DNA of 64,000 nucleotides from Acidobacteriota bacterium (GTDB taxonomy: Bacteria > Acidobacteriota > Holophagae > Holophagales > Holophagaceae), in the NCBI GenBank assembly GCA_016195985.1, contig JACPYP010000030.1, forward strand, positions 1-64,000, given 5' to 3'. Each line of letters starts with the position of its first letter. The stretch's first letter is position 1. The notes beneath the pieces were generated by a model, which ran no database searches, was not told the origin of the DNA, and saw only the letters and a list, made by a program, of their open reading frames with translations. Shown piece by piece: positions 1 to 64,000 of the stretch. The position numbers and the translations under genes were made by a program.

Positions 1-1
1 C

Positions 2-343
2 ACGGGCCTATCCCCGGGCGCCACGGACCAGCTTCTGCGCCATGCGTGGCCAGGTAACGTGCGTGAGCTGGAGAATGCCATGGAGCGGGCCGTGGCCCTG
101 GCCCCAGGCAGCCGGGTGGAGTTGGAGGATCTGCCCGAGGAAATCCGGCAGGCCTGCCCGATTCCCATCGCCACCCTCGGGACCATCCGGCCCCTGGAGG
201 AAATCGAAAAGGATTACATTCTCGCTGCGCTGGCCCTGAACGGTGGAAATCAGACCCGCACGGCCGAGCAACTGCAGATCGGATCGGCCACCCTCTACCG
301 CAAGCTCAAGAGCTACGGCCTCATCGGCGCCAGCCGTTCCTGA
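2..343 (+). CDS. Sigma-54-dependent response regulator (NtrC family), C-terminal fragment
   Basis: The window opens inside this gene, and 113 residues are visible in one open frame up to the TGA. The fragment starts in the last part of the AAA+ sigma-54 interaction domain, where the family signature WPGNVREL is seen at about visible residues 16-23. It ends with a Fis-type helix-turn-helix in which the recognition segment reads TAEQLQIGSATLYRKLKSYG. Proteins of this family bind enhancer sites and use ATP to open sigma-54 RNA polymerase complexes. The receiver domain and the GAFTGA loop lie outside the window. It is convergent with the response regulator that follows, with only 11 bases between the two stop codons. 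The family is clear, but its target genes cannot be told from this fragment. Confidence 0.93.
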   Translation, partial: TGLSPGATDQLLRHAWPGNVRELENAMERAVALAPGSRVELEDLPEEIRQACPIPIATLGTIRPLEEIEKDYILAALALNGGNQTRTAEQLQIGSATLYRKLKSYGLIGASRS

Positions 344-354
344 AGGCCGAAAGC

Positions 355-1266
355 CTACAGGTCGTAGGTGATCTTCCGTCGGCCCACCACGCCGGTCGCC
401 TCCTCTCCGGTGTCGAGGCCGATGCGCAGTTTCAGTTTGTAGCGGCTCCGCTCGTTGAAGCGGTCCACCGCCTCGATGATGTCCAGCGCCTTGTGGGCGC
501 TCTGGACGGTGTGGTCCGTGACCTGGTCCGTGAGCCCGATGGAAGCCAGGTAAGCATTGCCAATGGTGCGGGTGCGGCTGATATCTGTCGGAAATCCTCC
601 ATTATCGAAGCGGGTGGCGATGGCATCGAGAACGCCCATCAAAACATCGGCACTCGCACCTTCTGCGAAGGCCGTGAACGCCATCAGATCGGCGAACAGG
701 ACGGTCACCTCCGCATAGCTCTCTGTCACGGTCTCCGTGAAGGAGCCGGCTACGATGGGAGGCCGTCCCTGTAGCCGCTCAGCAATGGAAGCCGGGAGGA
801 CGTTCAACAGGAGGCGTTCCGAAACCTTCTGTTCCGCCTGGATCCGTTCGCAAAGCCGCTTCGTCTCCAGGTGCAGAAGCCGCACTTCCAGCATGTTATG
901 GACTCGGATGAGCACCTCGGCCAAATCCAAAGGCTTGCTGATGAAATCCTTCGCCCCGGCCTTCAGAGCCCTGAGTTTGTGGCCCGGCTGGGCGGTGATC
1001 ACCAACACCGGAAGGTAGCCTTCCGTTTCCACTTGCTTCAGGTTTTCCATGACCTGAAAACCGTCCATGACAGGCATCTGCAGGTCAAGGAGGATGAGGT
1101 CGTAGCGGTAGGTCAGATGCAGTTCGCAGACCTTGGCCGGATCGTGGGTGGAAAACACTTGGGTGTATCCAGCGCCCAGCAGCATTTGTTCGAGCAGCGC
1201 GACATTGGCCTCCTGGTCGTCCACGATGAGGATCTTGCCGTGCAGGATGTCCGTTGGACCGATCAT
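355..1266 (-). CDS. Response regulator with truncated class III cyclase-like output domain
   Basis: This 303-residue protein begins with a receiver domain (about 10-125) carrying the acidic pair D16/D17, the phospho-acceptor D61, T91 and K111. A linker helix leads into a class III adenylate/guanylate cyclase-like domain from about residue 183. The first metal site is present (FADLMAFT, D193). The second, normally GDAY, reads GNAY with Asn237. The protein stops at once after KITYDL, where active cyclases continue with WGDTVN and the Asn/Arg residues needed for catalysis. The bases after the stop do not encode the missing part in another frame. I infer a catalytically dead or damaged output domain that may still dimerise or bind nucleotide. 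Its start overlaps the stop of the hybrid kinase by 4 bases (ATGA), so the kinase is its likely partner. Confidence 0.88.
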   Translation of the reverse strand: MIGPTDILHGKILIVDDQEANVALLEQMLLGAGYTQVFSTHDPAKVCELHLTYRYDLILLDLQMPVMDGFQVMENLKQVETEGYLPVLVITAQPGHKLRALKAGAKDFISKPLDLAEVLIRVHNMLEVRLLHLETKRLCERIQAEQKVSERLLLNVLPASIAERLQGRPPIVAGSFTETVTESYAEVTVLFADLMAFTAFAEGASADVLMGVLDAIATRFDNGGFPTDISRTRTIGNAYLASIGLTDQVTDHTVQSAHKALDIIEAVDRFNERSRYKLKLRIGLDTGEEATGVVGRRKITYDL

Positions 1267-4200
1267 GGGAGGCTCCCTTCTGAGTCAGCATGGACACGGC
1301 CAGTCTTGGCCAGGCGCAGAGCCTCATCCAACGCGCCCATGAATTCAACGACGTTGATCGGCTTGGTGAGATAGCGGGAGAAGCCGGATTCCAACCCCCG
1401 CTTGATGTCGCCCACCATGGCATTGGCACTGATGGCAATGACCGGGATGTGGGCTGTGCCGGGTGATTTTCGAAGCTCGAAGAGGGCTTCGACGCCATTC
1501 ATTCCCGGAAGATTGATGTCCATGAGGATGACCTCCGGCAGCCGGCTCGCCGCCAGCTCCAAGCCCTGCGCCGCCGTTCCGGCGCACAGCAGCAGGAGTT
1601 CCGGGCGGCGCGCGATCAGCTGTTGAATCAGATCCAGGTTTGCCGGGTTATCCTCCACGCAGAGGATGGTATGCAACGGCCCGCTGCCGGCACTCTGCGC
1701 CAGCTCATCCATGCTGCCTCCGGGATCAGGTTCCACCAGGGTCGGCGAGGTCGTGGTGTTCAAGTCGTACCAGAACAGGCTGCCCACGCCTGGTTCACTT
1801 TCCACCCCCAGGGTGCCCCCCATGAGCTCTACCAGCAGCTTGCTCATGACCAGACCGATGCCTGTGCCCTCTTCAGGGCTGTGCTCCTGGCCCAGGCGGT
1901 TGAAGGGCTGGAAGAGCTGGCGAAGTTGCTCGGGCCTCATGCCCTGGCCGGTATCCTGCACACTGATGCGCACCCGGCCAGGCCCCGCGGGGAGACAGGC
2001 CACGTGGACCGTCCCGCCCGGGCGGTTGTACTTGGTGGCGTTGGAGAGCAGGTTTATAAGGACCTGCTTCAACCGGATGCGATCTGCGCAGACGAAGAAC
2101 GGCGCCTCGAATGTCGGGAAGGTGAGCTGGATGCCCCGCTTCAATCCCTGTGGCTCCACCATGGATTGGCAGTCGAACAAGACTTCGGAAAGCGACACGG
2201 GTTCTTCGGAGAGCGAGAGTTTGCCCGATTCGATGACGGCCAGGTCCAGGATTTCATTGATGAGCTCCAGCAGGTACCAGCCCGCGTGCAGGATCCGGTC
2301 AATGCTCCCCTTCTGGGCAGGCGTCGCCGGCGGGGTGGTGGAATCCAGCAACTGGGCGAAGCCCAGGATCGCGTTGAGCGGCGAGCGCAGCTCATGGCTC
2401 ATGCTGGACAGGAACTCTGATTTGGCGAGGTTGGCTTTGTCTGCGATGATCCGAGCGCACACCAGTTCCGCGTTGCGATCCTGGAGCGCCTGATCGAGGC
2501 GTTCCCATTCCACCTCGACCTGTTTCCGGGCGGTGTTGTCGGTTCCGATCAGGAGATAGCCGATGATGGTGTCGTGCTGGTCCCGCAGGGCAGTCACGGA
2601 CACCACCGCCGGGAAGCGGCTACCGTTCTTTCGGATGTAGGTCAGCTCGTAGATATCCCCGATCCCCCGGGAGGCTTTGAATGCCAGCGCCTCGAACCCT
2701 GGCGCGATGGGCGTATCCAATTCCAGGCTCAAGGCCTCGGCCCGTTCGATCACTTCCTTGGGATCGGAGATGTCCGCCGGGGTGATCTTGTTCACCACGT
2801 CTTCGGCGGCGTAGCCGAACATGCGTTCGGCGCCCACGTTGAAGATCTGAATCACTCCCTGGGCATCGGTGGCAATGCTCGAGAAGTTCGCACTGCTGAA
2901 AATGGCCGCCTGCAGCGCGCCAGCTTCCAGCAGCGCCGCCTCCACCCGTTTCCGGGCGGTGATGTCCCGCAGGATGCCCGTGAAGTAACGCTGCCCCCCC
3001 AGCCACATGTCACTGGCAGCCAATTCCAGGGGGAAGGCCTCGCCGTTCTTGCGCATCCCTTCGATCTCACGGCCTGGGCCCTCGGAGTCATTTCCTTGCC
3101 CTTCAGTGTAGGGCTCCAACGCCGTTTCGATGGGGACATGGGCCAGCCGAGGAATCAGCAGGCTGATCCTTTGTCCGACCAGTTCTGCCACCGAATAGCC
3201 GAACATCCGTTCCACCGCCGGGTTCACGGTTTCAATAAGGCCTCCCTGGGCCTGGATGGTGATGACGCCATCGACCACTGTGTTGAGGATGGCCTGGATC
3301 AACGCGGTGCTGTCCCGAAGGGATTGCTGGGCTGCGTATTCCTTGGTGACATCGCGGAATACCAACACCGCGCCGGCAACCCTCGCATCCCTGTTCCGGA
3401 TGGGGGCACAGCTGTCTGCGATGGCGCATTCCGTCCCATTCCTGGCGATGAGCAGGGTGTGGTTGGCCAAGCCCTGGATGGTGCCGTGGGCGAGGGTATC
3501 CATTACCGGAGCGACGGCCGGATGGCGCGTCTCTTGGTTGATGATCTGGAACACTTCGTCCACGTGTCGGCCCAGAGCATCTCCGAGGGCCCAGCCCGTA
3601 AGGCGCTCAGCAACCGGGTTCATGAGCTTGATCCGGGCCTCCGCGTCTGTGGCGATGACGGCATCACCGATGGAGTTCAGCGTAACGGCCAGTTTTTCCT
3701 CGCTTTCCTGCAAGGTCGCATGGGCTTCCATCATGCGGCGATTGGTCTCTTCCTGGGTTTCCAGCAGGTGGCTGGTCTCCAGGTGGATCGCCTCCTTCAT
3801 GCGTCGGCGGGCGCGGCGGCGGAAAGCATCGACCAGGGAGATGGCTGCCAGCAGAACGAAGATGCTGACCAGCGCCATGATGATGAAGAGGCGGTTCATG
3901 AGCATTCGAGAGGATGCTTCGTTCTGCGTCAGGGCAAGTGCTTCTGCCCGGGTGAAGGCGCCCATCTCCACATGGATGGCCTCCATGAGCCGCCTGCCCT
4001 CGCCCTTGCGAACCACGGCTTGTGCCGCAGCCAGGCGGCCTTTGCGGCGCAACGCCAGGACATCCGACATTTCCATCCATTTGGCTTCGATCAATGGCGC
4101 CACCGCCACCAGGTGCTCTCTGGCCTCGGCACCCATCTCCTGTTGGCGCAAAACGCCCAGCTGTCCCTTCGATTGGGCGCGGTCGGCTTCGTAGGGCTTC

Positions 4201-4463
4201 AGGAAAGCTTCATCCCCCGTAATCAGGTAGCCTCGCTGGCTGGTTTCCGCCCTGCTCATGGCAGATTGCATGGCCTCGGCGGCGAGCAGTGTTTCATAGG
4301 TGTGGCGCCGTGAACGGCCAGCCTCCTTCATTTGGAGGAACGCCCAGAAGGAGGGCACCACCAGCAACGCCGCGACCAGGATCGCGGCAGCATAGGGAAG
4401 GAGGCTCGGCCGGCGCCCTGGCGTCGCAGCCGATGTGGCGGAATCACTGGTGTGTAGGATCAC
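1263..4463 (-). CDS. Hybrid sensor histidine kinase (CHASE3, PAS repeats, HisKA, HATPase, REC)
   Basis: This is a 1,066-residue inner-membrane kinase. Two membrane helices (about 21-43 and 191-213) flank a periplasmic CHASE3-like helical sensor with the family's QRGYLITGDE stretch. Three to four PAS domains follow between about 250 and 650. The HisKA motif SHELRSPLN places the phospho-histidine at H690. The HATPase has N (about 808), G1 DTGQGM and G2 GTGIGL boxes. A C-terminal receiver (about 932-1050) has phospho-acceptor D982 and K in LTKPI. It should autophosphorylate and relay to its own receiver and then probably to the overlapping downstream regulator. The start is GTG, with AGAGG about 8 bases upstream, and no in-frame ATG precedes the first membrane helix. 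The ligand is unknown. Confidence 0.95.
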   Translation of the reverse strand: MILHTSDSATSAATPGRRPSLLPYAAAILVAALLVVPSFWAFLQMKEAGRSRRHTYETLLAAEAMQSAMSRAETSQRGYLITGDEAFLKPYEADRAQSKGQLGVLRQQEMGAEAREHLVAVAPLIEAKWMEMSDVLALRRKGRLAAAQAVVRKGEGRRLMEAIHVEMGAFTRAEALALTQNEASSRMLMNRLFIIMALVSIFVLLAAISLVDAFRRRARRRMKEAIHLETSHLLETQEETNRRMMEAHATLQESEEKLAVTLNSIGDAVIATDAEARIKLMNPVAERLTGWALGDALGRHVDEVFQIINQETRHPAVAPVMDTLAHGTIQGLANHTLLIARNGTECAIADSCAPIRNRDARVAGAVLVFRDVTKEYAAQQSLRDSTALIQAILNTVVDGVITIQAQGGLIETVNPAVERMFGYSVAELVGQRISLLIPRLAHVPIETALEPYTEGQGNDSEGPGREIEGMRKNGEAFPLELAASDMWLGGQRYFTGILRDITARKRVEAALLEAGALQAAIFSSANFSSIATDAQGVIQIFNVGAERMFGYAAEDVVNKITPADISDPKEVIERAEALSLELDTPIAPGFEALAFKASRGIGDIYELTYIRKNGSRFPAVVSVTALRDQHDTIIGYLLIGTDNTARKQVEVEWERLDQALQDRNAELVCARIIADKANLAKSEFLSSMSHELRSPLNAILGFAQLLDSTTPPATPAQKGSIDRILHAGWYLLELINEILDLAVIESGKLSLSEEPVSLSEVLFDCQSMVEPQGLKRGIQLTFPTFEAPFFVCADRIRLKQVLINLLSNATKYNRPGGTVHVACLPAGPGRVRISVQDTGQGMRPEQLRQLFQPFNRLGQEHSPEEGTGIGLVMSKLLVELMGGTLGVESEPGVGSLFWYDLNTTTSPTLVEPDPGGSMDELAQSAGSGPLHTILCVEDNPANLDLIQQLIARRPELLLLCAGTAAQGLELAASRLPEVILMDINLPGMNGVEALFELRKSPGTAHIPVIAISANAMVGDIKRGLESGFSRYLTKPINVVEFMGALDEALRLAKTGRVHADSEGSLP

Positions 4464-4814
4464 GGCCGACCTCTTGGAAACCGCGATAAGACTTGCGGAT
4501 CATGAGGCCGAAGGTGCAAGCGCCACCTGTATCCACTTTTACGTCCTTCCTCATCGAGACCCGATCATATTGGTTTTTGTTTGGAACGCCCTCTCACAGG
4601 AAGCGCTGGGCCAGGGCACCAACCCCTAGGGGAGGTTGTTTTAAGACCAGTTGATGGAGCAGCATTCATTCCAAAAGCCAAACACCTCGCGCAGCGTGGC
4701 TTAACCGGAGTCCGTTTCTGGCCCAAGCAGAAAACCCCATCGTTATGAGGGAGCATGCCTTCAAACTGGGCCTGCCCTTCTTCGCAACCTGCCGCATCCA
4801 ACATCTGGGAACGC
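4464..4814. other. Gene-free interval upstream of the hybrid kinase
   Basis: These 351 bases lie between the 5' end of the minus-strand kinase and the 3' end of the minus-strand barrel protein. I see no convincing coding frame, no strong hairpin with a U-run and no clear -35/-10 pair. It presumably holds the kinase promoter in its left part. Confidence 0.5.
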
Positions 4815-6449
4815 TCAGAACCGCATGGCGTTGCCCACGGTGAATTGCCATCGGGCCTGATAGGGTTCGCGGTTCAACGGCACCGCCACGCTCAGGAGGA
4901 TCACCCGGCCCAGGGTGCTCTTGAGGTTGCCCAAGCGCAGCCCCACGCCCACATCCGAATAGGTGCGCGACCAGCCCTGCCCATCCAGGCGCCGCACGGA
5001 GCCTACATCCAGGAATGCGCTGTACCCCAGGCGCACCAGGCCCCACCAGCGTTGCTCCGTCAGCAACCGGTAGTCGAAGGAGCCCGCCCAACGGGCGTCG
5101 CCAGGGTGCAGCTGATTGGGAAAGCCCCGCAGCCCCTGTTCGCCGCCCAGGTAGTACCAGGTTTCCGGATCGGGATGACAAGCCTTCTCCACCGTCACCG
5201 TGCCCGCCAGGATCTGATTCGGCGTCAGCTTCCGGTACTGCACCAGAGACACAGCCAGATGGCTGTCCTCCAGGCCGGTGGCGGGCCGGCGTCCTTCCCA
5301 CGCCACGGTGAGCAACGTGAGGTTTTCGCTGGAGGAGGACCAGCCCTTGGCGCCCTCCAGCCGAAAGAAGGGCGCGGTCATGGAGGACCCCCAGGGGCGC
5401 AGGTAGGTACCCACCTCCACCAGGCCGGTCCAGGCCAGGTTGTAGTCTTCGGGCGTATCCATGCCCTGCAAATCCACGAAGGTCTCGAAGGCGTCTTCCT
5501 GCGTGGCCAGGGTCAAGGCCGGGCCCCGGAGCCGCCGATCCTTCAGCCGCGGGACCGATAGACCGTTCGCCGGGGTCCCCGAGGTGATGGGGCCGTAGCT
5601 CGTATCCTGGCGCTTCAGGAGAAGGCCTCCCCGCCAAACCCGGTCGCCGGCTTGATGGAGGAGCCTGGCCCCCGACCACCGCACCTGATCCTGGATGAAG
5701 GGGGCCTGGAAGATCTGCTCACCCCGGTCATACAGCCGCAGGCTGGCATGGGTTTGCGCGAACGCCACGCCCGCTGTCCAGGGTGTGTCTAGGGCGAAGA
5801 AGGGCCGTTCCAGCTTGAAGCTGCGGAGATAGCCATCCGTGAGGTACTGGGTGTGTGCCGCGAAGGTCCAGCGGCTTCCAAAGAGTTGGGGATCACCATA
5901 GGCCAGCCCCCAGGTGCTGCGCTCATGATCCCTGGAAAGATCGAAGGTGACGCTCTTGCCCGCTCCCAGGAAGTTCTTTTCATCCATGCCGAAGGCCGTG
6001 GTCCGCTGTCCGCCCACTTCCGAGTAGCCCAGGCTCAGCTGAGTCGTCCAGGCATCCCGCACCCGCACCTGGGCCACCACGGTGCCATCGGGCTGGACCA
6101 GGGGCTCGATATGCGCATCTTTCACGAAGGGGAGGGCCCGGAGGAGCCGTTCCGTTTCGTAGATTTTTCTTTCGCGTACCCGCTCGCCTTCTGCAAAGAG
6201 CAACGCCTGGCGGATGACGGCCTCCCGCGTGGAGGCGTGGAGATGGTTGGCCGTGCGGCCAATCCAGATGTTCTCCTCGGGCTTGGTGAGGTCGAACACA
6301 TCTCCGATCACCACCTCAATCCGGCCAAGACGGGCTTGACGGGCCTCCAGCCCGTGCCAGGCCCTGGCTGCACCTTGAACAGGCTGACTGGCCATGGTGA
6401 GAATGCACCCGAAACAGGCCCCGAACCGCACCATCCGAAGCCGGCTCAT
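4815..6449 (-). CDS. BamA/TamA-like outer-membrane protein (POTRA plus Omp85 barrel)
   Basis: This 544-residue protein has an N-terminal signal peptide ending near residue 27. A POTRA-like region follows (about 60-150), with the typical G-E-x-V/I-R-E-R-K-I-Y-E-T-E-R-L-L pattern. The rest alternates aromatic and hydrophobic residues like beta strands. The Omp85 loop-6 signature is visible as GLRGF (about 439-443), and the protein ends in Phe, as outer-membrane barrels usually do. BamA itself has five POTRA domains and about 800 residues, so this is a short family member with at most one or two. It may transport a single partner or lipid rather than serve as the general assembly factor. No obvious partner is adjacent. 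Confidence 0.85.
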   Translation of the reverse strand: MSRLRMVRFGACFGCILTMASQPVQGAARAWHGLEARQARLGRIEVVIGDVFDLTKPEENIWIGRTANHLHASTREAVIRQALLFAEGERVRERKIYETERLLRALPFVKDAHIEPLVQPDGTVVAQVRVRDAWTTQLSLGYSEVGGQRTTAFGMDEKNFLGAGKSVTFDLSRDHERSTWGLAYGDPQLFGSRWTFAAHTQYLTDGYLRSFKLERPFFALDTPWTAGVAFAQTHASLRLYDRGEQIFQAPFIQDQVRWSGARLLHQAGDRVWRGGLLLKRQDTSYGPITSGTPANGLSVPRLKDRRLRGPALTLATQEDAFETFVDLQGMDTPEDYNLAWTGLVEVGTYLRPWGSSMTAPFFRLEGAKGWSSSSENLTLLTVAWEGRRPATGLEDSHLAVSLVQYRKLTPNQILAGTVTVEKACHPDPETWYYLGGEQGLRGFPNQLHPGDARWAGSFDYRLLTEQRWWGLVRLGYSAFLDVGSVRRLDGQGWSRTYSDVGVGLRLGNLKSTLGRVILLSVAVPLNREPYQARWQFTVGNAMRF

Positions 6450-6461
6450 GGGAAGTGCGAT

Positions 6462-6617
6462 CTAGATGCGCCCGCTGACCAGCAAGATGATCAGCACCAG
6501 CAGCAGAAGGCCCATGCCACCGCTGGGGTAGTAGCCCCAGCTCCGGCTGTGCGGCCACCTGGGAATCGATCCCACAAGCATCAGCACCACGACGATGATC
6601 AGGATGAGTCCAAGCAT
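6462..6617 (-). CDS. DUF3309-type small membrane protein (51 residues)
   Basis: A short gene of 51 codons plus stop encodes two hydrophobic helices, about 1-17 (MLGLILIIVVVLMLVGSIP) and 35-48. They are joined by a polar turn containing WPHSRSWGYYPSGG. That turn and the total length match the DUF3309 family of tiny bacterial membrane proteins as I remember it. The start has GGAGTT a few bases upstream. The gene lies only 2 bases downstream of the stop of the next minus-strand gene, so the two, and perhaps the lipoprotein above them, are likely co-transcribed. Family members are often found among stress-related genes, but their biochemical role is not known. Confidence 0.8.
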   Translation of the reverse strand: MLGLILIIVVVLMLVGSIPRWPHSRSWGYYPSGGMGLLLLVLIILLVSGRI

Positions 6618-6619
6618 GT

Positions 6620-6850
6620 TCAACTCCTATTGGTTCTTCTGAATTGGGCCACCAACAACAACACGCCGCCTACGATGGCCACGGCACCTACGATGGGCGG
6701 CAGAGGAATGGATCGGGTTTGATCAGCCACCACGTGAAGGGAGCCGATGTCCACCACCTTCTCGCGCGTGGTGTAGCTGATGCTCTGATAGATGATCGCG
6801 GCGAATCCGGCCACGATCAGCGCCACCGCGAGGATGCTGCTCGATCGCAT
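6620..6850 (-). CDS. DUF3185-type small membrane protein
   Basis: This 76-residue protein has a helix at about 5-22, then the conserved-looking segment SYTTREKVVDIGSLHV, then a second helix at about 52-69. The segment, the order of helices and the IPLPPI lead into helix two fit the DUF3185 family. I place the start at the ATG at 6850, which has AGGAGG close upstream. The frame is open further, but that extension looks non-coding. It lies between a lipoprotein gene and the DUF3309 gene on the same strand. The function is unknown; a place in the envelope stress response is a guess from gene company only. Confidence 0.75.
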   Translation of the reverse strand: MRSSSILAVALIVAGFAAIIYQSISYTTREKVVDIGSLHVVADQTRSIPLPPIVGAVAIVGGVLLLVAQFRRTNRS

Positions 6851-6902
6851 GGACCCTCCTGCCTGAACGGGATGAATGGTTGGGGCGAAAAAACCAGGGC
6901 CG

Positions 6903-7175
6903 CTAGCGACGATTCCACTCGTGTCGGCGTGTTTCCTTCGGCCAATGCGACCGGGGAAGTTCCATGCGACGGCCGTTTCTCGAATCGGAGTAGTACCAGC
7001 GGTCATCGGTGTAGAAGTAGTGGTAGCCGCCATGGGCGTAGTAGGAATCTGAATCCACTTCGACAATCGCCGGGAGGATGGGCACGATCTCCAATCCGCC
7101 TCGCCGATTGGGGGCCACCATACAGGCGGAGAGGAGGAGGAGCGATAGGACTGGAATGGCCGCATTTCGGTTCAT
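6903..7175 (-). CDS. Small predicted lipoprotein, Tyr/His-rich
   Basis: A 90-residue protein starts with a lipoprotein signal ending in LLLLSAC, where Cys18 would be the lipidated residue. The mature part is short and rich in Tyr, His and Arg, with YYAHGGYHYFYTDDRWYYS at about 45-63. Such YY/HY-rich small lipoproteins recur in Gram-negative genomes, but I do not recognise a named family. The ATG has GGAGAAATCC just upstream. It sits 52 bases before the DUF3185 gene on the same strand and may head a three-gene unit with it and the DUF3309 gene. Confidence 0.72.
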   Translation of the reverse strand: MNRNAAIPVLSLLLLSACMVAPNRRGGLEIVPILPAIVEVDSDSYYAHGGYHYFYTDDRWYYSDSRNGRRMELPRSHWPKETRRHEWNRR

Positions 7176-7575
7176 GGATTTCTCCGGATGGGTGACTTGA
7201 AACAGCGCAGTTCTTTGCCTGTGGTCTAACAGGAGACAGCGTCGCGGGGACCTCTTGCCGAGGTTGGTTTTTCGGTGAAAACGGAAAACCAGTGCGTAGT
7301 GTGCAGGTTTCGGGCCACCCCTGAGGCCCCCTCGTTCCAGGGTTTGGCGACAAAGGCCATCCCTTCGCCCCGTGTCGATCCATCAAGATGATCGCTTTCA
7401 CCCGTCATATCGAAAGCCGCATGGACAACCAGCCTTCCGATTCTGGTCCCTACATGCTTGGCATGGCGCGTCACGTCTCCCGATATGATGCAGTGGCTCC
7501 ATCATTTTGATCGCGCTCCCGTCACCTGACTGATCCGCCCCCACGCGCGGTGCGGGCCAGACGGTTGCGCGGTCA
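7176..7575. other. Divergent intergenic region between lipoprotein and permease genes
   Basis: These 400 bases separate the minus-strand small-protein group from the plus-strand permease and must hold both promoters. Short open frames occur on both strands, including a 40-codon plus-strand frame at 7388-7510. None has a convincing ribosome site or recognisable product. I see no strong palindrome. Confidence 0.45.
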
Positions 7576-8793
7576 ATGGTTGCAGAGCAAGGCGAGCGCG
7601 GAACGGAAACTGCAATTGCCTTCGGCCTATCTGGCGGAGCTCTCATTCGATATGACGTCACCAACGGCACGTTGATCCGCATCCTTCTGCTGGTGGGCTG
7701 CCTTTGGCTTGCCATCCGTCTTTGGCCGGTGATCCTGGTACTCGCCGTGGCCCTCCTTATCGTGGGAACACTCAGCCCAGCGGTGCTCTGGCTGGAAAAC
7801 CACCGCGTGAAACGCGCCTTGGGGATCGCGCTGGTTTTCGCTGCGGTGCTGCTCACGTTGGTGCTCATCCTCACCCTGACCGTGCCTTCGGTGATCGGGC
7901 AGGCGGCCACCCTGTTCGAACGGGAACCGGGCCTTCGGGCCGGGTTGGCCGACCGGCTTGCCCGCCACCACCTCAGCGCCGCCTTTGCGGATTGGCTCCG
8001 CAACCTCAAGTACAGTGCCCACGGGTACAACCTCGGCGCTACAGCCTTCAGCTATTCCCTGCGCCTTTTCGAAATCGCGGCCTACGGCATGAGCGCCATT
8101 TTCCTGGCTCTCTATATGATGATCGACCGGGATCGGCTGCGCGGGGGCCTCTTCGCCCTCGTCCCCCGCACCCGTCACATCCGCCTTTCCCGGATCATGC
8201 TGAATGCCGAAACCATCGTCGGCGCCTACATCCGGGGTCAGCTGATCACCTGCTTTCTCATCGGAGCCTTCACCTACATCCTCTTGAAGGCCTGCGGCAT
8301 CGAGAACGCCATGGCCCTGGCCCTCTTCGCCGCCATGGCTGACGTGCTTCCCTACATTGGCGCCATTCTATCCGTGGTGCCCCCGGTGCTGGCAGCCCTG
8401 GGATACAGCCCGGCTACCGCCCTCGTCGTTCTGATCTCCATGCTGTGCTACGAGGAGTTCGAAAGCCGCGTGCTCGTTCCTCGGATCTATGGCAGCTCCC
8501 TTCGCCTTCCCCCCTCGGTGGTTTTCTTCTCCCTCATGGCCGGAGGAACCCTCATGGGGCTTCTGGGCGCCCTGCTGGCCCTCCCTGCGGCCGCTACTGT
8601 CATGATGCTCATCGAGGAACTGCGGGTGGACCTCCCCGGAGAACAAGGGCATCCCTCGGATCTGCTCATGATGGCCGAGGACAGCCGCGAGGAAGCTGAG
8701 TACGCGCGGCGCAGCGATGGGGTGCCCGCCGAAGGCGCCGCTGCCATCGCCGTCGAAATGGCCTCGGACAGGCGTACGAAGGACACCCCGTGA
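7576..8793 (+). CDS. AI-2E family transporter (PerM/YdiK/TqsA type)
   Basis: This 405-residue polytopic membrane protein has about eight hydrophobic segments. A paired helix block lies at about 33-60 and 75-100. A soluble stretch follows (about 105-160), and then a dense block of helices to about residue 345. The family hallmark block near DVLPYIGAILSVVPPVLAAL and the following EEFESRVLVPRIYG match the AI-2E (UPF0118) family. Members are proposed to export autoinducer-2 or act as small-solute or ion exchangers; the substrate cannot be read from sequence. The acidic C-terminal tail of about 55 residues is longer than usual and polar. No strong ribosome site is seen before the ATG, so the exact start is uncertain. 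Confidence 0.88.
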   Translation: MVAEQGERGTETAIAFGLSGGALIRYDVTNGTLIRILLLVGCLWLAIRLWPVILVLAVALLIVGTLSPAVLWLENHRVKRALGIALVFAAVLLTLVLILTLTVPSVIGQAATLFEREPGLRAGLADRLARHHLSAAFADWLRNLKYSAHGYNLGATAFSYSLRLFEIAAYGMSAIFLALYMMIDRDRLRGGLFALVPRTRHIRLSRIMLNAETIVGAYIRGQLITCFLIGAFTYILLKACGIENAMALALFAAMADVLPYIGAILSVVPPVLAALGYSPATALVVLISMLCYEEFESRVLVPRIYGSSLRLPPSVVFFSLMAGGTLMGLLGALLALPAAATVMMLIEELRVDLPGEQGHPSDLLMMAEDSREEAEYARRSDGVPAEGAAAIAVEMASDRRTKDTP

Positions 8794-9156
8794 GAGGTGC
8801 GGCTCCCTCCGTCTTTACGAATTCAGTGCTCTCGGGTCGGGGCTTTTCTTGAATAAGGGTGCGAGCTTCCCTGCGAAGCCTGGGACATCGCATATCCAAA
8901 GAGACATTTTTTAACCGCTCATCTGCTTCAGGCGGGGGTTGGCACCCAGCCCCTTCGAGAGCCACTTGGGCGCAGGAATGTCGAGACCACCATGGTAACG
9001 CAGAGCCAATGAACGCTCCAGCTGCCGGCAATCTTCCGATCCCTAATATATGTTACGAATCGATCTAGCCACGAACTGGAGGCAGTGTGGGGGTGAGGGT
9101 CGGTCGCGGTTGTGTCCAAACGGAACAGAGCGTTAAGCATAAATCCGCCAAAACGG
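8794..9156. other. Gene-free interval between convergent genes
   Basis: These 363 bases lie between the 3' ends of the permease and of a minus-strand lipoprotein gene. I found no coding frame with family resemblance and no clear terminator hairpin. Base composition becomes more AT-rich towards 9060, which marks the left edge of a less GC-rich stretch. Confidence 0.45.
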
Positions 9157-9597
9157 CTAAATGCCATTCACCAACAAAACTGACGCAATTCCAAATCCCC
9201 GAGCTTCCCTGATGAAGCTGACCGTTAGATGGGTTGCTTGGCCGTCGCGTGACGTTAACTTCAATTGGTAGGGCGCTGGACTTGAGGTGGTAATCGGACT
9301 GATGCGGTATTGAGTTAGCAGCTTGGACCGATCCGCGTTGACCTTCCACCGGATATTGGTGGTAGATACCACCTTATCAAGGGTCAACTGCTCTGGGTCG
9401 TCATTGACAAATTCCACCTTCCAAGAAGAATCGCCCTCCTTCGAGGCGACCTTGACGGAAACAAAAACATCGTCGCCTCGAACCTCCGTTTCACAAGACA
9501 CATTTGCGATTTCGGGTTGTTGCCGGACAGAAATGGGCGGACGGCAGGCGGCAGCGAGCAAGACGAGGACAGAGCCCAAGATAATTGGATGTTTCAT
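9157..9597 (-). CDS. Predicted lipoprotein of unknown function
   Basis: This 146-residue protein has a clean lipoprotein signal (LLAAAC, with Cys18 as the likely lipidation site). A predicted beta-rich mature domain follows, with alternating hydrophobic residues and no recognised motif. Gene-free intervals flank it on both sides. Codon and base use are noticeably more AT-rich than in the neighbouring housekeeping genes, which hints at acquisition. I do not recognise the family. Confidence 0.62.
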   Translation of the reverse strand: MKHPIILGSVLVLLAAACRPPISVRQQPEIANVSCETEVRGDDVFVSVKVASKEGDSSWKVEFVNDDPEQLTLDKVVSTTNIRWKVNADRSKLLTQYRISPITTSSPAPYQLKLTSRDGQATHLTVSFIREARGFGIASVLLVNGI

Positions 9598-10229
9598 ATC
9601 AGCATGCTCCTGTAGAGAGGAGAGGTGAGGACAAGAAATGATTACATCCTAGAGCAAGCAAGATTGCATTCACACGGCCGTGCCTGAAACACCTGCGACC
9701 GATAGGGCGACCCGTTGTCCCTTGGCTGTTTAGGGACGCTAACGGCTTCATGGATAAGGCCCAACGATGGGGTGCATTTGAAAGCAAGGGAAACGGAAAG
9801 GTTTTCCTGCACGGGCAAATGATCGCACGGACACGACGCGGGCTGCGGGCGCACTGAATGCGCCATGACCGGCACACCCATTGCGGCTCCGCGCGACTTC
9901 GTCCTGTGCCGTATCCGTGCTTATTGGCTCCGCTGTGCAGGAAAATCAAGGAGTCAGGCTGGATGAGGAAAAGAGGGTCTGCCCTGGATTATGAACGGCC
10001 CTCGCGACCAGGATCTGAAGGACGGCTTCGGGGAGGCCCGGCAACCCAGCGCCCTAAGTGCCACATGCAAGGGGTTCGAGAAGAAATGGCAGCGGCACGG
10101 GGTGTCCCCTCCAGCTTGCGCTCAGGGATCCCAGGGGAGTGTGGTTCGACGCATCAGCGCGAGCGTAGCCTGTTACCCTTTCTTTCAAACACACCGCATC
10201 ATTAGGCCTCACCAAAGGATCAACACCCG
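9598..10229. other. Long gene-free interval
   Basis: These 632 bases lie between a minus-strand lipoprotein gene and the plus-strand chorismate mutase, so promoters for both should be here. The longest open frames in it have compositions like out-of-frame DNA and no signal or motif. I see no tRNA-like or transposon-end structure. Confidence 0.45.
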
Positions 10230-10553
10230 ATGCCATCGATAGATCCGATACCCAATTGCACATCGCTCCAACAGATTCGTGAAAACATCGATCGAATTGA
10301 TCATCGGCTTGTCGCCTTGATCGCCGAACGTGGTCTCTTTGTGAGGCAGGCGGCACGGTTCAAGACAACCATGGATGAGGTGGAAGCGCCTCAACGCGTT
10401 GAACAAGTCATTTCCAAAGTCACTGAGCTCGCTAAAGAACTCGGTGCTAGCCCCAGCGTGGTCGAACAAGTTTACCGGGCCATGATTTCCGCATTCATTC
10501 ATGCGGAGCTGGCCGAGTACAATTCCATTCAAGATGCATCAGGCCCGACCTGA
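10230..10553 (+). CDS. Stand-alone AroQ-class chorismate mutase, PchB-like
   Basis: A 107-residue all-helical protein matches the AroQ fold over its whole length. The first helix reads LQQIRENIDRIDHRLVALI, where the Arg binds the substrate carboxylate. ERGLFVRQAARFK supplies the second Arg and the Lys, and APQRVEQV opens the second half. The small size and the VRQAARFK and VEAPQRVEQV pattern resemble PchB-type proteins, which can act as isochorismate-pyruvate lyase. At the position of the Gln in PchB (Q90) I align Glu, as in yeast chorismate mutase. No salicylate or aromatic pathway gene is adjacent, so mutase activity is the safer call. Confidence 0.85.
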   Translation: MPSIDPIPNCTSLQQIRENIDRIDHRLVALIAERGLFVRQAARFKTTMDEVEAPQRVEQVISKVTELAKELGASPSVVEQVYRAMISAFIHAELAEYNSIQDASGPT

Positions 10554-10688
10554 CCTTCCGCTCAACTCGGATCCATCGTTGCGCTGGTGCCCTTAAGCCA
10601 TATCAACGCCCGCACCCTGCAGTGATGGGGCCGGTGAATTCCCTTTGTCGGCGCCACTAACGAGCACCACCAACCAACGGGATACTCA

Positions 10689-11138
10689 ATGCCGATTCTG
10701 AACGCTGCACTCATTCTCTGTGGACTACTGGGACAGCCATCTGCCCCAAGCGTGATGGATTTCGACGCGGTCATAAACAAACACTTGGGTGCCATCAAAA
10801 CCCGGGACCTAAAATCATTCACCGAAACCATAACGGGCGATGATTCGATAACACTCATCCTGCCGAATGGGCACTATTCGAAAACGAGACGTGAATTCCT
10901 GACCTCGATCCAAACCTGGTTCCAAGAAAAAGACTGGCGTTTTTCTTACCAGATTGAGTCGCGGGTTCATACGCCGGAGCTTGGCCTTGTGGTGTTACGT
11001 GTGGCGTATGACGACATGGACTCGGATCAAAAACCATATCATCTCGATTATTTTTTGACTCTGGTTTTCAAGAAAAGCAGCTCGGGCTGGTTCCTTATTC
11101 ACGATCAAAACACTCTAATTAACCCCAAACAGCCATAA
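10689..11138 (+). CDS. Secreted NTF2-like (SnoaL/DUF4440-type) protein
   Basis: This 149-residue protein has an N-terminal hydrophobic segment that could be a signal peptide cleaved near residue 18-20. The rest has the helix-then-curved-sheet pattern of the NTF2-like superfamily. An opening helix with INKHLGAIKTRDLKSF is followed by a TRREFLTSIQTWF helix and paired strands ending in GWFLIHDQNT. Such domains serve as small-molecule pockets or dimer modules, and function cannot be assigned. It lies in a run of short plus-strand genes separated by gaps of about 85-140 bases. Confidence 0.65.
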   Translation: MPILNAALILCGLLGQPSAPSVMDFDAVINKHLGAIKTRDLKSFTETITGDDSITLILPNGHYSKTRREFLTSIQTWFQEKDWRFSYQIESRVHTPELGLVVLRVAYDDMDSDQKPYHLDYFLTLVFKKSSSGWFLIHDQNTLINPKQP

Positions 11139-11222
11139 CCATTGATCCTGAACCTCCGCCGTGCCCGCGAGCTTCTTTGTTGGGCGTTCACAGTCAAGCC
11201 TTTCCCCCACCATGGAGGATCA

Positions 11223-11464
11223 ATGTCCAAGTCTGGAAATCAATATTGGTTCCGTGTAAAGGAATCCGGTTGGGGCTGGAGTGCTCCGCTCGTATGGCAA
11301 GGCTGGTTGGTTGTTGCTCTTTACTGCGCCCTGGTCACCGCAAGCATAACTCTTCTACGAAACCTCAATGATTTGGTCGTCGGCGGGGGCTTACCCTCAT
11401 TCTCATTTTCATCTGTTGGCTGAAAGGTGAGCCGCTTACGCGGCGCAACGATACCCCTGAATGA
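11223..11464 (+). pseudogene. Small membrane protein gene with a one-base frameshift
   Basis: The ATG at 11223 has GGAGGATC just upstream, so this is a real start. The frame encodes MSKSGNQYWFRVKESGWGWS and then a hydrophobic helix (LVVALYCALVTASITLL). After a run of five G at 11385-11389 it drifts into a low-quality tail and stops at 11423. If one extra G is assumed in that run, the frame continues as a second hydrophobic helix, LILIFICWLKGEPL, and stops at 11464. The result is a coherent protein of about 80 residues with two helices, like small membrane proteins that end in a KGEP motif. A one-base deletion, real or a sequencing error in the homopolymer, is the simplest reading. Confidence 0.72.
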
Positions 11465-11782
11465 GGCGCTGCTGGCGTCCGTTTGATTGAGATGAAGCAG
11501 CCCGTTCGGACCAATTCTGCTCCCTGGGCCGGCCCTCTTTTCGTGCCCCTTCCTGGAGTCTTGAAATCTCTGCATCAGGCTGAGGCTCGCCGATAACCCG
11601 GAGCCGTTAGACGCCCTTCACCGGAAGAGGGGCGGACGAACATCGGATGAATCTCCCTGCGCCCCCCACGCCCAGGGGGTTCTGAGACTCTCGGCGAAGC
11701 CCGAATTGAGCGGAAGGGCAGACTGGAAGGTAAACCCGGCCTTGATCCGGAACCTGTTTATAAGCGAAGGCATATATGAGCC
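11465..11782. other. Gene-free interval
   Basis: These 318 bases lie between two plus-strand small genes. I see no coding frame with family resemblance. The stretch TTATAAGCGAAGGCATATATG just before 11783 is AT-rich and could contain the promoter of the following gene. Confidence 0.4.
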
Positions 11783-12157
11783 ATGCATAATTTCGCCATC
11801 CTCATCTGCCTTGCGCCAAGCCTAGCGGCTGGCGAGCCGGCCCAACCGGGCCGCGATCTCGCCTTCTTGAAACGCATTCAGCCCTATCTTGAGGGCACCC
11901 CCCTCCCGAAACGCACGATTCAAAAACCCGAAGCCTCCGCCGTGGTCGAAGTGATTGGTGAGTACAGCCGAGAACAGCGCCGGCAAATGGCATTTCAAGA
12001 ATTCCAGAGCTGGTTTCGAGAAGACCTTCGAGTGTTTTGGCTGAGGCACTCAGATACGGCTTCAGGATTGGCCTCATCACCAGGCACTGTGCCTGGCATG
12101 CGATCCGGAGGGAGCGCTGCGCCGGCCATGGCCCCTCTCTTCTCAAAGGGGTTCTAG
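11783..12157 (+). CDS. Hypothetical secreted protein
   Basis: A 124-residue frame begins with a short signal-like segment (MHNFAILICLAPSLAAGEPA). A charged helical stretch follows, with YSREQRRQMAFQEFQSWFRE at about 58-77. The last 30 residues run through a palindrome (CCAGGCAC T GTGCCTGG at about 12082-12098) of a kind repeated elsewhere in the window, so the natural C-terminus may have been replaced by repeat insertion. I do not recognise a family, and the true end is uncertain. Confidence 0.4.
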   Translation: MHNFAILICLAPSLAAGEPAQPGRDLAFLKRIQPYLEGTPLPKRTIQKPEASAVVEVIGEYSREQRRQMAFQEFQSWFREDLRVFWLRHSDTASGLASSPGTVPGMRSGGSAAPAMAPLFSKGF

Positions 12158-12250
12158 GGGCTCCGGTTTCGAACGAGGGAAGCTCCGATCGCAGCCGAGG
12201 TCAGAATGGGGCGGAAGGACAGGCCCTTGTTTGAAAGGCCTTCCGCCTTT

Positions 12251-12940
12251 CTAGGTGTCCATGTTGAAGGCGAGTGCCGAACGCGTTTTGCAGCCCACAA
12301 TCGCTGGGGCTTGTTGGATCAGATCATCGTTTTCCAGCGCTTCGACCATGAAAAGGGCGAAATCCACACGACGCGTGAGGTTGCTTGCGAGGATGGGATC
12401 GCCGACATGCTTGCTCCAGACAGGTAAACCTTGGCTTTCTCCTTCTTCGAGGTCGCTTCCGCGCACGACTGTCCAACGCGTGTTGCTGGCGAAAATTCGA
12501 TGACAGGCCCTCACTTGATCATCGATTTCCGCAAAGCGGACAAACCGCATGATCCAGCCAACGATTTTCAGGGCTGACAAGAATGTCCGTGAATACACGT
12601 CCTGGCCGTCTCGAGTGATGTGCCAGCCGCACGAAAAAACAAGGCGTGCAGCAGGGCGCGCGTAATCGAGAATGGCCTGGGCGGTGCCTGAAGCGTAGCG
12701 ATTGACCCCCCAAGGCACAAGCACGGCAAGCACACCGTCGCAGCCTTCAACCGCGTTCTTAATCACTTCTCGGTCGCAGGTATGGCCCGGGAAAAGGGTG
12801 ATCCGGCCCTTGAATTCGTCCAATTTAGCCGCGCTGCGTTCCCGACAAACCGCATGGACCCCATAACCGCGATCCAGAGCATGCCGGACCATGTATCGCC
12901 CCAGCTTCCCAGAGGCACCAACAATGCAAACCTTTTTCAT
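12251..12940 (-). CDS. NAD(P)-binding atypical SDR / NmrA-like reductase
   Basis: This 229-residue protein starts with a Rossmann glycine motif, VCIVGASGKLGRYMV, at residues 4-18. That is the atypical short-chain dehydrogenase pattern G-x-x-G-x-x-G. The second strand ends in the basic VCRERSAA, which favours NADP. Further strands (GCDGVLAVLVPWG, ARLVFSCGWH) follow the NAD(P)H-binding family order, but the classical YxxxK pair is not obvious. It may be a redox sensor or an epimerase-like enzyme. I chose the ATG at 12940 because the family begins directly at the first strand. A longer form from further upstream is possible, as SD evidence is weak at 12940. Confidence 0.78.
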   Translation of the reverse strand: MKKVCIVGASGKLGRYMVRHALDRGYGVHAVCRERSAAKLDEFKGRITLFPGHTCDREVIKNAVEGCDGVLAVLVPWGVNRYASGTAQAILDYARPAARLVFSCGWHITRDGQDVYSRTFLSALKIVGWIMRFVRFAEIDDQVRACHRIFASNTRWTVVRGSDLEEGESQGLPVWSKHVGDPILASNLTRRVDFALFMVEALENDDLIQQAPAIVGCKTRSALAFNMDT

Positions 12941-13226
12941 GCGACACCAAAGTTGGATTGAGAAAATCATTGCCTTGTACTCGGGCAAAGTCATCCCTTC
13001 CCGCTGGCTGGCATGACTTGGTTGTTTTAAGTTCATCCGGCGGCGCGTTCCGGTCTTCCCCCCCGCCTTGCAGGTGATTCAAAAATGACCCTGAGCCCGA
13101 AAGGAGCATTGGCGCCTGTCGAAGGCGCCGAATGCCGCGGGCGTCCACTGCGTGGGGTCATCGATCCTTGGAATGACCGCCACAGACCGGCCCACTCGAA
13201 ATGGATCCGCATCTCAGGAGACCTCC

Positions 13227-15740
13227 ATGGCCCTCGCCTCCTCGCGCCGCACGCTCCTGCTGGCGGCACTCCTGGGCGTCCTCGCCTGTGCTGCCGCCCT
13301 CCTGGCCTGGCAGGGGAAAATGGCGTTCTGGACGCCATCGGACCGCGCCTTCGATCCCGCCGCCTGGGCCTGGCGCAGCGAAGAACACTGGGCCGTGGGC
13401 CAGACCGCCCAGGATCTCGCCGAGATGCTCTGCTTCGCCGCCAAGGAGAAGCCCGAAGGATACGAGGTGCGCACGGTTCCCGGCCCGCGGCCCCACACCT
13501 ACCGGATCCAGGTGAAGGGTCCCCGTCTTGGGGCAGGGTTGGAGCAGGAGGTGGAGCTTCACCATTTCCTGTGGGACCCGCAGGACTATGCCGCCTACGT
13601 GAAGGGGCTGCAATCGGCGCTGCACCTTGAACCTGCGGCCGTCCAAGAGGGTCTCGCCCAGAACACTCTGGAGCGCCTTCTCAAACCCCTTCCAGCGGAG
13701 CTGGAGCGCACCCAGCAGGAGGTGTCGAAGGCCCTCAACGCGTCGCCCGCCAGCGCCGAGCCGCATGAAGCCGCGGCGGCGGTGCTTTCGGCCTTCGGGC
13801 TCTTCAGCGAGGCGGGAGCCTACACGGACCACCGCAGGCTCCTCTGCAGGATGAGCGCCCACCTGGCCATGGCCTCGGCCTTGCGCCCCGGGGCCGCGGG
13901 ACCCGCCGCTGCCTTCGCCTCATCGGCCCTGCTCCACCTCAGCGGGCAATCCGCCGCGGCCATGAAGGCGGTGGAGGCTCTGCGGGGCCAGCCCGGCGCT
14001 CCACCGGCCCCGTGGCTGAACGCCCTCTCCATGTGCATCACGGGCGACTACCGCCTGGCTGGAGAGGCGAAGTCGGTCTCCCTGGCGGAGGCCCTCGCCT
14101 CCTTCAGGACCCGCGGCGAGCATCGCACGCCGGAGGAAGCCTTCGAGTGGATCCAGCAGGTGGGCGCTCAGGCCCTTCCTGACTACCTTCAGCATGCCGC
14201 CTACCATTGGTCCCTGGGGGTGCAGGTGGGACACCGGGTCACGGGACCCGCCCTGCAGGTGGACCTCGATCACTTGCGCCAGATCCAGGAGGCCCGGGGC
14301 AAACGGAGCGGATGGGGGAGGAAGGATTGGTGCGCGGCCCTGAACGTCTTGCCCGGACGGGCCTACGACCCGGCCCAGCACCGGCTGGAAGTCCTCGATT
14401 GGGGCGCCTGGGCCCAACGCTTCCAGGCCCAGCTCCTGGACGACATGGAGCATCGCATGACCTTTCTCATGGAGAGCTTCGGATCCAAACCCGATGGAGA
14501 GGCCTTCCTCGACGCAATGGTGAGCCAGTACGAGGACCTGGACCAGTTCCCCGTGTTCCAGGTCCGCTGCGCGAAATACCGGCCCGGGTCCTACGCCGGC
14601 GCCATCCGGCGCGCCGCCAAGCTTCTCGCCGCCCATCCCGAGGCGGTCTCCGACAGCAACTTCGTCTGCCTCTCGATGCCCAAGGAGGCGTGGGTTCCCC
14701 CTGCCGCTCTGCCGCGCTATGGCCAGTGGCTCAGCGTGCCCGTGCCCTTCGGGACCGCCTACAACCTCGGCTACCGGTCCAGGGAAATGCCCGAGTGGAC
14801 CCACGCCACCCTCGCCACCCGCAAACCCTACCAGGACATGCGTCCCTGGGATCTGTGGCTGACCAAATCCATCGTGGGACTCCGCTTCGGAAAGGGGCAC
14901 CCTACCCCTGAAGCTGTGGAGGAGCTTTACGGGCCCATCAAAGCGTTCGCGCCGAAGCTCTACCTGGACTGGATGGCCGGGGCCTACGACGAGGATTCGC
15001 CGGAGCGCCTGAAGGTGGTTGCCCAACTCGCAGAGATCGATCCCTCCGAGCAGTTCGTCCTGGCCCGCCTGTTCCTCCACCAAGGCCGGGAGAAGGAGGC
15101 CCTGGAGGCCTTCCTCCGCGGCTTCAATGAGGACAGGGACCGCGTGAGGGTGAGCAACGGCATGCGCTGGGCGGTGGCCGCCCTCTACCGCCAGGGACGC
15201 GTCGGACTGGCGGAGGAGATCGCCAGCGACTGCGCGGAGACCGGATCCGCCCGGGGCCTCATGACCTTCTCCCTCCTGCGGGAGCTGCAGGGCCGCTACA
15301 AAGAAGCGGAGGCGGCTTTCCAGGACATGGACGCGCGCTACGGGCGCAGCGACGGCGCCGAGGCCTTCGGAATGTACATGCGATGCGCGTCCAAGGACCC
15401 CCGCATGAAACAGCGTTTCGAGGAGGAACTGCGCCGCATCTTCCCCGCGGGCATCCAGCCCTTCGACGCGGCGCGGGCCCCTCTTCCTCCCAGGACCGGC
15501 GTGACTCTCGCCACGACTCCAGCCTGGGTGGAGAAGCGAGGGCTTCAGCGCGGCGCCGTCATCGTCGCCATCGAAGGGCGCCGCATCGAGAACCAGGCCC
15601 AGTACCTCGCCCTCCGGGAGGTGGGCCTCGACGACGAGTTGGACCTCGTCGTATTCCAGAACGGCCGCTACCAGCCCCTGAAGATCTCAGTGCCCTCTCG
15701 CCGTTTCGGTGTGAACCTGGCGGATTACCGCGCCAACTAG
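13227..15740 (+). CDS. Membrane-anchored TPR-like / PDZ-domain protein of unknown function
   Basis: This 837-residue protein has an N-terminal membrane helix or signal (about 8-28). It continues as a long Ala/Leu/Glu-rich helical region with repeated pairs of helices that look like degenerate tetratricopeptide repeats, clearest at about 600-720. The last 90 residues resemble a PDZ domain: GVTLATTPAWVEKRGLQRGA, a VIVAIEGRRIEN strand-turn and LDDELDLVVFQNG. PDZ domains of this type bind C-terminal peptides in the envelope. No catalytic motif is seen. I chose the ATG at 13227 because CAGGAG lies 7 bases upstream and the hydrophobic helix begins at once. It converges on the oxidoreductase operon. 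Confidence 0.72.
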   Translation: MALASSRRTLLLAALLGVLACAAALLAWQGKMAFWTPSDRAFDPAAWAWRSEEHWAVGQTAQDLAEMLCFAAKEKPEGYEVRTVPGPRPHTYRIQVKGPRLGAGLEQEVELHHFLWDPQDYAAYVKGLQSALHLEPAAVQEGLAQNTLERLLKPLPAELERTQQEVSKALNASPASAEPHEAAAAVLSAFGLFSEAGAYTDHRRLLCRMSAHLAMASALRPGAAGPAAAFASSALLHLSGQSAAAMKAVEALRGQPGAPPAPWLNALSMCITGDYRLAGEAKSVSLAEALASFRTRGEHRTPEEAFEWIQQVGAQALPDYLQHAAYHWSLGVQVGHRVTGPALQVDLDHLRQIQEARGKRSGWGRKDWCAALNVLPGRAYDPAQHRLEVLDWGAWAQRFQAQLLDDMEHRMTFLMESFGSKPDGEAFLDAMVSQYEDLDQFPVFQVRCAKYRPGSYAGAIRRAAKLLAAHPEAVSDSNFVCLSMPKEAWVPPAALPRYGQWLSVPVPFGTAYNLGYRSREMPEWTHATLATRKPYQDMRPWDLWLTKSIVGLRFGKGHPTPEAVEELYGPIKAFAPKLYLDWMAGAYDEDSPERLKVVAQLAEIDPSEQFVLARLFLHQGREKEALEAFLRGFNEDRDRVRVSNGMRWAVAALYRQGRVGLAEEIASDCAETGSARGLMTFSLLRELQGRYKEAEAAFQDMDARYGRSDGAEAFGMYMRCASKDPRMKQRFEEELRRIFPAGIQPFDAARAPLPPRTGVTLATTPAWVEKRGLQRGAVIVAIEGRRIENQAQYLALREVGLDDELDLVVFQNGRYQPLKISVPSRRFGVNLADYRAN

Positions 15741-15762
15741 AATCTGCCTGAAGGCCATGTCA

Positions 15763-15802
15763 CGCCTGCCCGCGCCCCTCCAGCGAAGGGCGCGGGCAGG
15801 CG
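15763..15802. terminator. Perfect 15-bp hairpin between convergent genes
   Basis: CGCCTGCCCGCGCCC at 15763-15777 is exactly complementary to 15788-15802, with a 10-base loop. It lies between the stop of the plus-strand PDZ protein and the stop of the minus-strand oxidoreductase. No U-run follows on either strand, so termination may need help, but the position suits a bidirectional terminator. Confidence 0.65.
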
Positions 15803-15812
15803 GAGAGGGTGT

Positions 15813-16970
15813 CTAGCTCAGCGCTTCCTGGCCGCCGAACACGCGGGTGGGGCTCAGCTCGGCGAGGACCGCGGCATCGCCGTCGGCCAGGCTGTCCGTG
15901 ACCAGGCGCGACACCAGGGCTCCCACGCCGGGGCCCAGCATGTAGCCCTGCCCGCACATGCCGATGGCCTCCAGGTAGCCCGACAGCTCTTCCCGCCACC
16001 CCACCATGGGGCTGCCGTCGGGCGTCATGGGGTAGAGGCCGCGCCAGGTCCGGCGCACTTTCAGGTTCGCCAGCCGGGGCATCAGGCCCACCATGCGCCG
16101 GGCGATCAGGGGCAGGAATTCGCTGGTCTCCCGCCGGTCGGTGCCGAAGATCGGCGGATCCGGCGTGATGCAGAAGATCACCTGGCCGGGCTTGTGCTGG
16201 TAGAAGTAGTAATTCCGCGCGCCGGGCGTGGGGCGGATGTCGACCACCATGGGATCCAGGAAGGAGGCCACGGGCTCGGTGATGCCCGCTTCGTGGCAAT
16301 CGGGATTCACGGGGGAATGGAAGCCCGCCAGCTTGGCGAGGCCGCGGGCCCAGGCCCCGGCTGCGTTCACCACCACGGGCGCCAGGTAGCGGCCCTGATC
16401 CGTCACCACGCCGCTCACCTTTCCCTTGGACTGGAGGATCTCCAGCACCCGTTCGTTGAAGCGGCAGGTCACGCCCAGACCCGTGGCGCGCCGGTGGAAG
16501 GCGTGGGAGCTGCGCATGGGCGAGGCGCTGCCATCCCCGGGGGAGAAGGTGCCGCCCAGGAGACCCTCGGGCTTCAATCCGGGCGCGATGGCGAGCAGGG
16601 CCTCCGTGTCGTACCAGTCGATGTCGAGGCCGTAGCGCTTCTGCACGGTCAGGAGGTTCTTGAGGGTGGCGGCCTCCTCTTCCCGGTAGGCCACGAACAC
16701 GTAGCCGCCCTGGGTCCATTCGAGGTCATCGCCGTGGCGTTCTTCCCAGGTGGAGAAGGTCTCGATGGCATCCAGGCAGAGCTTGATTTTGGCGGGCTGG
16801 CTGTGGGTGGCGCGGATGCCGCCGATGGCGGCTTTGTTGCTGCCCTGGCCCGGCGAGGCGAACTGATCGAGGCAGAGCACCTTGAGCCCTTTTTCCGCCA
16901 GGAACATGGCCGCGGGCATGCCCACGCTTCCTGCTCCCACGACGATGACGTCGTACGTCGCGCCCATCAC
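15813..16970 (-). CDS. FAD-dependent amine/amino-acid dehydrogenase, DAO-type beta subunit
   Basis: This 385-residue DAO-family flavoprotein has an N-terminal FAD Rossmann motif, VIVVGAGSVGMPAAMFLA, at 8-25. It shares the overall plan of sarcosine oxidase beta, proline dehydrogenase PDH beta and HcnC. A C-terminal FAD-binding stretch reads GMCGQGYMLGPGVGALVSRL. The enzyme should oxidise an amine or imino acid at the C-N bond and pass electrons through the iron-sulfur partner encoded immediately upstream. Its ATG overlaps that partner's stop by 4 bases, so the two are translationally coupled. Substrate candidates are proline, hydroxyproline, sarcosine, glycine or opines, and I cannot choose from sequence alone. 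Confidence 0.85.
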   Translation of the reverse strand: MMGATYDVIVVGAGSVGMPAAMFLAEKGLKVLCLDQFASPGQGSNKAAIGGIRATHSQPAKIKLCLDAIETFSTWEERHGDDLEWTQGGYVFVAYREEEAATLKNLLTVQKRYGLDIDWYDTEALLAIAPGLKPEGLLGGTFSPGDGSASPMRSSHAFHRRATGLGVTCRFNERVLEILQSKGKVSGVVTDQGRYLAPVVVNAAGAWARGLAKLAGFHSPVNPDCHEAGITEPVASFLDPMVVDIRPTPGARNYYFYQHKPGQVIFCITPDPPIFGTDRRETSEFLPLIARRMVGLMPRLANLKVRRTWRGLYPMTPDGSPMVGWREELSGYLEAIGMCGQGYMLGPGVGALVSRLVTDSLADGDAAVLAELSPTRVFGGQEALS

Positions 16971-19102
16971 ACACCTCCTTCAACGGCCGCCACGGTGTGG
17001 ACCGGAGGGGCCTCCCATTCCAAACCCGCCTCGCCACCCGCCCCGGCGAAGACGCCCAGCGGCACCTCCATGAACACGGGCCTCTGGGTCAGGGCGGTCA
17101 CATCCGCCGGCGCCACACCCTCTTCGCGGAAGATCCGCGCGATGAGATTGGGGCAGGTCTTCCCGCCGCAGGCGCCCATGCCGCACCGGGTGGCGGCCTT
17201 CAAGTGGTTCATGTCCCGCGCCCCGCCCCGGATCAGGGCACGCAGTTCGCCCGCCGTCACCCGTTCGCAGCGGCAGACGATTTCGTCGTCCCGCACGGCC
17301 TGCTCGCCTCCGGGCAGGGCCTCGGTCACCCATCCCTCCTGGACGCGGATGCCCGCGATGCGCTTGGCAATATCGAAGGGTGCCTGCACCTTCACCAGGC
17401 AGGCCTGATTGGCGAACTTGGGCTGGCGCACCTGCAGCACGGGCACATTGCCCAGCACCTTGCCTTCCAGATCCAGCACCGTCACCACGTCCCCGGGGTT
17501 CAGCGAGGCCTTGGAGAACTCGTGGGGGATGGAGACCGTGGCCGCCTCCTGGTGCTTGCGGAAATCCACCAGGGTGATGGCCAGGCCCGGGCAGACGGCC
17601 ACGCACTGTTCGCAGGCGATGCAATCCTCGTCCGTGTCGTAGACGGGACGCCCCATGAGCCCCTCGCCCTCGATGTGGATGGCCTCCTTGGGACAGACGC
17701 TGGTGCAGGGGTTGCAGGGGATCTCCTGCTCGCAGTGAAAGACAGGGAAGACACCCGCCATCTCGTCGGGGATGTCCCGCGCCGTGGTGGCGCCGGGCCG
17801 CGACTTCAACACCTCGGCGGTGCGATGCCATTCGGGCGGCACCTCGCCCACGTCCCGGCCCAGGGCCTTGGCCATTTCCAGTCCCCGGATCTTGCCCGTG
17901 AACATGGCCGCGCTGGCTTCGGCGATTTCTTCTGCGTCGCCCGCCGCGAAGACCGGCAGGCCGAAGGCCTTGGCTTTGGTGAGGAATTCGTTCACGGGAT
18001 CCAGGCCCACGGCCACCAGCACCGTGTCGCAGGCGAAGGTCTTCTCGGTGCCCGGGATGGGCTTCCAGGCCTCATCCAGCTGCGCGATGGTGACCCGCTC
18101 CACCTGGTCCTTGCCGTCGGCGCTGAGGACCGTGTGGCGCGTGTGGATGGGCACGCCCATGCGCACCAGCTTGTCCTTGTGCACCTTGTAGCCGCCGCAT
18201 TCGGGCAGGGCCTCGCAGAGGCCCACCACCTGGATGCCGGCCTGCAGCGCGTGATAGCCGGCGATGAGGCCCACGTTGCCCCCGCCGATGATGAAGATCC
18301 GCTCGCTGGAGCGCACCTTGTCGCGGTTCACCAGCGTCTGGAAGGCCCCGGCCCCGTAGACGCCGGGAAGGGTGTTCCCCTTGAAGACCAGCGTCTTTTC
18401 GCGGGCCCCCGTGGCCACCAGCAGCAGGTCCGGCTGCACCAGCACGTACCGGCCTCCGCGCACCACGCCCACCTTGCGGTCCGAGAACACCGCCACGGCC
18501 GTGCTTTCGGTCCAGAGGCGCACGCTGGGCTGGAGGCGGGCCTCCTCCTCCAGCCGCTTGCCGATGTCCAGGCCCCGGGTGCCCGCATGGCAATCCTCCA
18601 CACTGCCGAAGAATTTGTGGGTCTGGAGCACCAGCTTCCCGCCCAGGGTCTGCTTGTCGTCGACGAGGATCACGCCCACGCCCGCCTTGCCCAGTTCCAC
18701 CGCCGCGCTCAGGCCCGCGGGCCCGCCGCCCAGGATCAGCACCTCCACGGGCAGGGTCTCGATGTCATGGGTGGCCCCTTCCTCTCCGGCCTCCGGCAGG
18801 ACCGCCTTGCCCTCCAGGGGTTCCACCTTCATGCCCGGCCGCACCGGCACCATGCAGGATTTCACGGAGAGCCCGTCGGCCACCACGGAGCATTGGGCGC
18901 ACTGGCCGTTGGCGCAAAAGATCCCCTGGGGAGATCCATCCTTGTGGTGATGGCCGAAGGTCCGGACACCATGCGCGAACAGCGCCGAGGCGATCACCTC
19001 GCCCTCCCGGGCCAGCAGAGGCCTTCCCTTCCAGGTGAAAGGCACCGTGCCCGCGCCTGGGGCGGGCAGGATGGGGTGCTCCTGGATTCGAAAATCGGTC
19101 AT
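16967..19102 (-). CDS. Fused ferredoxin/NADH-oxidoreductase/Fe-S subunit of the amine dehydrogenase
   Basis: This 711-residue protein joins modules that are separate subunits in related complexes. The N-terminal 2Fe-2S ferredoxin-like domain (about 1-100) has cysteines in CANGQCAQC. A FAD/NAD(P) disulfide-oxidoreductase-type domain (about 117-440) has two dinucleotide motifs, LILGGGPAGLSAAVELG and IFIIGGGNVGLIAGYHA. A 4Fe-4S region has CEQEIPCNPCTSVCP and CIACEQCVAVCP. A C-terminal BFD-like [2Fe-2S] domain reads CRCERVT and CGMGACGGKTC. This matches the alpha, gamma and delta subunits of PDH1-type dehydrogenases fused together. The ATG at 19102 is favoured over upstream ATGs because the upstream part lies in a palindrome. 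The complex probably feeds electrons to a ferredoxin- or NAD-linked acceptor. Confidence 0.87.
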   Translation of the reverse strand: MTDFRIQEHPILPAPGAGTVPFTWKGRPLLAREGEVIASALFAHGVRTFGHHHKDGSPQGIFCANGQCAQCSVVADGLSVKSCMVPVRPGMKVEPLEGKAVLPEAGEEGATHDIETLPVEVLILGGGPAGLSAAVELGKAGVGVILVDDKQTLGGKLVLQTHKFFGSVEDCHAGTRGLDIGKRLEEEARLQPSVRLWTESTAVAVFSDRKVGVVRGGRYVLVQPDLLLVATGAREKTLVFKGNTLPGVYGAGAFQTLVNRDKVRSSERIFIIGGGNVGLIAGYHALQAGIQVVGLCEALPECGGYKVHKDKLVRMGVPIHTRHTVLSADGKDQVERVTIAQLDEAWKPIPGTEKTFACDTVLVAVGLDPVNEFLTKAKAFGLPVFAAGDAEEIAEASAAMFTGKIRGLEMAKALGRDVGEVPPEWHRTAEVLKSRPGATTARDIPDEMAGVFPVFHCEQEIPCNPCTSVCPKEAIHIEGEGLMGRPVYDTDEDCIACEQCVAVCPGLAITLVDFRKHQEAATVSIPHEFSKASLNPGDVVTVLDLEGKVLGNVPVLQVRQPKFANQACLVKVQAPFDIAKRIAGIRVQEGWVTEALPGGEQAVRDDEIVCRCERVTAGELRALIRGGARDMNHLKAATRCGMGACGGKTCPNLIARIFREEGVAPADVTALTQRPVFMEVPLGVFAGAGGEAGLEWEAPPVHTVAAVEGGV

Positions 19103-19118
19103 GGGTGCTCCCAACATC

Positions 19119-19142
19119 AATGATGACCCATAGATCATCATT
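19119..19142. promoter_or_regulatory. Perfect 8-bp inverted repeat before the amine dehydrogenase operon
   Basis: AATGATGA (19119-19126) and TCATCATT (19135-19142) form a perfect inverted repeat with an 8-base spacer. It lies 17-40 bases upstream of the start chosen at 19102. Its size, AT-rich arms and position suit an operator for a dimeric repressor, for example one sensing the substrate. No regulator gene is adjacent. Confidence 0.6.
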
Positions 19143-19250
19143 AATAATTGTGACGGAACACCCCGCCCCCGGAAGGCCGCAGAGCCTGATTGCGGCCAAG
19201 GTGTGTGCTACATCACAAACACCTTGAGCAACTCAACCCTTTCGCCGCCA

Positions 19251-19703
19251 CTATTTGAGGCGCGGCCGGAGGTTCTCCGCGACGGCCGCCTGGATCAGCC
19301 CCTTGAAGGCCGATTCATCCGGCATGTTGCCTTCGCGGATGTCGATGGCCCGCCGCGTGCCGCCTTCCAGGCTGGCGTTGAAGAGGCCCTTGGGATCCTT
19401 CAGCGACGCGCCCCGGGCGAAGGTCAGCTTGACCACCTGCTTGTAGGCCTCCCCGGTGCAGACGATGCCCCCCGAGGACCAGGTGGGAACGCCCAACGGA
19501 TTGGTGGGCTTGACCCACTTGCAGTCCTCTTCGATGGCGGGGACCGCCTCATGGATGAGCCGGCGGATTTCCGCCAGGGTTTGGGCCCGCCACCCGCCGA
19601 GGGCGAGGAGCTTCTCGTCGACGCGGGCGGAGCCGTCAGACGCCTGGCCTTCGTTCCGGGGCTGGGCTGGCTTCGGAACATTGCTTTTCGATTTGACAGG
19701 CAT
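19251..19703 (-). CDS. DUF1801-type protein
   Basis: This 150-residue protein's core (about 45-140) resembles the DUF1801/YdhG-like fold. It has an opening helix LAEIRRLIHEAVPAIEEDCKW, then a KPTNPLGVPTWSSGG turn, then VKLTFARGASLKDP. The N-terminal 40 residues are charged and low-complexity. I chose the ATG at 19703, which has GGAGG about 10 bases upstream; the frame extends 10 codons further. Family members are small soluble proteins of unclear role, some linked to metal or stress responses. It follows the promoter region of the dehydrogenase operon but is transcribed on its own. Confidence 0.7.
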   Translation of the reverse strand: MPVKSKSNVPKPAQPRNEGQASDGSARVDEKLLALGGWRAQTLAEIRRLIHEAVPAIEEDCKWVKPTNPLGVPTWSSGGIVCTGEAYKQVVKLTFARGASLKDPKGLFNASLEGGTRRAIDIREGNMPDESAFKGLIQAAVAENLRPRLK

Positions 19704-19778
19704 GGCTCGCCCTCCAATGTTTTGTGGCGGCAATGGGAAACGGATGGCCAGGCGAGCTGGGGTTTGACGGCCGCCGGA

Positions 19779-20156
19779 TCAGCGGAACATCAGGCCCAAA
19801 ACTCCCGACAGGGAAACAAGGGCGAAAAGGGAGGTCGAGGGGAACCGGAAGGGATGGATCTTCCCCTTGAAGGCCACGGCCGCGCTCAGGATCGACAGAG
19901 CCGCCGTGAGCGGAGACAGGAACACCGCCAACTCGAGCCGGTCGGGATGTCCGGCGGCGTAGGCATAGCCGAAGCCCATGGTGAAGGTGAAGAGGGTGAT
20001 GACGTGCCAGCAGTAGTCGTTCAGCCATTTCGAGGCCCGGGGCAGATGGCTGTCCGCGAGGAGGGGAACCGCGACGCGGGGCCCTCCGACGAAGGTGTGG
20101 ATGCAGAAGGTCAGGCCGCTCATTCCGGCGGAGACCCAGAAGAAGACGCTGCTCAT
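19779..20156 (-). CDS. Small four-helix membrane protein
   Basis: This 125-residue protein has four hydrophobic segments, at about 3-22, 50-68, 77-97 and 106-124. I do not recognise a named family, although the layout is like small membrane proteins annotated only as hypothetical. The ATG at 20156 has TGGAGGTC about 9 bases upstream, and the longer open frame before it is polar and poor. It lies between the DUF1801 gene and an AHSA1 gene on the same strand, with gaps of about 75-80 bases. Confidence 0.65.
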   Translation of the reverse strand: MSSVFFWVSAGMSGLTFCIHTFVGGPRVAVPLLADSHLPRASKWLNDYCWHVITLFTFTMGFGYAYAAGHPDRLELAVFLSPLTAALSILSAAVAFKGKIHPFRFPSTSLFALVSLSGVLGLMFR

Positions 20157-20235
20157 GCCTGTGACCTCCAGAAATCCAGCACGAAGGCTGGAAACGCCTG
20201 AGGAATGGAGAGACTGCCCGGGGCGGCTCGGCGGA

Positions 20236-20682
20236 TCATCCGGGAATGTCCGCCTCCACAAGCTGGGCGAGAAGGGCAAGGGATTCCTGCCATCCCAGGC
20301 AGCAGGCCTCCGTCGGAATCACCTCGGGAATGCCCTCCTGGACGATCTCCACGTCGGCGCCGCAGGACACGGGCCGGATGGAGATGGTGGTCTGCATCTC
20401 GCCCGGAAGGTTGGGATCGTCGAAGGTGTCCGTATGCCTGATGCGCTGCCCCGGGACGAGCTCAAGAAAGGTCCCGCCGAAACTGTGGCTGCTGCCCGTC
20501 GAGAAGTTGGTGAACGACATTTTGTAGGTGCCGCCCACCTTGGCTTCCAGGTGGTGCACCCGTCCCGTGAAGCCGTGGGGCGGCAGCCATTTCACCATGG
20601 CATCCGCATCGGTGAAGGCCCGGTACACCCGCTCGGGCGTCGCGCGGAGCACACGGTGGAACTTGACAGTCCCGGTTGCCAT
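20236..20682 (-). CDS. SRPBCC / AHSA1-family protein
   Basis: This 148-residue protein has the START/Bet v1-like pattern of the AHSA1 group. It opens VKFHRVLRATPERVYRAFTD, then MVKWLPPHGFTG, then a strand region ending near HTDTFDDPNLPGEM, and finishes with a long C-terminal helix (GWQESLALLAQLVEA). These proteins hold a hydrophobic pocket, and many bacterial members are linked to ArsR regulators, but none is present here. The ATG has AGGAGGCCCCGT directly upstream. The role is unknown. Confidence 0.83.
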   Translation of the reverse strand: MATGTVKFHRVLRATPERVYRAFTDADAMVKWLPPHGFTGRVHHLEAKVGGTYKMSFTNFSTGSSHSFGGTFLELVPGQRIRHTDTFDDPNLPGEMQTTISIRPVSCGADVEIVQEGIPEVIPTEACCLGWQESLALLAQLVEADIPG

Positions 20683-20749
20683 ACGGGGCCTCCTGTTGTC
20701 GCGGTGCGTTGATTGTAGTGACATTTTAAGCAGCGCGCCTATTCAGGAT

Positions 20750-21820
20750 TCAGGATTTCGAAGACCCCCCGGCCAGGGCATTCACCAGTTCCTGCGACCA
20801 CAGGGCCAAAGGCTTGTCTCCCTTCTTGTTCTGCTCCAGGGCCGCGCGGTTGTAGGTGGGCAGCAGCTTCCGGGGATCGCTCATGCATTCCACCAGGACC
20901 GCGCGTCCGAACTGCCGCTCGATGCAGACCGCCATCTGATAACCCACGGTGTACCAAGGGCCCTGGATGCCGAAGAAGGTGAAGGCCTTTTCTGAAATCT
21001 CTTCCTTCGTCTTCCGCTTTTGATGGACGACCTCCAGGAGGAAGGCCTCCACGGATTTCAGGTCCGCATTGAAATGCGCCATGTCCCGGTCCCACCGGGC
21101 CCGGTCCGCGGCGGGGCTCACCGAGTGGGGATGGACATCCACCCCGCCCGCGGCGGCCAGCATGGCGAAGCCCTCTCCGAAGGCCCCCACCCATTCCGCG
21201 GCGGCCTTCGCCGGCGGCGCCAGGTCCTTCAGCAGCGCATCACTCGCTTCCCCGAGGCTGGCGAAGCCGATGTGGTGCATTTCGTGGGCCACGGTGTTCT
21301 CGATCTTGGAGGCCGGCAAGGCTGGATCCAGGTACAGGAAAATGGCTGGGTCCGATTCCATGTCGAACACGAAGCTGTTGGTCTTCGGCTTGATCATGGG
21401 GAAGACCTTGGTCCGGATCCGGGCCTGGGCGGGCAGGTAGGGGAGGATCCTCCGCGCGGCGGCCTTCAGATCCGCGCCTTTCCAGCTCTCGAGGGTGGTG
21501 CGCAAAGATGCGGCCTTCTCCGCGAGGCCGGGCGACAGCACGAAGGCCTTGAACTCGTCCCGGGTGAAGGGCCTGTGCATGGACGCTTCTCGCTTCTCCA
21601 GGCGAAGGTAGGGTTCCGTGGAAAAGAGCTTCTGCCAATCTGCGTCTGAGGGCGCCGTGCCGGAAGCGCGGGCATCGAGGATGCCCAGGACGGCCTCCGC
21701 CTCGGAGGCATCGAAGCTCAGCTGGATGGCCCCGTCCGGCAGGGGGCCCTGGGCGGAAAGATGGCTGCCGGCTCCCGTCAGCAGCGCCGTTGTGAGAATG
21801 ACCTGCCAGCGGATGGGCAT
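20750..21820 (-). CDS. Predicted secreted zinc metallopeptidase (DUF5700-type)
   Basis: This 356-residue protein has a signal peptide (about 1-23). A zinc-binding motif, VAHEMHHIGFASLGE, gives the H-E-x-x-H pair at about 180-184. A second conserved stretch, EGFAMLAAAGG, about 35 residues later, probably carries the third ligand Glu, as in gluzincin enzymes. The overall plan matches the DUF5700 putative peptidase family as I recall it. It should act in the periplasm or outside the cell; the substrate is unknown. The gene stands alone, in the same direction as the AHSA1 gene. Confidence 0.72.
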   Translation of the reverse strand: MPIRWQVILTTALLTGAGSHLSAQGPLPDGAIQLSFDASEAEAVLGILDARASGTAPSDADWQKLFSTEPYLRLEKREASMHRPFTRDEFKAFVLSPGLAEKAASLRTTLESWKGADLKAAARRILPYLPAQARIRTKVFPMIKPKTNSFVFDMESDPAIFLYLDPALPASKIENTVAHEMHHIGFASLGEASDALLKDLAPPAKAAAEWVGAFGEGFAMLAAAGGVDVHPHSVSPAADRARWDRDMAHFNADLKSVEAFLLEVVHQKRKTKEEISEKAFTFFGIQGPWYTVGYQMAVCIERQFGRAVLVECMSDPRKLLPTYNRAALEQNKKGDKPLALWSQELVNALAGGSSKS

Positions 21821-21972
21821 GCCGAACCTCCAGCCTTGCGCTTAAAGGATCCGCCACTCGGCTTGGCTGGGGCAAGGCGGAACGCTCTCGCATTTGTGCA
21901 TGCACAGGTCCCTTTTGCGCCAGAGGGCATTTCCAGGACAATGAAGCCGTGCATCACCCCCCGGGAGGAGCC

Positions 21973-22545
21973 ATGCCAAAAACCCCCTTCACCGCAGAAT
22001 GGGTCCAGGCCGGGGCGGACATCTTCCAGTGGGGACGCAAGGCCGCCTACTGGAAGGGGAAGAAGGGCTGGTGGGCCTCCCGCCAGGGCACCGAAGGCAT
22101 CAAGGGTCCCTTCCGCACGCCTGGGGCCGCCCAGAAATGGGCCGAAGAGCCCTTCCGCGACCTGCATCAGGCCGCCCGGCAGAAGGCCCGCGACGCGGCC
22201 CAGCAGGCCCAGGAACAGCGGAAGGCCCGGCGCGCCGCCCAGCAGGCCCGCGAAACGGAGCGGACCCGGGCCCAGGAGGCCAAGGCATTGGCCGTCTGGA
22301 ACGGGCTGCCCGCCGAAGCGCGGAAGGTGCAGCCCGGCCAAGTGTGGGCCATGAAGGATCCCCGCTTCGAGCAGCATCAGGTTCTCGTGGTCGAAGTGAA
22401 GAAAACCATCGCCGTGGTGCTGGCGAGGGAATCCAGAACCACGCCCTGGAAAGGCCTCGCGGGCGAACCGCGCACCCTGGCCCACCTGCCCCGCCTTTAC
22501 CGGCTGGTGGGCGAAGCCAAGGTCCCCGCCCTCCCGAAGGACTAA
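21973..22545 (+). CDS. Hypothetical protein with Ala/Arg/Gln-rich coiled coil
   Basis: This 190-residue protein starts at the ATG with GAGGAGCC just before it. A small basic N-terminal region (WGRKAAYWKGKKGWWASR) leads to a long helix of Ala, Arg, Gln and Glu (about 60-105) typical of a coiled coil. A compact C-terminal domain contains VQPGQVWAMKDPRFEQHQV. I do not recognise a family. Its stop codon overlaps the stop of the convergent TMEM175-like gene (shared bases CTAA). Confidence 0.62.
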   Translation: MPKTPFTAEWVQAGADIFQWGRKAAYWKGKKGWWASRQGTEGIKGPFRTPGAAQKWAEEPFRDLHQAARQKARDAAQQAQEQRKARRAAQQARETERTRAQEAKALAVWNGLPAEARKVQPGQVWAMKDPRFEQHQVLVVEVKKTIAVVLARESRTTPWKGLAGEPRTLAHLPRLYRLVGEAKVPALPKD

Positions 22546-23246
22546 CTGTCCGCGGGCGCTGCCTCCGCGGCCCGCAGGCGGCGGCGCGTGAGCACGCCGT
22601 TCAGGGTCTGCGCCGGGGCCAGCAGGGCGTAGCACCAGCCCGCGAACTGGCCCGTGTCCGAGGTGAAGCGGGCCAGGAAGATCGAAAGCAGGGCCACCCC
22701 GCCGTTGATCAGGAAGCGGCGCAGGCTTTCCCGCAGCTGCACCCGCTGGAGGGGCGACAGCCGCAGCTCTTCCCGCTTGCGCCAGGCGTGGAGGTGCATG
22801 AGGAAGAACACGGCGTTGACCGTGAGGAATCCGATGCCGTAGACGACCATCAGCGTCTTGATTTCCGCGGCGGTCTTCACCCCCTCGATGGGGTGCTTCA
22901 GCAGCATGCCGTTCACCAGCAAGTTGAACAGGAATTTCATGGGATAGACGTAGAGCAGCACCACGAAGAGCAGCGCCATGTTCAGCACCAGGGTGGTGAG
23001 GTCCGTCAGCGGATAGCGTTTGAAGAAGGTGTGGTGGTCGAACCAGATGAGCACCAGGAACACGAAGCAGATGCCGAAGGCCAGGAACCCCCAGAGGGTG
23101 TGGAAGAGTTCCTGGGCCGATTTCGGCACCTCCAGCGAGACCACCAGCAGCGTGACTGCGAAAGCGAACACCGCGTCGCTGAACCCTTCCACCCGGTGCA
23201 GCGCGAAGCCGTGGCGGCGGCCCGCATGGTCGTTCGGTTCGGACAT
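22542..23246 (-). CDS. TMEM175-like (DUF1211) potassium channel family protein
   Basis: This 234-residue protein has about six hydrophobic segments. The bacterial TMEM175 hallmark R-x-x-x-F-S-D-x-V-F-A is present early as RVEGFSDAVFAFAVTLLV (about 18-35), where helix 1 lines the pore in characterised homologues. The following WFDHHTFF motif is also typical. Bacterial members form tetrameric potassium-conducting channels. No regulatory domain is fused. The ATG has a GGAG-type site about 10 bases upstream. Confidence 0.85.
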   Translation of the reverse strand: MSEPNDHAGRRHGFALHRVEGFSDAVFAFAVTLLVVSLEVPKSAQELFHTLWGFLAFGICFVFLVLIWFDHHTFFKRYPLTDLTTLVLNMALLFVVLLYVYPMKFLFNLLVNGMLLKHPIEGVKTAAEIKTLMVVYGIGFLTVNAVFFLMHLHAWRKREELRLSPLQRVQLRESLRRFLINGGVALLSIFLARFTSDTGQFAGWCYALLAPAQTLNGVLTRRRLRAAEAAPADS

Positions 23247-23306
23247 GGAGACCCCTGGAATGATGGGGAAGTCTATCCGAAACGTTTCAATGCCGGAGTC
23301 TCCGGC

Positions 23307-23690
23307 TCACTCGTTCTCCTGCACGTACACCCGCAGGCGGTGCTCATCGGGATCCAGGGCCACGAAGGTGTAGCCGAAATCCATGGCCGTCGGGGCCTGG
23401 AGGATCCGCAGCCCCTCCTGCCGCCAGGCCGCGTGGGCCGCCTCGACGGCTTCCCGGCTGTCCAGGGCGAACACCAGTTCGGCGCCGCCGCCCAGGGCCT
23501 GGGCCGCATTCGTCGCCGCGGGCTCCACCGTATGCTTGGACCAGAGTCCCAGCTTGAGGCCCGAGGGCAGTACGAACAGGGCGAAGGTGGGCGAGGATTC
23601 GACCGGGGCACGTCCCAACAGCTTCGCGTAGAATCCGGCGCTGCGCTGGGGCTGGTCGACGTAGAGGATGAAGAACATGGGATCCGGCAT
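23307..23690 (-). CDS. VOC-family (glyoxalase/bleomycin-resistance-like) protein
   Basis: This 127-residue protein has the two-repeat beta-alpha-beta-beta-beta pattern of vicinal-oxygen-chelate proteins: FFILYVDQPQRSAGFYAKLL, an ELVFALDSREAVEAAHAAW middle, and FVALDPDEHRLRVYV at the end. The final Asp/Glu/His residues could bind metal. The actual reaction is not predictable. Only 36 bases separate its start from the upstream WYL regulator's stop, so the two may share a transcript and the regulator may control it. The start has AGGAGGTTCCC upstream. Confidence 0.82.
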   Translation of the reverse strand: MPDPMFFILYVDQPQRSAGFYAKLLGRAPVESSPTFALFVLPSGLKLGLWSKHTVEPAATNAAQALGGGAELVFALDSREAVEAAHAAWRQEGLRILQAPTAMDFGYTFVALDPDEHRLRVYVQENE

Positions 23691-23726
23691 GGGAACCTCC
23701 TGGTCCCAGCCTAGGAACCCCCGCTG

Positions 23727-24437
23727 TCAGTTTCCGTCAGCAGTGACCGCCCGCGAGGCGATGCCCTCCGCTTTCCGCCAGGCCTGCAGCAGGGCGCGGC
23801 GGTTGCCGGGATACCGCTCCTCGCGGACGGCCAGGCTCTGGATGCGGTCCGTGCGGAAGTGCCTGAAGCCCTCCCTCAGCTCGCACCAGGCCACCACCAC
23901 CCGGCTGCGCTCGAAGAAGCCCAGGGCGAAAGGCCAGATGATGCGGACGGAAGCCTCGCCCTTGAGATCCCGGTAGGTGATGGCCAGTTTGCGCTCGCCG
24001 CGGATGGCCCGGCGGATCTGCGCCAGCTCCGCGTCCCCGCAGGAGGGCAGATTCCCCGGACCGATGAGGAGGGAGGACGATTCCAACTCCCGGCGCAGCT
24101 CCGCCGGAATCACGGCCGCGATCTTGGCGGTCGCGCCGCGGGCCGCCTCCGCCAGCTGAGCGTCGGCCCTTTCCGCCACCCACCGCGATCCCAGCACCAG
24201 CGCCTCGATCTCTTCCTCAGTGAACATGAGGGGCGGCAGGAGGAAACCCGGCCGCAGGAGGTAGCCCAGGCCCGGCTCGCCTTCGATGCGCGCGCCCTGG
24301 GCCTGGAGGGAGGCGATGTCCCGGTAGAGGGTGCGCAGGCTGATGCCGAGGCCCTCCGCCAGGGCGCGCCCGCTCACCGGGGCCTGGTGGCGCCGGAGAA
24401 CCTGCATCAACTGGAGCAGCCGTTCGGCCCGGGACAT
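23727..24437 (-). CDS. YafY-type transcriptional regulator (HTH-11 plus WYL domain)
   Basis: This 236-residue protein begins with a winged helix-turn-helix (about 1-60), with SGRALAEGLGISLRTLYRDI as the DNA-binding segment. A linker leads to a WYL-like ligand-sensing domain (about 135-225), with AITYRDLKGEASVRIIWPFA and the VVAWCELREGFRHFR signature. WYL regulators sense nucleic-acid-related or other ligands, and many control defence or DNA damage genes. Here the neighbours are a VOC enzyme and an aldo-keto reductase, so a detoxification role is plausible. The start at 24437 was chosen because the HTH begins there. Confidence 0.87.
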   Translation of the reverse strand: MSRAERLLQLMQVLRRHQAPVSGRALAEGLGISLRTLYRDIASLQAQGARIEGEPGLGYLLRPGFLLPPLMFTEEEIEALVLGSRWVAERADAQLAEAARGATAKIAAVIPAELRRELESSSLLIGPGNLPSCGDAELAQIRRAIRGERKLAITYRDLKGEASVRIIWPFALGFFERSRVVVAWCELREGFRHFRTDRIQSLAVREERYPGNRRALLQAWRKAEGIASRAVTADGN

Positions 24438-24489
24438 GGGATCTCGGAAAGGGAGCCCCCATGATCCCAGGAACGGCCCATCCCTGGAC

Positions 24490-25374
24490 TTATTCCCCCG
24501 GCGAACCCATGGCATTCAGCCGGCCCAGGGCTTCCGGCGGAAGCGCCAGACGGGCCGCGGCCAGGTTTTCCCGGAGGTGCGCCGGGGACGAGGTGCCCGG
24601 GATCAGAAGGATGTTCGGAGCGCGGTGCAGCAGCCAGGCCAAGGCCACCTGCATGGGCGAAGCGCCCAGGTCCGCGGCAACCTTCGAGAGGGTTGAGGAT
24701 TGGAGGGGGCTGAACCCGCCCAGGGGGAAGAACGGAACATAGGCGATGCCTTCCGTCCCGAGCCTGGCGATCAGGAGATCGTCCTCGCGGTGCGCCAGAT
24801 TGTAGTGGTTCTGCACGCACACCACTGGCGCGATGGCGCGGGCCTCTTCGACCTGCGCGGCCGTGGCGTTGCTCAGGCCCAGGTGGCGGATCAGCCCCTG
24901 CTTCCGCAGGCCGGCCAGTGTCCCGAAGGTCTCCGCGACCGGGCCATCGGAGGGCCCGTGCCCCGTGCCCCACAGGCGCAGGTTGACCACGTCCAGCGCC
25001 TCGAGCCCGAGGTTGCGCAGGTTGTCATGCACCGCCTGGCGCAGCTCCCGTGCGCTCTGGGCCGGTAGCCAGGAGCCGCCCTTGCCGCGCCGGCCGCCGA
25101 CCTTGGTGACGAGGGTGAGGCCTTCCGGATAGGGATGGAGCGCTTCGCGGATGATTTCGTTGGTGACGTGGGGTCCGTAGTAGTCGCTGGTATCGATGTG
25201 GTTCACGCCGGAGGCCACGGCCTCCTTCAGCACCGCGACCGCCGCCGCCCGGTTCCGGGGAGGGCCGAAGGCCTGCGGGCCGGCCAGCTGCATGGCGCCG
25301 TAGCCCATCCGGTCCACCGTCAAGGCCGTGCCGGAAAACGTGAACGTGCGTTGGACGCCTTTCGCCTTCGACAT
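24490..25374 (-). CDS. Aldo/keto reductase
   Basis: This 294-residue TIM-barrel oxidoreductase has the catalytic tetrad in place. These are Asp in HIDTSDYYG with the Tyr nearby (about 60-66), Lys in LTLVTKVGG (about 91) and a stand-in for His in the DVVNLRLWG stretch, where classical AKRs have H. The C-terminal NADPH-binding segment reads ILLIPGTSSPAHLRENL. It should reduce aldehydes or ketones with NADPH. The ATG at 25374 has GGAGGAATCG directly upstream. It is divergent from a TetR gene across a 71-base gap that holds a palindrome, so the TetR protein probably represses it. Confidence 0.9.
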   Translation of the reverse strand: MSKAKGVQRTFTFSGTALTVDRMGYGAMQLAGPQAFGPPRNRAAAVAVLKEAVASGVNHIDTSDYYGPHVTNEIIREALHPYPEGLTLVTKVGGRRGKGGSWLPAQSARELRQAVHDNLRNLGLEALDVVNLRLWGTGHGPSDGPVAETFGTLAGLRKQGLIRHLGLSNATAAQVEEARAIAPVVCVQNHYNLAHREDDLLIARLGTEGIAYVPFFPLGGFSPLQSSTLSKVAADLGASPMQVALAWLLHRAPNILLIPGTSSPAHLRENLAAARLALPPEALGRLNAMGSPGE

Positions 25375-25414
25375 CGATTCCTCCACTGGCCCTGCGAGGG
25401 CCTTCCATGATTAG

Positions 25415-25430
25415 ATGAAGAATCCTTCAT
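25415..25430. promoter_or_regulatory. Palindrome in the divergent AKR/TetR intergenic region
   Basis: ATGAAG (25415-25420) and CTTCAT (25425-25430) are perfect inverted arms around AATC. They lie midway between the two divergent starts. A TetR-family dimer commonly binds such a site and shuts off both promoters, so this is the most likely operator. That is inferred from position and symmetry only. Confidence 0.6.
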
Positions 25431-25445
25431 GTTTGGAATTCGCAT

Positions 25446-26117
25446 TTGCCCCGCGCCGCGCCCCTCCCATTGAATGCCCGGAAAACCCCGGTTCAGGCGC
25501 GCTCCGCGCTCACGGTCGACGCCATCCTGCAGGCCACCATTCAGGTTCTGCTCGCCTCAGGGAAGGACCGCCTGACGACCACGCGGGTCGCGGAGCGCGC
25601 CGGCGTGTCCGTCGGAACGCTCTACCAGTACTTCCCGAACAAGCGGGCCTTGCTCCAGGCGGTTCTGAAGCGGCACCTGGATGGCATCGCTCTGGACATG
25701 GAGCAAGCCTGCGCTCGGCACCGCTCGAACGGCCTTCTGGAGATGGGCCGGGCCCTCGCCGCCACTTACCTGGATGCCAAAATGCGCGACATCCGAACCA
25801 GCTCAGCCCTTTACGCGGTCAGTTCCGACGTGGACGGTGCCGCCATCCACAAGGCCGCCAGCGCCCGGATGCAAGGAGCGGCGGCCGCGCTTTTCGCCAC
25901 CGCCAAGGAGGGCCTGGCCAAGGATCCGGATCTTATCGCCACCATCCTTTTTTCCGTTCTCAACGGGGCCGCCCGGAAGGCGCTTGAGGACAAATCCCCC
26001 TCGCGCCAGCTGGAATCGCTGCGGGTGGAGGTTCTCGTCCTGGTCCAGGCCTACTTGCGCACCTGCACCAGCCCCTTGCGCCGAAGGCAAGCCAGTCCCG
26101 CAGTTGATAGCCGATGA
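25446..26117 (+). CDS. TetR/AcrR-family transcriptional regulator
   Basis: This 223-residue protein has an N-terminal TetR helix-turn-helix (about 15-65). The hallmark T-x-x-x-V-A-E-x-A-G-V-S-x-G-T-L-Y-x-Y-F reads TTRVAERAGVSVGTLYQYFP, followed by the usual NKRALLQAV. The remaining helical domain binds an unknown ligand. The only start that keeps the N-terminus is a TTG at 25446. It is divergent from the aldo-keto reductase gene, which it probably represses. A second pair of palindromes lies directly downstream. Confidence 0.88.
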   Translation: MPRAAPLPLNARKTPVQARSALTVDAILQATIQVLLASGKDRLTTTRVAERAGVSVGTLYQYFPNKRALLQAVLKRHLDGIALDMEQACARHRSNGLLEMGRALAATYLDAKMRDIRTSSALYAVSSDVDGAAIHKAASARMQGAAAALFATAKEGLAKDPDLIATILFSVLNGAARKALEDKSPSRQLESLRVEVLVLVQAYLRTCTSPLRRRQASPAVDSR

Positions 26118-26131
26118 TTGAATCATTAATA

Positions 26132-26150
26132 GATTGACACTCTGTCAATC
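26132..26150. promoter_or_regulatory. Perfect 8-bp palindrome downstream of the TetR gene
   Basis: GATTGACA (26132-26139) and TGTCAATC (26143-26150) are perfect inverted arms around CTC. A smaller palindrome, TGATTGAATCA, lies just before. The site is 233 bases upstream of gdhA and 14 bases after the TetR stop. It could be an operator for gdhA control or for the TetR protein. It lacks the GC-rich stem and U-run of a terminator. Confidence 0.5.
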
Positions 26151-26382
26151 ATGCCGAGGTTCCGCCTGGAAATGTCCCCCCTTTTAGTGCTTCTCATCAC
26201 CTCTTGAGCCCATGGCATTCCCCCCGCTGGATTCCTCCGGCTAGAGTCATGTCGTCCTGTTTCGGCCTGTTCAACCCTGCCGATCCAGCCTTGGGACGGG
26301 CTTCCGGCAAACCTTTCCAGACCACCCTGGTGACCCCGGGCTTACGCCCTTCTTTCTCAACACACTCCTTTCTGGAGGAACC

Positions 26383-27732
<1,350 letters not shown>

Positions 27733-27753
27733 CGAGCAGCCTTTCTCATGCAC

Positions 27754-27783
27754 AAAAAGGGGGCCGCAAGCGGCCCCCTTTTT
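27754..27783 (+). terminator. Rho-independent terminator after gdhA
   Basis: GGGGGCCGC (27759-27767) pairs perfectly with GCGGCCCCC (27770-27778) and is followed by TTTTT. An AAAAA before the stem extends the pairing. This is the clearest intrinsic terminator in the window and separates gdhA from the next gene, whose start is only 35 bases further on. Confidence 0.95.
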
Positions 27784-27817
27784 GTTGGGTAAACTGCCCG
27801 GAAGCGAGCGGGGCCCC

Positions 27818-30800
27818 ATGATCAGCCACGAGTTCAATGAGATCTTCCGGAAATATGCCTCCGACAAGGAGATCTTCCACGACCTCATGCCCCTCCGGGC
27901 CCGGGAGATCCTGCTGGTGGCGCCCGCCTTCGACGCCTTCACCCTGGAGCAGGACGGCCTGCTCACGGAGATCCTCTTCGACGGCTACTACCAGCTGAAC
28001 ATGAGCAATCCGCCCCGGGTGACCAACGTCTCCACCGTGGAGGAGGCCCTGGCGAAGTGCTCCAGCCGACACTTCGACATGATCATCGTCATGAGCCGCC
28101 TGGGCCAGGGCGGCCACGTGGAGCTGTCCAAGGCCCTGAAGAAGGCCGCGCCGCGCCTCCCGATCTACCTGTTGCTCAACGACAATGTGGAGGTGGGCGC
28201 CATGGACAGGCGCCGCCAGGAGCTGCAGAAGCACTACGACCAGATCTTCGTGTGGAACGGAAACCCCGAGATCTTCATGGCCATGGTGAAGTTCATGGAG
28301 GACCGCGCCAACGTCGAAAACGACACGGGCGTGGGCCTCACCCGCGTGATCCTCCTGGTGGAGGACAGCATCCGCTACTACTCGCGGTACCTGCCCATCC
28401 TCTACGCCGAGATCCTCAAGCAGGTGACCCGTCTGGCCAAGGACCAGAGCATGGACGGCATGACCCGCACCCTCTCCATGCGGGTGCGGCCTAAGGTGAT
28501 CCTCGCCACCAACTACGAAGAGGCCATCGCCTTCTGCGACCGGTACCAGGACTACCTGCTCTGCCTCATCACGGACCGCAAGTACCCCAAGGATGGCGTG
28601 CTGGACCGCGAAGCGGGCATCAAGCTCATCCGGGCCGTGAAGGAGCGCAATCCCTACCTGCCCACGCTGCTGCAATCGTCGGACCCCTTCAAGGAATCCT
28701 GGGCCACGGCCATCCAGAGCGGCTTCCTCAACAAGAATTCGTACACCCTGGGCGCCGAGCTTTCCAACTTCTTCTACGAAAGCCTGGGCTTCGGCGATTT
28801 CATCTTCCGCGACGCCGAAGGCACCGAGATCGCCCGCGCCACGGACATGGAGGACCTGCAGGACAAGCTGCGCACGGTGCCCGTGGAATCCCTGGTCTAC
28901 CACGCCTCGCGCAACCACTTCTCCGCCTGGATCATGGCCCGCGGCGAGGTGCAGGTGGCCAAGGTGCTCGCCAAGTTCCGCATCACCGACTACAAAAACC
29001 CCGAAGAGATGCGCACCTTCCTTATCAACGTCGGCGACTACGTGCAGCGCATGAAGACCCTGGGCAAGGTGGTGCCCCTCACCGAATCCACCCCCAAGGA
29101 CGAGCCCAACATCCTGCGGCTGGCCTCGGGCTCCATGGGCGGCAAGGGCCGCGGCGTGGCCTTCATGCACAGCCTGCTGTCCAAGATGGATCTCAGCAGC
29201 CTGCTGCCCGAGGCCAACATCCGCATCCCCCGCTCGGCCATCATCGGCACCGAGGAATTCACCTCGTACATCGACCGCCACGGCCTTCGCCAGATGCTGC
29301 AGAACGACGTGGACGACGACGCCATCAAGCGCCGCTTCCTCATGGGCTCGCTGTCACCCGACCTCATGACCAAACTCCAGCTCTTCCTGGCCAAGGTGGG
29401 CAAGGTGCCCCTGGCCGTGCGTTCCTCAGGCCTTCTGGAGGATGCCCTTTCCCATCCCTTCGCGGGCCTCTACAACACCTTCTTCCTCCCCAACAACGAT
29501 CCCAACCCCGGCGTGCGGGAGGCGCAGCTCGTCGAGGCCATCAAGCTGGTCTACGCCTCCGTCTACTCCAAGGCCTCGCGCTCCTACTTCCAGGCCATCG
29601 ACTACAAGATCGAAGAGGAGCAGATGGCCATCCTCATCCAGGAAGTGGTGGGCCATCGCTTCGGCGACCGCTTCTACCCCCACATCTCCGGCGTGGCCCA
29701 ATCCTTCAACTACTATCCCGTGGCCTACACCCAACCCCAGGACGGCATCGCCAACCTGGCGGTGGGCCTGGGCAAGTACGTGGTGGAGGGCGGCAAGACC
29801 TACCGCTTCGCGCCGCCCTATCCTGAGATGGACATGCTGCCGCCCAAGGAGCAGCTGCGCACCACCCAGAAGCAGTTCTACGCCCTGGACATGAGCCGGA
29901 CCGCCGTGGATCTCTACGGTGGGGAGGACGCCACCCTGCTGCTGCTGGACATCACCGAAGCCGAGAAGGACGGCGCGCTTCAGCACCTGGCCTCGGTCTG
30001 GGACAACAATGACGACCGCATCCGCGACGGCCTGGACGCCCCGGGGCCCCGCGTCGTGAACTTCCGCAACATCCTCAAGTACGACCAGTTCCCCCTGGCG
30101 AAGATCCTCCAGCACCTGCTGGAACTCATCCGCGACGCCATGGAGACGCCGGTGGAAATCGAGTTCGCCGTGAACCTGAACAAGGATACGGACACTGGCA
30201 CGGGCAACGGCAAGCCCACCTTCACCCTGCTGCAGATCAAGCACCAGCTGCTGGACAACGGCGAGGTAAACCTCTCGCCCGCGGACCTGAAGCCCGAGGA
30301 GCTCTTCCTGTTTTCCGAGAAGTGCGTGGGCAACGGCCTGGTGGAGGGCCTGTGCGACATCGTTTGGGTGGATCCCGAAGGCTTCGACAAGTTTGAGACC
30401 CCTGCCCTGGCCGCCCAGCTGGAGCAGCTCAACGACCGCTTCCGCACCGACGGCGGCAAGTACGTGCTGCTGGGCCCTGGCCGCTGGGGCAGCCACGACC
30501 GCCACCTGGGCATCCCCATCACCTGGTCCATGATCTCCTGCGCCCAGGTGATCGTGGAATACGCCATGGAGAACTTCCAGGCGGACGCCTCGCTGGGATC
30601 CCACTTCTTCCACAACGTGACGTCGCTCAACATCGGCTACTTCACCGTGCCCTACCCCCGGGGCAGCAGCCTCCTCGACTGGGACTGGCTGCGCCAGCAG
30701 CCCGAAGTCTCGCGCTCCGGCTGCCTCGTCCACAGCCGCCTGGAAGAACCCGTCCACATCGTCATGGACGGCCGCCGCAGCGCCTCCGCCATCTTCAAAA

Positions 30801-30844
30801 AGGTGCCGAAAGCACCGCAGCCCCTGCCGGAGGAGTTCCTCTAG
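27818..30844 (+). CDS. PEP/pyruvate-binding (PPDK_N) protein with N-terminal receiver-like domains
   Basis: This protein has 1,008 residues. The first about 330 residues hold two receiver-like modules. One has ILLVAPAFDAF and a DMIIVMSRLGQGG core. The second has VILLVEDSIRYYSRYLPIL and LLCLITDRKYPKDG, in which the usual phospho-Asp context is altered. The C-terminal half is the ATP-grasp domain of PEP synthase and pyruvate phosphate dikinase (PPDK_N): LASGSMGGKGRGVAF, then PLAVRSSGLLEDALSHPFAG and ALLIQE-like strands. The phospho-histidine and PEP-utilising domains of true PEP synthases are absent. I infer an ATP-dependent phosphotransfer or signalling protein rather than a metabolic enzyme. 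The ATG at 27818 was chosen over an upstream codon that lies in the terminator tail. Confidence 0.8.
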   Translation: MISHEFNEIFRKYASDKEIFHDLMPLRAREILLVAPAFDAFTLEQDGLLTEILFDGYYQLNMSNPPRVTNVSTVEEALAKCSSRHFDMIIVMSRLGQGGHVELSKALKKAAPRLPIYLLLNDNVEVGAMDRRRQELQKHYDQIFVWNGNPEIFMAMVKFMEDRANVENDTGVGLTRVILLVEDSIRYYSRYLPILYAEILKQVTRLAKDQSMDGMTRTLSMRVRPKVILATNYEEAIAFCDRYQDYLLCLITDRKYPKDGVLDREAGIKLIRAVKERNPYLPTLLQSSDPFKESWATAIQSGFLNKNSYTLGAELSNFFYESLGFGDFIFRDAEGTEIARATDMEDLQDKLRTVPVESLVYHASRNHFSAWIMARGEVQVAKVLAKFRITDYKNPEEMRTFLINVGDYVQRMKTLGKVVPLTESTPKDEPNILRLASGSMGGKGRGVAFMHSLLSKMDLSSLLPEANIRIPRSAIIGTEEFTSYIDRHGLRQMLQNDVDDDAIKRRFLMGSLSPDLMTKLQLFLAKVGKVPLAVRSSGLLEDALSHPFAGLYNTFFLPNNDPNPGVREAQLVEAIKLVYASVYSKASRSYFQAIDYKIEEEQMAILIQEVVGHRFGDRFYPHISGVAQSFNYYPVAYTQPQDGIANLAVGLGKYVVEGGKTYRFAPPYPEMDMLPPKEQLRTTQKQFYALDMSRTAVDLYGGEDATLLLLDITEAEKDGALQHLASVWDNNDDRIRDGLDAPGPRVVNFRNILKYDQFPLAKILQHLLELIRDAMETPVEIEFAVNLNKDTDTGTGNGKPTFTLLQIKHQLLDNGEVNLSPADLKPEELFLFSEKCVGNGLVEGLCDIVWVDPEGFDKFETPALAAQLEQLNDRFRTDGGKYVLLGPGRWGSHDRHLGIPITWSMISCAQVIVEYAMENFQADASLGSHFFHNVTSLNIGYFTVPYPRGSSLLDWDWLRQQPEVSRSGCLVHSRLEEPVHIVMDGRRSASAIFKKVPKAPQPLPEEFL

Positions 30845-30910
30845 CGACATCGGGCAGCCAACTTGTCCGCCCAACGCCCGAAAGAGCCGAAAACACCAAC
30901 ATCAGGCTGC

Positions 30911-30982
30911 CATAGAAATTCGGGGTGGGTCAGAGGTCCGACCTTCCACATCCGAACTGCGATAGAAATCCGGGGCGGGTCA
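30911..30982 (+). repeat. Direct repeat of 22 bases with a 50-base period
   Basis: ATAGAAATTCGGGGTGGGTC at 30912-30931 recurs at 30962-30981 with two changes. A shorter third version (TATAGAAGTGGGGAGGA) lies near 31013. The block sits between the 3' end of the PPDK_N gene and the decayed peptidase fragment. Its role is unknown. Confidence 0.6.
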
Positions 30983-31030
30983 CCTTTACCCAGGACTCTC
31001 ACTATCCTTGGTATAGAAGTGGGGAGGATG

Positions 31031-31626
31031 TCAATCTCGCGTCTGAACATTTCCGGGTTGCCAATCCTCTAGGGGGACCATAATTCCACTACCGCTGTCG
31101 ATCATTTGTTGGGTGAGGTCCAGAGGGTTCGCAAAGGTGCATGCCCCATCCCACAATAGCTGCCTCACATCACCAGGGAACCCAAGGCCGTAAGACTGGA
31201 GATAGAGGCCCGAATCTTTCAAGGATCCCCCTCGGAACATCCGCGAAAGCATTGCTTCCATATCCTGGCGAGCGTCATAGATCCATTGGGCCAGATCGGT
31301 CCTGGCAGCCGCTCGATCAGGCGTGTTTGTCGCGGCACGAGCATGGGTCAGGAGATTTTGAACAGTGGTATTCATGAATGTTCCACCCGATTGGGAGGGA
31401 CTTCCATTTGCCCCGAGCGTGACACCCAAGTCTTCGGGTCTGTATAGTCCTTTCGGGCGATTTGCAGGTATGGAATCAAGTACTGATCTCTAAAATCGCC
31501 ACCGTTCACCCCAGGAGCATCTTGGCCTGTGAATGCTTGGTGTCCGGGATGGAACATGTCGATTCGATCCCCGGTGAAATGTTCCCTTCCGTGGCCGGTA
31601 TTTCTTCCGTGCTCAAGCGTGAGACA
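31031..31626 (-). pseudogene. Decayed copy of the giant protein's C-terminal peptidase domain
   Basis: Two overlapping minus-strand frames together resemble the C-terminal domain of the giant protein further right. The first (about 31626-31440) encodes HFTGDRIDMFHPG and GGDFRDQYL, matching HLDGTMLDMFHPG and GSDFRDSHI of the intact copy. The H-x6-D metal motif is kept (His at 31579-31581). The second (31429-31031) encodes ARTDLAQWIYDARQDMEAM, matching ARLTNWINAARTNLAAIF, and then diverges. The terminal H-x-H of the intact copy is not found. Start codon, signal peptide and the Ig/kelch part are missing. I read it as a displaced, broken C-terminal module. Confidence 0.72.
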
Positions 31627-31825
31627 TCGCGCTTCTCCTGGGAAGCAGCCTGATCCCTCCTGAGCCGACCCGCCAGGGTGCTCCGCTCCCTGGCGCAAGG
31701 ATTCCATCCTTTTCGGCTCCTTATTGCCTGTCCAACCTCTGAGGAGGACGAAATAGGATGTCCGTGGAAGGGCTCGACACATTCGAGCTATCAAAGACCG
31801 CAGAGATTCAACGCATCGCTGTCCC

Positions 31826-31990
31826 CGTGATAACCGGGGGGGCTCACGACCGGGACAAACGGCAGGGAAGGAACAACAGAAAAGGGCCGCGAGGTCGTTT
31901 CTGGAACTGCCGAACTAAGGGGAGGTCTTCTCTCGAACACCGGCAGTGGCGTTGGTGGAAAGAATCTCTGAGCTCAACCAGTAATTGGTC
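31826..31990 (+). repeat. Copy 1 of a duplicated non-coding block
   Basis: This block of about 165 bases recurs at 33195-33353. Shared landmarks are GGGGGCTCACGACCGGGACA, then AAACGGCAGGGA, then CTTCTCTCGAACACCGGCAG with TGGCGTT. The central hairpin of the other copy is degraded here. Similarity continues to the left in weaker form to about 31750. Each copy lies directly past the 3' end of a Sel1 gene, so gene and block were duplicated together. Confidence 0.82.
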
Positions 31991-31999
31991 TTAAAGTGC

Positions 32000-32794
32000 C
32001 TACTTGGTTTGACGGGAGTGGATCGGATAAATGGCCGTTTCATCATCACCACAATACTTGGCCAGCAGGTCGATCCATTCCTGAGCCTTTGCTTTATCTC
32101 GCGGCAAACCTATCTTGGACTCGCCATAAATATAGGCGCGGCAAATCAAGTGAAGCGAAATGCAATTACCAGAGAGTGCTTGCTTTTTTACCAGCTCAAA
32201 CCCTTCTGTTCTTTCAGAGATCGAATCTCCAGATTCAAATAATGCCAAAGCCAAATTAAGAGGCGCATCAGGATGCCCAGCTTGGGCCGCACGGCGAAGC
32301 CAGTAAATCCCTTCGTTGTTTTTTGAAATATCGAGATTTGAGAATGTTCGATACTCAGCACCCAATACATACATGGACTCCACATCTCCTTCCTTGGCCC
32401 ATGACAGCAGATGCTCATGAGCCTGTTGGATCCGGTCCTTGTGGCTCACAATCCGAGGTGCAAGCATGAGTTTAGTTCCCGTCGGAGCAATCGCCGGTAC
32501 CTCTTCCTTAGCAAGTCTGAAAAGTGAAGGGCCGTAACCGAGCTCTGCCGATTTAGATAGCCACCTTCGATATTCCTCATTACTAAGGTTTCGAGATTTT
32601 TTTAAAAACTGGAACATGGCCCGAGGATCGCCTGATTCCGCTTGGTGGCGAACTTGGGCCAGTTCTTGCGGAGATGGAGTGGGAAGCCCCTTGCTTTGTG
32701 CCTGGGCATATCCAATAACCAAAGTCAAAAAAACTACTACCAAACCTAATTTCAGATAGTGATGATTTCGCTTCAATGCCATTTTTTGGGTCAT
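32000..32794 (-). CDS. Exported Sel1-repeat protein (third copy, most diverged)
   Basis: This 264-residue protein has a hydrophobic signal or anchor (about 12-32, GLVVVFLTLVIGYAQAQ). Helix pairs follow with the Sel1 pattern A-x-x-G-x-x-x-A: AESGDPRAMFQFL, AELGYGPSLFRLA, AKEGDVESMYVLG, AAQAGHPDAPLNLALAL. Sel1 solenoids bind other proteins, and some characterised members are immunity proteins against periplasmic effectors. It is the most distant of three tandem Sel1 genes here. The start at 32794 has GGAGG 10 bases upstream. The gene is clearly more AT-rich than the housekeeping genes in the window. Its immunity role is a hypothesis from gene order. Confidence 0.82.
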   Translation of the reverse strand: MTQKMALKRNHHYLKLGLVVVFLTLVIGYAQAQSKGLPTPSPQELAQVRHQAESGDPRAMFQFLKKSRNLSNEEYRRWLSKSAELGYGPSLFRLAKEEVPAIAPTGTKLMLAPRIVSHKDRIQQAHEHLLSWAKEGDVESMYVLGAEYRTFSNLDISKNNEGIYWLRRAAQAGHPDAPLNLALALFESGDSISERTEGFELVKKQALSGNCISLHLICRAYIYGESKIGLPRDKAKAQEWIDLLAKYCGDDETAIYPIHSRQTK

Positions 32795-33065
32795 CTCAGT
32801 AGGCCTCCATTCTCCCTTGGGGACGCATGTGCATGTGGTTGTCATGAACACCACTATCATCAGCCTGGATGGATCTTCGAATGACACCCCCTATCGTGGC
32901 CGGTCTTTGGGCCGAAATACCACCTCAAAAATGCATCCATTGATCGTCCAATCGGGAAACTGGCGGACGCACAAGTACGCCCTTGTTTCCCTTCAGCCGC
33001 ATCAACCATTGACCAAAAATGAGCGAAAAGAAGGCATCTTGAGCACACGGAACCGGCCCACCCCT

Positions 33066-33104
33066 CCGGCATCGTGCCAGGAAATGTGCCTGGCACGATG
33101 CCGG
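33066..33104. repeat. Perfect 16-bp palindrome (REP-like)
   Basis: CCGGCATCGTGCCAGG (33066-33081) and its exact complement (33089-33104) flank a 7-base loop. Part of the same motif (CCAGGCAC T GTGCCTGG) occurs at 12082-12098, inside the end of a small gene. It looks like a dispersed intergenic palindrome. Confidence 0.72.
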
Positions 33105-33194
33105 AACACGGGGTGTCCGTGAACCATTCCGACTTACTCCAACTTTCAAAGGCCGCATAGATTCAGCGAATCGCTTACGCCCGGCCATGAGCCA

Positions 33195-33353
33195 CCGTGA
33201 ACACGGGGGGCTCACGACCGGGACAAACGGCAGGGAGAAAAACAGAAAAGGGGCCGGGGCCCCTTTTCTGAAGCTGCCGGAATGAGGAGGGGGCCTTCTC
33301 TCGAACACCGGCAGTGGCGTTTGTGGGAAGAATCTTTGGGCTCAATGAGTAAT
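33195..33353 (+). repeat. Copy 2 of the duplicated non-coding block
   Basis: This is the partner of the block at 31826-31990, here with an intact central hairpin. Weaker similarity extends left to about 33106. The right end reaches into the last codons of the Sel1 gene that ends at 33342, as copy 1 approaches the Sel1 gene ending at 32000. Confidence 0.82.
33243..33270 (-). terminator. Terminator-like hairpin after the second Sel1 gene
   Basis: CAGAAAAGGGGCC (33243-33255) pairs perfectly with GGCCCCTTTTCTG (33258-33270). Read on the minus strand the stem ends in UUUU, 72 bases past the stop of the Sel1 gene at 33342. On the plus strand it also ends in UUUU, so it could work both ways. Confidence 0.78.
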
Positions 33354-34319
33354 GGACCTTGGTGGTATCTGCAGACAGTCATGTTCCGCAGCGTCACCAA
33401 TGTTTTGACACTCAAGGAGGTATTTCAAAACCGCAGCTTTTCCTGCGATAGCGAAGGCCTTGTCCCACCACTCCCAGGCCTTAGTTGCATCCTTTCGTAA
33501 TTTCTTCTGTCCTTCTGGACTCCAATCCCATCTCGGATGTATTGAATGTGGCCAGGAACCATACGCATAGGCGGCTCCGATATCAGCCATCGTTGGCCAA
33601 TATCCCATCTGAACCAACTTCATCGAGAGCTCCCAACCTTCTTTCTGCGCTATTTCGTGTGCTTCCCTAGAATCTCCGGTCGCTCCCATTCGCAACCGCT
33701 CAGATAGCTCAATCATTGCCTCAATGGATCCATGGGAAACCGCCTTCCTGAGCCAGGACTCACCTTCTTCGTTTGTTACCAATATTTTCCCAGGCGTCTT
33801 TGTCTCGCCAATGAGTTGAGGAACATGGGCCAACTCAATCATGGCGTCAGCATCTCCGGCCTCAGCCTGTGGCCGCAATGTATCATAAGCCCTTGTAACC
33901 CATCGATTTCGCTCTTCTCGATTTGAAACCTGAGACACCATGCTCAGCATGGCTGGAGCGTAGCCGCCCTCGGCGGCCCTCCGGATCCACGTTTTCCCTA
34001 GTTCCTCTTCGCTTCCTGGACCAGGAATTGATTTACGCAACTTGGATACTCCTAAAAAATGCATGGCTTTATAGTTACCGGCTTGTGCCAAAGGTAGCAG
34101 CTGCTTCTGAACCTCATCTGTTTTGAACGGAGCCACCGCCCCCCAACGTTCACAGACGCGGTTTGCTTTTACCATCGAAAGGACATCGCCATTGTGTCCG
34201 CCCTCTATCATCTGCTTCGCAGACTGAGGCAATCGAAAGATATCTTCATCTTTCTTTCCCTGGGCACTCGAGACCAACACACAAGTGCAAATCATCCATA
34301 ACCACTTGATTTGATTCAT
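33342..34319 (-). CDS. Exported Sel1-repeat protein (second copy)
   Basis: This 325-residue protein starts with a short signal-like segment (WLWMICTCVLVSSAQG). At least four Sel1 helix pairs follow, such as AQAGNYKAMHFLG, AAEGGYAPAMLSMV, AEAGDADAMIELA and VSHGSIEAMIELSERLRMG. It is a close paralogue of the gene at 34626-35597. Both end in KAWEWWDKA, a KYLLE helix and a CxQIPP tail. Conserved Cys residues near the end may form a disulfide in the periplasm. It lies directly after a decayed copy of the giant protein's C-terminus, as a toxin-immunity cassette would. Binding partner and role are unproven. Confidence 0.86.
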   Translation of the reverse strand: MNQIKWLWMICTCVLVSSAQGKKDEDIFRLPQSAKQMIEGGHNGDVLSMVKANRVCERWGAVAPFKTDEVQKQLLPLAQAGNYKAMHFLGVSKLRKSIPGPGSEEELGKTWIRRAAEGGYAPAMLSMVSQVSNREERNRWVTRAYDTLRPQAEAGDADAMIELAHVPQLIGETKTPGKILVTNEEGESWLRKAVSHGSIEAMIELSERLRMGATGDSREAHEIAQKEGWELSMKLVQMGYWPTMADIGAAYAYGSWPHSIHPRWDWSPEGQKKLRKDATKAWEWWDKAFAIAGKAAVLKYLLECQNIGDAAEHDCLQIPPRSITH

Positions 34320-34355
34320 GACACGGCCTCCAGCAGTAATTGCGAATTTTGGTTC

Positions 34356-34622
34356 TTATTTGTTAAGAAAAAGATGCAAATGATGAGTATGGCTGGCATC
34401 GCTTAATGCCGAGAACCTTGATTGAAAACTCAATAAGGTTTCGCCAAGCCTCAAATTCAATCCTCCGCCCGCAATCGAATCAAAGGCTGGATTCCCTGAT
34501 AAAATTTCAAATGTCCTCAAGAGTGTCGACACTCGATGTGACGATCACGGCGGCGGGGCCCTGATAAGCACCGTTCGTGAGGCTGGTTGCCTTCATCTCA
34601 TAGGTTCCAGGGAGAATCCTTG
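34356..34622 (-). pseudogene. Remnant of the giant protein: Ig-like end joined to the peptidase tail
   Basis: Read on the minus strand, the first part encodes ILPGTYEMKATSLTNGAYQG, the end of an Ig-like repeat as found many times in the giant protein. After a frame change near 34510 the sequence encodes NPAFDSIAGGGLNLRLGE, then SFQSRFSA, and ends in THHLHLFLNK and TAA. This matches the intact tail EPAIVANGVDLNLGIGE, SFQPRFYA and TNHLHLFLKK, including the terminal H-L-H. A large internal deletion has therefore fused two distant parts of an old copy. No start codon or signal peptide is present. Confidence 0.78.
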
Positions 34623-34625
34623 GGT

Positions 34626-35597
34626 TCAACGATTACTTGGTTTTGGTGGAATCTGCTGGCATTCATCCTTCTTAGCATCACCTAGTGCATGCCCCTCCAA
34701 TAAATATTTCATTACCGCTTCCCTGCCAGCAACCGCAATGGCCTTGTCCCACCATTCCCAAGCCTTGGCAGGATTGGCTCGCAGTTTTTCCCCATCCGGT
34801 CCGAGTTCCGTCGGTTTCCAATTAGAATCTGGCCAAGTTCCATACGCGTATATGGCTCCAATATCCGCCATTGTTGGCCAATGCCCCATGGCAATTAGTT
34901 TCCGGGAAAGCTCCATGCTTTCCTGGCGACCGGCCAGCGTTTCCTCCCGAGAATGTCCCCGAGATCGGCGCAAGCGTTCAGCCAGCATGATCATCGCGTC
35001 AATCGATCCACGATCTACAGCTCTTCGAAGCCATTGGTTTTTTTCTTGGTTGGAAAGCAAGGGTGTGCCTAGATGCTTGGCATCTCCCAATAGGTAGGGA
35101 ACATCTTGCAGCTCCAACATGGCTTCCACATCACCGGATTCGGCTTTCGGAAGCAGGGATTCGTAGGCGCGTTTGATCCACTGATTCTGCTCTTCTGGGC
35201 TGCGCACCTGCGACACCATGTTGAGCATGGCAGAAGCATGCCCCGCCTCAGCAGCCCGCCGGATCCAAACCCTCCCTTTTTCTTGGCCACTGCCAGGCCC
35301 CGGCTCGGCGTGACGAACCATGGAGATGCCCATGGCCCACATGGCCTTGGGGTCACCAGACTGAGCTAAGGGGAGCAGCGCCCTTTGCACCAAGGCGGGT
35401 TCAAATGGCTGTTTTACCCTCCATGCCTCGCACGCATGATTCGCATCAACCATGGCGAACCCATCACCCTTTCGGCCCTGGGCCACCATTTGCAGCGCAT
35501 GCTCCGGCACCTTCTCCCGGCTCTCAGTTTTCTCTTGTGGAGCGCCGCTCCAAAGCACACATGTGCACATAATCCCAAGGAATGTCGATCCTCTCAT
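34626..35597 (-). CDS. Exported Sel1-repeat protein (first copy, next to the intact giant gene)
   Basis: This 323-residue protein has a signal-like start (MRGSTFLGIMCTCVLWSGAP). Sel1 repeats follow: AQSGDPKAMWAMG, AAEAGHASAMLNMV, AESGDVEAMLELQ, VDRGSIDAMIMLAERLRR and MGHWPTMADIGAIYAYG. It begins only 32 bases after the stop of the giant peptidase-bearing gene, so the two are likely co-transcribed. By analogy with Sel1 immunity proteins that protect the periplasm from secreted effectors, it is the candidate cognate immunity protein. That is inference. The start was placed at 35597 because the signal segment begins there and the upstream part overlaps the giant gene. Confidence 0.86.
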   Translation of the reverse strand: MRGSTFLGIMCTCVLWSGAPQEKTESREKVPEHALQMVAQGRKGDGFAMVDANHACEAWRVKQPFEPALVQRALLPLAQSGDPKAMWAMGISMVRHAEPGPGSGQEKGRVWIRRAAEAGHASAMLNMVSQVRSPEEQNQWIKRAYESLLPKAESGDVEAMLELQDVPYLLGDAKHLGTPLLSNQEKNQWLRRAVDRGSIDAMIMLAERLRRSRGHSREETLAGRQESMELSRKLIAMGHWPTMADIGAIYAYGTWPDSNWKPTELGPDGEKLRANPAKAWEWWDKAIAVAGREAVMKYLLEGHALGDAKKDECQQIPPKPSNR

Positions 35598-35628
35598 GAC
35601 TGGGTCTCCTGACTGGGAATGAGATCTT

Positions 35629-37266
35629 CTATTTTTTAAGAAACAGGTGGAGGTGGTTGGTGTGGATGTGATCAGTCCATGCATAGAACCGTGGCTGGAA
35701 GGAATTTGCGTCTGTTTCACCAATACCCAAATTCAAATCGACTCCATTCGCAACAATCGCGGGCTCGCTTTGGTCATCGTAGATTTCGTAGGAATCGCAA
35801 TGCCCCCTTAATAGCAACTGGTAGATCTGATTGCCATCATTGACCCACTTCTTGCGCAGGAGCTGGTTTGCATTCGTTGGATCACTCTTTTTCAAAGCCG
35901 ACGAACTGGCCCAGGTTGGATCATCCGTCGGTGCACTATAAATAGTCAGATAATCCCCCAGCACCCTCGTCACCATATAGATGGCCACGTCCCGTCGATA
36001 CCCATTTATGGTCGGAAGTTGGTTGAATATCGCAGCCAAGTTGGTTCTGGCCGCGTTAATCCAGTTGGTCAAACGCGCCCTGGCCGCTGGATCTCCGTTT
36101 CTTGCTGCTCGTAGATCACCGTAAATGTGCGAGTCTCGGAAATCGCTCCCACTGCCAGGCATGTCTGCATCCACATAGGAACGATAGCCCGGGTGGAACA
36201 TATCAAGCATGGTCCCATCCAAATGGTTTATGTGATCCCCTTTTTTCCCATTTTCCAGCGAAATATCATTCACGGGTCCGACCAATTGTCGATTTGAAGT
36301 CACCCATTGAAATGTCATGTAATCGCACCATTTATCGTTATCCCAAGTTGGCATATATGAATTCTGGAACCATTGAGCTGCCGACCATAACCCGGTCGTT
36401 CGTACTGTTATGGACGAGCTAAAGGGCTGGGACGAGACCTTAATCGCGGCATTATTACCTGTGGCTCCAAATATCTGGAAGTCATAAGAAATTTGGCCAC
36501 CAGGCGGTAAGGTCACACCTTGAGTAATGTCCAATCCATATGGAACGGAGGACATATTTCCCACATCTGCCGAAAAGGTAACTTGGACAGAATAGAATTC
36601 AACTCTACCTCTTGTTGATTCGTGAGCATCTGCCCGTTGTTGAACAGCGTTGATCCAATTTGCCGCCCAATTTACTGAGGTACTCCCGACATTGTCCGGA
36701 AGTGTTGTTGCGTCGATTTGATGGAACACGCCTGTGGCGGTCGGAGTAAGCCCAGTTCGTGCCTGACGAGTGAGTACGCGCTGCCTGGTCGTTCCTACAA
36801 CCAAATCAACGCTGATGTCCGTGATATTGAACTCCCGTGTAGGTTTCAAAACCGCGAGGATGAATGATCGTTGACTGCTATTCATAAATGTCGGTAAGGG
36901 TGGCGCACCCGCATCTGCGAGCCCAAAACCAAATGGGAGTGGAACGCTAATGAAGGAATATAGCGGCACATCCGATCTGCCGCCATTCGGCTGAGTCAGC
37001 TGCGCCAACGTCACTTCATTTAGAGGATAGGCTGCAAATACGTTCGAGGAGGGGACGGAAACCATTCCAAAGAACGTTGACCAAAGACTTGAAATCGAAT
37101 CAGCAGCGGCAGCCTTGTTAGCCGCCGTCTTCAACTTTCCGTTTCCGACCAGAGATGCCTGAGCAGCCGGTGCATCAGTGGTGATCTGAATTCCGGTGAT
37201 AAACACATTCCCGTCTGGCTGTAACGCGAGCTTTGGATCTTGGAGCCCGTAACCGAGATCATCCAT
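35629..37266 (-). CDS. C-terminal part of the giant protein: kelch end plus LAS-type metallopeptidase domain
   Basis: This frame holds 545 residues from its first ATG but stays open further upstream to about 37330. There it encodes ELWYPSETELYDPDTNTWRV, a typical kelch/galactose-oxidase strand that continues the upstream gene. It is therefore the rest of the giant protein after a one-base frameshift, not a separate gene. The last 200 residues hold HLDGTMLDMFHPG, with H348 and D355 spaced as H-x6-D, and the end reads HTNHLHLFL, with H538 and H540 as H-x-H. H-x6-D plus H-x-H is the core zinc motif of LAS peptidases (MepA/M74, M15, lysostaphin). I infer a murein or peptide hydrolase; no overall family match is claimed. 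The first Sel1 gene follows at once. Confidence 0.7.
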   Translation of the reverse strand: MDDLGYGLQDPKLALQPDGNVFITGIQITTDAPAAQASLVGNGKLKTAANKAAAADSISSLWSTFFGMVSVPSSNVFAAYPLNEVTLAQLTQPNGGRSDVPLYSFISVPLPFGFGLADAGAPPLPTFMNSSQRSFILAVLKPTREFNITDISVDLVVGTTRQRVLTRQARTGLTPTATGVFHQIDATTLPDNVGSTSVNWAANWINAVQQRADAHESTRGRVEFYSVQVTFSADVGNMSSVPYGLDITQGVTLPPGGQISYDFQIFGATGNNAAIKVSSQPFSSSITVRTTGLWSAAQWFQNSYMPTWDNDKWCDYMTFQWVTSNRQLVGPVNDISLENGKKGDHINHLDGTMLDMFHPGYRSYVDADMPGSGSDFRDSHIYGDLRAARNGDPAARARLTNWINAARTNLAAIFNQLPTINGYRRDVAIYMVTRVLGDYLTIYSAPTDDPTWASSSALKKSDPTNANQLLRKKWVNDGNQIYQLLLRGHCDSYEIYDDQSEPAIVANGVDLNLGIGETDANSFQPRFYAWTDHIHTNHLHLFLKK

Positions 37267-40200
37267 GACGCGCCAGGTATTCGTGTCGGGATCGTAGAGT
37301 TCTGTCTCGCTGGGGTACCACAGCTCAAGGCGAACTCGCCACCCACAGATGGATCGTACATATACACCGATCCGACCGGCGGCATCCCCTCAGGAATGGC
37401 GGGGTAGCCCGGATAGACGCCGCCTGCCACCATCGCCCGTCCATCATCCAGTTCCACTGCGCCATGAAGGCCGGGAAGATAAACTTCAGACTCCGGGCTT
37501 GGGCTCAAGGTGTACATCAACCCGGATTGCGGATAGAACAGGCATGAAGGATTGACGTCGTGCCTATAACCGCTCCACCCTCCCATCAGCAGCGCCTGGC
37601 CGTTTTTCAATGCCAGCGCACTGCCGCCCGCGAATCGTCCGCCGGCAGTGGGTCCATGGAATCCTGTCGGGGCGTCCGGATGAAGGGGAAGGTATTCAAA
37701 CAGTCCTGAATCCGGGTTGTAGACCTGGGCGTTTGGCAGCCGGCCTATTCTTTGGGGCGAATCCGGAATCAATAGATTCAGCCAAGTTCCAACGCCGTTC
37801 GCGATGAGGACCCGGCCATCCGCAAGCAATGCCGCCGAATGCCCCGCACGGCCTGCCGATAAAAGATAGGGCGGGCTGCCGGAAGGCCCCGGATCGCCCT
37901 GATCCGTGTCTGAAAGCAGCGAACCAGTTTGAGTGAAGGTTTGTGTTGCCGGGTCATAGAGAAAACAAGTGTCCAGAAGTCGCAGATTGGGACCGGCCAC
38001 CGTGTTGACAGGCTGGAGCATAGGGTTGCTTCCTGTGGGATCCCACCCGCCTGCGATCAGGATTTTCCCGCTCTTGAGCGCGGTGACAGAGTACCCAAGG
38101 CGGTTCAAGGCGGCCGGAACCTTGTCGTTGAGTGGATCGACGCTTCCGGTCACGAGAACGATCGCGGATCCGAACGAAACCCCGTTTGCCGCGCTGGTTG
38201 CGACGACCCGGTACTCACCCGGGCGCCAAGCCGTGAACACGCCCTGCGCGTCGATCTTGGCGGTGGCCGGATTGCCGGACACGCTCCAGGTCACGGACTG
38301 GTCTTCTTCCGCGGTGACCATGGCGTTGAAGGATTGGTAGTTTCCGGATCGAACTGTAGAGAGAACCGGCGAAACGCTAACGCCGCCGTTCACGGGCGAA
38401 GGCATTGGCCCACCGCTGCCGCCCCCGCTTCCCCCCGCTGCGTTTACGATCACTTTGGCAGTGGATGAAACGGAGCTGTCGAGCGAACTCACGGCCCTCA
38501 CGGTATAGATGCCGGCCACTGACGGCGCGGTATAGAGACCCGATGAATCGATGGACCCTCCACCCGACTCGACCACGGACCAAAGAATGGAACCTCCGGT
38601 GACGGCGGATTGGAAGCGATAGGTCGCGGAAAAGGCCACGAGAGCGGTCGTGGGCGCGATCAACAACTGGGGATGGAGGACCACGGCCTGAATTGAAACT
38701 GAAACGGAGGGATTCAAGATGCTGGTCGCCGTGAGGGTATAGGTACCTGGGACGGTTGGCGCCGTGTAGAGACTTCCATTGAAGGAACCGCCCGTAGCTG
38801 TCCAAGTGACATCACCCGACGAGCATTGGTAGCCCATTTGGATCACCTGCCCGGGAAAGAGGTCCGGGGCCGGCGTCACGGTGAGAGTCACAATGGGCTG
38901 GATGACCGTAACGGTCGCTGAGGCCTGAGCAGAAGGATCATCCACGCCCGTGACTGTGACGGTGTATGTTCCGGGGACAAGCGGAGCGGTATAGGTGCCA
39001 TCCGCGGCAATGGTCCCGCCGGAAGCGGACCAAGTCACTTGGTTCGTCGGAGCGGTCAGGGTGTAGCCGAACCTCAAACTCGAGCCCACCGGCAGGGTGA
39101 TTGTGCCCGGGGTGATGGTGATCGGAGGCTGCACCATGACTGTCGTTTGACCATAAAAGCCGTAGTTCGTGGAAGATCTTGCGACCACGGTGTACGACCC
39201 AGCAATTAAGGGCGCGGTGTAGTTTCCAAAGGCATCGATGGAGCCTCCGTTGGCCTCCATGATTGACCAGTTGACAGAGGGGATGGATTTTCCGGGAGCA
39301 GCGGTCCATGAAAATCTTGCCGTGGCACCCACCCCGATGGTGGGGGCGTCTGGGGTAATGAAAATACTGGGGACCCCTGAAGTTCGATCCAGGTTATAGG
39401 TCCAGCGGCCGACGGGCCCAGTTGGATCAAAGCAAACCAAGGTGGCCGAACTCGCTGTCGGATCAAAGAAGGTGGTGAAGGTCCCCTGGCGTAGCGCATC
39501 TCCCGCAACAAACCAGGTCCCGGTCCAAACGGAACGGTCCATGGTTCCCGTCAGGACCACAGGGAGGCCGAATCCGTCATTATCCAGTTTTCCCGAAAAG
39601 CTATTTCCTGATCCTGTGACGGTGAGGGTCGCGTAGACGCCCCCGTTCTGCCTGTAGGTGCCTTGAGCATTGACTGGGGCCGAACCGATCACATCGACAA
39701 AAACGGTCCAACTTCCGGAACCAACCGGATACACGCCGGGGATGGCGATCGTCACGGTATCCCGAATGGGGTAGGCAGGGGCTGTATAGAGCCCTGTGGC
39801 GTCTATCGTCCCATAGGCGGCCGAAAGGACCGGCGTCCCTCCCGCTGAAATGGGACTGAATTGGAAGGTCTGACCTGGGGCGACAGAAGCGTATGCAGGA
39901 TTCAGATCCACAACGGGAGCGGGTGGGGCACTGGTTCGCACCATGCCGTAGAAGCTGCCGCTGCTGGACAAGCTGCCGCCGTAACTCCAGTTATCGTTGG
40001 CAAGTGAATTTCCGTCGGGTGAGATGAGGTATTCATTCCCCAGCTGATCCTGCAACCGATCGCCGTTCAAAGTGAAATGTCCTTCTTCAGAAGGGCCCCG
40101 GTAATAGGCGAATATCCGGACATCCATCCCATCTTGGAAAAGAACACAATTCCTCTTAAGCGTATCTACGAAAGCCCCCGACAGGTTCGTGAAAAGGGGG

Positions 40201-43200
40201 TGATCGATCACCTGGAAAGTCCAGTTTGCCTTCTGGGAAACAGCAGCGAGGCTGGTTGCAGTAACCACGTAGGTTCCAGGGAGACTCGGGGCCTGGTAGT
40301 AGCCGTTGGCGGAAATGGAACCGCCTGTGGCGGTCCATGAGACTTCGGGAGCAGCGATTCCCGTCACCCCTGCGGTCAGCCAAACGCCCCCGCCCGTATT
40401 CAAAATGGCGGTAGGGGCTGAAAGGTTGACTTTGCCCACCCCTGGCAAGAGGGTTCCTTGCCACTCGTTCTGGGGACCCGCGCCTATTTGCCAGTAGCCT
40501 GTGAAGGATCCTCCCGAACCATCGAACACCAATTCCAACGTTCCACTGGTCTCGCCAGCCGTCCAAGTCCCGCCAAAGGTCATTGCAGTAGGCGTATCTT
40601 TAAGCCTGACTTTGCCTGTGGCCATTACGCCAAGGGCCGGATTGGTCCACTTGAAGGAATAGTCTGGCCAAGGCCAAAGAGAGAATTCGCCAGCATTGGT
40701 TTGATAAACACCGGAGTAACTGAATGTTTCTCTCGGGACAAGGGTTCCAGAAACAATGCCGGCCACTAAGGACGGCTGGTTCGCAAAGGCTGCCGTGACA
40801 AGACTCAACCCAGGCTTCAAAGGAAGGGCATAGGCAGCCAGTCCGCCCTCTAAAGGGTGGACTGTTCCGAATGTCGCATTCCATATGACCTGAGGGCGCA
40901 GATGATTTGAATTTCTTTGGAGGTTAAAACCGGTTGAATCTGTGCCGCTATTAAAATTGAGCATGACTGGCGCGGCGACCTCCATCGGTGATCCGAAGTA
41001 CCCAGCTGCATAGGTTCCCATGCGAATCGCAACAGTCTGGTTGGTTGTGCCATTTTGCCTGAACCCGGCAAAACCAGGGGCCAGTGGCTCATAGACGTAA
41101 TCAAATAAACCCGTTGACCCGTCAGTCCCTTGCCAGGTACCGCTGTATTTCAACCCCGAAACAGTACCGTCGTGACGAATCGAGTAGCTGCTTGTTGCGG
41201 TATCCAAAATCAAACGGTTACCAGATTGGAAGGTTCGATTCTCGCTTCCGGCACCCAGATCCAGATTTCCAGTAGGAGTGACGCGGATAAACGTCGTGGC
41301 CGACTGGTTTGGATCTGCAACGCTGCGGGCGATCACCGCGTATACGCCGGGCGCATTGGACGCGGTGTAGGTCCCATCTGCAGCGATGGCCTCTCCCGGC
41401 GCCCCTTGGATTTCCCAGGTTACCAATGTGTTGCTAGAGCCAATAACAAGGGGGATCAGCCGCTTGGTTTCATTGGTCCTAAGCAACTGCCTCGGGGCTT
41501 CGAAGACCACGCCGACCGCGCCCGGGATGCGAATCCGCTGATCCCCGCTGCTGCTTAATTGAATGGCCGATCCGTCCGCAGAGATGGCCCACGTGAAGTA
41601 CTCCAGCACTCCTCCTGCGAAGTTCCAGGCGGTTCCCTGAAGCACCCCATTCGAAAGGGTTCCCGAAATGGAATACAGATTTCCAGGAGATATCACCCAA
41701 TTCCATCCAGTGCTTGGAGCCGGCCCGGCGGCCTGATCCAAGGCCTGTGCCTTCGCCGCCAAAGGCAATGGTGTCCCGACGGGAGGCGTGGTCCCACTGG
41801 GAAGACGGGTCCCCCAGCCAAACACTTTGTCCCCCGATTGGACCAGCACCAGTTGATCCATCTCGCCTGCAATTGGGTTGGTCGGGTAGTACCCACCATT
41901 GACCGAATCATTCTGCTTGAACACAAAAACGCCAGTCACGTCCCCAGCCTGTTGCTGGAGGTCGATGGAGGCGTGCCCGGTCACCACCGTGCCTGCCGCA
42001 TTTGTCACCTTGCAGGTCAGGTTGATGGGTCCCGAAGGGGCCACAGGGGCGTTGAAGGTGATCGAGTTGCCAGCACTCCCGGAGGTGATCGACCCTCCCT
42101 GCACCGACCAGGAATAGGATGAACCATTCACCAGAGGCACTGAAGCGGTCAATCCGGTGGTTCCGATCACGGCGGTCGCCGGCACGGAGATCCGACAGTT
42201 GGGCGGATCAACCACAGGGATCTGAGCCGCACCGAGCGAGAAGAAGCTGTTATCAGCCGTATGAACGGAGCATTGCAGATCCACGGGCGTTCCCGCGGTG
42301 CCCGCTTTGAACACGACCGTTGCCGCGTCCTGACCGGAGGTGATCGTTCCGTTCACAATTTCCCAGTAGTAGGTCTGCCCCGGAACCAACCCGGGAACGG
42401 AAGCCCGGTACCCCCGCTGACCCGCCGTGGCTTTTGATGGCGCCGTGACCGTAGCATCAGGGGGCACACCGACCGCCACCGCCACCATGGCGGTCGTTGA
42501 GGTTCCGGCCGCATTCGTTACCGTCAGCGTGTAGTCGGTGGACCATGCGGGTGAGACTGCGATCGTTGAATGGCTCGCAACCGCGCCGACGCCCTGGTCA
42601 ATGGCGCCCGCGCCGTTCGCGAAGACTGCTGTCAGATTCGCCGTTCCCCCCGGGGTTATCGCCTGCGGAGAAGGCCCGAAGCTCGTGATGGATGGGGCGG
42701 CGACCACTGAGACCGTTTTTGTTCCCGTTGCCGCCAAACCAAGCGAATTCGTCACTTTGCAAGACAATGTCAGGTTCCCGACTGACCCAGCTTTGTACGT
42801 AATCGCGTTTGTTCCTGAGCCTCCCGTGATGCTCCCGCGCGTCACAGCCCAGGCATATGTAGATCCCGGCTGGCTCGGAACCGAGGCGATGTATCCGCTC
42901 ATCCCCGTTGTGGCTGCATTGGGAGCTGTTAGTGCCGTGATGGGCGCAGGCACAAATGTGTACGAAGAGGAACTGGTTGCTGTTCCAGCGGCTGTGGTGA
43001 TGCTGATCGCCCCAGTCCCGGCACCCGAAGGTGTAACGGCAGTAATCGAGGTCGCGCTCACGATCCTGAAGCGACTTGCAGCCACTCCGTTGAACTTGAC
43101 AGCCGTCGCGCCTGTTAAATTGGCTCCGGTTAAAGTCACCGTGGTTCCAACGGTTCCGGAGGCAGGGGTGAAGCCCGTGATGGTTGGTGTCGCTGCTACG

Positions 43201-43520
43201 GTCAAAGCGGCGGCCTTACTGGTAGCGGTCCCGGCTGAGTTGCTCACCTTCACCGCAAATCTGGCCCCGCTGTCCGCGGCTGTTGTGGTTGCCTTCGTGT
43301 AGCTGGCGGAGGTCGCCCCCGAAATGACGGATCCATTTCTCAGCCACTGGTATGCAAGGGGAGCCGTTCCGCTTGCAACAACCGTGAATGTCGCCTTGGC
43401 CCCGAAGGCCACGGTCTGATTCGCGGGTTGAGCGGTGATCTTGGGTGCCGTGGCACCCGTGAGCATGCGGCCTGCCAGGATTAGGAGAAGGAACAGGTTA
43501 GCCAATCGTGCCGGGATCAT
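37131..43520 (-). CDS. Giant secreted Ig/IPT/kelch-repeat protein, N-terminal part
   Basis: This frame of 2,129 residues opens with a signal peptide (LANLFLLLILAGRMLTGATA). An I-set-like Ig domain follows (about 27-109, with the A-D-S-G-x-x-F-x-V-K-V-x-N signature). An IPT/TIG domain (about 112-190) has FTPASGTVGTTVTLTGANL. Then come many Ig/Big-like repeats ending in GTYTVTATS-type strands (to about 1,830), and kelch-like blades (about 1,840-2,063) with KILIAGGWDP, RVLIANG and AMVAGGVYPG. Near 37,330 the frame loses kelch character and runs into a nonsense tail of about 65 residues, while the kelch pattern continues one base out of frame. The intact product would have about 2,630 residues. 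It should be exported and adhesive or toxin-presenting. No outer-membrane translocator is adjacent. Confidence 0.8.
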   Translation of the reverse strand: MIPARLANLFLLLILAGRMLTGATAPKITAQPANQTVAFGAKATFTVVASGTAPLAYQWLRNGSVISGATSASYTKATTTAADSGARFAVKVSNSAGTATSKAAALTVAATPTITGFTPASGTVGTTVTLTGANLTGATAVKFNGVAASRFRIVSATSITAVTPSGAGTGAISITTAAGTATSSSSYTFVPAPITALTAPNAATTGMSGYIASVPSQPGSTYAWAVTRGSITGGSGTNAITYKAGSVGNLTLSCKVTNSLGLAATGTKTVSVVAAPSITSFGPSPQAITPGGTANLTAVFANGAGAIDQGVGAVASHSTIAVSPAWSTDYTLTVTNAAGTSTTAMVAVAVGVPPDATVTAPSKATAGQRGYRASVPGLVPGQTYYWEIVNGTITSGQDAATVVFKAGTAGTPVDLQCSVHTADNSFFSLGAAQIPVVDPPNCRISVPATAVIGTTGLTASVPLVNGSSYSWSVQGGSITSGSAGNSITFNAPVAPSGPINLTCKVTNAAGTVVTGHASIDLQQQAGDVTGVFVFKQNDSVNGGYYPTNPIAGEMDQLVLVQSGDKVFGWGTRLPSGTTPPVGTPLPLAAKAQALDQAAGPAPSTGWNWVISPGNLYSISGTLSNGVLQGTAWNFAGGVLEYFTWAISADGSAIQLSSSGDQRIRIPGAVGVVFEAPRQLLRTNETKRLIPLVIGSSNTLVTWEIQGAPGEAIAADGTYTASNAPGVYAVIARSVADPNQSATTFIRVTPTGNLDLGAGSENRTFQSGNRLILDTATSSYSIRHDGTVSGLKYSGTWQGTDGSTGLFDYVYEPLAPGFAGFRQNGTTNQTVAIRMGTYAAGYFGSPMEVAAPVMLNFNSGTDSTGFNLQRNSNHLRPQVIWNATFGTVHPLEGGLAAYALPLKPGLSLVTAAFANQPSLVAGIVSGTLVPRETFSYSGVYQTNAGEFSLWPWPDYSFKWTNPALGVMATGKVRLKDTPTAMTFGGTWTAGETSGTLELVFDGSGGSFTGYWQIGAGPQNEWQGTLLPGVGKVNLSAPTAILNTGGGVWLTAGVTGIAAPEVSWTATGGSISANGYYQAPSLPGTYVVTATSLAAVSQKANWTFQVIDHPLFTNLSGAFVDTLKRNCVLFQDGMDVRIFAYYRGPSEEGHFTLNGDRLQDQLGNEYLISPDGNSLANDNWSYGGSLSSSGSFYGMVRTSAPPAPVVDLNPAYASVAPGQTFQFSPISAGGTPVLSAAYGTIDATGLYTAPAYPIRDTVTIAIPGVYPVGSGSWTVFVDVIGSAPVNAQGTYRQNGGVYATLTVTGSGNSFSGKLDNDGFGLPVVLTGTMDRSVWTGTWFVAGDALRQGTFTTFFDPTASSATLVCFDPTGPVGRWTYNLDRTSGVPSIFITPDAPTIGVGATARFSWTAAPGKSIPSVNWSIMEANGGSIDAFGNYTAPLIAGSYTVVARSSTNYGFYGQTTVMVQPPITITPGTITLPVGSSLRFGYTLTAPTNQVTWSASGGTIAADGTYTAPLVPGTYTVTVTGVDDPSAQASATVTVIQPIVTLTVTPAPDLFPGQVIQMGYQCSSGDVTWTATGGSFNGSLYTAPTVPGTYTLTATSILNPSVSVSIQAVVLHPQLLIAPTTALVAFSATYRFQSAVTGGSILWSVVESGGGSIDSSGLYTAPSVAGIYTVRAVSSLDSSVSSTAKVIVNAAGGSGGGSGGPMPSPVNGGVSVSPVLSTVRSGNYQSFNAMVTAEEDQSVTWSVSGNPATAKIDAQGVFTAWRPGEYRVVATSAANGVSFGSAIVLVTGSVDPLNDKVPAALNRLGYSVTALKSGKILIAGGWDPTGSNPMLQPVNTVAGPNLRLLDTCFLYDPATQTFTQTGSLLSDTDQGDPGPSGSPPYLLSAGRAGHSAALLADGRVLIANGVGTWLNLLIPDSPQRIGRLPNAQVYNPDSGLFEYLPLHPDAPTGFHGPTAGGRFAGGSALALKNGQALLMGGWSGYRHDVNPSCLFYPQSGLMYTLSPSPESEVYLPGLHGAVELDDGRAMVAGGVYPGYPAIPEGMPPVGSVYMYDPSVGGEFALSCGTPARQNSTIPTRIPGASWMISVTGSKIQSSRYSQTGMCLSPEFRSPLMHRLLRHLWSETES

Positions 43521-43974
43521 GGATTACCTCTGCGCACTGGGCCTGACTCTGGGGCCAGAAATTCGGCCTGCCCCACCATCCAGTCGAGGCGGGTAAACAG
43601 GCGAATTCCAAATTGAAGGGGATGCCCCGAATCTACGCCTTTTTTTTGGGATTTCCGGGTGAATTCCGCCGATCGGTGTCATTTCTCCCCCCGAACGGTC
43701 GTTCGGGGGGAGAAAGAATCCCCACCACGCGGAATCGGCGGGCATGCATGACCACCGGTCTTGTGGCCCCGGCTGAAACTCCAAAGTTTCTGGTTCCAAC
43801 TAAAAGCCCACTGCCCTTCTCCGGCCCCTCCCCCCTGAGGAATGGCCCAGCTGCGCGATGGCCGCGCCTCATGCTCCTAAAGCCACTGGGCTCACCAACC
43901 AACGGCCGGTTGAGAAGTCCCGATGGCGTTCATCGATCCGAATGATTCCGGAGTGAGCCTAAACCTGTCCCTGC
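43521..43974. other. Leader region of the giant gene
   Basis: These 454 bases lie between the giant gene's 5' end and the 3' end of the DUF1579 gene. No coding frame looks real. The region contains a run of eight T at about 43638 (plus strand) and the 16-base hairpin listed separately. It probably holds the giant gene's promoter and the DUF1579 gene's terminator. Confidence 0.5.
43682..43715. promoter_or_regulatory. Perfect 16-bp hairpin upstream of the giant gene
   Basis: TTTCTCCCCCCGAACG (43682-43697) and its exact complement (43700-43715) flank a 2-base loop. It lies about 160 bases before the giant gene's ATG. The stem contains six C/G pairs in a row and no U-run follows. It may be a strong transcript hairpin, an attenuator, or the terminator of the upstream gene. 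Confidence 0.72.
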
Positions 43975-44520
43975 CTACTTGGCCCGGGTGTATTCCAGCT
44001 CCATCAGGCGGACGTAGGCGCCATCCTTGCCCTTGGCGTACATCACCATGGCCCTGTGGTCCCGGTCCACCTGGGTGTGCACTTCTTTGTGGGAACTGGG
44101 TTTCCCGGCCTCGTCGTAGCCGTCGAACAAGAGGGTCTGCTCCTTGCAATCCTTGGAGCAGGTTCCCTTGACCAGGGCCATCCAGGTGCCGGAGCTGTCC
44201 ACCCAACTGCCCACGTGGGCGTTGGCCTGGGTGTCGTACCCGCTGAGCCCGTACCCCTCGAAGGGCATGCCCATCATCTCGGACTTCATCTCAGTCTTCA
44301 GCCAGAGTCCGCCCGCCACCAGGGCGTTCGTCTCGATGCCCTTGGACACCATGGGCGGCTTGCCGGGCTCCATGTACATCTTGGCCACCACGCGCCAGGT
44401 TCCGGCCTGGTCCTTCATGGCCAGGTGATGGGGCGTGGGCTTGGGGAAGGGGTTGTCCTGGGCGCACAGGGGCAGGGCGCAGGCGAGGGCCAGGGTGGAG
44501 ATGAGCAGGGCGTGGCGCAT
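43975..44520 (-). CDS. DUF1579-type secreted protein
   Basis: This 181-residue protein has a signal peptide (HALLISTLALACALPLCAQ). Its domain resembles DUF1579: an opening MKDQAGTWRVVAKMYMEP strand pair, then EGYGLSGYDTQANAHVGSWVDSSG in the middle, and a closing VRLMELEYTR strand. Family members are lipocalin-like small barrels of unknown ligand, often periplasmic. The ATG at 44520 has TGGAGGTTCC directly upstream. It is divergent from guanylate kinase across 79 bases. Confidence 0.8.
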   Translation of the reverse strand: MRHALLISTLALACALPLCAQDNPFPKPTPHHLAMKDQAGTWRVVAKMYMEPGKPPMVSKGIETNALVAGGLWLKTEMKSEMMGMPFEGYGLSGYDTQANAHVGSWVDSSGTWMALVKGTCSKDCKEQTLLFDGYDEAGKPSSHKEVHTQVDRDHRAMVMYAKGKDGAYVRLMELEYTRAK

Positions 44521-44599
44521 GGAACCTCCAGGCGACCATGCTACGCCACGGGGGGACCGGCGCCAGAGGCTTCCGCTAAAGTGGAGGCTGGAGGGCCCC

Positions 44600-45214
44600 T
44601 TGATCCACCATCCAGGCAATGTGTTTGTGGTCTCTGCGCCCTCGGGCGCGGGCAAATCGACCCTCGCCCAAAGGCTGGTGCGGTCCGTGCCGGACCTGAT
44701 CTTCTCCATCTCTTTCACCACCCGCAAGCCCCGGCCCGGCGAAGTGGACGGCCAGGACTACTTCTTCATCGACGACAAACACTTCGACGCCATGGTCAAC
44801 GAGAACGGCTTCGTGGAGTGGGTGGAGGTCTACGGCCGCCGCTACGGCACCGGCCGGAAGTGGCTCGAGGGCGTGCTGGCCACGGGCCGGGATGTCCTGC
44901 TGGACATCGAGACCACCGGTGCCCAGAACCTGCGTCAGGCCATTCCCGATGCCTGCATGATCTTCATCCTGCCCCCCTCGGCCCCGGCCCTGGAGGCCCG
45001 CCTGCGGGGCCGCGGCAAGGACACCGACGAGCAGATCCGCATCCGTATGCAACACGCACGGCACGAGATGGAGCTGTACCGGACCTACGACTATCTGATC
45101 CTCAATGACACCCTCGAGCTCGCCTACCGGCAGTTCGAGAGCATCATCCACACCGTCCGCGCCGGACGGGAGCGCATGGCCCCGGTGGCGGACCGGATCC
45201 TCGAAGGTTTTTAA
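44600..45214 (+). CDS. gmk: Guanylate kinase
   Basis: This 204-residue enzyme phosphorylates GMP to GDP with ATP. The P-loop reads SAPSGAGKSTL near residue 15. The GMP-binding stretch FSISFTTRKPRPGEVDGQDYFF follows the family pattern with its Arg and Tyr residues, and the lid region has RLRGRGKDTDEQIRIRM. I place the start at TTG 44600, preceded by GGAGGG at the right distance, because it gives the usual length. The longer open frame upstream runs into the divergent gene. It precedes ctpA on the same strand by about 150 bases. Confidence 0.95.
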   Translation: MIHHPGNVFVVSAPSGAGKSTLAQRLVRSVPDLIFSISFTTRKPRPGEVDGQDYFFIDDKHFDAMVNENGFVEWVEVYGRRYGTGRKWLEGVLATGRDVLLDIETTGAQNLRQAIPDACMIFILPPSAPALEARLRGRGKDTDEQIRIRMQHARHEMELYRTYDYLILNDTLELAYRQFESIIHTVRAGRERMAPVADRILEGF

Positions 45215-45363
45215 AGCACGGAAATCGCCAAAACCCCCTGTGGGCTCTCGAAACGAAGGAATCCGGGACTTTCCGTTCCTGTTCCCGTTCCCATAGTCCA
45301 GAAGCACCAGTCGCCCCCCAGGCCACCCGGGCGTATCCTTGGAGGAATCTCCCCGGGAGCCCC

Positions 45364-46944
45364 ATGGCCCGTTTTATCAAACGCAATTGGATCTGGATGG
45401 TCATGGCGGCCACGGTGGTGGTGGCAGGCCCCCTGCTGGCCCGCTCCAGCGGCGAGGTGGCCCGCCAGCGCACCCTGGACACCCTCACCGAAATCATGGA
45501 GCTGGTGCAGAAGCAGACGCCGGAGCCCCCGGCCCCGCGCCAGCTGACCCACGCCACCATCCAGGGCATGCTGCACACGCTGGATCCCCATTCCAACTAC
45601 ATGGATGAAAGCGAATTCCGCCTCCTGCGCGAAGAGCAGAAGGGCTCCTTCTTCGGCATCGGCGCCATCATCCAGCAGCACGACCAGGGCATCGCCATCA
45701 TCAGCCCCATGAAGGGCGGCCCCGCCGAGCGCATGGGCATCCGCTCCGGCGACATCATCAAGGAGATCGACGGGACCATCACCGAGGGCATGAGTTCCAA
45801 CGCCGCGCTCCAGAAACTCCGAGGCGAAAAGGGCACCCTGGTGGAGGTGGCCGTGCAGCGGGCGGGCATCGCCGATCTGCTGCGCTTCTCGATCCCCCGG
45901 GCCGAAGTCCCCACCAACAGCGTCTACTACAGCTTCATGCTGAACCCCACCACCGGCTTCATCCTCATCAAGGATTTCGGCGAAACCACTTCTGAGGAAT
46001 TCGAGCGGGCCGTGGCCAACCTGAAGAAGCAGGGCATGAAGCAGCTCATCCTGGATCTCCGCAACAACGGGGGCGGCGTGCTGGACGCGGCCATCGGCAT
46101 CTGCCGCCAGCTGCTGGGACCCGACCAGCTCATCGTCAGCCAGAAGGGCCGCGACGGGCGCGAGGAGAACCAGACCCGCACCAGCAAGGGCGCCCAGCTG
46201 GATCCCTTCCCCCTCACCATCCTCATCAACCGCGGTTCCGCCAGCGCCAGCGAGATCGTTACCGGCGCTGTGCAGGACCACGACCGCGGCCTGGTCGTCG
46301 GCCAGACCAGCTGGGGCAAGGGCCTGGTGCAGAGCCTGCTCACCATCAACCGCTCCCGCGGCCTGGCGCTGACCACGGCCCGCTACTACACGCCCTCGGG
46401 CCGCAGCATCCAGCGCGACTACAGCCACGGCCTGGACGACTACTACAACCCCGAGGACGAGAAGGACGCCAAGCCCCAGGGTCCGGCCTTCAAGACCGAC
46501 CTGAACCGCACGGTCTACGGCGGGGGCGGCATCAATCCCGACTACCCGGTCACCGTCTCCAAACTGAACGAGTTCATGATCAGCCTCCGTTTCCAGCATT
46601 CAGCCTTCTTCCGCTTCGCCGTCCACGAGAAGGAGCACTTTGGCATCAAGCCCGGCCAGCACGCCGATGATGTCGTCATGGCCCGCTTCCAGGCCTGGGC
46701 CCAGGATCAAAAACTGACCATCTCCGACAAGGACTGGGAGGCCAACCACGACATCATGCAGGAGCAGCTTTCCATCGAAATGCAGAACGTGGCCTACGGC
46801 ATCGAGGCTGGCTTCAAGATCCAGTGCGAGAAGGACCCTGTGATCCTCAAAGCGCTGGAGCTCATGCCCGAGGCCGAGGCCCTCCTCCACAAGAAGCAGC
46901 TTCTTTCGCGCGGCGCACCGGCTACAGTGGGGACAACCCTCTAA
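45364..46944 (+). CDS. Carboxy-terminal processing protease (S41A)
   Basis: This 526-residue protein has an N-terminal signal or anchor (about 9-27). A PDZ domain follows (about 93-170), with [11 protein letters not shown] and the [13 protein letters not shown] loop. The S41 catalytic core has [12 protein letters not shown], Ser in [10 protein letters not shown] and Lys in [11 protein letters not shown], which form the Ser-Lys dyad. The last 150 residues extend past the core with a helical region. CtpA-type enzymes trim periplasmic proteins, including murein hydrolases. The ATG has GGGAG upstream. The acyl-CoA dehydrogenase starts 26 bases after it. Confidence 0.92.
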
Positions 46945-46970
46945 GCCGATTCTCCACCCGCGAGGTCCCC

Positions 46971-48128
46971 ATGGACGTCACGCTGCCCGAGCACGTTGAA
47001 GCCCTGCGCCAGGAAGTGCGCAGGTTCGCCGAAAAGGAAATCCGCCCCCACGTCATGGCCTGGGACGAAGCCAAGGCCTTCCCCTTCGAGGTGGTGAAGC
47101 AGCTCGGCGAGATGGGCATGATGGGCGTCATCTTCCCCGAGCAGTACGGCGGCGCGGGCATGGGCTATCTGGAATACGCCGTGGTCGTGGAGGAACTGTC
47201 CCGGGTGGATGGCTCCGTGGGCATTTCCGTGGCCGCCCACAACAGCCTCTGCAGCAACCACATCTACGCCATGGGCGACGAACGGCAGAAGCAGGCCTAC
47301 CTGGTGCCCCTGGCCAGCGGGAAAGCCATCGGCGCCTGGGGCCTTACCGAGCCTGGCTCGGGCAGCGATGCCGGCTCCCTGCGCACCGCCGCCAAGAAGG
47401 AAGGTTCGCACTACATCCTGAACGGCTCAAAGACCTTCATCACCCATGGCACCGTGGGCGACATCTTCGTGGTGATGGCCCGGACGCGCCCGCCCGAACC
47501 GGGCCGCAGCAGCGCCGATGGCATCAGCGCCTTCGTGCTGGAAAAAGGCATGAACGGCTTTCGGGCCGGCAAGCAGGAGAACAAACTGGGCCTGCGGGCC
47601 AGCGATACCTCCGAACTGATCCTGGAAGACGTGAAGGTGCCCGAGGCCAACCTGCTGGGCGAGGACGGTCTGGGTTTCAAGCAGGCCATGAAGACGCTGG
47701 ACGGCGGCCGCATCAGCATCGGCGCGCTGGGCTTGGGCATGGCCCAGGGCGCCTTTGAAGAGGCCGTGCGCTACAGCAAGATCCGCCACACCTTCGGGCG
47801 GCCCCTGGCCGACCATCAGGGCATCCAGTTCAAGCTGGCGAACATGGGCACCGAAATCGAGGCCGCCCGCCTGCTCATCTACCGGGCTGCGGGCCTGAAA
47901 GATGCGGGCCTGCCCTACGCCAAGGCCGCCAGCATGGCCAAGCTCTACAGCTCCGAAGTGGCCTGCCGCGTGGCGGACGAGGCCGTGCAGATCCTCGGCG
48001 GCTACGGCTACATCAAGGACTACCCCGTGGAGAAGTACTACCGCGACGTGAAGCTCTGCACCATCGGCGAAGGCACCAGCGAAATCCAGCGCACGGTCAT
48101 CGCCCGCTACCTGTTGGCTGAGTACTGA
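46971..48128 (+). CDS. Acyl-CoA dehydrogenase (short-chain type)
   Basis: This 385-residue FAD enzyme catalyses alpha,beta-dehydrogenation of acyl-CoA. The family signatures are present: [29 protein letters not shown], and the C-terminal [20 protein letters not shown]. The catalytic Glu is seen in [10 protein letters not shown], in the position used by short- and medium-chain and butyryl-CoA dehydrogenases. No electron-transfer flavoprotein gene is nearby. I chose the ATG at 46971; the longer frame overlaps ctpA. The substrate chain length is a guess from the catalytic Glu position. Confidence 0.95.
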
Positions 48129-48338
48129 CACCAGATCGCCGTCAACGATAGAGAACCCCCGCGGAAACACAAAGCCCACCGAGAGGCACGGAGGTCTCGT
48201 ACGTTTCTCTGTCATGGGCAGGCCGAAGACCGCTTCCACGGTGGATCCTTTGCTGTTGAAGGCGAATCGGTATGACATCCCCCGGCCGCCTGTGATCCTC
48301 CGGCCAAGGGGTCTGCGTTAGGATGGGAGCCTCTAAAC

Positions 48339-50375
48339 ATGAGGCATCCCATGAAACGCGCCGCCCCCCTCCTCGTTGGCTTCTCCCTTCTGGCCGCCGC
48401 CAGCAGCCTTCAGGCCAGCCGGCCCCTGCGGGTCGACGACCTCTTCAAGGTCAAGCGCGTCGGCGATCCGCAGATCTCCAGCCGGTCCGACCTGGCCTAC
48501 CAGGTGGGCACCGTGGACTTTGCGGCCAACAAGACCGTGAACCGCATCTGGCTCAAAACCGCCGGCGGCGAGGCCAAGGAGCTGGATCTGGGCGGCGGCG
48601 GCCAGTCCCGCCCCCGCTTCAGCCCCGATGGCAAACGCCTGGCCTACCAGTCCGGCGGCCAGATCTGGATCGCCGATCTCACCACCCAGGAGAAGCGCCA
48701 GCTCACCAAGCTCAGCAGCAGCGCCGAGGGCCAGCTCTGGAGCCCAGACGGCAAGTGGATCGCCTTCCTCAGCACCACGGTGCCCAGCGGCAACGATGCC
48801 GAGAATGCCGCTTACCTGAAGGCCAAGGAGGCCTCCAAGGTCACGGGCCGCCTCTACACCACCCTCACCTACCGCCACTGGAACGAATGGAAGGACCCCA
48901 AGCAGGTGAGCCACCTCTTCGTGGTCCCCGCCGACGGCAGCGCCGCGCCCCGGGATCTCACCGCGGGCTTCACCACGGACGTGCCCAACTACGCGGGCGT
49001 CTCCGCGGGGGACGGCTTCGACTGGGCCCCGGACAGCCAGGCCCTGGCCTTTGAATCCGCCCCCGACCAGGCCAAGGCCACCAGCACCAACGGCGAAATC
49101 TACGAAGTGGCCCTGAGCGGCGGCCCCGCCCGGAAGCTCACCACGAATCCGGCCATGGACAACTCCCCGCGCTACTCGCCCGATGGCAAGTACCTGGCCT
49201 GGCGCGCCCAGCGCCGCCCCGGCTTCGAGGCCGACAAGTGGGAACTCTGGGTCATGGACCGTGGCACCGGCCAAGTGGTGCGCACCACCCAGGCTCTGGA
49301 TCAGAGCTTCGGCGACTACCAGTGGCAGGGCGCCCAGCTGGTGGGCGTGAGCGAACATCAGGGCCACTCGGACCTGTTCCGCTGGGACGGCAAGACCGCC
49401 CAGCCCCTGAGCCACGGCCTGCACGTGGAGGGTTTCGCGCTGGCCAAGGACCAGGCCATCGTCGTCTCCACCAGCCTCAATGCCCCCCAGGATCTCTACA
49501 CCGTGCCCTTCAGCACCGGCAAGGCCGTCCGCCTGAGCCAGCACAATGCGCTGCTGACCCAGGAACTGGGCCTCAACAAGGGCGAGGATCTCTGGATCGA
49601 CACGGTGCCCGTCCAGGGCCAGGCCACCAAGGCCCATGCCTTCATCGTGAAGCCTGTGGACTATGACCCCAAGAAGACCTACCCCGTGGCCTTCGTCATC
49701 CACGGCGGGCCCCAGGGCGCCTGGGCCGATGCCTGGCATCCCCGGTGGAACGCCCAGGCCTGGGCCAGCCGCGGTTTCATCACCGTGCTGCCCAATCCCC
49801 GCGGGTCCACGGGATTCGGCCAGGCCTACTGCGACGCCATCAGCGGCGACTGGAACGGCGCCGTCATGACCGACCTCATGAACACCCTGGATGCCGCCCT
49901 CAAGGCCGTGCCCAACGCCGATCCCAAGCGCGTCGTGGCCTGCGGCGGCAGCTACGGCGGCTATGCCGTGAACTGGATCTCCGGCCACTACGCCGACCGC
50001 TTCGCCGCCTTCGTCACCCACGCCAGCATCTTCAACACCGAATCCATGCAGCTGGGCACCGAAGAACTGTGGTTCCCCCACTGGGAGTTCAAGGGCTGGC
50101 CCTGGGAAAGCGCCGCCAACAAGGCCCGCTGGCAGTCGCAAAGTCCCACCACCGGCATCGCGAACATGACCAAGCCCATGCTCGTCGTCCACGGCGAACT
50201 GGATTACCGCGTGCCCGTCACCGAGGCCTTCCAGCTTTACAACACCCTCCAGGTGCGCGGCATCCCCAGCCAGCTGCTCTACTTCCCCGACGAGGCCCAC
50301 TTCGTCGCCAAGCCCCAGAACAGCAAGCTCTGGTACGAGACCGTGCTGGGCTGGTGCGAGAAGTGGACGAAGTAA
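48339..50375 (+). CDS. S9-family prolyl oligopeptidase-type peptidase
   Basis: This 678-residue enzyme has a signal peptide (about 5-26). A seven-bladed beta-propeller (about 30-400) follows, recognisable by its SPDGKxxAY/F repeats, such as FSPDGKRLAYQSGG and WSPDGKWIAFLS. The C-terminal alpha/beta hydrolase carries the nucleophile in CGGSYGGYAVNW, Asp in HGELDYRVP and His in PDEAHFV. It resembles dipeptidyl or acylaminoacyl peptidases and should cleave short peptides in the periplasm. An ATG four codons downstream (48351) is an equally good start. It stands alone; a hairpin repeat follows before the convergent folK. Confidence 0.93.
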   Translation: MRHPMKRAAPLLVGFSLLAAASSLQASRPLRVDDLFKVKRVGDPQISSRSDLAYQVGTVDFAANKTVNRIWLKTAGGEAKELDLGGGGQSRPRFSPDGKRLAYQSGGQIWIADLTTQEKRQLTKLSSSAEGQLWSPDGKWIAFLSTTVPSGNDAENAAYLKAKEASKVTGRLYTTLTYRHWNEWKDPKQVSHLFVVPADGSAAPRDLTAGFTTDVPNYAGVSAGDGFDWAPDSQALAFESAPDQAKATSTNGEIYEVALSGGPARKLTTNPAMDNSPRYSPDGKYLAWRAQRRPGFEADKWELWVMDRGTGQVVRTTQALDQSFGDYQWQGAQLVGVSEHQGHSDLFRWDGKTAQPLSHGLHVEGFALAKDQAIVVSTSLNAPQDLYTVPFSTGKAVRLSQHNALLTQELGLNKGEDLWIDTVPVQGQATKAHAFIVKPVDYDPKKTYPVAFVIHGGPQGAWADAWHPRWNAQAWASRGFITVLPNPRGSTGFGQAYCDAISGDWNGAVMTDLMNTLDAALKAVPNADPKRVVACGGSYGGYAVNWISGHYADRFAAFVTHASIFNTESMQLGTEELWFPHWEFKGWPWESAANKARWQSQSPTTGIANMTKPMLVVHGELDYRVPVTEAFQLYNTLQVRGIPSQLLYFPDEAHFVAKPQNSKLWYETVLGWCEKWTK

Positions 50376-50385
50376 AGAAAAGCTG

Positions 50386-50455
50386 AACCACCAAGACACC
50401 AAGGCACCAAGAACGGCTTCTGCTTTTCTTGGTGTCTTGATGTCTTCGAGACAAA
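50386..50455. repeat. Imperfect inverted repeat between convergent genes
   Basis: ACCACCAAGACACCAAGGCACC followed by AAGAA on the left pairs with TTCTTGGTGTCTTGATGTCTTC on the right, with a few mismatches. It has the style of dispersed 'accaagacacc' intergenic repeats. It may end transcription from both the S9 peptidase and folK. Confidence 0.65.
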
Positions 50456-50472
50456 CCAAATCGGGATGGCGA

Positions 50473-50943
50473 TCAGTTTCTTGGAATCACGCCACTGCAC
50501 GCACCGGGATCCGACAGCGCCTTCCAGGGTTCCAGCACGAAGGGGCGGCTGAAGGCCCTCGGGTGGGGCAATTCCAAAGTCAGCTGAGCCCCTAAGGCGC
50601 GCAGGTCCTCGGGCGCGTCCCAGGCCCAGCTGCCACCCGGACCATCCGTCGTGATGAGGTCCAGATCCAGCGTGCGGGGCGCGTTCTTCCCCGCCTTCCG
50701 GTCGCGGCCCGCGACCAGTTCCAGGCGCAGCAGGGATTCCAGCAGGCGGCAGGGATCCGATTCGTCGGTCACCAGGATCGCCACGGTGTTGAGGTAGGCG
50801 GGCCCGCGACCCGATTCATCGGGCGTCTCCATCACCAGCGGCGAAGGCAGCACCGCCCCCAGCGTCCGCAGGGCCTCCAGCCCAGCCGCGAGGTGCCCCC
50901 GGCGATCGCCGAGGTTGGAGCCGAGGGCGATGATGGCTTTCAT
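50473..50943 (-). CDS. folK: 2-amino-4-hydroxy-6-hydroxymethyldihydropteridine diphosphokinase
   Basis: This 156-residue enzyme transfers pyrophosphate from ATP to the pterin alcohol in folate synthesis. The family motifs are visible: IIALGSNLGDRRGHL at the start, AGRDRKAGKNAPRTLDLDLI with the ATP- and metal-binding Asp residues, and LELPHPRAFSRPFVL. The start overlaps the stop of the AlbA_2 ATPase gene by 4 bases (ATGA), so it is translationally coupled to an accessory-looking gene. Upstream in the same direction are queF and queC, whose pathway shares the GTP-derived pterin entry step. Confidence 0.94.
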   Translation of the reverse strand: MKAIIALGSNLGDRRGHLAAGLEALRTLGAVLPSPLVMETPDESGRGPAYLNTVAILVTDESDPCRLLESLLRLELVAGRDRKAGKNAPRTLDLDLITTDGPGGSWAWDAPEDLRALGAQLTLELPHPRAFSRPFVLEPWKALSDPGACSGVIPRN

Positions 50944-52829
50944 GGTGATCCCGTTCCCCGGGTCGGGACCACATATTGTTGGCCGGGGTGATTGGGCATA
51001 TCTTTCATCGTGTATACGAGCTGGCCGCTTTCCAGGAGTGGTGCCAAGTGAGAGCGGACGAGTTCTTTGGGATCTCGGTCACCCAGTAGTTTCGCAAGTT
51101 CACGCGCTGAAAAAGGCCGAAGGCTGCAAAGATCTAACACCAAAGCCCGAATGATTTCTTGACGCGGCTTAGCTCCCGATGCCGGGAGGCGCTGCAATAA
51201 GACCGTTGGAATGAACTGGTGGGGATCCGCGGCCGCCTGGTGGGGATCCAGTGGGAACTGGTGGGAATCCGGCAGGAACTGGTGGGGATCCGCCAAAGGT
51301 CTCGGCACTTCCCTCGAAGGCACCGATTGAATGCCATTGGTCAGCTTACTGCTGGGAGTGTAGTAGGTCCGGCTTCCGCTACCTTCCTTGATCAAGAATC
51401 CTTGGTCTCGCAAACGTCTTAGCAAGGCGCTTGATTGCAAAGTATCCAATCCTGTCAAGTTGCGGCATGTCATGTTGTCTACAGCTTCGGCCTCGCGTAT
51501 GAACAAAAGCACCTTGCTCGCATCTGCCGAAAGCGATTCTGAATTCAGGGCCTTAAGCCATTCAAGGTCCTCTAAACTGAAAAGGTGGTGCAAATGCACG
51601 ATGGCTTTAAATCGCTCGTGTTCGCGATCCGACTGAAATTCTGGTGATGCCATCCCCGCTTCTTCCAAGAGACGGCGGACCGTGCGAATCCCAGTTCCCT
51701 TCGTTTCGGCCAAATTCAAATCGTGAAAGGTAGCAGCAATTAGTGGGTTCCGCTGACGGGATCCTGGCTGGCCCAACTCATCGGGGCGCTTCAAACTGTA
51801 TCCAGGGTTGTGAACCTCAATACGATTACTGAAGCGGATAATTTGGATGGGTTCATTGATCCGATAGTTGCGATGCATGAGTGCATTCGCAAGTGTTTCC
51901 CGAATGACTTTTCGCGGAAGCACTGGCTCTTGTACACTTTGAAGTGATCCTTCGGGAAGATGAAACCCTTTAGGAAGGTCATCAATGATCGCAGCTTCAG
52001 CTTGCCTCAGGGTCAGCAGTAGCGCCTTTCGAATATCCAAAGACTGGAATCGCCGTTCTGGATCATCGATCCACTCTGTCCCAATCACACGAAGGTAATC
52101 CACCCGGGTTGCAGGTAACAGCCGGCGCAAGGCTGCACTTTTCCCAAAGAGCAGGATGCCCGCGAGCGTCGCCTTGATTTGACCATCCAGGCTTCGGATG
52201 GCGCATAAAGACTCCATCAGATCTTGATCCGAATAACTCAGTTCTTCAGCGTTTGCATTGACTAAGGTTCGAAGCCGGCGATATTCAGAGATGGCTGCCG
52301 GATCAAAATCATCCCAGGATGAATCCCGAATGACAGCCGCATCATAGCTTTCAGTTGGGGCGTCTTTCCCGCGTAATGCCCATATATCCTCTTCGGCGCA
52401 CCGCTGATCCGTGCTTCCAATGCGCCTCCATGCGCCTCGAGGAAGAGAGACACTCTTAAGGAAAACGGGTTTTACGCTGGTAGCGACTTCCGGGATATAG
52501 ACCACCAACACGGTTTTATCGTCGATGCGCTCCAAGTTCATTTCTGGCCGGACAATCTGATTGAAGACTGAGGCACATTGGCTGGCCAGGTCCGCTTGAA
52601 CCTTGTCTGGATCAGAAAGTCCATCTGGCCGGTAAACACGATCCCCGAAGAGATTCACTTCCCAAGTAACACCAAGCAACAGATAACCACCACCTAGATC
52701 CGGTTCATTACTGAAGGCAGATATTGTTTCCAGGATGGACTTTCCGATTTCCCGTCCACGTTTAGCCTCAATGCCTGCACATTCATCCGAGCTATTCAAC
52801 TCTTGCAGGAGGTGCTCTGCGCTACGCAT
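50940..52829 (-). CDS. AlbA_2 (Schlafen-like) domain ATPase, putative DNA/RNA-binding regulator
   Basis: This 629-residue protein begins with an AlbA_2 domain (about 15-145): GIEAKRGREIGKSILETISA, GGGYLLLGV and a basic strand before WRRIGS. An HATPase_c_4-type region follows (about 280-410), with RETLANALMHRNYR and HNPGYSLKRPDELGQ, and then the glycine-rich TKGTGIRTVRRLLEEAGM. Two winged-helix-like segments follow, separated by a heptad repeat of D-P-H-Q-F. Such proteins are common in accessory regions and may be regulators or defence-related. It is visibly more AT-rich than its neighbours. It sits between queF (24 bases away) and folK (4-base overlap), so it was probably inserted into a metabolic operon. 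Confidence 0.83.
   Translation of the reverse strand: MRSAEHLLQELNSSDECAGIEAKRGREIGKSILETISAFSNEPDLGGGYLLLGVTWEVNLFGDRVYRPDGLSDPDKVQADLASQCASVFNQIVRPEMNLERIDDKTVLVVYIPEVATSVKPVFLKSVSLPRGAWRRIGSTDQRCAEEDIWALRGKDAPTESYDAAVIRDSSWDDFDPAAISEYRRLRTLVNANAEELSYSDQDLMESLCAIRSLDGQIKATLAGILLFGKSAALRRLLPATRVDYLRVIGTEWIDDPERRFQSLDIRKALLLTLRQAEAAIIDDLPKGFHLPEGSLQSVQEPVLPRKVIRETLANALMHRNYRINEPIQIIRFSNRIEVHNPGYSLKRPDELGQPGSRQRNPLIAATFHDLNLAETKGTGIRTVRRLLEEAGMASPEFQSDREHERFKAIVHLHHLFSLEDLEWLKALNSESLSADASKVLLFIREAEAVDNMTCRNLTGLDTLQSSALLRRLRDQGFLIKEGSGSRTYYTPSSKLTNGIQSVPSREVPRPLADPHQFLPDSHQFPLDPHQAAADPHQFIPTVLLQRLPASGAKPRQEIIRALVLDLCSLRPFSARELAKLLGDRDPKELVRSHLAPLLESGQLVYTMKDMPNHPGQQYVVPTRGTGSP
51213..51293. repeat. 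Four-copy 21-base in-frame tandem repeat in the AlbA_2 gene
   Basis: CTGGTGGGGATCC-like units begin at 51216, 51237, 51258 and 51279, an exact 21-base period. They encode four heptads (DPHQFLP, DSHQFPL, DPHQAAA, DPHQFIP, read in protein order from the minus strand). The repeat is a flexible linker before the last winged helix and is a likely length-variable site. Confidence 0.85.
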
Positions 52830-52853
52830 AGGTCCGGCTCCTGAAGGATATGG

Positions 52854-53267
52854 CTACTGCTTCTTCCCGTGCTCCGCCACCACCAGTGTGCGGATGCCGC
52901 CGCGGATGAGGAAGTCGCCCTCGATGCGCATCCACTGGGGGCTCGTGGCCTTCACCAGGTCATCGAGGATCTGGTTGGTGACGGCCTCGTGGAAGGCGCC
53001 CTGGTCCCGGAAGCTCCAGAGGTAGAGCTTCAGCGACTTGGATTCCACGCAGAGCTGGTCGGGCTGGTACTGGATGCGCAGCTTGGCGAAGTCCGGCTGG
53101 CCCGTCAGCGGGCAGAGACAGGTGAACTCCTCCGTCTCGAAGGTGATGGTGAAGGGTCGGCCCGGGCGGGGGCTCCTGAAGGTGTCGAGCTTGCCCGTGG
53201 GGCGCGTCACCACGAACTTGGGCAGCTGATCGGGGAGGGAGGCTTTGGGGGTCTTCTTGGTGGCCAT
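52854..53267 (-). CDS. queF: NADPH-dependent 7-cyano-7-deazaguanine reductase, type I
   Basis: This 137-residue enzyme reduces preQ0 to preQ1 in queuosine synthesis. It has the unimodular (short) QueF length. The catalytic Cys lies in FTCLCPLTGQPDF, and the QueF motif ESKSLKLYLWSFRDQGAFHE contains the NADPH- and substrate-binding residues. It follows queC on the same strand after an 88-base gap that contains an inverted repeat. It is upstream of the AlbA_2 and folK genes. Confidence 0.96.
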   Translation of the reverse strand: MATKKTPKASLPDQLPKFVVTRPTGKLDTFRSPRPGRPFTITFETEEFTCLCPLTGQPDFAKLRIQYQPDQLCVESKSLKLYLWSFRDQGAFHEAVTNQILDDLVKATSPQWMRIEGDFLIRGGIRTLVVAEHGKKQ

Positions 53268-53282
53268 ATGGATCCTTTTTTA

Positions 53283-53352
53283 TCCACAGATTTCACAGAT
53301 TACACAGATGCAGGGCTTCATTTGAATCTGTGTGATCGGTGGAATCTGTGGA
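53283..53352. repeat. Inverted repeat element between queC and queF
   Basis: TCCACAGATT (53283-53292) and AATCTGTGGA (53343-53352) are perfect 10-base arms. The inside contains further TCACAGATTACACAGAT-type sequence and its partner. It is of the dispersed 'ccacagattacacagat' intergenic class. It does not break the operon but may fold in the transcript. Confidence 0.75.
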
Positions 53353-53355
53353 CCG

Positions 53356-54051
53356 TCATTTCAGGTGTTCAGGAATAAACGCATAGGGGATGGGATCGGG
53401 GAAGCCGGCCTCCTTGAACCCGCGCAGACGCAGGTGGCAGCTGTCGCAGTGGCCACAGGCTTCGGCTTCGCCCTGGTAGCAGGACCAGCTGAGGTGCAGG
53501 GGCGCGCCCAACTCCCGGCCCCGGCGGACGATCTCGGCCTTGCGCAGGTGGATGAGGGGCGCATGGAAGGTGAGCTGCGTCTCGGGCTTGGTGCCCAGGT
53601 TGGCGGTCTGTTCGAAGCTCTTGAGGAAGGCCTCGCGGCAATCCGGATAGCCGCTGCTGTCCTCTTCCACAAAGCCCACGAAGATGGCCCGGGCCCGCAG
53701 CACCTCCGCCCAGCTCACGCAGGTCGCCAGCAGGTGGGCGTTGCGGAAGGGCACGTAGCTCACAGGCACGCCGGGGTTGTCCAGGTCGCCATCGGGCAAT
53801 GCGATGGTTGGATCGGTCAGGGCCGAACCGCCGATGGCCTTCAGCGTATCGAAGCCGATGATGAGGCGGCGCTGGGCGGGCACTTCGTAGAAGTCCGCGA
53901 TGTCGTGGAAGGCCTGCCGCTCGCGGGACTGGGTGAGCTGGCCATAGTCCGCATGGAGCAGCGCCAGCTCGTAGCCCTGGGCCCTGGCGACGGCGGCAGT
54001 GACGCAGGAATCCATGCCCCCGGAAAGGGAAACGACGGCGAGTTCAGACAT
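53356..54051 (-). CDS. queC: 7-cyano-7-deazaguanine synthase
   Basis: This 231-residue ATP-dependent enzyme makes preQ0 from CDG. The PP-loop reads VSLSGGMDSCVTAA at the N-terminus. The C-terminal zinc site is CYQGEAEACGHCDSCHLR, with four Cys. PYAFIPEHLK ends the protein, and VPFRNAHLLATCVSWAE is the usual central stretch. The start at 54051 overlaps the upstream acyltransferase's end by 8 bases. Together with queF it gives preQ1 for tRNA queuosine. No queD or queE is in view. Confidence 0.96.
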   Translation of the reverse strand: MSELAVVSLSGGMDSCVTAAVARAQGYELALLHADYGQLTQSRERQAFHDIADFYEVPAQRRLIIGFDTLKAIGGSALTDPTIALPDGDLDNPGVPVSYVPFRNAHLLATCVSWAEVLRARAIFVGFVEEDSSGYPDCREAFLKSFEQTANLGTKPETQLTFHAPLIHLRKAEIVRRGRELGAPLHLSWSCYQGEAEACGHCDSCHLRLRGFKEAGFPDPIPYAFIPEHLK

Positions 54052-54748
54052 CAGCGGCCTCCTCGGCCCACGCTTCAAGTTCATCCATCTCGCGCTGAAG
54101 CTGCACGGCTTCAGCGTTGTCGTCCGCCTTGGGCGGAATGCGGCGCGGCGTGCCGTAGCGGATGGTGCAGGTGGAGAAGGGCACCGGGATCACCATGCGG
54201 TCCCAGGTTTTCAATTCGAACGAACGGTCGAAGGCCAGGGTGACGGGGACGATCCAGGCGCCGGTCTTGCGCGCCAGAGCCGTGACGCCGGGCTTCAGCT
54301 CCATGAGCGGTCCGCGGGGGCCGTCGGGCGTGATGCCGAAATCCCAGCCCTGCTTCACGGCCTGGATCATGCGCACCAGGGCCTTGGCGCCATCGTCGCT
54401 GGCGGTTCCGCGCACAGCATGGATGCCGAACCAGCGCCAGGTGGCGGCGCTGCGCTCGCCATCCTTGCTGTCGCTGGAAAGGATGGCCACGCCGCGGTCC
54501 TTGCGGATGAAGGGGTAGGAGAGCGGCATCATGAAGAGGCGCCGGTGCCAGAAACTGAGGATGAACCGCTCATTGCGGGCCACCAGGTCTTCGACCGGCC
54601 CGAACCCCTCGCGCTTCACCCGGAGGGTGTAGGACCACAGCTTGGACAGCCCCGCCGCCAGGAAGGGAGTCACGCGGAAGCTCAGCCATATGGACAGCGG
54701 GGAACCCAAGGGGCGCCCCCGCTCCGCGATGGCCACGCGGGCCGCCAT
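54044..54748 (-). CDS. Lysophospholipid acyltransferase family protein (DUF374)
   Basis: This 234-residue membrane-associated protein matches the DUF374/LPLAT family. An N-terminal amphipathic or hydrophobic segment (about 15-35) precedes SFWHRRLFMMPL, where the family has H-x-R/Q instead of the classical HX4D. Conserved features follow: VAILSSDSKDGE, GITPDGPRGPLMELKPG and a VPVTLAFDRSF strand. It probably acylates a lipid A-like or lysophospholipid acceptor at the inner membrane. Its ATG overlaps the hslO stop by one base and its end overlaps queC, so the genes are tightly coupled. Confidence 0.9.
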   Translation of the reverse strand: MAARVAIAERGRPLGSPLSIWLSFRVTPFLAAGLSKLWSYTLRVKREGFGPVEDLVARNERFILSFWHRRLFMMPLSYPFIRKDRGVAILSSDSKDGERSAATWRWFGIHAVRGTASDDGAKALVRMIQAVKQGWDFGITPDGPRGPLMELKPGVTALARKTGAWIVPVTLAFDRSFELKTWDRMVIPVPFSTCTIRYGTPRRIPPKADDNAEAVQLQREMDELEAWAEEAADV

Positions 54749-55584
54749 CAGACCTCCCCCGCCAGCAGGTCCGCCTTGGTGATGGGATACAGGGTCCCGC
54801 AATAGTCGCAGCGCACTTCCAGAGGGGCGTCAGCCTGGAAGAGATCCGCTTTCTGCGCCTCGGAAAAACCGCGCAGGGTTTCCAGCAGGGCTTCCCGGGT
54901 GCAGCGGCAGCGGTAGTCCAGGTCCATGGCGGCCAGTTCGTCGGTGCCCTCGCCCTGGGATACCCAGGAGGCGAGAAACTCCGCGGAGCGTTCCCAGAAG
55001 GGCACCACTTCGAGCCCCTCGATGGCCTGCACCAGCCGGGCGAGGCGCGGCGGTGGACAGTCCGGAAGCGGCTCCACCAGCAGGCCGCCAGCCTCGCCTG
55101 TGCCGGGATCGCACCAGAGGCTGAGGCTGGCCTGGACCTGTTCCGAGTTCTGGAGGTAGTGCTCCACCTGGGTCTGGATGCCGCCTTCCACCAACTCGAG
55201 GTGGCCGATGTAGGGCTGGCCGGTGGCGTTGGAGCGCATGACCTGCAGCAGGCCGGGCGCCGCGATCCAGTCCCTGGCCTGGGGATCTCCCAGGTCCAGC
55301 ACGCCCCGGATGGTGCCGTCGGGCCAGCTGTCCGCCACCACCGCCTTGGCCTTGCCGGAGCCCTTCACCAGCAGCTGCAGCCGCTCCTCGAAGACCGTGC
55401 GGCCCTGAAGGAGGGCCGTGGCCGCGAGAAGTTCCGTCAGGCAGGCGCAGGATTCAGGGTCCAAATGCGGGTGGCCCCGCCGGACGCCGTCCCACAGGGG
55501 GCTGGCGTCCAACGTGGAAAGGCGGATGTGCCGGTCCTTCGTGAGGGCCTTGATGACCCGGGCCCGGTGGATGGATTCGTTCAT
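54748..55584 (-). CDS. hslO: Redox-regulated holdase chaperone Hsp33
   Basis: This 278-residue protein has the Hsp33 N-terminal domain, including LLQGRTVFEERLQLLVKG-type sequence and NSEQVQASLSLW, which corresponds to the usual S-E-Q pattern. The C-terminal zinc redox switch has C-x-C in YRCRCTREALLETLRGF and C-x-x-C in RCDYCGTLYPI. On oxidation these four Cys release zinc and activate the chaperone. It is the first gene of the minus-strand run to folK. Confidence 0.96.
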   Translation of the reverse strand: MNESIHRARVIKALTKDRHIRLSTLDASPLWDGVRRGHPHLDPESCACLTELLAATALLQGRTVFEERLQLLVKGSGKAKAVVADSWPDGTIRGVLDLGDPQARDWIAAPGLLQVMRSNATGQPYIGHLELVEGGIQTQVEHYLQNSEQVQASLSLWCDPGTGEAGGLLVEPLPDCPPPRLARLVQAIEGLEVVPFWERSAEFLASWVSQGEGTDELAAMDLDYRCRCTREALLETLRGFSEAQKADLFQADAPLEVRCDYCGTLYPITKADLLAGEV

Positions 55585-55603
55585 GGTTCCCTAACAAAAA
55601 ATT

Positions 55604-55713
55604 CACCACGGAGACGCAGAGGGCGCGGAAGGTGAATCACGGAGAAGAACGGAGCGATTCATCCGGCGCTGTCTCCGTGTTTTTTTCTCGGTGACCTCCG
55701 AGCCTCCGTGGTG
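55604..55713. repeat. Inverted repeat element between hslO and the M2 peptidase
   Basis: CACCACGGAG (55604-55613) and CTCCGTGGTG (55704-55713) are perfect 10-base outer arms. The inside is rich in CACGGAG-type units and their complements, the style of dispersed 'accacggagacac' intergenic repeats. It occupies almost the whole gap. Confidence 0.8.
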
Positions 55714-55717
55714 GGTT

Positions 55718-57484
55718 TTACCAGCCGATCTGGCGACCCTTGTTCTGCTGTTCCAGCCAGGCCATCAGGGGCTTGAAGTAGTCCATCATGGCGCGGGTGG
55801 AAAGCTCCTCGCCGGTGGCGTCCTTGAGGACCTTGCGCCAATCCTCCGTGGCGCCCTTGGAAAGCACCTGCTTGAGGAAATCGCCCACCTCCTTGTGGCC
55901 CGCGTAGTTGGTGGCGCGGGGATCCTGGTGGAGGATCTTCCGGGCGATGTGGTCGTGCATCTGGAACTTGAAGACCGTGGCCCAGCCGTAGCTGTAGTAG
56001 TAGGCGGGATTGTCGTTGATGTGGGTCTTGGTGGCGGCGTCGCAGAACTGCTCGCCGCGGGGGCTCGGAGGCTCCACGCCCTGGAGGTCGCGCACCTGCT
56101 TCCACCAGCGGGCGTTCATCTGATCGGCGGGCATGTTCTTCGCGTAGAAATCCGCCTCCCACTCGGGCATGGTGCCGCAGGCCCAGAACATGAAGGGGAT
56201 GGCCACTTCCAGGGCGTCGTTGAGCAGCACCTGCATCTCATCGGCCTTGTAGTCCTTGGGCAGCACGCCCGCGCCCTTGAGGTAGGGGATCTGGCGGGTG
56301 GCCAGGGCGATCAGTTCGCCCACGCCCTCATGGAAGCTGGGGTTGGCGCCGTCGCGCAGCAGGGACGGCACGTTGGGGTTGGTGTAGCTCATGAAGTAGT
56401 AGCCGTGGCCCAGCTCGTGGTGGCAGGTCTCGAACCACTGGGCGTTGGCCTCCACGCTCATGAGCGAGCGGATGTCGTGGTCCAGGTCCAGGTGCCAGCA
56501 GGAGGCGTGGCTGTTCTTCTTGCGCGCTTCGCCGGCCTTCACGGGGTAGAGGTCCGACTTCACCCAGAAGGAGGCGGGCAGCGGCTCAAAGCCCAATCCC
56601 GTGTAGAAGGCCTCCGCGGTCTTCACGATGCGCTCGGGCTGCCAGCCCTTGAAGTAGGGATCGAAATCCACGGCGTTGACGAAGCCCGTCCAGTTCTGGC
56701 TCCAGCGGTTGTTGATCCAATGGGCGGGGATGGCCTTTGGCACCGGCTGGCCGTACTTCTTGGCCATTTCGTACTTCACCCAGGTGTGGAGCTGCAGGTA
56801 GAGCGGCTTCAGCTCCGCCATGAACTTGCGGTTGAAGGCCAGCATCTCGTCGGTGCTAAGCCCGTACTTGGCCACCTGCAGGGAGAAGTAGTCCGAGTAG
56901 CCCAGCTCCTTGGCGCAGGCGTTCCGCAGATCGCGCAGCTTCAGGAGGCCGTCCTTCAGGGCCGGGCCGTTCTCCTTGGAGGCCTCCCACACCTTGCGCC
57001 GCTCGGCCAGGTCGCTGCTCTTGGCCAGGATCTCGTCGATCTGGTTCGCCGAGAGAGGCTTGCCATCCAGCTTCCAGGTGAAGCCATTCATGGTGCTGTT
57101 CTGGGCGGTTTCCGCCGCCACGCGGGCCGCCACCAGCTCGGGCTTCGTCATGGGGCCTTCGGCGGCATTGAGCAGCACCCGCTCCAGCTGGCGCACGGTG
57201 ACATCCTTCAATTCCTTGCGGTGCTGCAGCAGTTCGCGGGCCTCGGTGATGAGGGCCGGATTGCCGTTGAAGGCCGCAAAGGCCTTGCCCGCCCATTCGG
57301 CCCCTGCGTCGTGTTCGGGCTTCACGTCCGTGGCAGCCACCCAGGTGGCTTGCTGATTGACGTAGGTGAGGGACTGGTAACCTGCATTGACCAGCTTCAG
57401 GAACCGGTCCGCCCGGTCCTGCATGGGCGCGGTCATCTGCGCCAGAAGCGGCACACCGACAATGAGGGCTGGAAGAAGGCGCAT
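55718..57484 (-). CDS. M2-family (ACE-like) dicarboxypeptidase
   Basis: This 588-residue protein has a signal peptide (about 1-16). The M2 zinc motif reads TCHHELGHGYYFMSY, giving H-E-x-x-H. The third ligand lies in NPSFHEGVGELIALA, 20-25 residues on, exactly as in angiotensin-converting enzyme. Other family landmarks are WEASKENGPALKDGLLKL and the chloride/substrate region near YYYSYGWATVFKFQMHDH. Bacterial homologues remove dipeptides from peptide C-termini in the periplasm. The ATG at 57484 has AGGAGCCCCCC upstream. It follows an S41 peptidase on the same strand. Confidence 0.95.
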   Translation of the reverse strand: MRLLPALIVGVPLLAQMTAPMQDRADRFLKLVNAGYQSLTYVNQQATWVAATDVKPEHDAGAEWAGKAFAAFNGNPALITEARELLQHRKELKDVTVRQLERVLLNAAEGPMTKPELVAARVAAETAQNSTMNGFTWKLDGKPLSANQIDEILAKSSDLAERRKVWEASKENGPALKDGLLKLRDLRNACAKELGYSDYFSLQVAKYGLSTDEMLAFNRKFMAELKPLYLQLHTWVKYEMAKKYGQPVPKAIPAHWINNRWSQNWTGFVNAVDFDPYFKGWQPERIVKTAEAFYTGLGFEPLPASFWVKSDLYPVKAGEARKKNSHASCWHLDLDHDIRSLMSVEANAQWFETCHHELGHGYYFMSYTNPNVPSLLRDGANPSFHEGVGELIALATRQIPYLKGAGVLPKDYKADEMQVLLNDALEVAIPFMFWACGTMPEWEADFYAKNMPADQMNARWWKQVRDLQGVEPPSPRGEQFCDAATKTHINDNPAYYYSYGWATVFKFQMHDHIARKILHQDPRATNYAGHKEVGDFLKQVLSKGATEDWRKVLKDATGEELSTRAMMDYFKPLMAWLEQQNKGRQIGW

Positions 57485-57636
57485 GGGGGGCTCCTTGGAA
57501 CCCTTCATTCTGGAACCCCCGGGGCCGTCCGGGGAGAGGAATTCCCCTTCTGGGCAGGGTTCGCCCGGAATGCCGCGACCCTGGTCGCATGAACCCGGGT
57601 CGCGGCTGGCCCCAGGAAACCGGGCCCTGGAGAACC

Positions 57637-58707
57637 TCAGCGTCCGTAGCGGACGGGCTCTGCTTCGCCTTTCTCCACGCGGGCCAGAACCGTCTCCAGC
57701 CGCTTGCGGGCCCCGGCATCCTTCTCCTTGGCCAAGAGATCCTTGAGAATCGCCGTGTGGGCCGTCTTCAGGGCCTCCGCCGCGGGAACGGCCACGTCGG
57801 GTTTCACGCCCACGTGCTCCCAGTTGGTCTGGGTCACGGGATTGATGGCGCGGCCCGTGGGCACGAAGGCCACAAAGCCATGCCCCAGGGCGACCCCATG
57901 TCCGGGGTTCGCGCCGCCGCCCGTGGTCTCGCCCACGAGGGTGGCCCGCTTCTGGGTCTGGAAGTCATAGGCGCATTCCTCGCCTCCGGAGAAGGTGCGG
58001 CCGGAGGTGAGGACGTAGACGGGGCCGGTGTAGTGGACGCCCACGGTGGGGCTGGTCCAGTACTGGCGCGTGCGGTTGCGGGGGCGGTTGTAGATGGAAT
58101 TCAGGTGCCGCGTGTCCCCTTCCACGAAGAAGTGACTCACCAGGTAGGCCACGCTTTCGGGATCGCCGCCGTCGTTCCGCCGGAGATCCAGGATGAGGGC
58201 CTCCGTTCCCGACAGGATGCTGAGGGCCGCCGTGAAGGCGGGCCCCACGAATTCCGTGGGGCCGAAGCCCAGCACTTCCAGGTAGCCCACATTCCCAGGA
58301 AGCTGCTCCACCTTGGCGATGCCGAAGGCGCGTCGCGCCGACTCCGTGCGGGCCTCGGCAATCTCCTCCTTGGTGGGGGGCTTTTCCTCCTCGCTGTCGG
58401 ATTTGAAGCTGGGATCGAAGCGCACCCGGAAATGCCCGTCCTTGCCCTGCTCGCGCAGATCCTTGGAGAGGGCCTCCGCGAAATCCTTGGCCGTGCCGGC
58501 CCCCTCATAGCCGCCCTGGGCCGCCTTGGCTTGCAGGGTCTGACCCACGGTCCCGGCCACCTCGGGGAATACGTATTCCGCCTTCAGGGCCTTGGCCAGG
58601 GTCTCCACCACCGCCTTGCGCTGGAGCGGGGACACGGGGACCGGCGCCTCCTGGGCGGACAGGGCCAGCACCAAGGCGAAAGGGATGAGGGGGGCGCTTC
58701 GACGCAT
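57637..58707 (-). CDS. S41-family (IRBP-like) peptidase
   Basis: This 356-residue protein has a signal peptide (about 1-18) and an N-terminal helical cap of IRBP/tricorn-like peptidases (about 28-125), including GHFRVRFDP. The catalytic core has LILDLRRNDGGDPESVAYL and the nucleophile in LTSGRTFSGGEECAYDFQ, followed by GETTGGGANPG. No PDZ domain is present, unlike the CtpA-type gene earlier in the window. The product should act on peptides in the periplasm. The start has GGAGATCCC just upstream. Its stop is 152 bases before the M2 peptidase start. Confidence 0.9.
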   Translation of the reverse strand: MRRSAPLIPFALVLALSAQEAPVPVSPLQRKAVVETLAKALKAEYVFPEVAGTVGQTLQAKAAQGGYEGAGTAKDFAEALSKDLREQGKDGHFRVRFDPSFKSDSEEEKPPTKEEIAEARTESARRAFGIAKVEQLPGNVGYLEVLGFGPTEFVGPAFTAALSILSGTEALILDLRRNDGGDPESVAYLVSHFFVEGDTRHLNSIYNRPRNRTRQYWTSPTVGVHYTGPVYVLTSGRTFSGGEECAYDFQTQKRATLVGETTGGGANPGHGVALGHGFVAFVPTGRAINPVTQTNWEHVGVKPDVAVPAAEALKTAHTAILKDLLAKEKDAGARKRLETVLARVEKGEAEPVRYGR

Positions 58708-58757
58708 GGGATCTCCTGGATGTCCTCCAGGTTTCGTCCGGACCCTGCCGGGGTCTA

Positions 58758-58790
58758 GGCGGCAGGATGCCGGAAACCCGGCGAAGTGCC
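58758..58790 (+). repeat. Copy A of a 33-base dispersed repeat
   Basis: GGCGGCAGGATGCCGGAAAC and the CCGGCGAAGTGCC that follows recur, with four changes, at 61068-61100. Both copies lie in short gaps next to gene starts. Each contains a small GCCGG/CCGGC inverted core. Confidence 0.65.
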
Positions 58791-58842
58791 GTGGCGCAAG
58801 CAGCCGCGGCTGTCAGCGACTCGTCGGGCCCCGGTTTCCAGG

Positions 58843-60828
58843 TCAATGAACCTGGAGGACCCCGTTCACATAGACATAGGACCCCATGGAATCGATGCCG
58901 AAATCATCGGGCTGATTGCCATCCAGAACCACGTCTTCCAGATAGACGGTCATATCGAAGATGTACAGCACGCCACCGATCAGGCCAGCTGTGTGAGGAT
59001 TCTCGTTGAGGGCCCGGTTGCGCCGGAAGGCCCCGCCCGCCACGTGCAGGGAGGCGCAGTGACGCAGGTCCAGGGCGCCCCCCTGCTGGTGCGTGGTGTT
59101 GTCTTCAAAGACATTGCCGGTCATCGTCCACGCGGCGCCCCCCATCGAACTGAAGGAGATCGCTCCCCCCTTGTCCTGGGTGGTGTTGTTGCGGAAGAGG
59201 TTGTGATTGATGTGAATCAGGGAGGAGGAATTGGGAACCCCCATGCCTCCCCCGTCCACGAAGAGGGCGCCCCGGGAGTTGTTGTAGCTGGCGTCCTGAT
59301 TGGCGTCGCTGCCCGTGGGGATCTTCACTGCCCACTCGATGGTGCAGTACTCGATCCGCTGTTCCACAGCGTCCATGGGCAGGGCACCGCCGGGCCCCAC
59401 GCCGCCCCAAATCCGGATTCCGAACCACCCCACCGCATGGTCCGGAGCCGTGAAGAGGATGGGCCGCTCTGCGGTTCCAACGGCGGTGAGGCCTCCCAGC
59501 ACCCAAAGCTTGTAATGCCCCATGAACCGCACTTCCACGCCCGCTTCGATGGTCAGGCGCGAACCCCGCGGCACGGTCAGGTCCCCCTGCACCAGGTAGG
59601 GCGAGTGGTCCAGGGTGAAGGCGCCCTGGACCGTACCGCTGACGGGCGTTCCGGAGGTGGCGGCCGTGACCGTCAAAGTCGCCTCCTGGCTGATGACTGT
59701 GTTTCCGCCGCTGGTAGCGGCCAGGCGGAACTTCCGCCCATTGTCGCCCGCCGCCAGAACCCCCGTGGTGTACGAGGGCGCGCCCGCCCCCGCGAGGTTC
59801 GACCATGACGCGGCGCCGGGAGCCAGGGTCTGCCACTGGAAGGTGGGCGCGGGATCCCCGGTCGCGGCGGCGCTGAAGGTCGCGGTGCCTCCCACCATGC
59901 TCGTTTGGGACGTGGGCTGCTGGGTGAAGGTGGGGCCCGTGGGCGTGCTGGCGTTCACCGTGATCGAGAGCAGGCAACTCCCTTGCCCCGCCCCATTGGT
60001 GGCTGTGACCGAATGGCTGGTGGTGGGGGTGACGGCGGTGGGCGTGCCGCTGATCTGCCCCGTGGCCGTGCTGAAGGTCAGGCCTGCGGGCAAAGCGGGG
60101 CTGATGGACCAGGTCTCCGCAGCCCCTCCGCTGTTGGCGGGCGCGATGGAAAAGGGGCTGCCCACGGTGGCCGTGACGGGGCTCGATGGATAGCTGATGG
60201 CCGGCGATGCCTTCACGGTCACGTCACAAACGGCGGTCTTCTGGCCATCCACCGTTGTCACCATGATCTGGGCTGCGCCGACGGACAAGCCCCTCACAAG
60301 GCCCGTTGCGCTGACGGTGGCCACGGAAGCCTGGGAGCTGGACCACCTCACATCTTTTTGGGTGGCCCCCGCGGGTTCCACCGTCGCCGCGAGCTGGAGG
60401 GTGCCGTCGACCGCGACGGAGGCGCTGGCGGGAGCGAGGCTGACGCCCGTCACGGGAACCACTGCCGCCGCGACGGCCACGGTGAGGGTGCCGTGGCCAC
60501 TCCCCGCGGCATTGGTGGCGGTGACCGTGTAGATCGTGGCGGAGGTCGCCACCGCAGGCGTGCCGCTGATCTCCCCGGAGGCCGTGCTGAAGGCCAGGCC
60601 CGCGGGCAGAGCCGGGCTGATGGACCAGGAGCTGGCGGCGCCGCCGGCATTGACCGGGGTCCGGGGGGAGATGACCACTCCGACCACACCGGACAACGTG
60701 GAAGGTTCATAGGCGATGACCGGCGCGAGGATCGAAGGGACAGGATCCGGGGACCCTTTCGCTGGCCCGCCACAATCCAGAAAGGACAGGAGGCCGAGGC
60801 AAACGACAACAAAAAGACCTTTTTTCAT
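58843..60828 (-). CDS. Lipoprotein with Ig-like repeats and right-handed beta-helix
   Basis: This 661-residue protein begins with a lipoprotein signal (LGLLSFLDC, Cys about 19). Putative-Ig (He_PIG) domains (about 40-115 and 210-290) follow, with the marker WSISPALPAGLxFS and an ISGTP turn, each nearly identical in the two copies. A Big_2 domain (about 125-205) has VSLAPASASVAVDGTLQLAA. An Ig-like domain lies at about 297-390. The C-terminal part (about 400-661) looks like a parallel beta-helix, with repeated N/G-rich rungs such as NNTTQDKGGAISF and EDNTTHQQGGALDL. This suggests a surface polysaccharide-binding or adhesive role. No catalytic residue pattern was recognised. Confidence 0.82.
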   Translation of the reverse strand: MKKGLFVVVCLGLLSFLDCGGPAKGSPDPVPSILAPVIAYEPSTLSGVVGVVISPRTPVNAGGAASSWSISPALPAGLAFSTASGEISGTPAVATSATIYTVTATNAAGSGHGTLTVAVAAAVVPVTGVSLAPASASVAVDGTLQLAATVEPAGATQKDVRWSSSQASVATVSATGLVRGLSVGAAQIMVTTVDGQKTAVCDVTVKASPAISYPSSPVTATVGSPFSIAPANSGGAAETWSISPALPAGLTFSTATGQISGTPTAVTPTTSHSVTATNGAGQGSCLLSITVNASTPTGPTFTQQPTSQTSMVGGTATFSAAATGDPAPTFQWQTLAPGAASWSNLAGAGAPSYTTGVLAAGDNGRKFRLAATSGGNTVISQEATLTVTAATSGTPVSGTVQGAFTLDHSPYLVQGDLTVPRGSRLTIEAGVEVRFMGHYKLWVLGGLTAVGTAERPILFTAPDHAVGWFGIRIWGGVGPGGALPMDAVEQRIEYCTIEWAVKIPTGSDANQDASYNNSRGALFVDGGGMGVPNSSSLIHINHNLFRNNTTQDKGGAISFSSMGGAAWTMTGNVFEDNTTHQQGGALDLRHCASLHVAGGAFRRNRALNENPHTAGLIGGVLYIFDMTVYLEDVVLDGNQPDDFGIDSMGSYVYVNGVLQVH

Positions 60829-61067
60829 CGCGGCACCCTCGCAACCAAATGAATCCTTCTAAAACACCCCCCAGCAGGTATGCCAAACGTCTACTGCCTC
60901 TCCGGCAGAGCCGGGGAGTCCAATTCAGTTGCCGGATTTTAGGGGTATGTGTAGAAGCATAGGCCGAAGTTCGATCCCATCCAGAGACAAACCTCGAATC
61001 GGCACGGCCGTGAACCCCCTGCCTTTCCGGGCCTTGCTGGGCCTTGCCGGCCGGCTGGTTTCGTTCC

Positions 61068-61100
61068 GGCGGCAGGGTGCCGGAAGCCCGGCGGAATGCC
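61068..61100 (+). repeat. Copy B of a 33-base dispersed repeat
   Basis: GGCGGCAGGGTGCCGGAAGC and the following CCGGCGGAATGCC match copy A at 58758-58790 with four changes. It sits 11 bases before the Lrp regulator's ATG, where a ribosome site would be expected, and no clear GGAGG is present there. Confidence 0.65.
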
Positions 61101-61110
61101 AGAATGCTGA

Positions 61111-61551
61111 ATGGCCAAACCCGATCTGGACGACCTGGACCGCCGCCTCCTCGCGGAGCTGGGGGCCGACGCGCGCCTCACCCAGGTAGCTCTGGCCGCG
61201 CGGGTGGGCCTTTCGCGCTCGGCGGTGCAGGAGCGCCTCAAGCGCCTGGAGCGCGAGGGGGTCATCCTGGGCTACACCCTGCGCCTGGGCCTGGAGCCCC
61301 GCCCCGGGGTGCGGGCCTACTTGCTGGTGAAGGGCAGCGGGCCCAGCCACGAGCGGGCCGTGCGCCTGCTGGAGACCTTCCCCGAGGTGCGCGTAGCCGA
61401 TTCCGTGAGCGGCGACATCGACCTGGTGCTGCAGCTGGAAGGGCAGCGCCTGGAGGACCTCAACCGCGTGCGCGACGAGCTGGCCAAGCTTCCCGGCATT
61501 GCCTCCACCCAGACCCTGCTGGTGATGGCCCCCCGCTTCGACCGCCGCTGA
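61111..61551 (+). CDS. Lrp/AsnC-family transcriptional regulator
   Basis: This 146-residue protein has the Lrp winged helix (about 5-60). LDDLDRRLLAELGADARLT leads to the helix-turn-helix VALAARVGLSRSAVQERLKR. The RAM ligand-binding domain (about 65-140) has GVRAYLLVKGSG, the SGDIDLVLQLEG strand and a closing LPGIASTQTLLVM. It should form octamers that sense an amino acid. The neighbouring amine dehydrogenase lies far away, so the target is unknown. Confidence 0.93.
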   Translation: MAKPDLDDLDRRLLAELGADARLTQVALAARVGLSRSAVQERLKRLEREGVILGYTLRLGLEPRPGVRAYLLVKGSGPSHERAVRLLETFPEVRVADSVSGDIDLVLQLEGQRLEDLNRVRDELAKLPGIASTQTLLVMAPRFDRR

Positions 61552-61757
61552 CATGCCAAGGGCCTCGGGTGTGGTCTTTATCGGCTCCTCTCAAGTCAGG
61601 CCACAAGCCCTTGACGTGTTGGTTAGGAGATATCTCAACTCCCCCTTGGACTACGGGTTGAAAACCTCCATGGATTCCAGTAAGCACCCCAACCAAAACG
61701 CATTCACGACGAGGAGACGAGGCACCGGCTTTCGCCGACCTCCGTCAGTGTTGTTTA

Positions 61758-61777
61758 TCCCGGTCGAATGACCGGGA
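61758..61777. repeat. Perfect 8-bp inverted repeat
   Basis: TCCCGGTC (61758-61765) and GACCGGGA (61770-61777) flank GAAT. It lies between the Lrp gene and the accessory operon. It could end Lrp transcription or mark the edge of the acquired segment; there is no U-run. Confidence 0.5.
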
Positions 61778-61800
61778 ACCACGCCTCTCATCCAGGCATT

Positions 61801-61838
61801 GTAAAGTGGACTGTAAAGCGTAAACTGGATTGTAAAGA
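61801..61838 (+). promoter_or_regulatory. 19-base tandem direct repeat before the TIGR04255 operon
   Basis: GTAAAGTGGACTGTAAAGC (61801-61819) is followed at once by GTAAACTGGATTGTAAAGA (61820-61838), identical at 16 of 19 positions. The GTAAA core occurs four times. It ends 6 bases before the operon's first ATG, so a bound protein would block transcription or translation start. The HTH protein of the operon is the obvious candidate binder. Confidence 0.72.
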
Positions 61839-61844
61839 GCCCCC

Positions 61845-62666
61845 ATGACTGCACCCTATCCCCACTACAAGCTCACCGAGGATCCGTTGGCCCTCGTGCT
61901 CTGCCAGGTCAGGTTCAGTCGGGTTCAGAAGATGCCTGATTACATTCCGGAAATCCAGGAACGCCTTCGGAAGGAAGGGTTCCCTGAGGATGCAAGCGTA
62001 CAGGTCGGGCGAATCCACTGGGAGATGGGGAAGCAACCTGAAACTACTCAGGTGCAGCACAGCGAGTTCCGATCCAAAGATGGTTGGTGGGGCATCGCGA
62101 TTAACGACGACAATCTCGCTCTTTTTACCACTCATTACGATCGATTTAACGGCTTTGGAGAACGCCTAGGCAACATCCTACGAGTAATCAACGAAGTGGT
62201 GGATCTGAGCCCCGGCTCGGTCACTCGGGTTGGGCTAAGGTACATCGACGTTGTGGTCCCAAAACCCGGCGAGACATGGAAGCTTTACCTTCACCCGGGC
62301 CTCCACGGTCCCGATGCGGACGCGTTCCCGGACAGCGCCCCATCCATGATGCAAGAACACTCAGGAAGGACTAATCACGGAACCATCACGGTTCGCATCT
62401 CTCAAAATAACCAGGGTATGGTGCTGCCTCAGGGAACATTAGTGAAGCCGATGGAGTTTCGTCAGACCTTCGATCCGAATCAACTCTTGACCTTGATAGA
62501 CACGGATCATTTTGTGGAAGGGAAGTGGGATTTCGACATCGCGTCAATCCTTGAGACCGTGGATGTACTGCATCAGGGATCAAACACTGTCTTCTTCAAC
62601 AGCCTGATAACGAAACATGCCCGCATGGCATGGGGAGCAGAAGATGTTGCAGACCGCAAACGCTGA
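61845..62666 (+). CDS. TIGR04255-family protein
   Basis: This 273-residue soluble protein has the opening of the sporadically distributed TIGR04255 family (YKLTEDPLALVLCQVRFS, where the family has P-L-x-x-V-x-x-Q-V-R-F). A central strand pair (WWGIAINDDNLALFTTHYD) and ITRVGLRYIDVVVP-like sequence follow, here SVTRVGLRYIDVVVPKPGE, and the end reads NSLITKHARMAWG. The family's biochemical role is unknown. It is patchily distributed and often sits with small HTH or unknown genes, as accessory systems do. Its last 23 bases overlap the next gene's start. Base composition is lower in GC than the core genes. Confidence 0.82.
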   Translation: MTAPYPHYKLTEDPLALVLCQVRFSRVQKMPDYIPEIQERLRKEGFPEDASVQVGRIHWEMGKQPETTQVQHSEFRSKDGWWGIAINDDNLALFTTHYDRFNGFGERLGNILRVINEVVDLSPGSVTRVGLRYIDVVVPKPGETWKLYLHPGLHGPDADAFPDSAPSMMQEHSGRTNHGTITVRISQNNQGMVLPQGTLVKPMEFRQTFDPNQLLTLIDTDHFVEGKWDFDIASILETVDVLHQGSNTVFFNSLITKHARMAWGAEDVADRKR

Positions 62667-63363
62667 AGCCTGCTTTCCCTCATTTGGGCTCATTCGGGGC
62701 ACTTCCGTAGGATTGGACCAATGGAGTGGCTCCATGCAGGCCCGACGGACCTCCTTGGGCACCGATACTCCTCTCGAAACGATTGCTCAGTGGTTGGGGT
62801 GGGAAGTACGTCGGCCCTACTCAGAAGCTTCCCTCGATCGTGCACCGGAAATCCAGGCTCTCTCCTTCTCGGCGGAGGTCATCGCATGTCTCATCTCCAA
62901 GGACCTTCCACATATCGTCTCCGCCAAACCACCGCTATCGTTCCAAGAGTTGGCGCGCCTCATGGCTATGCGACTCTCGATCAGTAAAACGGATCTGGCC
63001 ACCCGAGTCTTTCGTGTGAGCCGACCTACTGTCTACAACTGGATCGCAGGAAGTGAGCCAGACGACTCAAAGTCGCAGGAGCACCTTCGGATATTGGGGT
63101 CGATAGCCCATGAGATCTCTCGGAAAACGCCCCGCCCCCTCTATAGACGATTCGTCTACGAAGCCTTGCCAGGAGAGACAAAAAGCATTATCGAGCTTCT
63201 TGAAGGAGAATACTGGGATCAGGCCTTGCTAAGAGGGCTCTTTCTCAGGGCCAGGGAACTCACCGCACTACGCGATGAGCGTTTAGGCATACATGCTCGT
63301 CTGTCTTCTGAGGGAGAAGACGCCAACTATCACGACAATCTATTGAGTCTCGGGGGGGAGTGA
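62644..63363 (+). CDS. HTH-domain protein of the TIGR04255 operon
   Basis: This 239-residue protein starts inside the end of the previous gene; the ATG at 62644 has GGAGCAGAAG upstream. The middle contains a helix-turn-helix (about 116-145, MRLSISKTDLATRVFRVS then RPTVYNWIAG), like Xre or MerR-type recognition units. The N- and C-terminal parts are helical with no recognised motif. It may regulate its own operon through the 19-base repeats. The next gene begins 3 bases after its stop. Confidence 0.75.
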   Translation: MLQTANAEACFPSFGLIRGTSVGLDQWSGSMQARRTSLGTDTPLETIAQWLGWEVRRPYSEASLDRAPEIQALSFSAEVIACLISKDLPHIVSAKPPLSFQELARLMAMRLSISKTDLATRVFRVSRPTVYNWIAGSEPDDSKSQEHLRILGSIAHEISRKTPRPLYRRFVYEALPGETKSIIELLEGEYWDQALLRGLFLRARELTALRDERLGIHARLSSEGEDANYHDNLLSLGGE

Positions 63364-63366
63364 GGA

Positions 63367-64000
63367 ATGTCTGCGCCCAAATCCGTTCGCGACCACTGTC
63401 TGGCCGCAGGATGGATTCAAGGAGCTGTCCTCCGAGTCGAGGATGCATCCCTCGTTTACGACGCCGCCTCTGATGCTAAGCCTTCAGTTTCTAATAGCGA
63501 ACAAGATCGGCTACTCGTGCTCACGCAGGACTGTGACCTTGTTCATCACAGCCTGGAGGAGGAACCGTGGGTGGAGGTAGTTCCACTACGACCGATACGA
63601 ACATTCGAGAAAGACAAGCACAACGGACTTCTCCACGGGAAAAGCCCGCGACGGCTGGTTTTCCGCATCCCTAATAGCGCGCCAGAATGGTGGCAGATTG
63701 AAGTGAAAGATCGCTTTCGCTTCCCACGACAGGCCCTTCTTGGACGAACACCGGATCCTGATCGGAGCCTCCCCGTCTCTCTGGCAAAGGAGATCGCACG
63801 GTGGGTGTCCCGCAAATATACTCGTGCCGCGTTTGCTGACGAGTTCAACTACAGGCTTGAGACACAAAAGAAAGGTCTCGAACGCCTTTGGAAATCTGAT
63901 TCAGCAACAGCAATCAGCGGGATCTTCATCCAGGGGGCCCGGGAGGAATTGGCTGCCGATGAAACGTACCAAATCAAGGTATTGCTTGCCATCGGCCCGG
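63367..64000 (+). CDS. Unknown protein of the TIGR04255 operon, cut by the window edge
   Basis: An open frame of 211 codons runs from the ATG at 63367 to the end of the window without a stop. TGAGGA, three bases before the ATG, carries both the previous stop and the ribosome site. Recognisable features are RLLVLTQDCDLVHH (about 49-62), where the Cys/Asp/His cluster could bind metal, and a WVEVVPLRPI strand. The C-terminal visible part is helical with charged residues. I do not recognise a named family. The tight spacing shows it is the third gene of the operon. Confidence 0.8.
   Translation, partial: MSAPKSVRDHCLAAGWIQGAVLRVEDASLVYDAASDAKPSVSNSEQDRLLVLTQDCDLVHHSLEEEPWVEVVPLRPIRTFEKDKHNGLLHGKSPRRLVFRIPNSAPEWWQIEVKDRFRFPRQALLGRTPDPDRSLPVSLAKEIARWVSRKYTRAAFADEFNYRLETQKKGLERLWKSDSATAISGIFIQGAREELAADETYQIKVLLAIGP

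Follow-up and report, generated by a model that had tools for sequence, protein, structure and literature searches.

Results

Three packed genes between lrp and gcvPB

The window, by which we mean the whole stretch of 64,000 bases analysed here, is the first part of a 94.5-kb contig in an assembly of 4.26 Mb. At its right edge lie three genes on the forward strand, here termed g1, g2 and g3. Gene g1 (61845-62666) encodes a TIGR04255 protein of 273 amino acids, g2 (from 62617 or 62644 to 63363) a protein that, judged from its relatives, is of the Xre helix-turn-helix (HTH) type, and g3 (63367-64224) a protein of 285 amino acids that we call the QDCD protein. The first 211 residues of the QDCD protein are encoded inside the window (63367-64000), and the last 224 bases of g3 lie beyond its edge. 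Genes g1 and g2 overlap by 23 bases if g2 starts with the ATG at 62644 and by 50 bases if it starts with the ATG at 62617, and 3 bases separate g2 from g3. At the trio, the GC content drops from about 0.66 to 0.545. The tight packing (with the 23-base overlap for the start at 62644) and the lower GC content had both been described in an earlier reading of the window's letters, hereafter the sequence-only reading, and were confirmed. That reading had also expected the rest of the operon to the right of 64,000, where we found only the end of g3 (64224), then a terminator-like stem of 20 pairs (64367-64410; L002:8367-8410) and, beyond the stem, gcvPB on the opposite strand, with no further operon gene. 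Rfam gave no family at the gathering score over L002:5500-8450, and the six matches below this score were all on the terminator stem.

Upstream of the trio lies an Lrp/AsnC-type gene (61111-61551), which we take to be lrp; this name, like that of gcvPB, we assigned from the gene sequence. The lrp gene is carried by 11 of the 47 genomes of the genus, the window's genome included, and is near gcvPB in 9 of the other 10. The coding ends of the two genes are about 50-75 bases apart in five of these nine congeners; in the other four, the gap is about 0.8-1.2 kb and contains other genes (such as membrane-protease-like or esterase-like frames). Since this spacing varies among the congeners and amounts to 2.9 kb in the window, the trio is an insertion at a variable spot. 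Upstream of the operon there is an inverted repeat of 8 bases with a 4-base loop (61758..61777), which was equalled in 1 of 60 shuffles. A scan of the operon for sigma-70 promoters gave one match on the opposite strand, the same number as in the shuffles.

Linkage and distribution of the trio

We searched plasmids and a phage collection by tblastn with g3 and g1 as queries and found the order g1-g2-g3 in Gloeocapsa, Gloeocapsopsis, Pseudomonas, Vibrio, Klebsiella, Acinetobacter, Robbsia, Meiothermus, Paenarthrobacter, Mesorhizobium and Rhizobium. The trio was present in 14 of the 15 plasmid records with a TIGR04255 gene (13 checked by sequence, H19 by annotation only), the exception being Rhizobium sp. 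CB3060 (L014). A search seeded with g3 yielded 80 loci, six of them on viral contigs and the other 74 in species genomes, and 77 of the 80 had all three genes in the same order on one strand, mostly overlapping or a few bases apart. In the remaining three loci, g3 was at the contig end, so that the trio status cannot be told (L101), g3 was without its first residues and neither g1 nor g2 was found (L068), or g2 and g3 were present and g1 was not found (L067); the last case suggests that g1 may not be essential. For the 69 loci with long enough genes, the pairwise distances agreed between the three genes (rho 0.80, 0.79 and 0.78; permutation maximum 0.23).

The titles of the trio records name Pseudomonadota, Acidobacteria, Cyanobacteria, Deinococcota, Desulfobacterota, Verrucomicrobia, Bacteroidota, Actinomycetota and Myxococcota; many of these records are metagenome bins, and therefore single taxon labels may be wrong. 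A single-protein search of 77 genomes of the window's family found g3 in one, and in the phylum TIGR04255 was present in 17 of 396 genomes, at 19 places. Besides the window, eight of these places scored at least 150 bits: seven had g2 and g3, and the eighth was on a cut contig. None of the 10 weaker places had both g2 and g3. A genome scan with the window's g3 alone gave no relative, and the Klebsiella copy had no DNA match in E. coli. The sequence-only reading had suggested that the three genes might co-occur, and that finding them apart in relatives, or as ubiquitous housekeeping genes, would speak against an accessory system. Indeed, the genes co-occur both in the g3-seeded loci and in the plasmid records and are not usually separate; separation was seen for the weaker TIGR04255 relatives, which stand at their 10 places without the other two genes. 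The counts in the family and in the phylum show that the genes are not ubiquitous housekeeping genes either.

The TIGR04255 protein and the Xre-type protein

The product of g1 is a member of the NCBIfam family TIGR04255 (135.7 bits, cut-off 30, E 2.4e-39), a name that appeared in no paper of the literature searched. Its AlphaFold2 model, made for the window sequence, had a pLDDT of 88 and a weak resemblance to TBP and to the catalytic domains of phosphagen kinases, which was near background (Z at most 8.6, rmsd 5.1). The residues invariant in 75 sequences include R132, E171, D219 and D221. The window's g1 had no Pfam match to SecB at E 1.

The window's g2 had only weak HTH matches in Pfam (best E 0.012, below the cut-off). 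Of 38 relatives, 28 gave a match to HTH_3 at E 0.1 and 8 to the antitoxin Xre-like HTH model, and a g2 profile compared with the PDB matched the Cro/C1-type regulator CylR2 at E 2e-4 and the antitoxins HigA-2 and MbcA only at E 0.2. All 78 loci that have g2, counting one fusion described below, encode at least 180 amino acids. Of 84 g2 proteins, 60 carry a [GSA][TS]G motif in the N-terminal part (15 expected), 17 are strongly hydrophobic there, and 68 have an x-P motif in the C-terminal tail, the last as judged by a loose pattern used with no control. By the [GSA][TS]G pattern, the window's g2 is without the common GTGG segment, and its tail differs too. In Rugamonas sp. A1-17 (L062), g1 and g2 are naturally fused into a single frame of 414 residues, in which TIGR04255 is joined directly to the HTH; by eye, in comparison with L057, the fusion is without the N-terminal segment of g2.

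Direct repeats in front of g1

The sequence-only reading had noted a 19-base tandem repeat ending 6 bases before the first start. The figure of 19 holds for the distance from start to start, the repeat consisting of two 18-base copies (61801-61818 and 61820-61837), and its end is 7 bases from the ATG. Within it we recognized an operator-like array of four hexamers on the forward strand (61800..61836), TGTAAA, TGTAAA, CGTAAA and TGTAAA, which are direct repeats with 12-7-12 spacing and end 8 bases before the start of g1. A single TGTMAA-N6-TGTMAA pair was found in the window, and none in 100 shuffles. The four-site array is single in the 4.26-Mb assembly even with 3 mismatches allowed, and thus seems to serve the trio operon alone.

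Relatives from several phyla have the same spacing upstream. Over 97 trio loci, counted before deduplication, there were 245 TGTMAA sites on the coding strand versus 12 on the other strand in the 200 bases that precede g1, compared with 9 versus 3 in the first 200 bases of g1 itself. The commonest spacings were 12 (98 times), 7 (38) and 19 (9) bases; TGTMAA pairs at one of these distances were present in 75 of the 97 loci, and in 27 the 12-7-12 array was complete, with no deviating hexamer. When loci with similar g3 were dropped, 68 loci were left, of which 50 had a pair, with 164 versus 7 sites in the last 130 bases. The 46 best arrays gave the consensus TGTCAA-N6-TGTAAAG-TGTCAA-N6-TGTCAA, and no mononucleotide-shuffled upstream region, out of 97, attained their score. 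A 12-base period stood out (z 13.1) in the 22 loci that have no pair, every other period from 7 to 32 being below z 2. Examples of other words repeated at this distance are TGTGTAAT in Vibrio, CTTCACA in loci of the phylum to which the window belongs and TTTCACTTTAC in Rhizobium, each present twice.

The word in the repeats goes together with the recognition helix of g2: a helix of the RQ type was encoded in 67 of 75 loci with a TGTMAA pair versus 8 of 22 without (p 2e-6), and after deduplication in 42 of 50 versus 7 of 18 (p 6e-4, a value that ignores kinship). Eight of the 75 pair-bearing loci have a non-RQ helix, among them the window, which combines RPTVYNW with its TGTMAA array. Such an association, which does have exceptions, is what binding of the repeats by g2 would lead one to expect. 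For TIGR04255 loci without the trio, 9 of 10 were examined and none had a TGTMAA pair; their period signals (z 2.1 at 12 bases, z 3.7 at 10 bases) we take as the noise of a small set. We rejected inverted-repeat operators as a common feature, since these reached p < 0.05 in 10 of 92 loci.

The QDCD protein

The sequence-only reading recognized no family for the third gene, and this was borne out: neither the window's g3 nor 70 relatives had anything above the cut-off in Pfam or NCBIfam, or anything strong in PADLOC. At E 1, the window's three proteins (g3 as its first 211 residues) matched nothing in PADLOC-DB 2.0.0. In g3, the residues conserved in all or nearly all sequences are, in the numbering of the relative L057 (Duganella lactea), W10-R11-Q12-G13, H42-D43-C44-D45, E53-P54, E57, K75, R78, K104, W129, R133-Y134-x-R136 and A138-F139-P140; C44 and D45 are invariant in all 70 sequences.

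To obtain a model, we used the L057 protein with 70 sequences in AlphaFold2 (mean pLDDT 89, pTM 0.70), and the fold matches given here concern the N-terminal half of this predicted structure (residues 2-138). The 50 matches listed were all titled MazF, CcdB, Kid or another toxin or mRNA interferase. They had rmsd values of about 3-4 over about 95-118 residues, nearly the whole toxin chain. The highest Z, with an rmsd of 3.4 over 110 of 111 residues, was 9.3, which is not far above the values of 7-8 that are typical even without a true relative. Foldseek gave a probability of 1.00 for the best MazF chains, with a best E of only 7e-3 and unrelated folds from rank 15 on, and PemK-like proteins were among the best named matches in a viral structure library. 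ToxN was absent among the fold matches listed, which excludes nothing.

At the level of sequence, homology to MazF was not supported (hhalign probability 0.04% against 18 MazF sequences), and none of 70 g3 proteins matched a PemK/MazF or CcdB family at E 0.1. By eye, nothing in the g3 consensus clearly corresponds to the R-P and T-T signature of MazF. The N-terminal half of g3 is predicted to have the MazF/CcdB/Kid toxin fold without support from sequence. Given the matches to this class of toxins and the conserved residues peculiar to g3, the fold looks toxin-like, and the conserved site appears to be its own; a shared fold proves no function. Two other identities were considered and dropped, Csx3/Crn3 (2 of 70 proteins; best E 6.5e-4 in PADLOC and 0.0031 in NCBIfam) and TsaD (12 of 70, best E 2.3e-4), both of which were weak and unsupported by a PDB profile search.

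Broken g3 genes and other TIGR04255 loci

In several loci g3 is damaged. It has frame changes in L113 and L079, and its similarity ends after about residues 70-90 in L118 and 150-165 in L112; g1 and g2 are open in all four. It is similarly cut short in L110, where the end is only 58 bases before the contig end, and short in L114, where g1 is short as well. In L025/L123, from the wider phylum, g3 is present as two adjacent pieces. Such cases are still few; since the loci were sought via g3, broken g3 genes should be undercounted.

Other loci combine a weaker TIGR04255 relative with different genes. Four of them (L029, L032, L033 and L038) have, as the third gene, a HEPN-fold gene; the single HEPN calls were below the Pfam cut-off (E 0.009-0.05 each), and a profile of these proteins matched PDB HEPN at E 4e-7. 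They resemble the trio in having a g1-family gene first, then a middle gene and then a gene of a toxin-type fold, and differ from it in that no Xre gene and no TGTMAA pairs were found and the third gene is another one. Only 4 of 12 loci found with the HEPN profile adjoin TIGR04255, and all four are the profile's own seeds, showing that the HEPN genes are not tied to TIGR04255. In L028, a QDCD-type protein is combined with another middle gene, and L031 and L035 have two small genes as the partners. We did not use a HicA-like assignment for the third gene of L031/L035, for which Pfam gave E 0.038 in one locus and the PDB no match.

Defence genes around the trio

Of the 39 deduplicated loci that have long flanks, we used all but L117 and L118; for each of these 37, a crude gene caller provided two genes from either side of the trio, giving 148 genes. 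These matched 106 PADLOC families at E 1e-15, where several families may correspond to the same gene. The control set of 107 genes, not matched in taxon, was drawn from two trio-bearing genomes (five stretches of 20 kb) and from positions 1-50,000 of the window (35 genes) and gave 2 families. Among the 25 PADLOC families listed for the flanking genes were type I, III and IV restriction, Thoeris ThsB, Mza, SoFic, TmtA and candidate (PDC) families. In Pfam, the flanking genes matched 160 families, and the 25 listed include integrases (4 of 148 genes), ResIII (3), Fic (2), ABC-3C CTD10 (2), AIPR, TniB and phage portal, as well as ordinary GGDEF and aconitase. The clustering with defence genes that the sequence-only reading had suggested looking for was thus seen. 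Since the three genes are neither usually separate nor ubiquitous and cluster with defence genes, the proposed accessory defence or toxin-antitoxin module is well supported by genomics; the function itself is inferred.

Discussion

The sequences show that the trio is mobile, that it is conserved as a unit of three genes and that it has a cis signature of its own. Linkage, shared divergence, the operator-like array, the predicted fold of g3 and the defence neighbourhood provide computed support for a module, as do the fusion of g1 and g2, the broken g3 genes beside open g1 and g2, and the insertion between lrp and gcvPB. On balance, we think it somewhat more probable than not that the trio is a mobile, autoregulated, toxin-antitoxin-like module of three genes, with a probable role against phages. 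In the best reading, which is not a result, g3 is the toxin, g2 the antitoxin and g1 their partner; toxicity, neutralisation, the identity of the repeat-binding protein, the trigger and the target are what we infer. The effector g3 would combine a barrel like that of MazF and CcdB, bearing a new conserved polar site (H/Q-D-C-D, E, K, R), with a second alpha/beta domain. The Xre-type g2 would bind the direct repeats that precede the operon at 12-base spacing, repress the operon and keep g3 inactive, perhaps via its C-terminal tail, and g1 would act as one unit with g2, as a sensor or co-antitoxin. Infection or stress may then disturb g1/g2, so that repression ends and g3 is freed.

An unlikely alternative is that the trio is a switch sensing phages or stress, in which g3 is no toxin but a further regulator or an enzyme processing g2, for example by cutting or binding the hydrophobic or GTGG segment at the N-terminus of g2 and so releasing it. 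The invariant Cys and Asp of g3, the motif and hydrophobic stretch of g2, and the absence of this segment from the Rugamonas fusion would suit such an enzyme; however, the fused protein still adjoins g3 despite the missing segment, and the predicted N-terminal fold of g3 resembles that of small toxins, with no known protease among the matches listed. We consider it fairly improbable that the trio is an addiction or maintenance module of mobile elements without a defence role, whose defence neighbours merely share its islands. Its presence on plasmids and viral contigs and the integrases in the flanks would fit this, but the copy in the window is by itself, amid housekeeping-type genes of a contig that looks chromosomal, which excludes neither role. 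About equally improbable, in our view, is a defence system with g1 as the enzyme (R132, E171, D219, D221) and g3 as an adaptor: the defence neighbourhood, the invariant polar residues of g1 and its faint likeness to phosphagen kinases and TBP speak for it, but these fold matches are near background, and L067 retains g2 and g3 without g1.

The toxin-antitoxin-like module that we prefer shares with type II toxin-antitoxin systems in general an adjacent putative DNA-binding antitoxin (g2) and an operator-like array at the operon start. Its toxin-antitoxin likeness lies in the layout, as g3 is, by sequence comparison, outside the MazF and CcdB families. Compared with MazEF and CcdAB, it has the predicted toxin fold in the N-terminal half of g3, a small adjacent DNA-binding gene and operator-like repeats at the operon start, but we found no sequence similarity and did not see the MazF signature, g3 has an extra C-terminal domain, g2 is of the Xre type with direct repeats, and there is a third gene, TIGR04255. 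Tripartite toxin-antitoxin-chaperone (TAC) systems contain a SecB-like chaperone. Like the trio, they have three genes, and in that of M. tuberculosis the toxin is reported to be inhibited by the antitoxin and a third protein together; in the trio, the third component is TIGR04255, with no SecB match in Pfam, and the toxin differs. In the type III system ToxIN, the toxin ToxN has a MazF-like fold and repeats lie upstream; the trio would resemble it in both respects, but its repeats have 6-7 bases and lie just before g1 instead of forming a long RNA array. No paper describing the three-gene cassette was found among the literature listings and the opening parts of abstracts.

A broader reading is possible, if rather doubtful: TIGR04255 may be the common sensing or antitoxin-side part of modular three-gene immune or toxin systems that swap regulator and effector (Xre with the MazF-fold QDCD protein, a middle gene with a HEPN protein, and other pairs), and the QDCD protein may be a new enzyme class on the MazF barrel. 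Our analysis defines a widespread three-gene cassette whose cis signature, the 12-7-12 direct repeats, eases its finding and annotation, and it gives the TIGR04255 family a testable role. If the trio is a true toxin-antitoxin or abortive-infection system, both its toxin subfamily and its third component would be new.

Genomic setting and variants of the cassette

The site between lrp and gcvPB at which the cassette of TIGR04255-family gene (g1), Xre-type HTH gene (g2) and QDCD protein gene (g3) is inserted looks like a variable spot, since in the congener loci L162, L165, L166 and L170 this gap is filled by different genes, which, judged by eye, are membrane-protease-like and esterase-like. 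At locus L114, the end of a tRNA-Asn gene (positions 4918-4992) adjoins a cassette with a short g1 (160 aa), which suggests that integration of this cassette was linked to the tRNA.

The trio of locus L008 lies close to a DGQHR/methyltransferase region on a 207-kb record labelled Acinetobacter phage (CAKLQF020000006.1). The L008 stretch resembles a bacterial chromosome in content, and the phage label is perhaps wrong. On a plasmid of Rhizobium sp. CB3060 (L014), multiubiquitin, ThiF and DUF6527 genes adjoin the TIGR04255 gene, and different genes are found downstream of it.

In many loci, the N-terminus of g2, a predicted DNA-binding protein, carries a GTGG-type motif, often preceded by a hydrophobic stretch. 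The usual N-terminal segment is absent from a natural fusion of TIGR04255 and Xre-type HTH (L062, positions 5705-6988).

The three-gene locus L028 (positions 1471-3191) combines TIGR04255, a middle gene in which no HTH was detected, and a QDCD-type third gene, and its architecture is intermediate. In L029, L032, L033 and L038, TIGR04255 is followed by a middle gene and then by a HEPN-fold gene; these HEPN-bearing loci represent a second kind of TIGR04255 locus.
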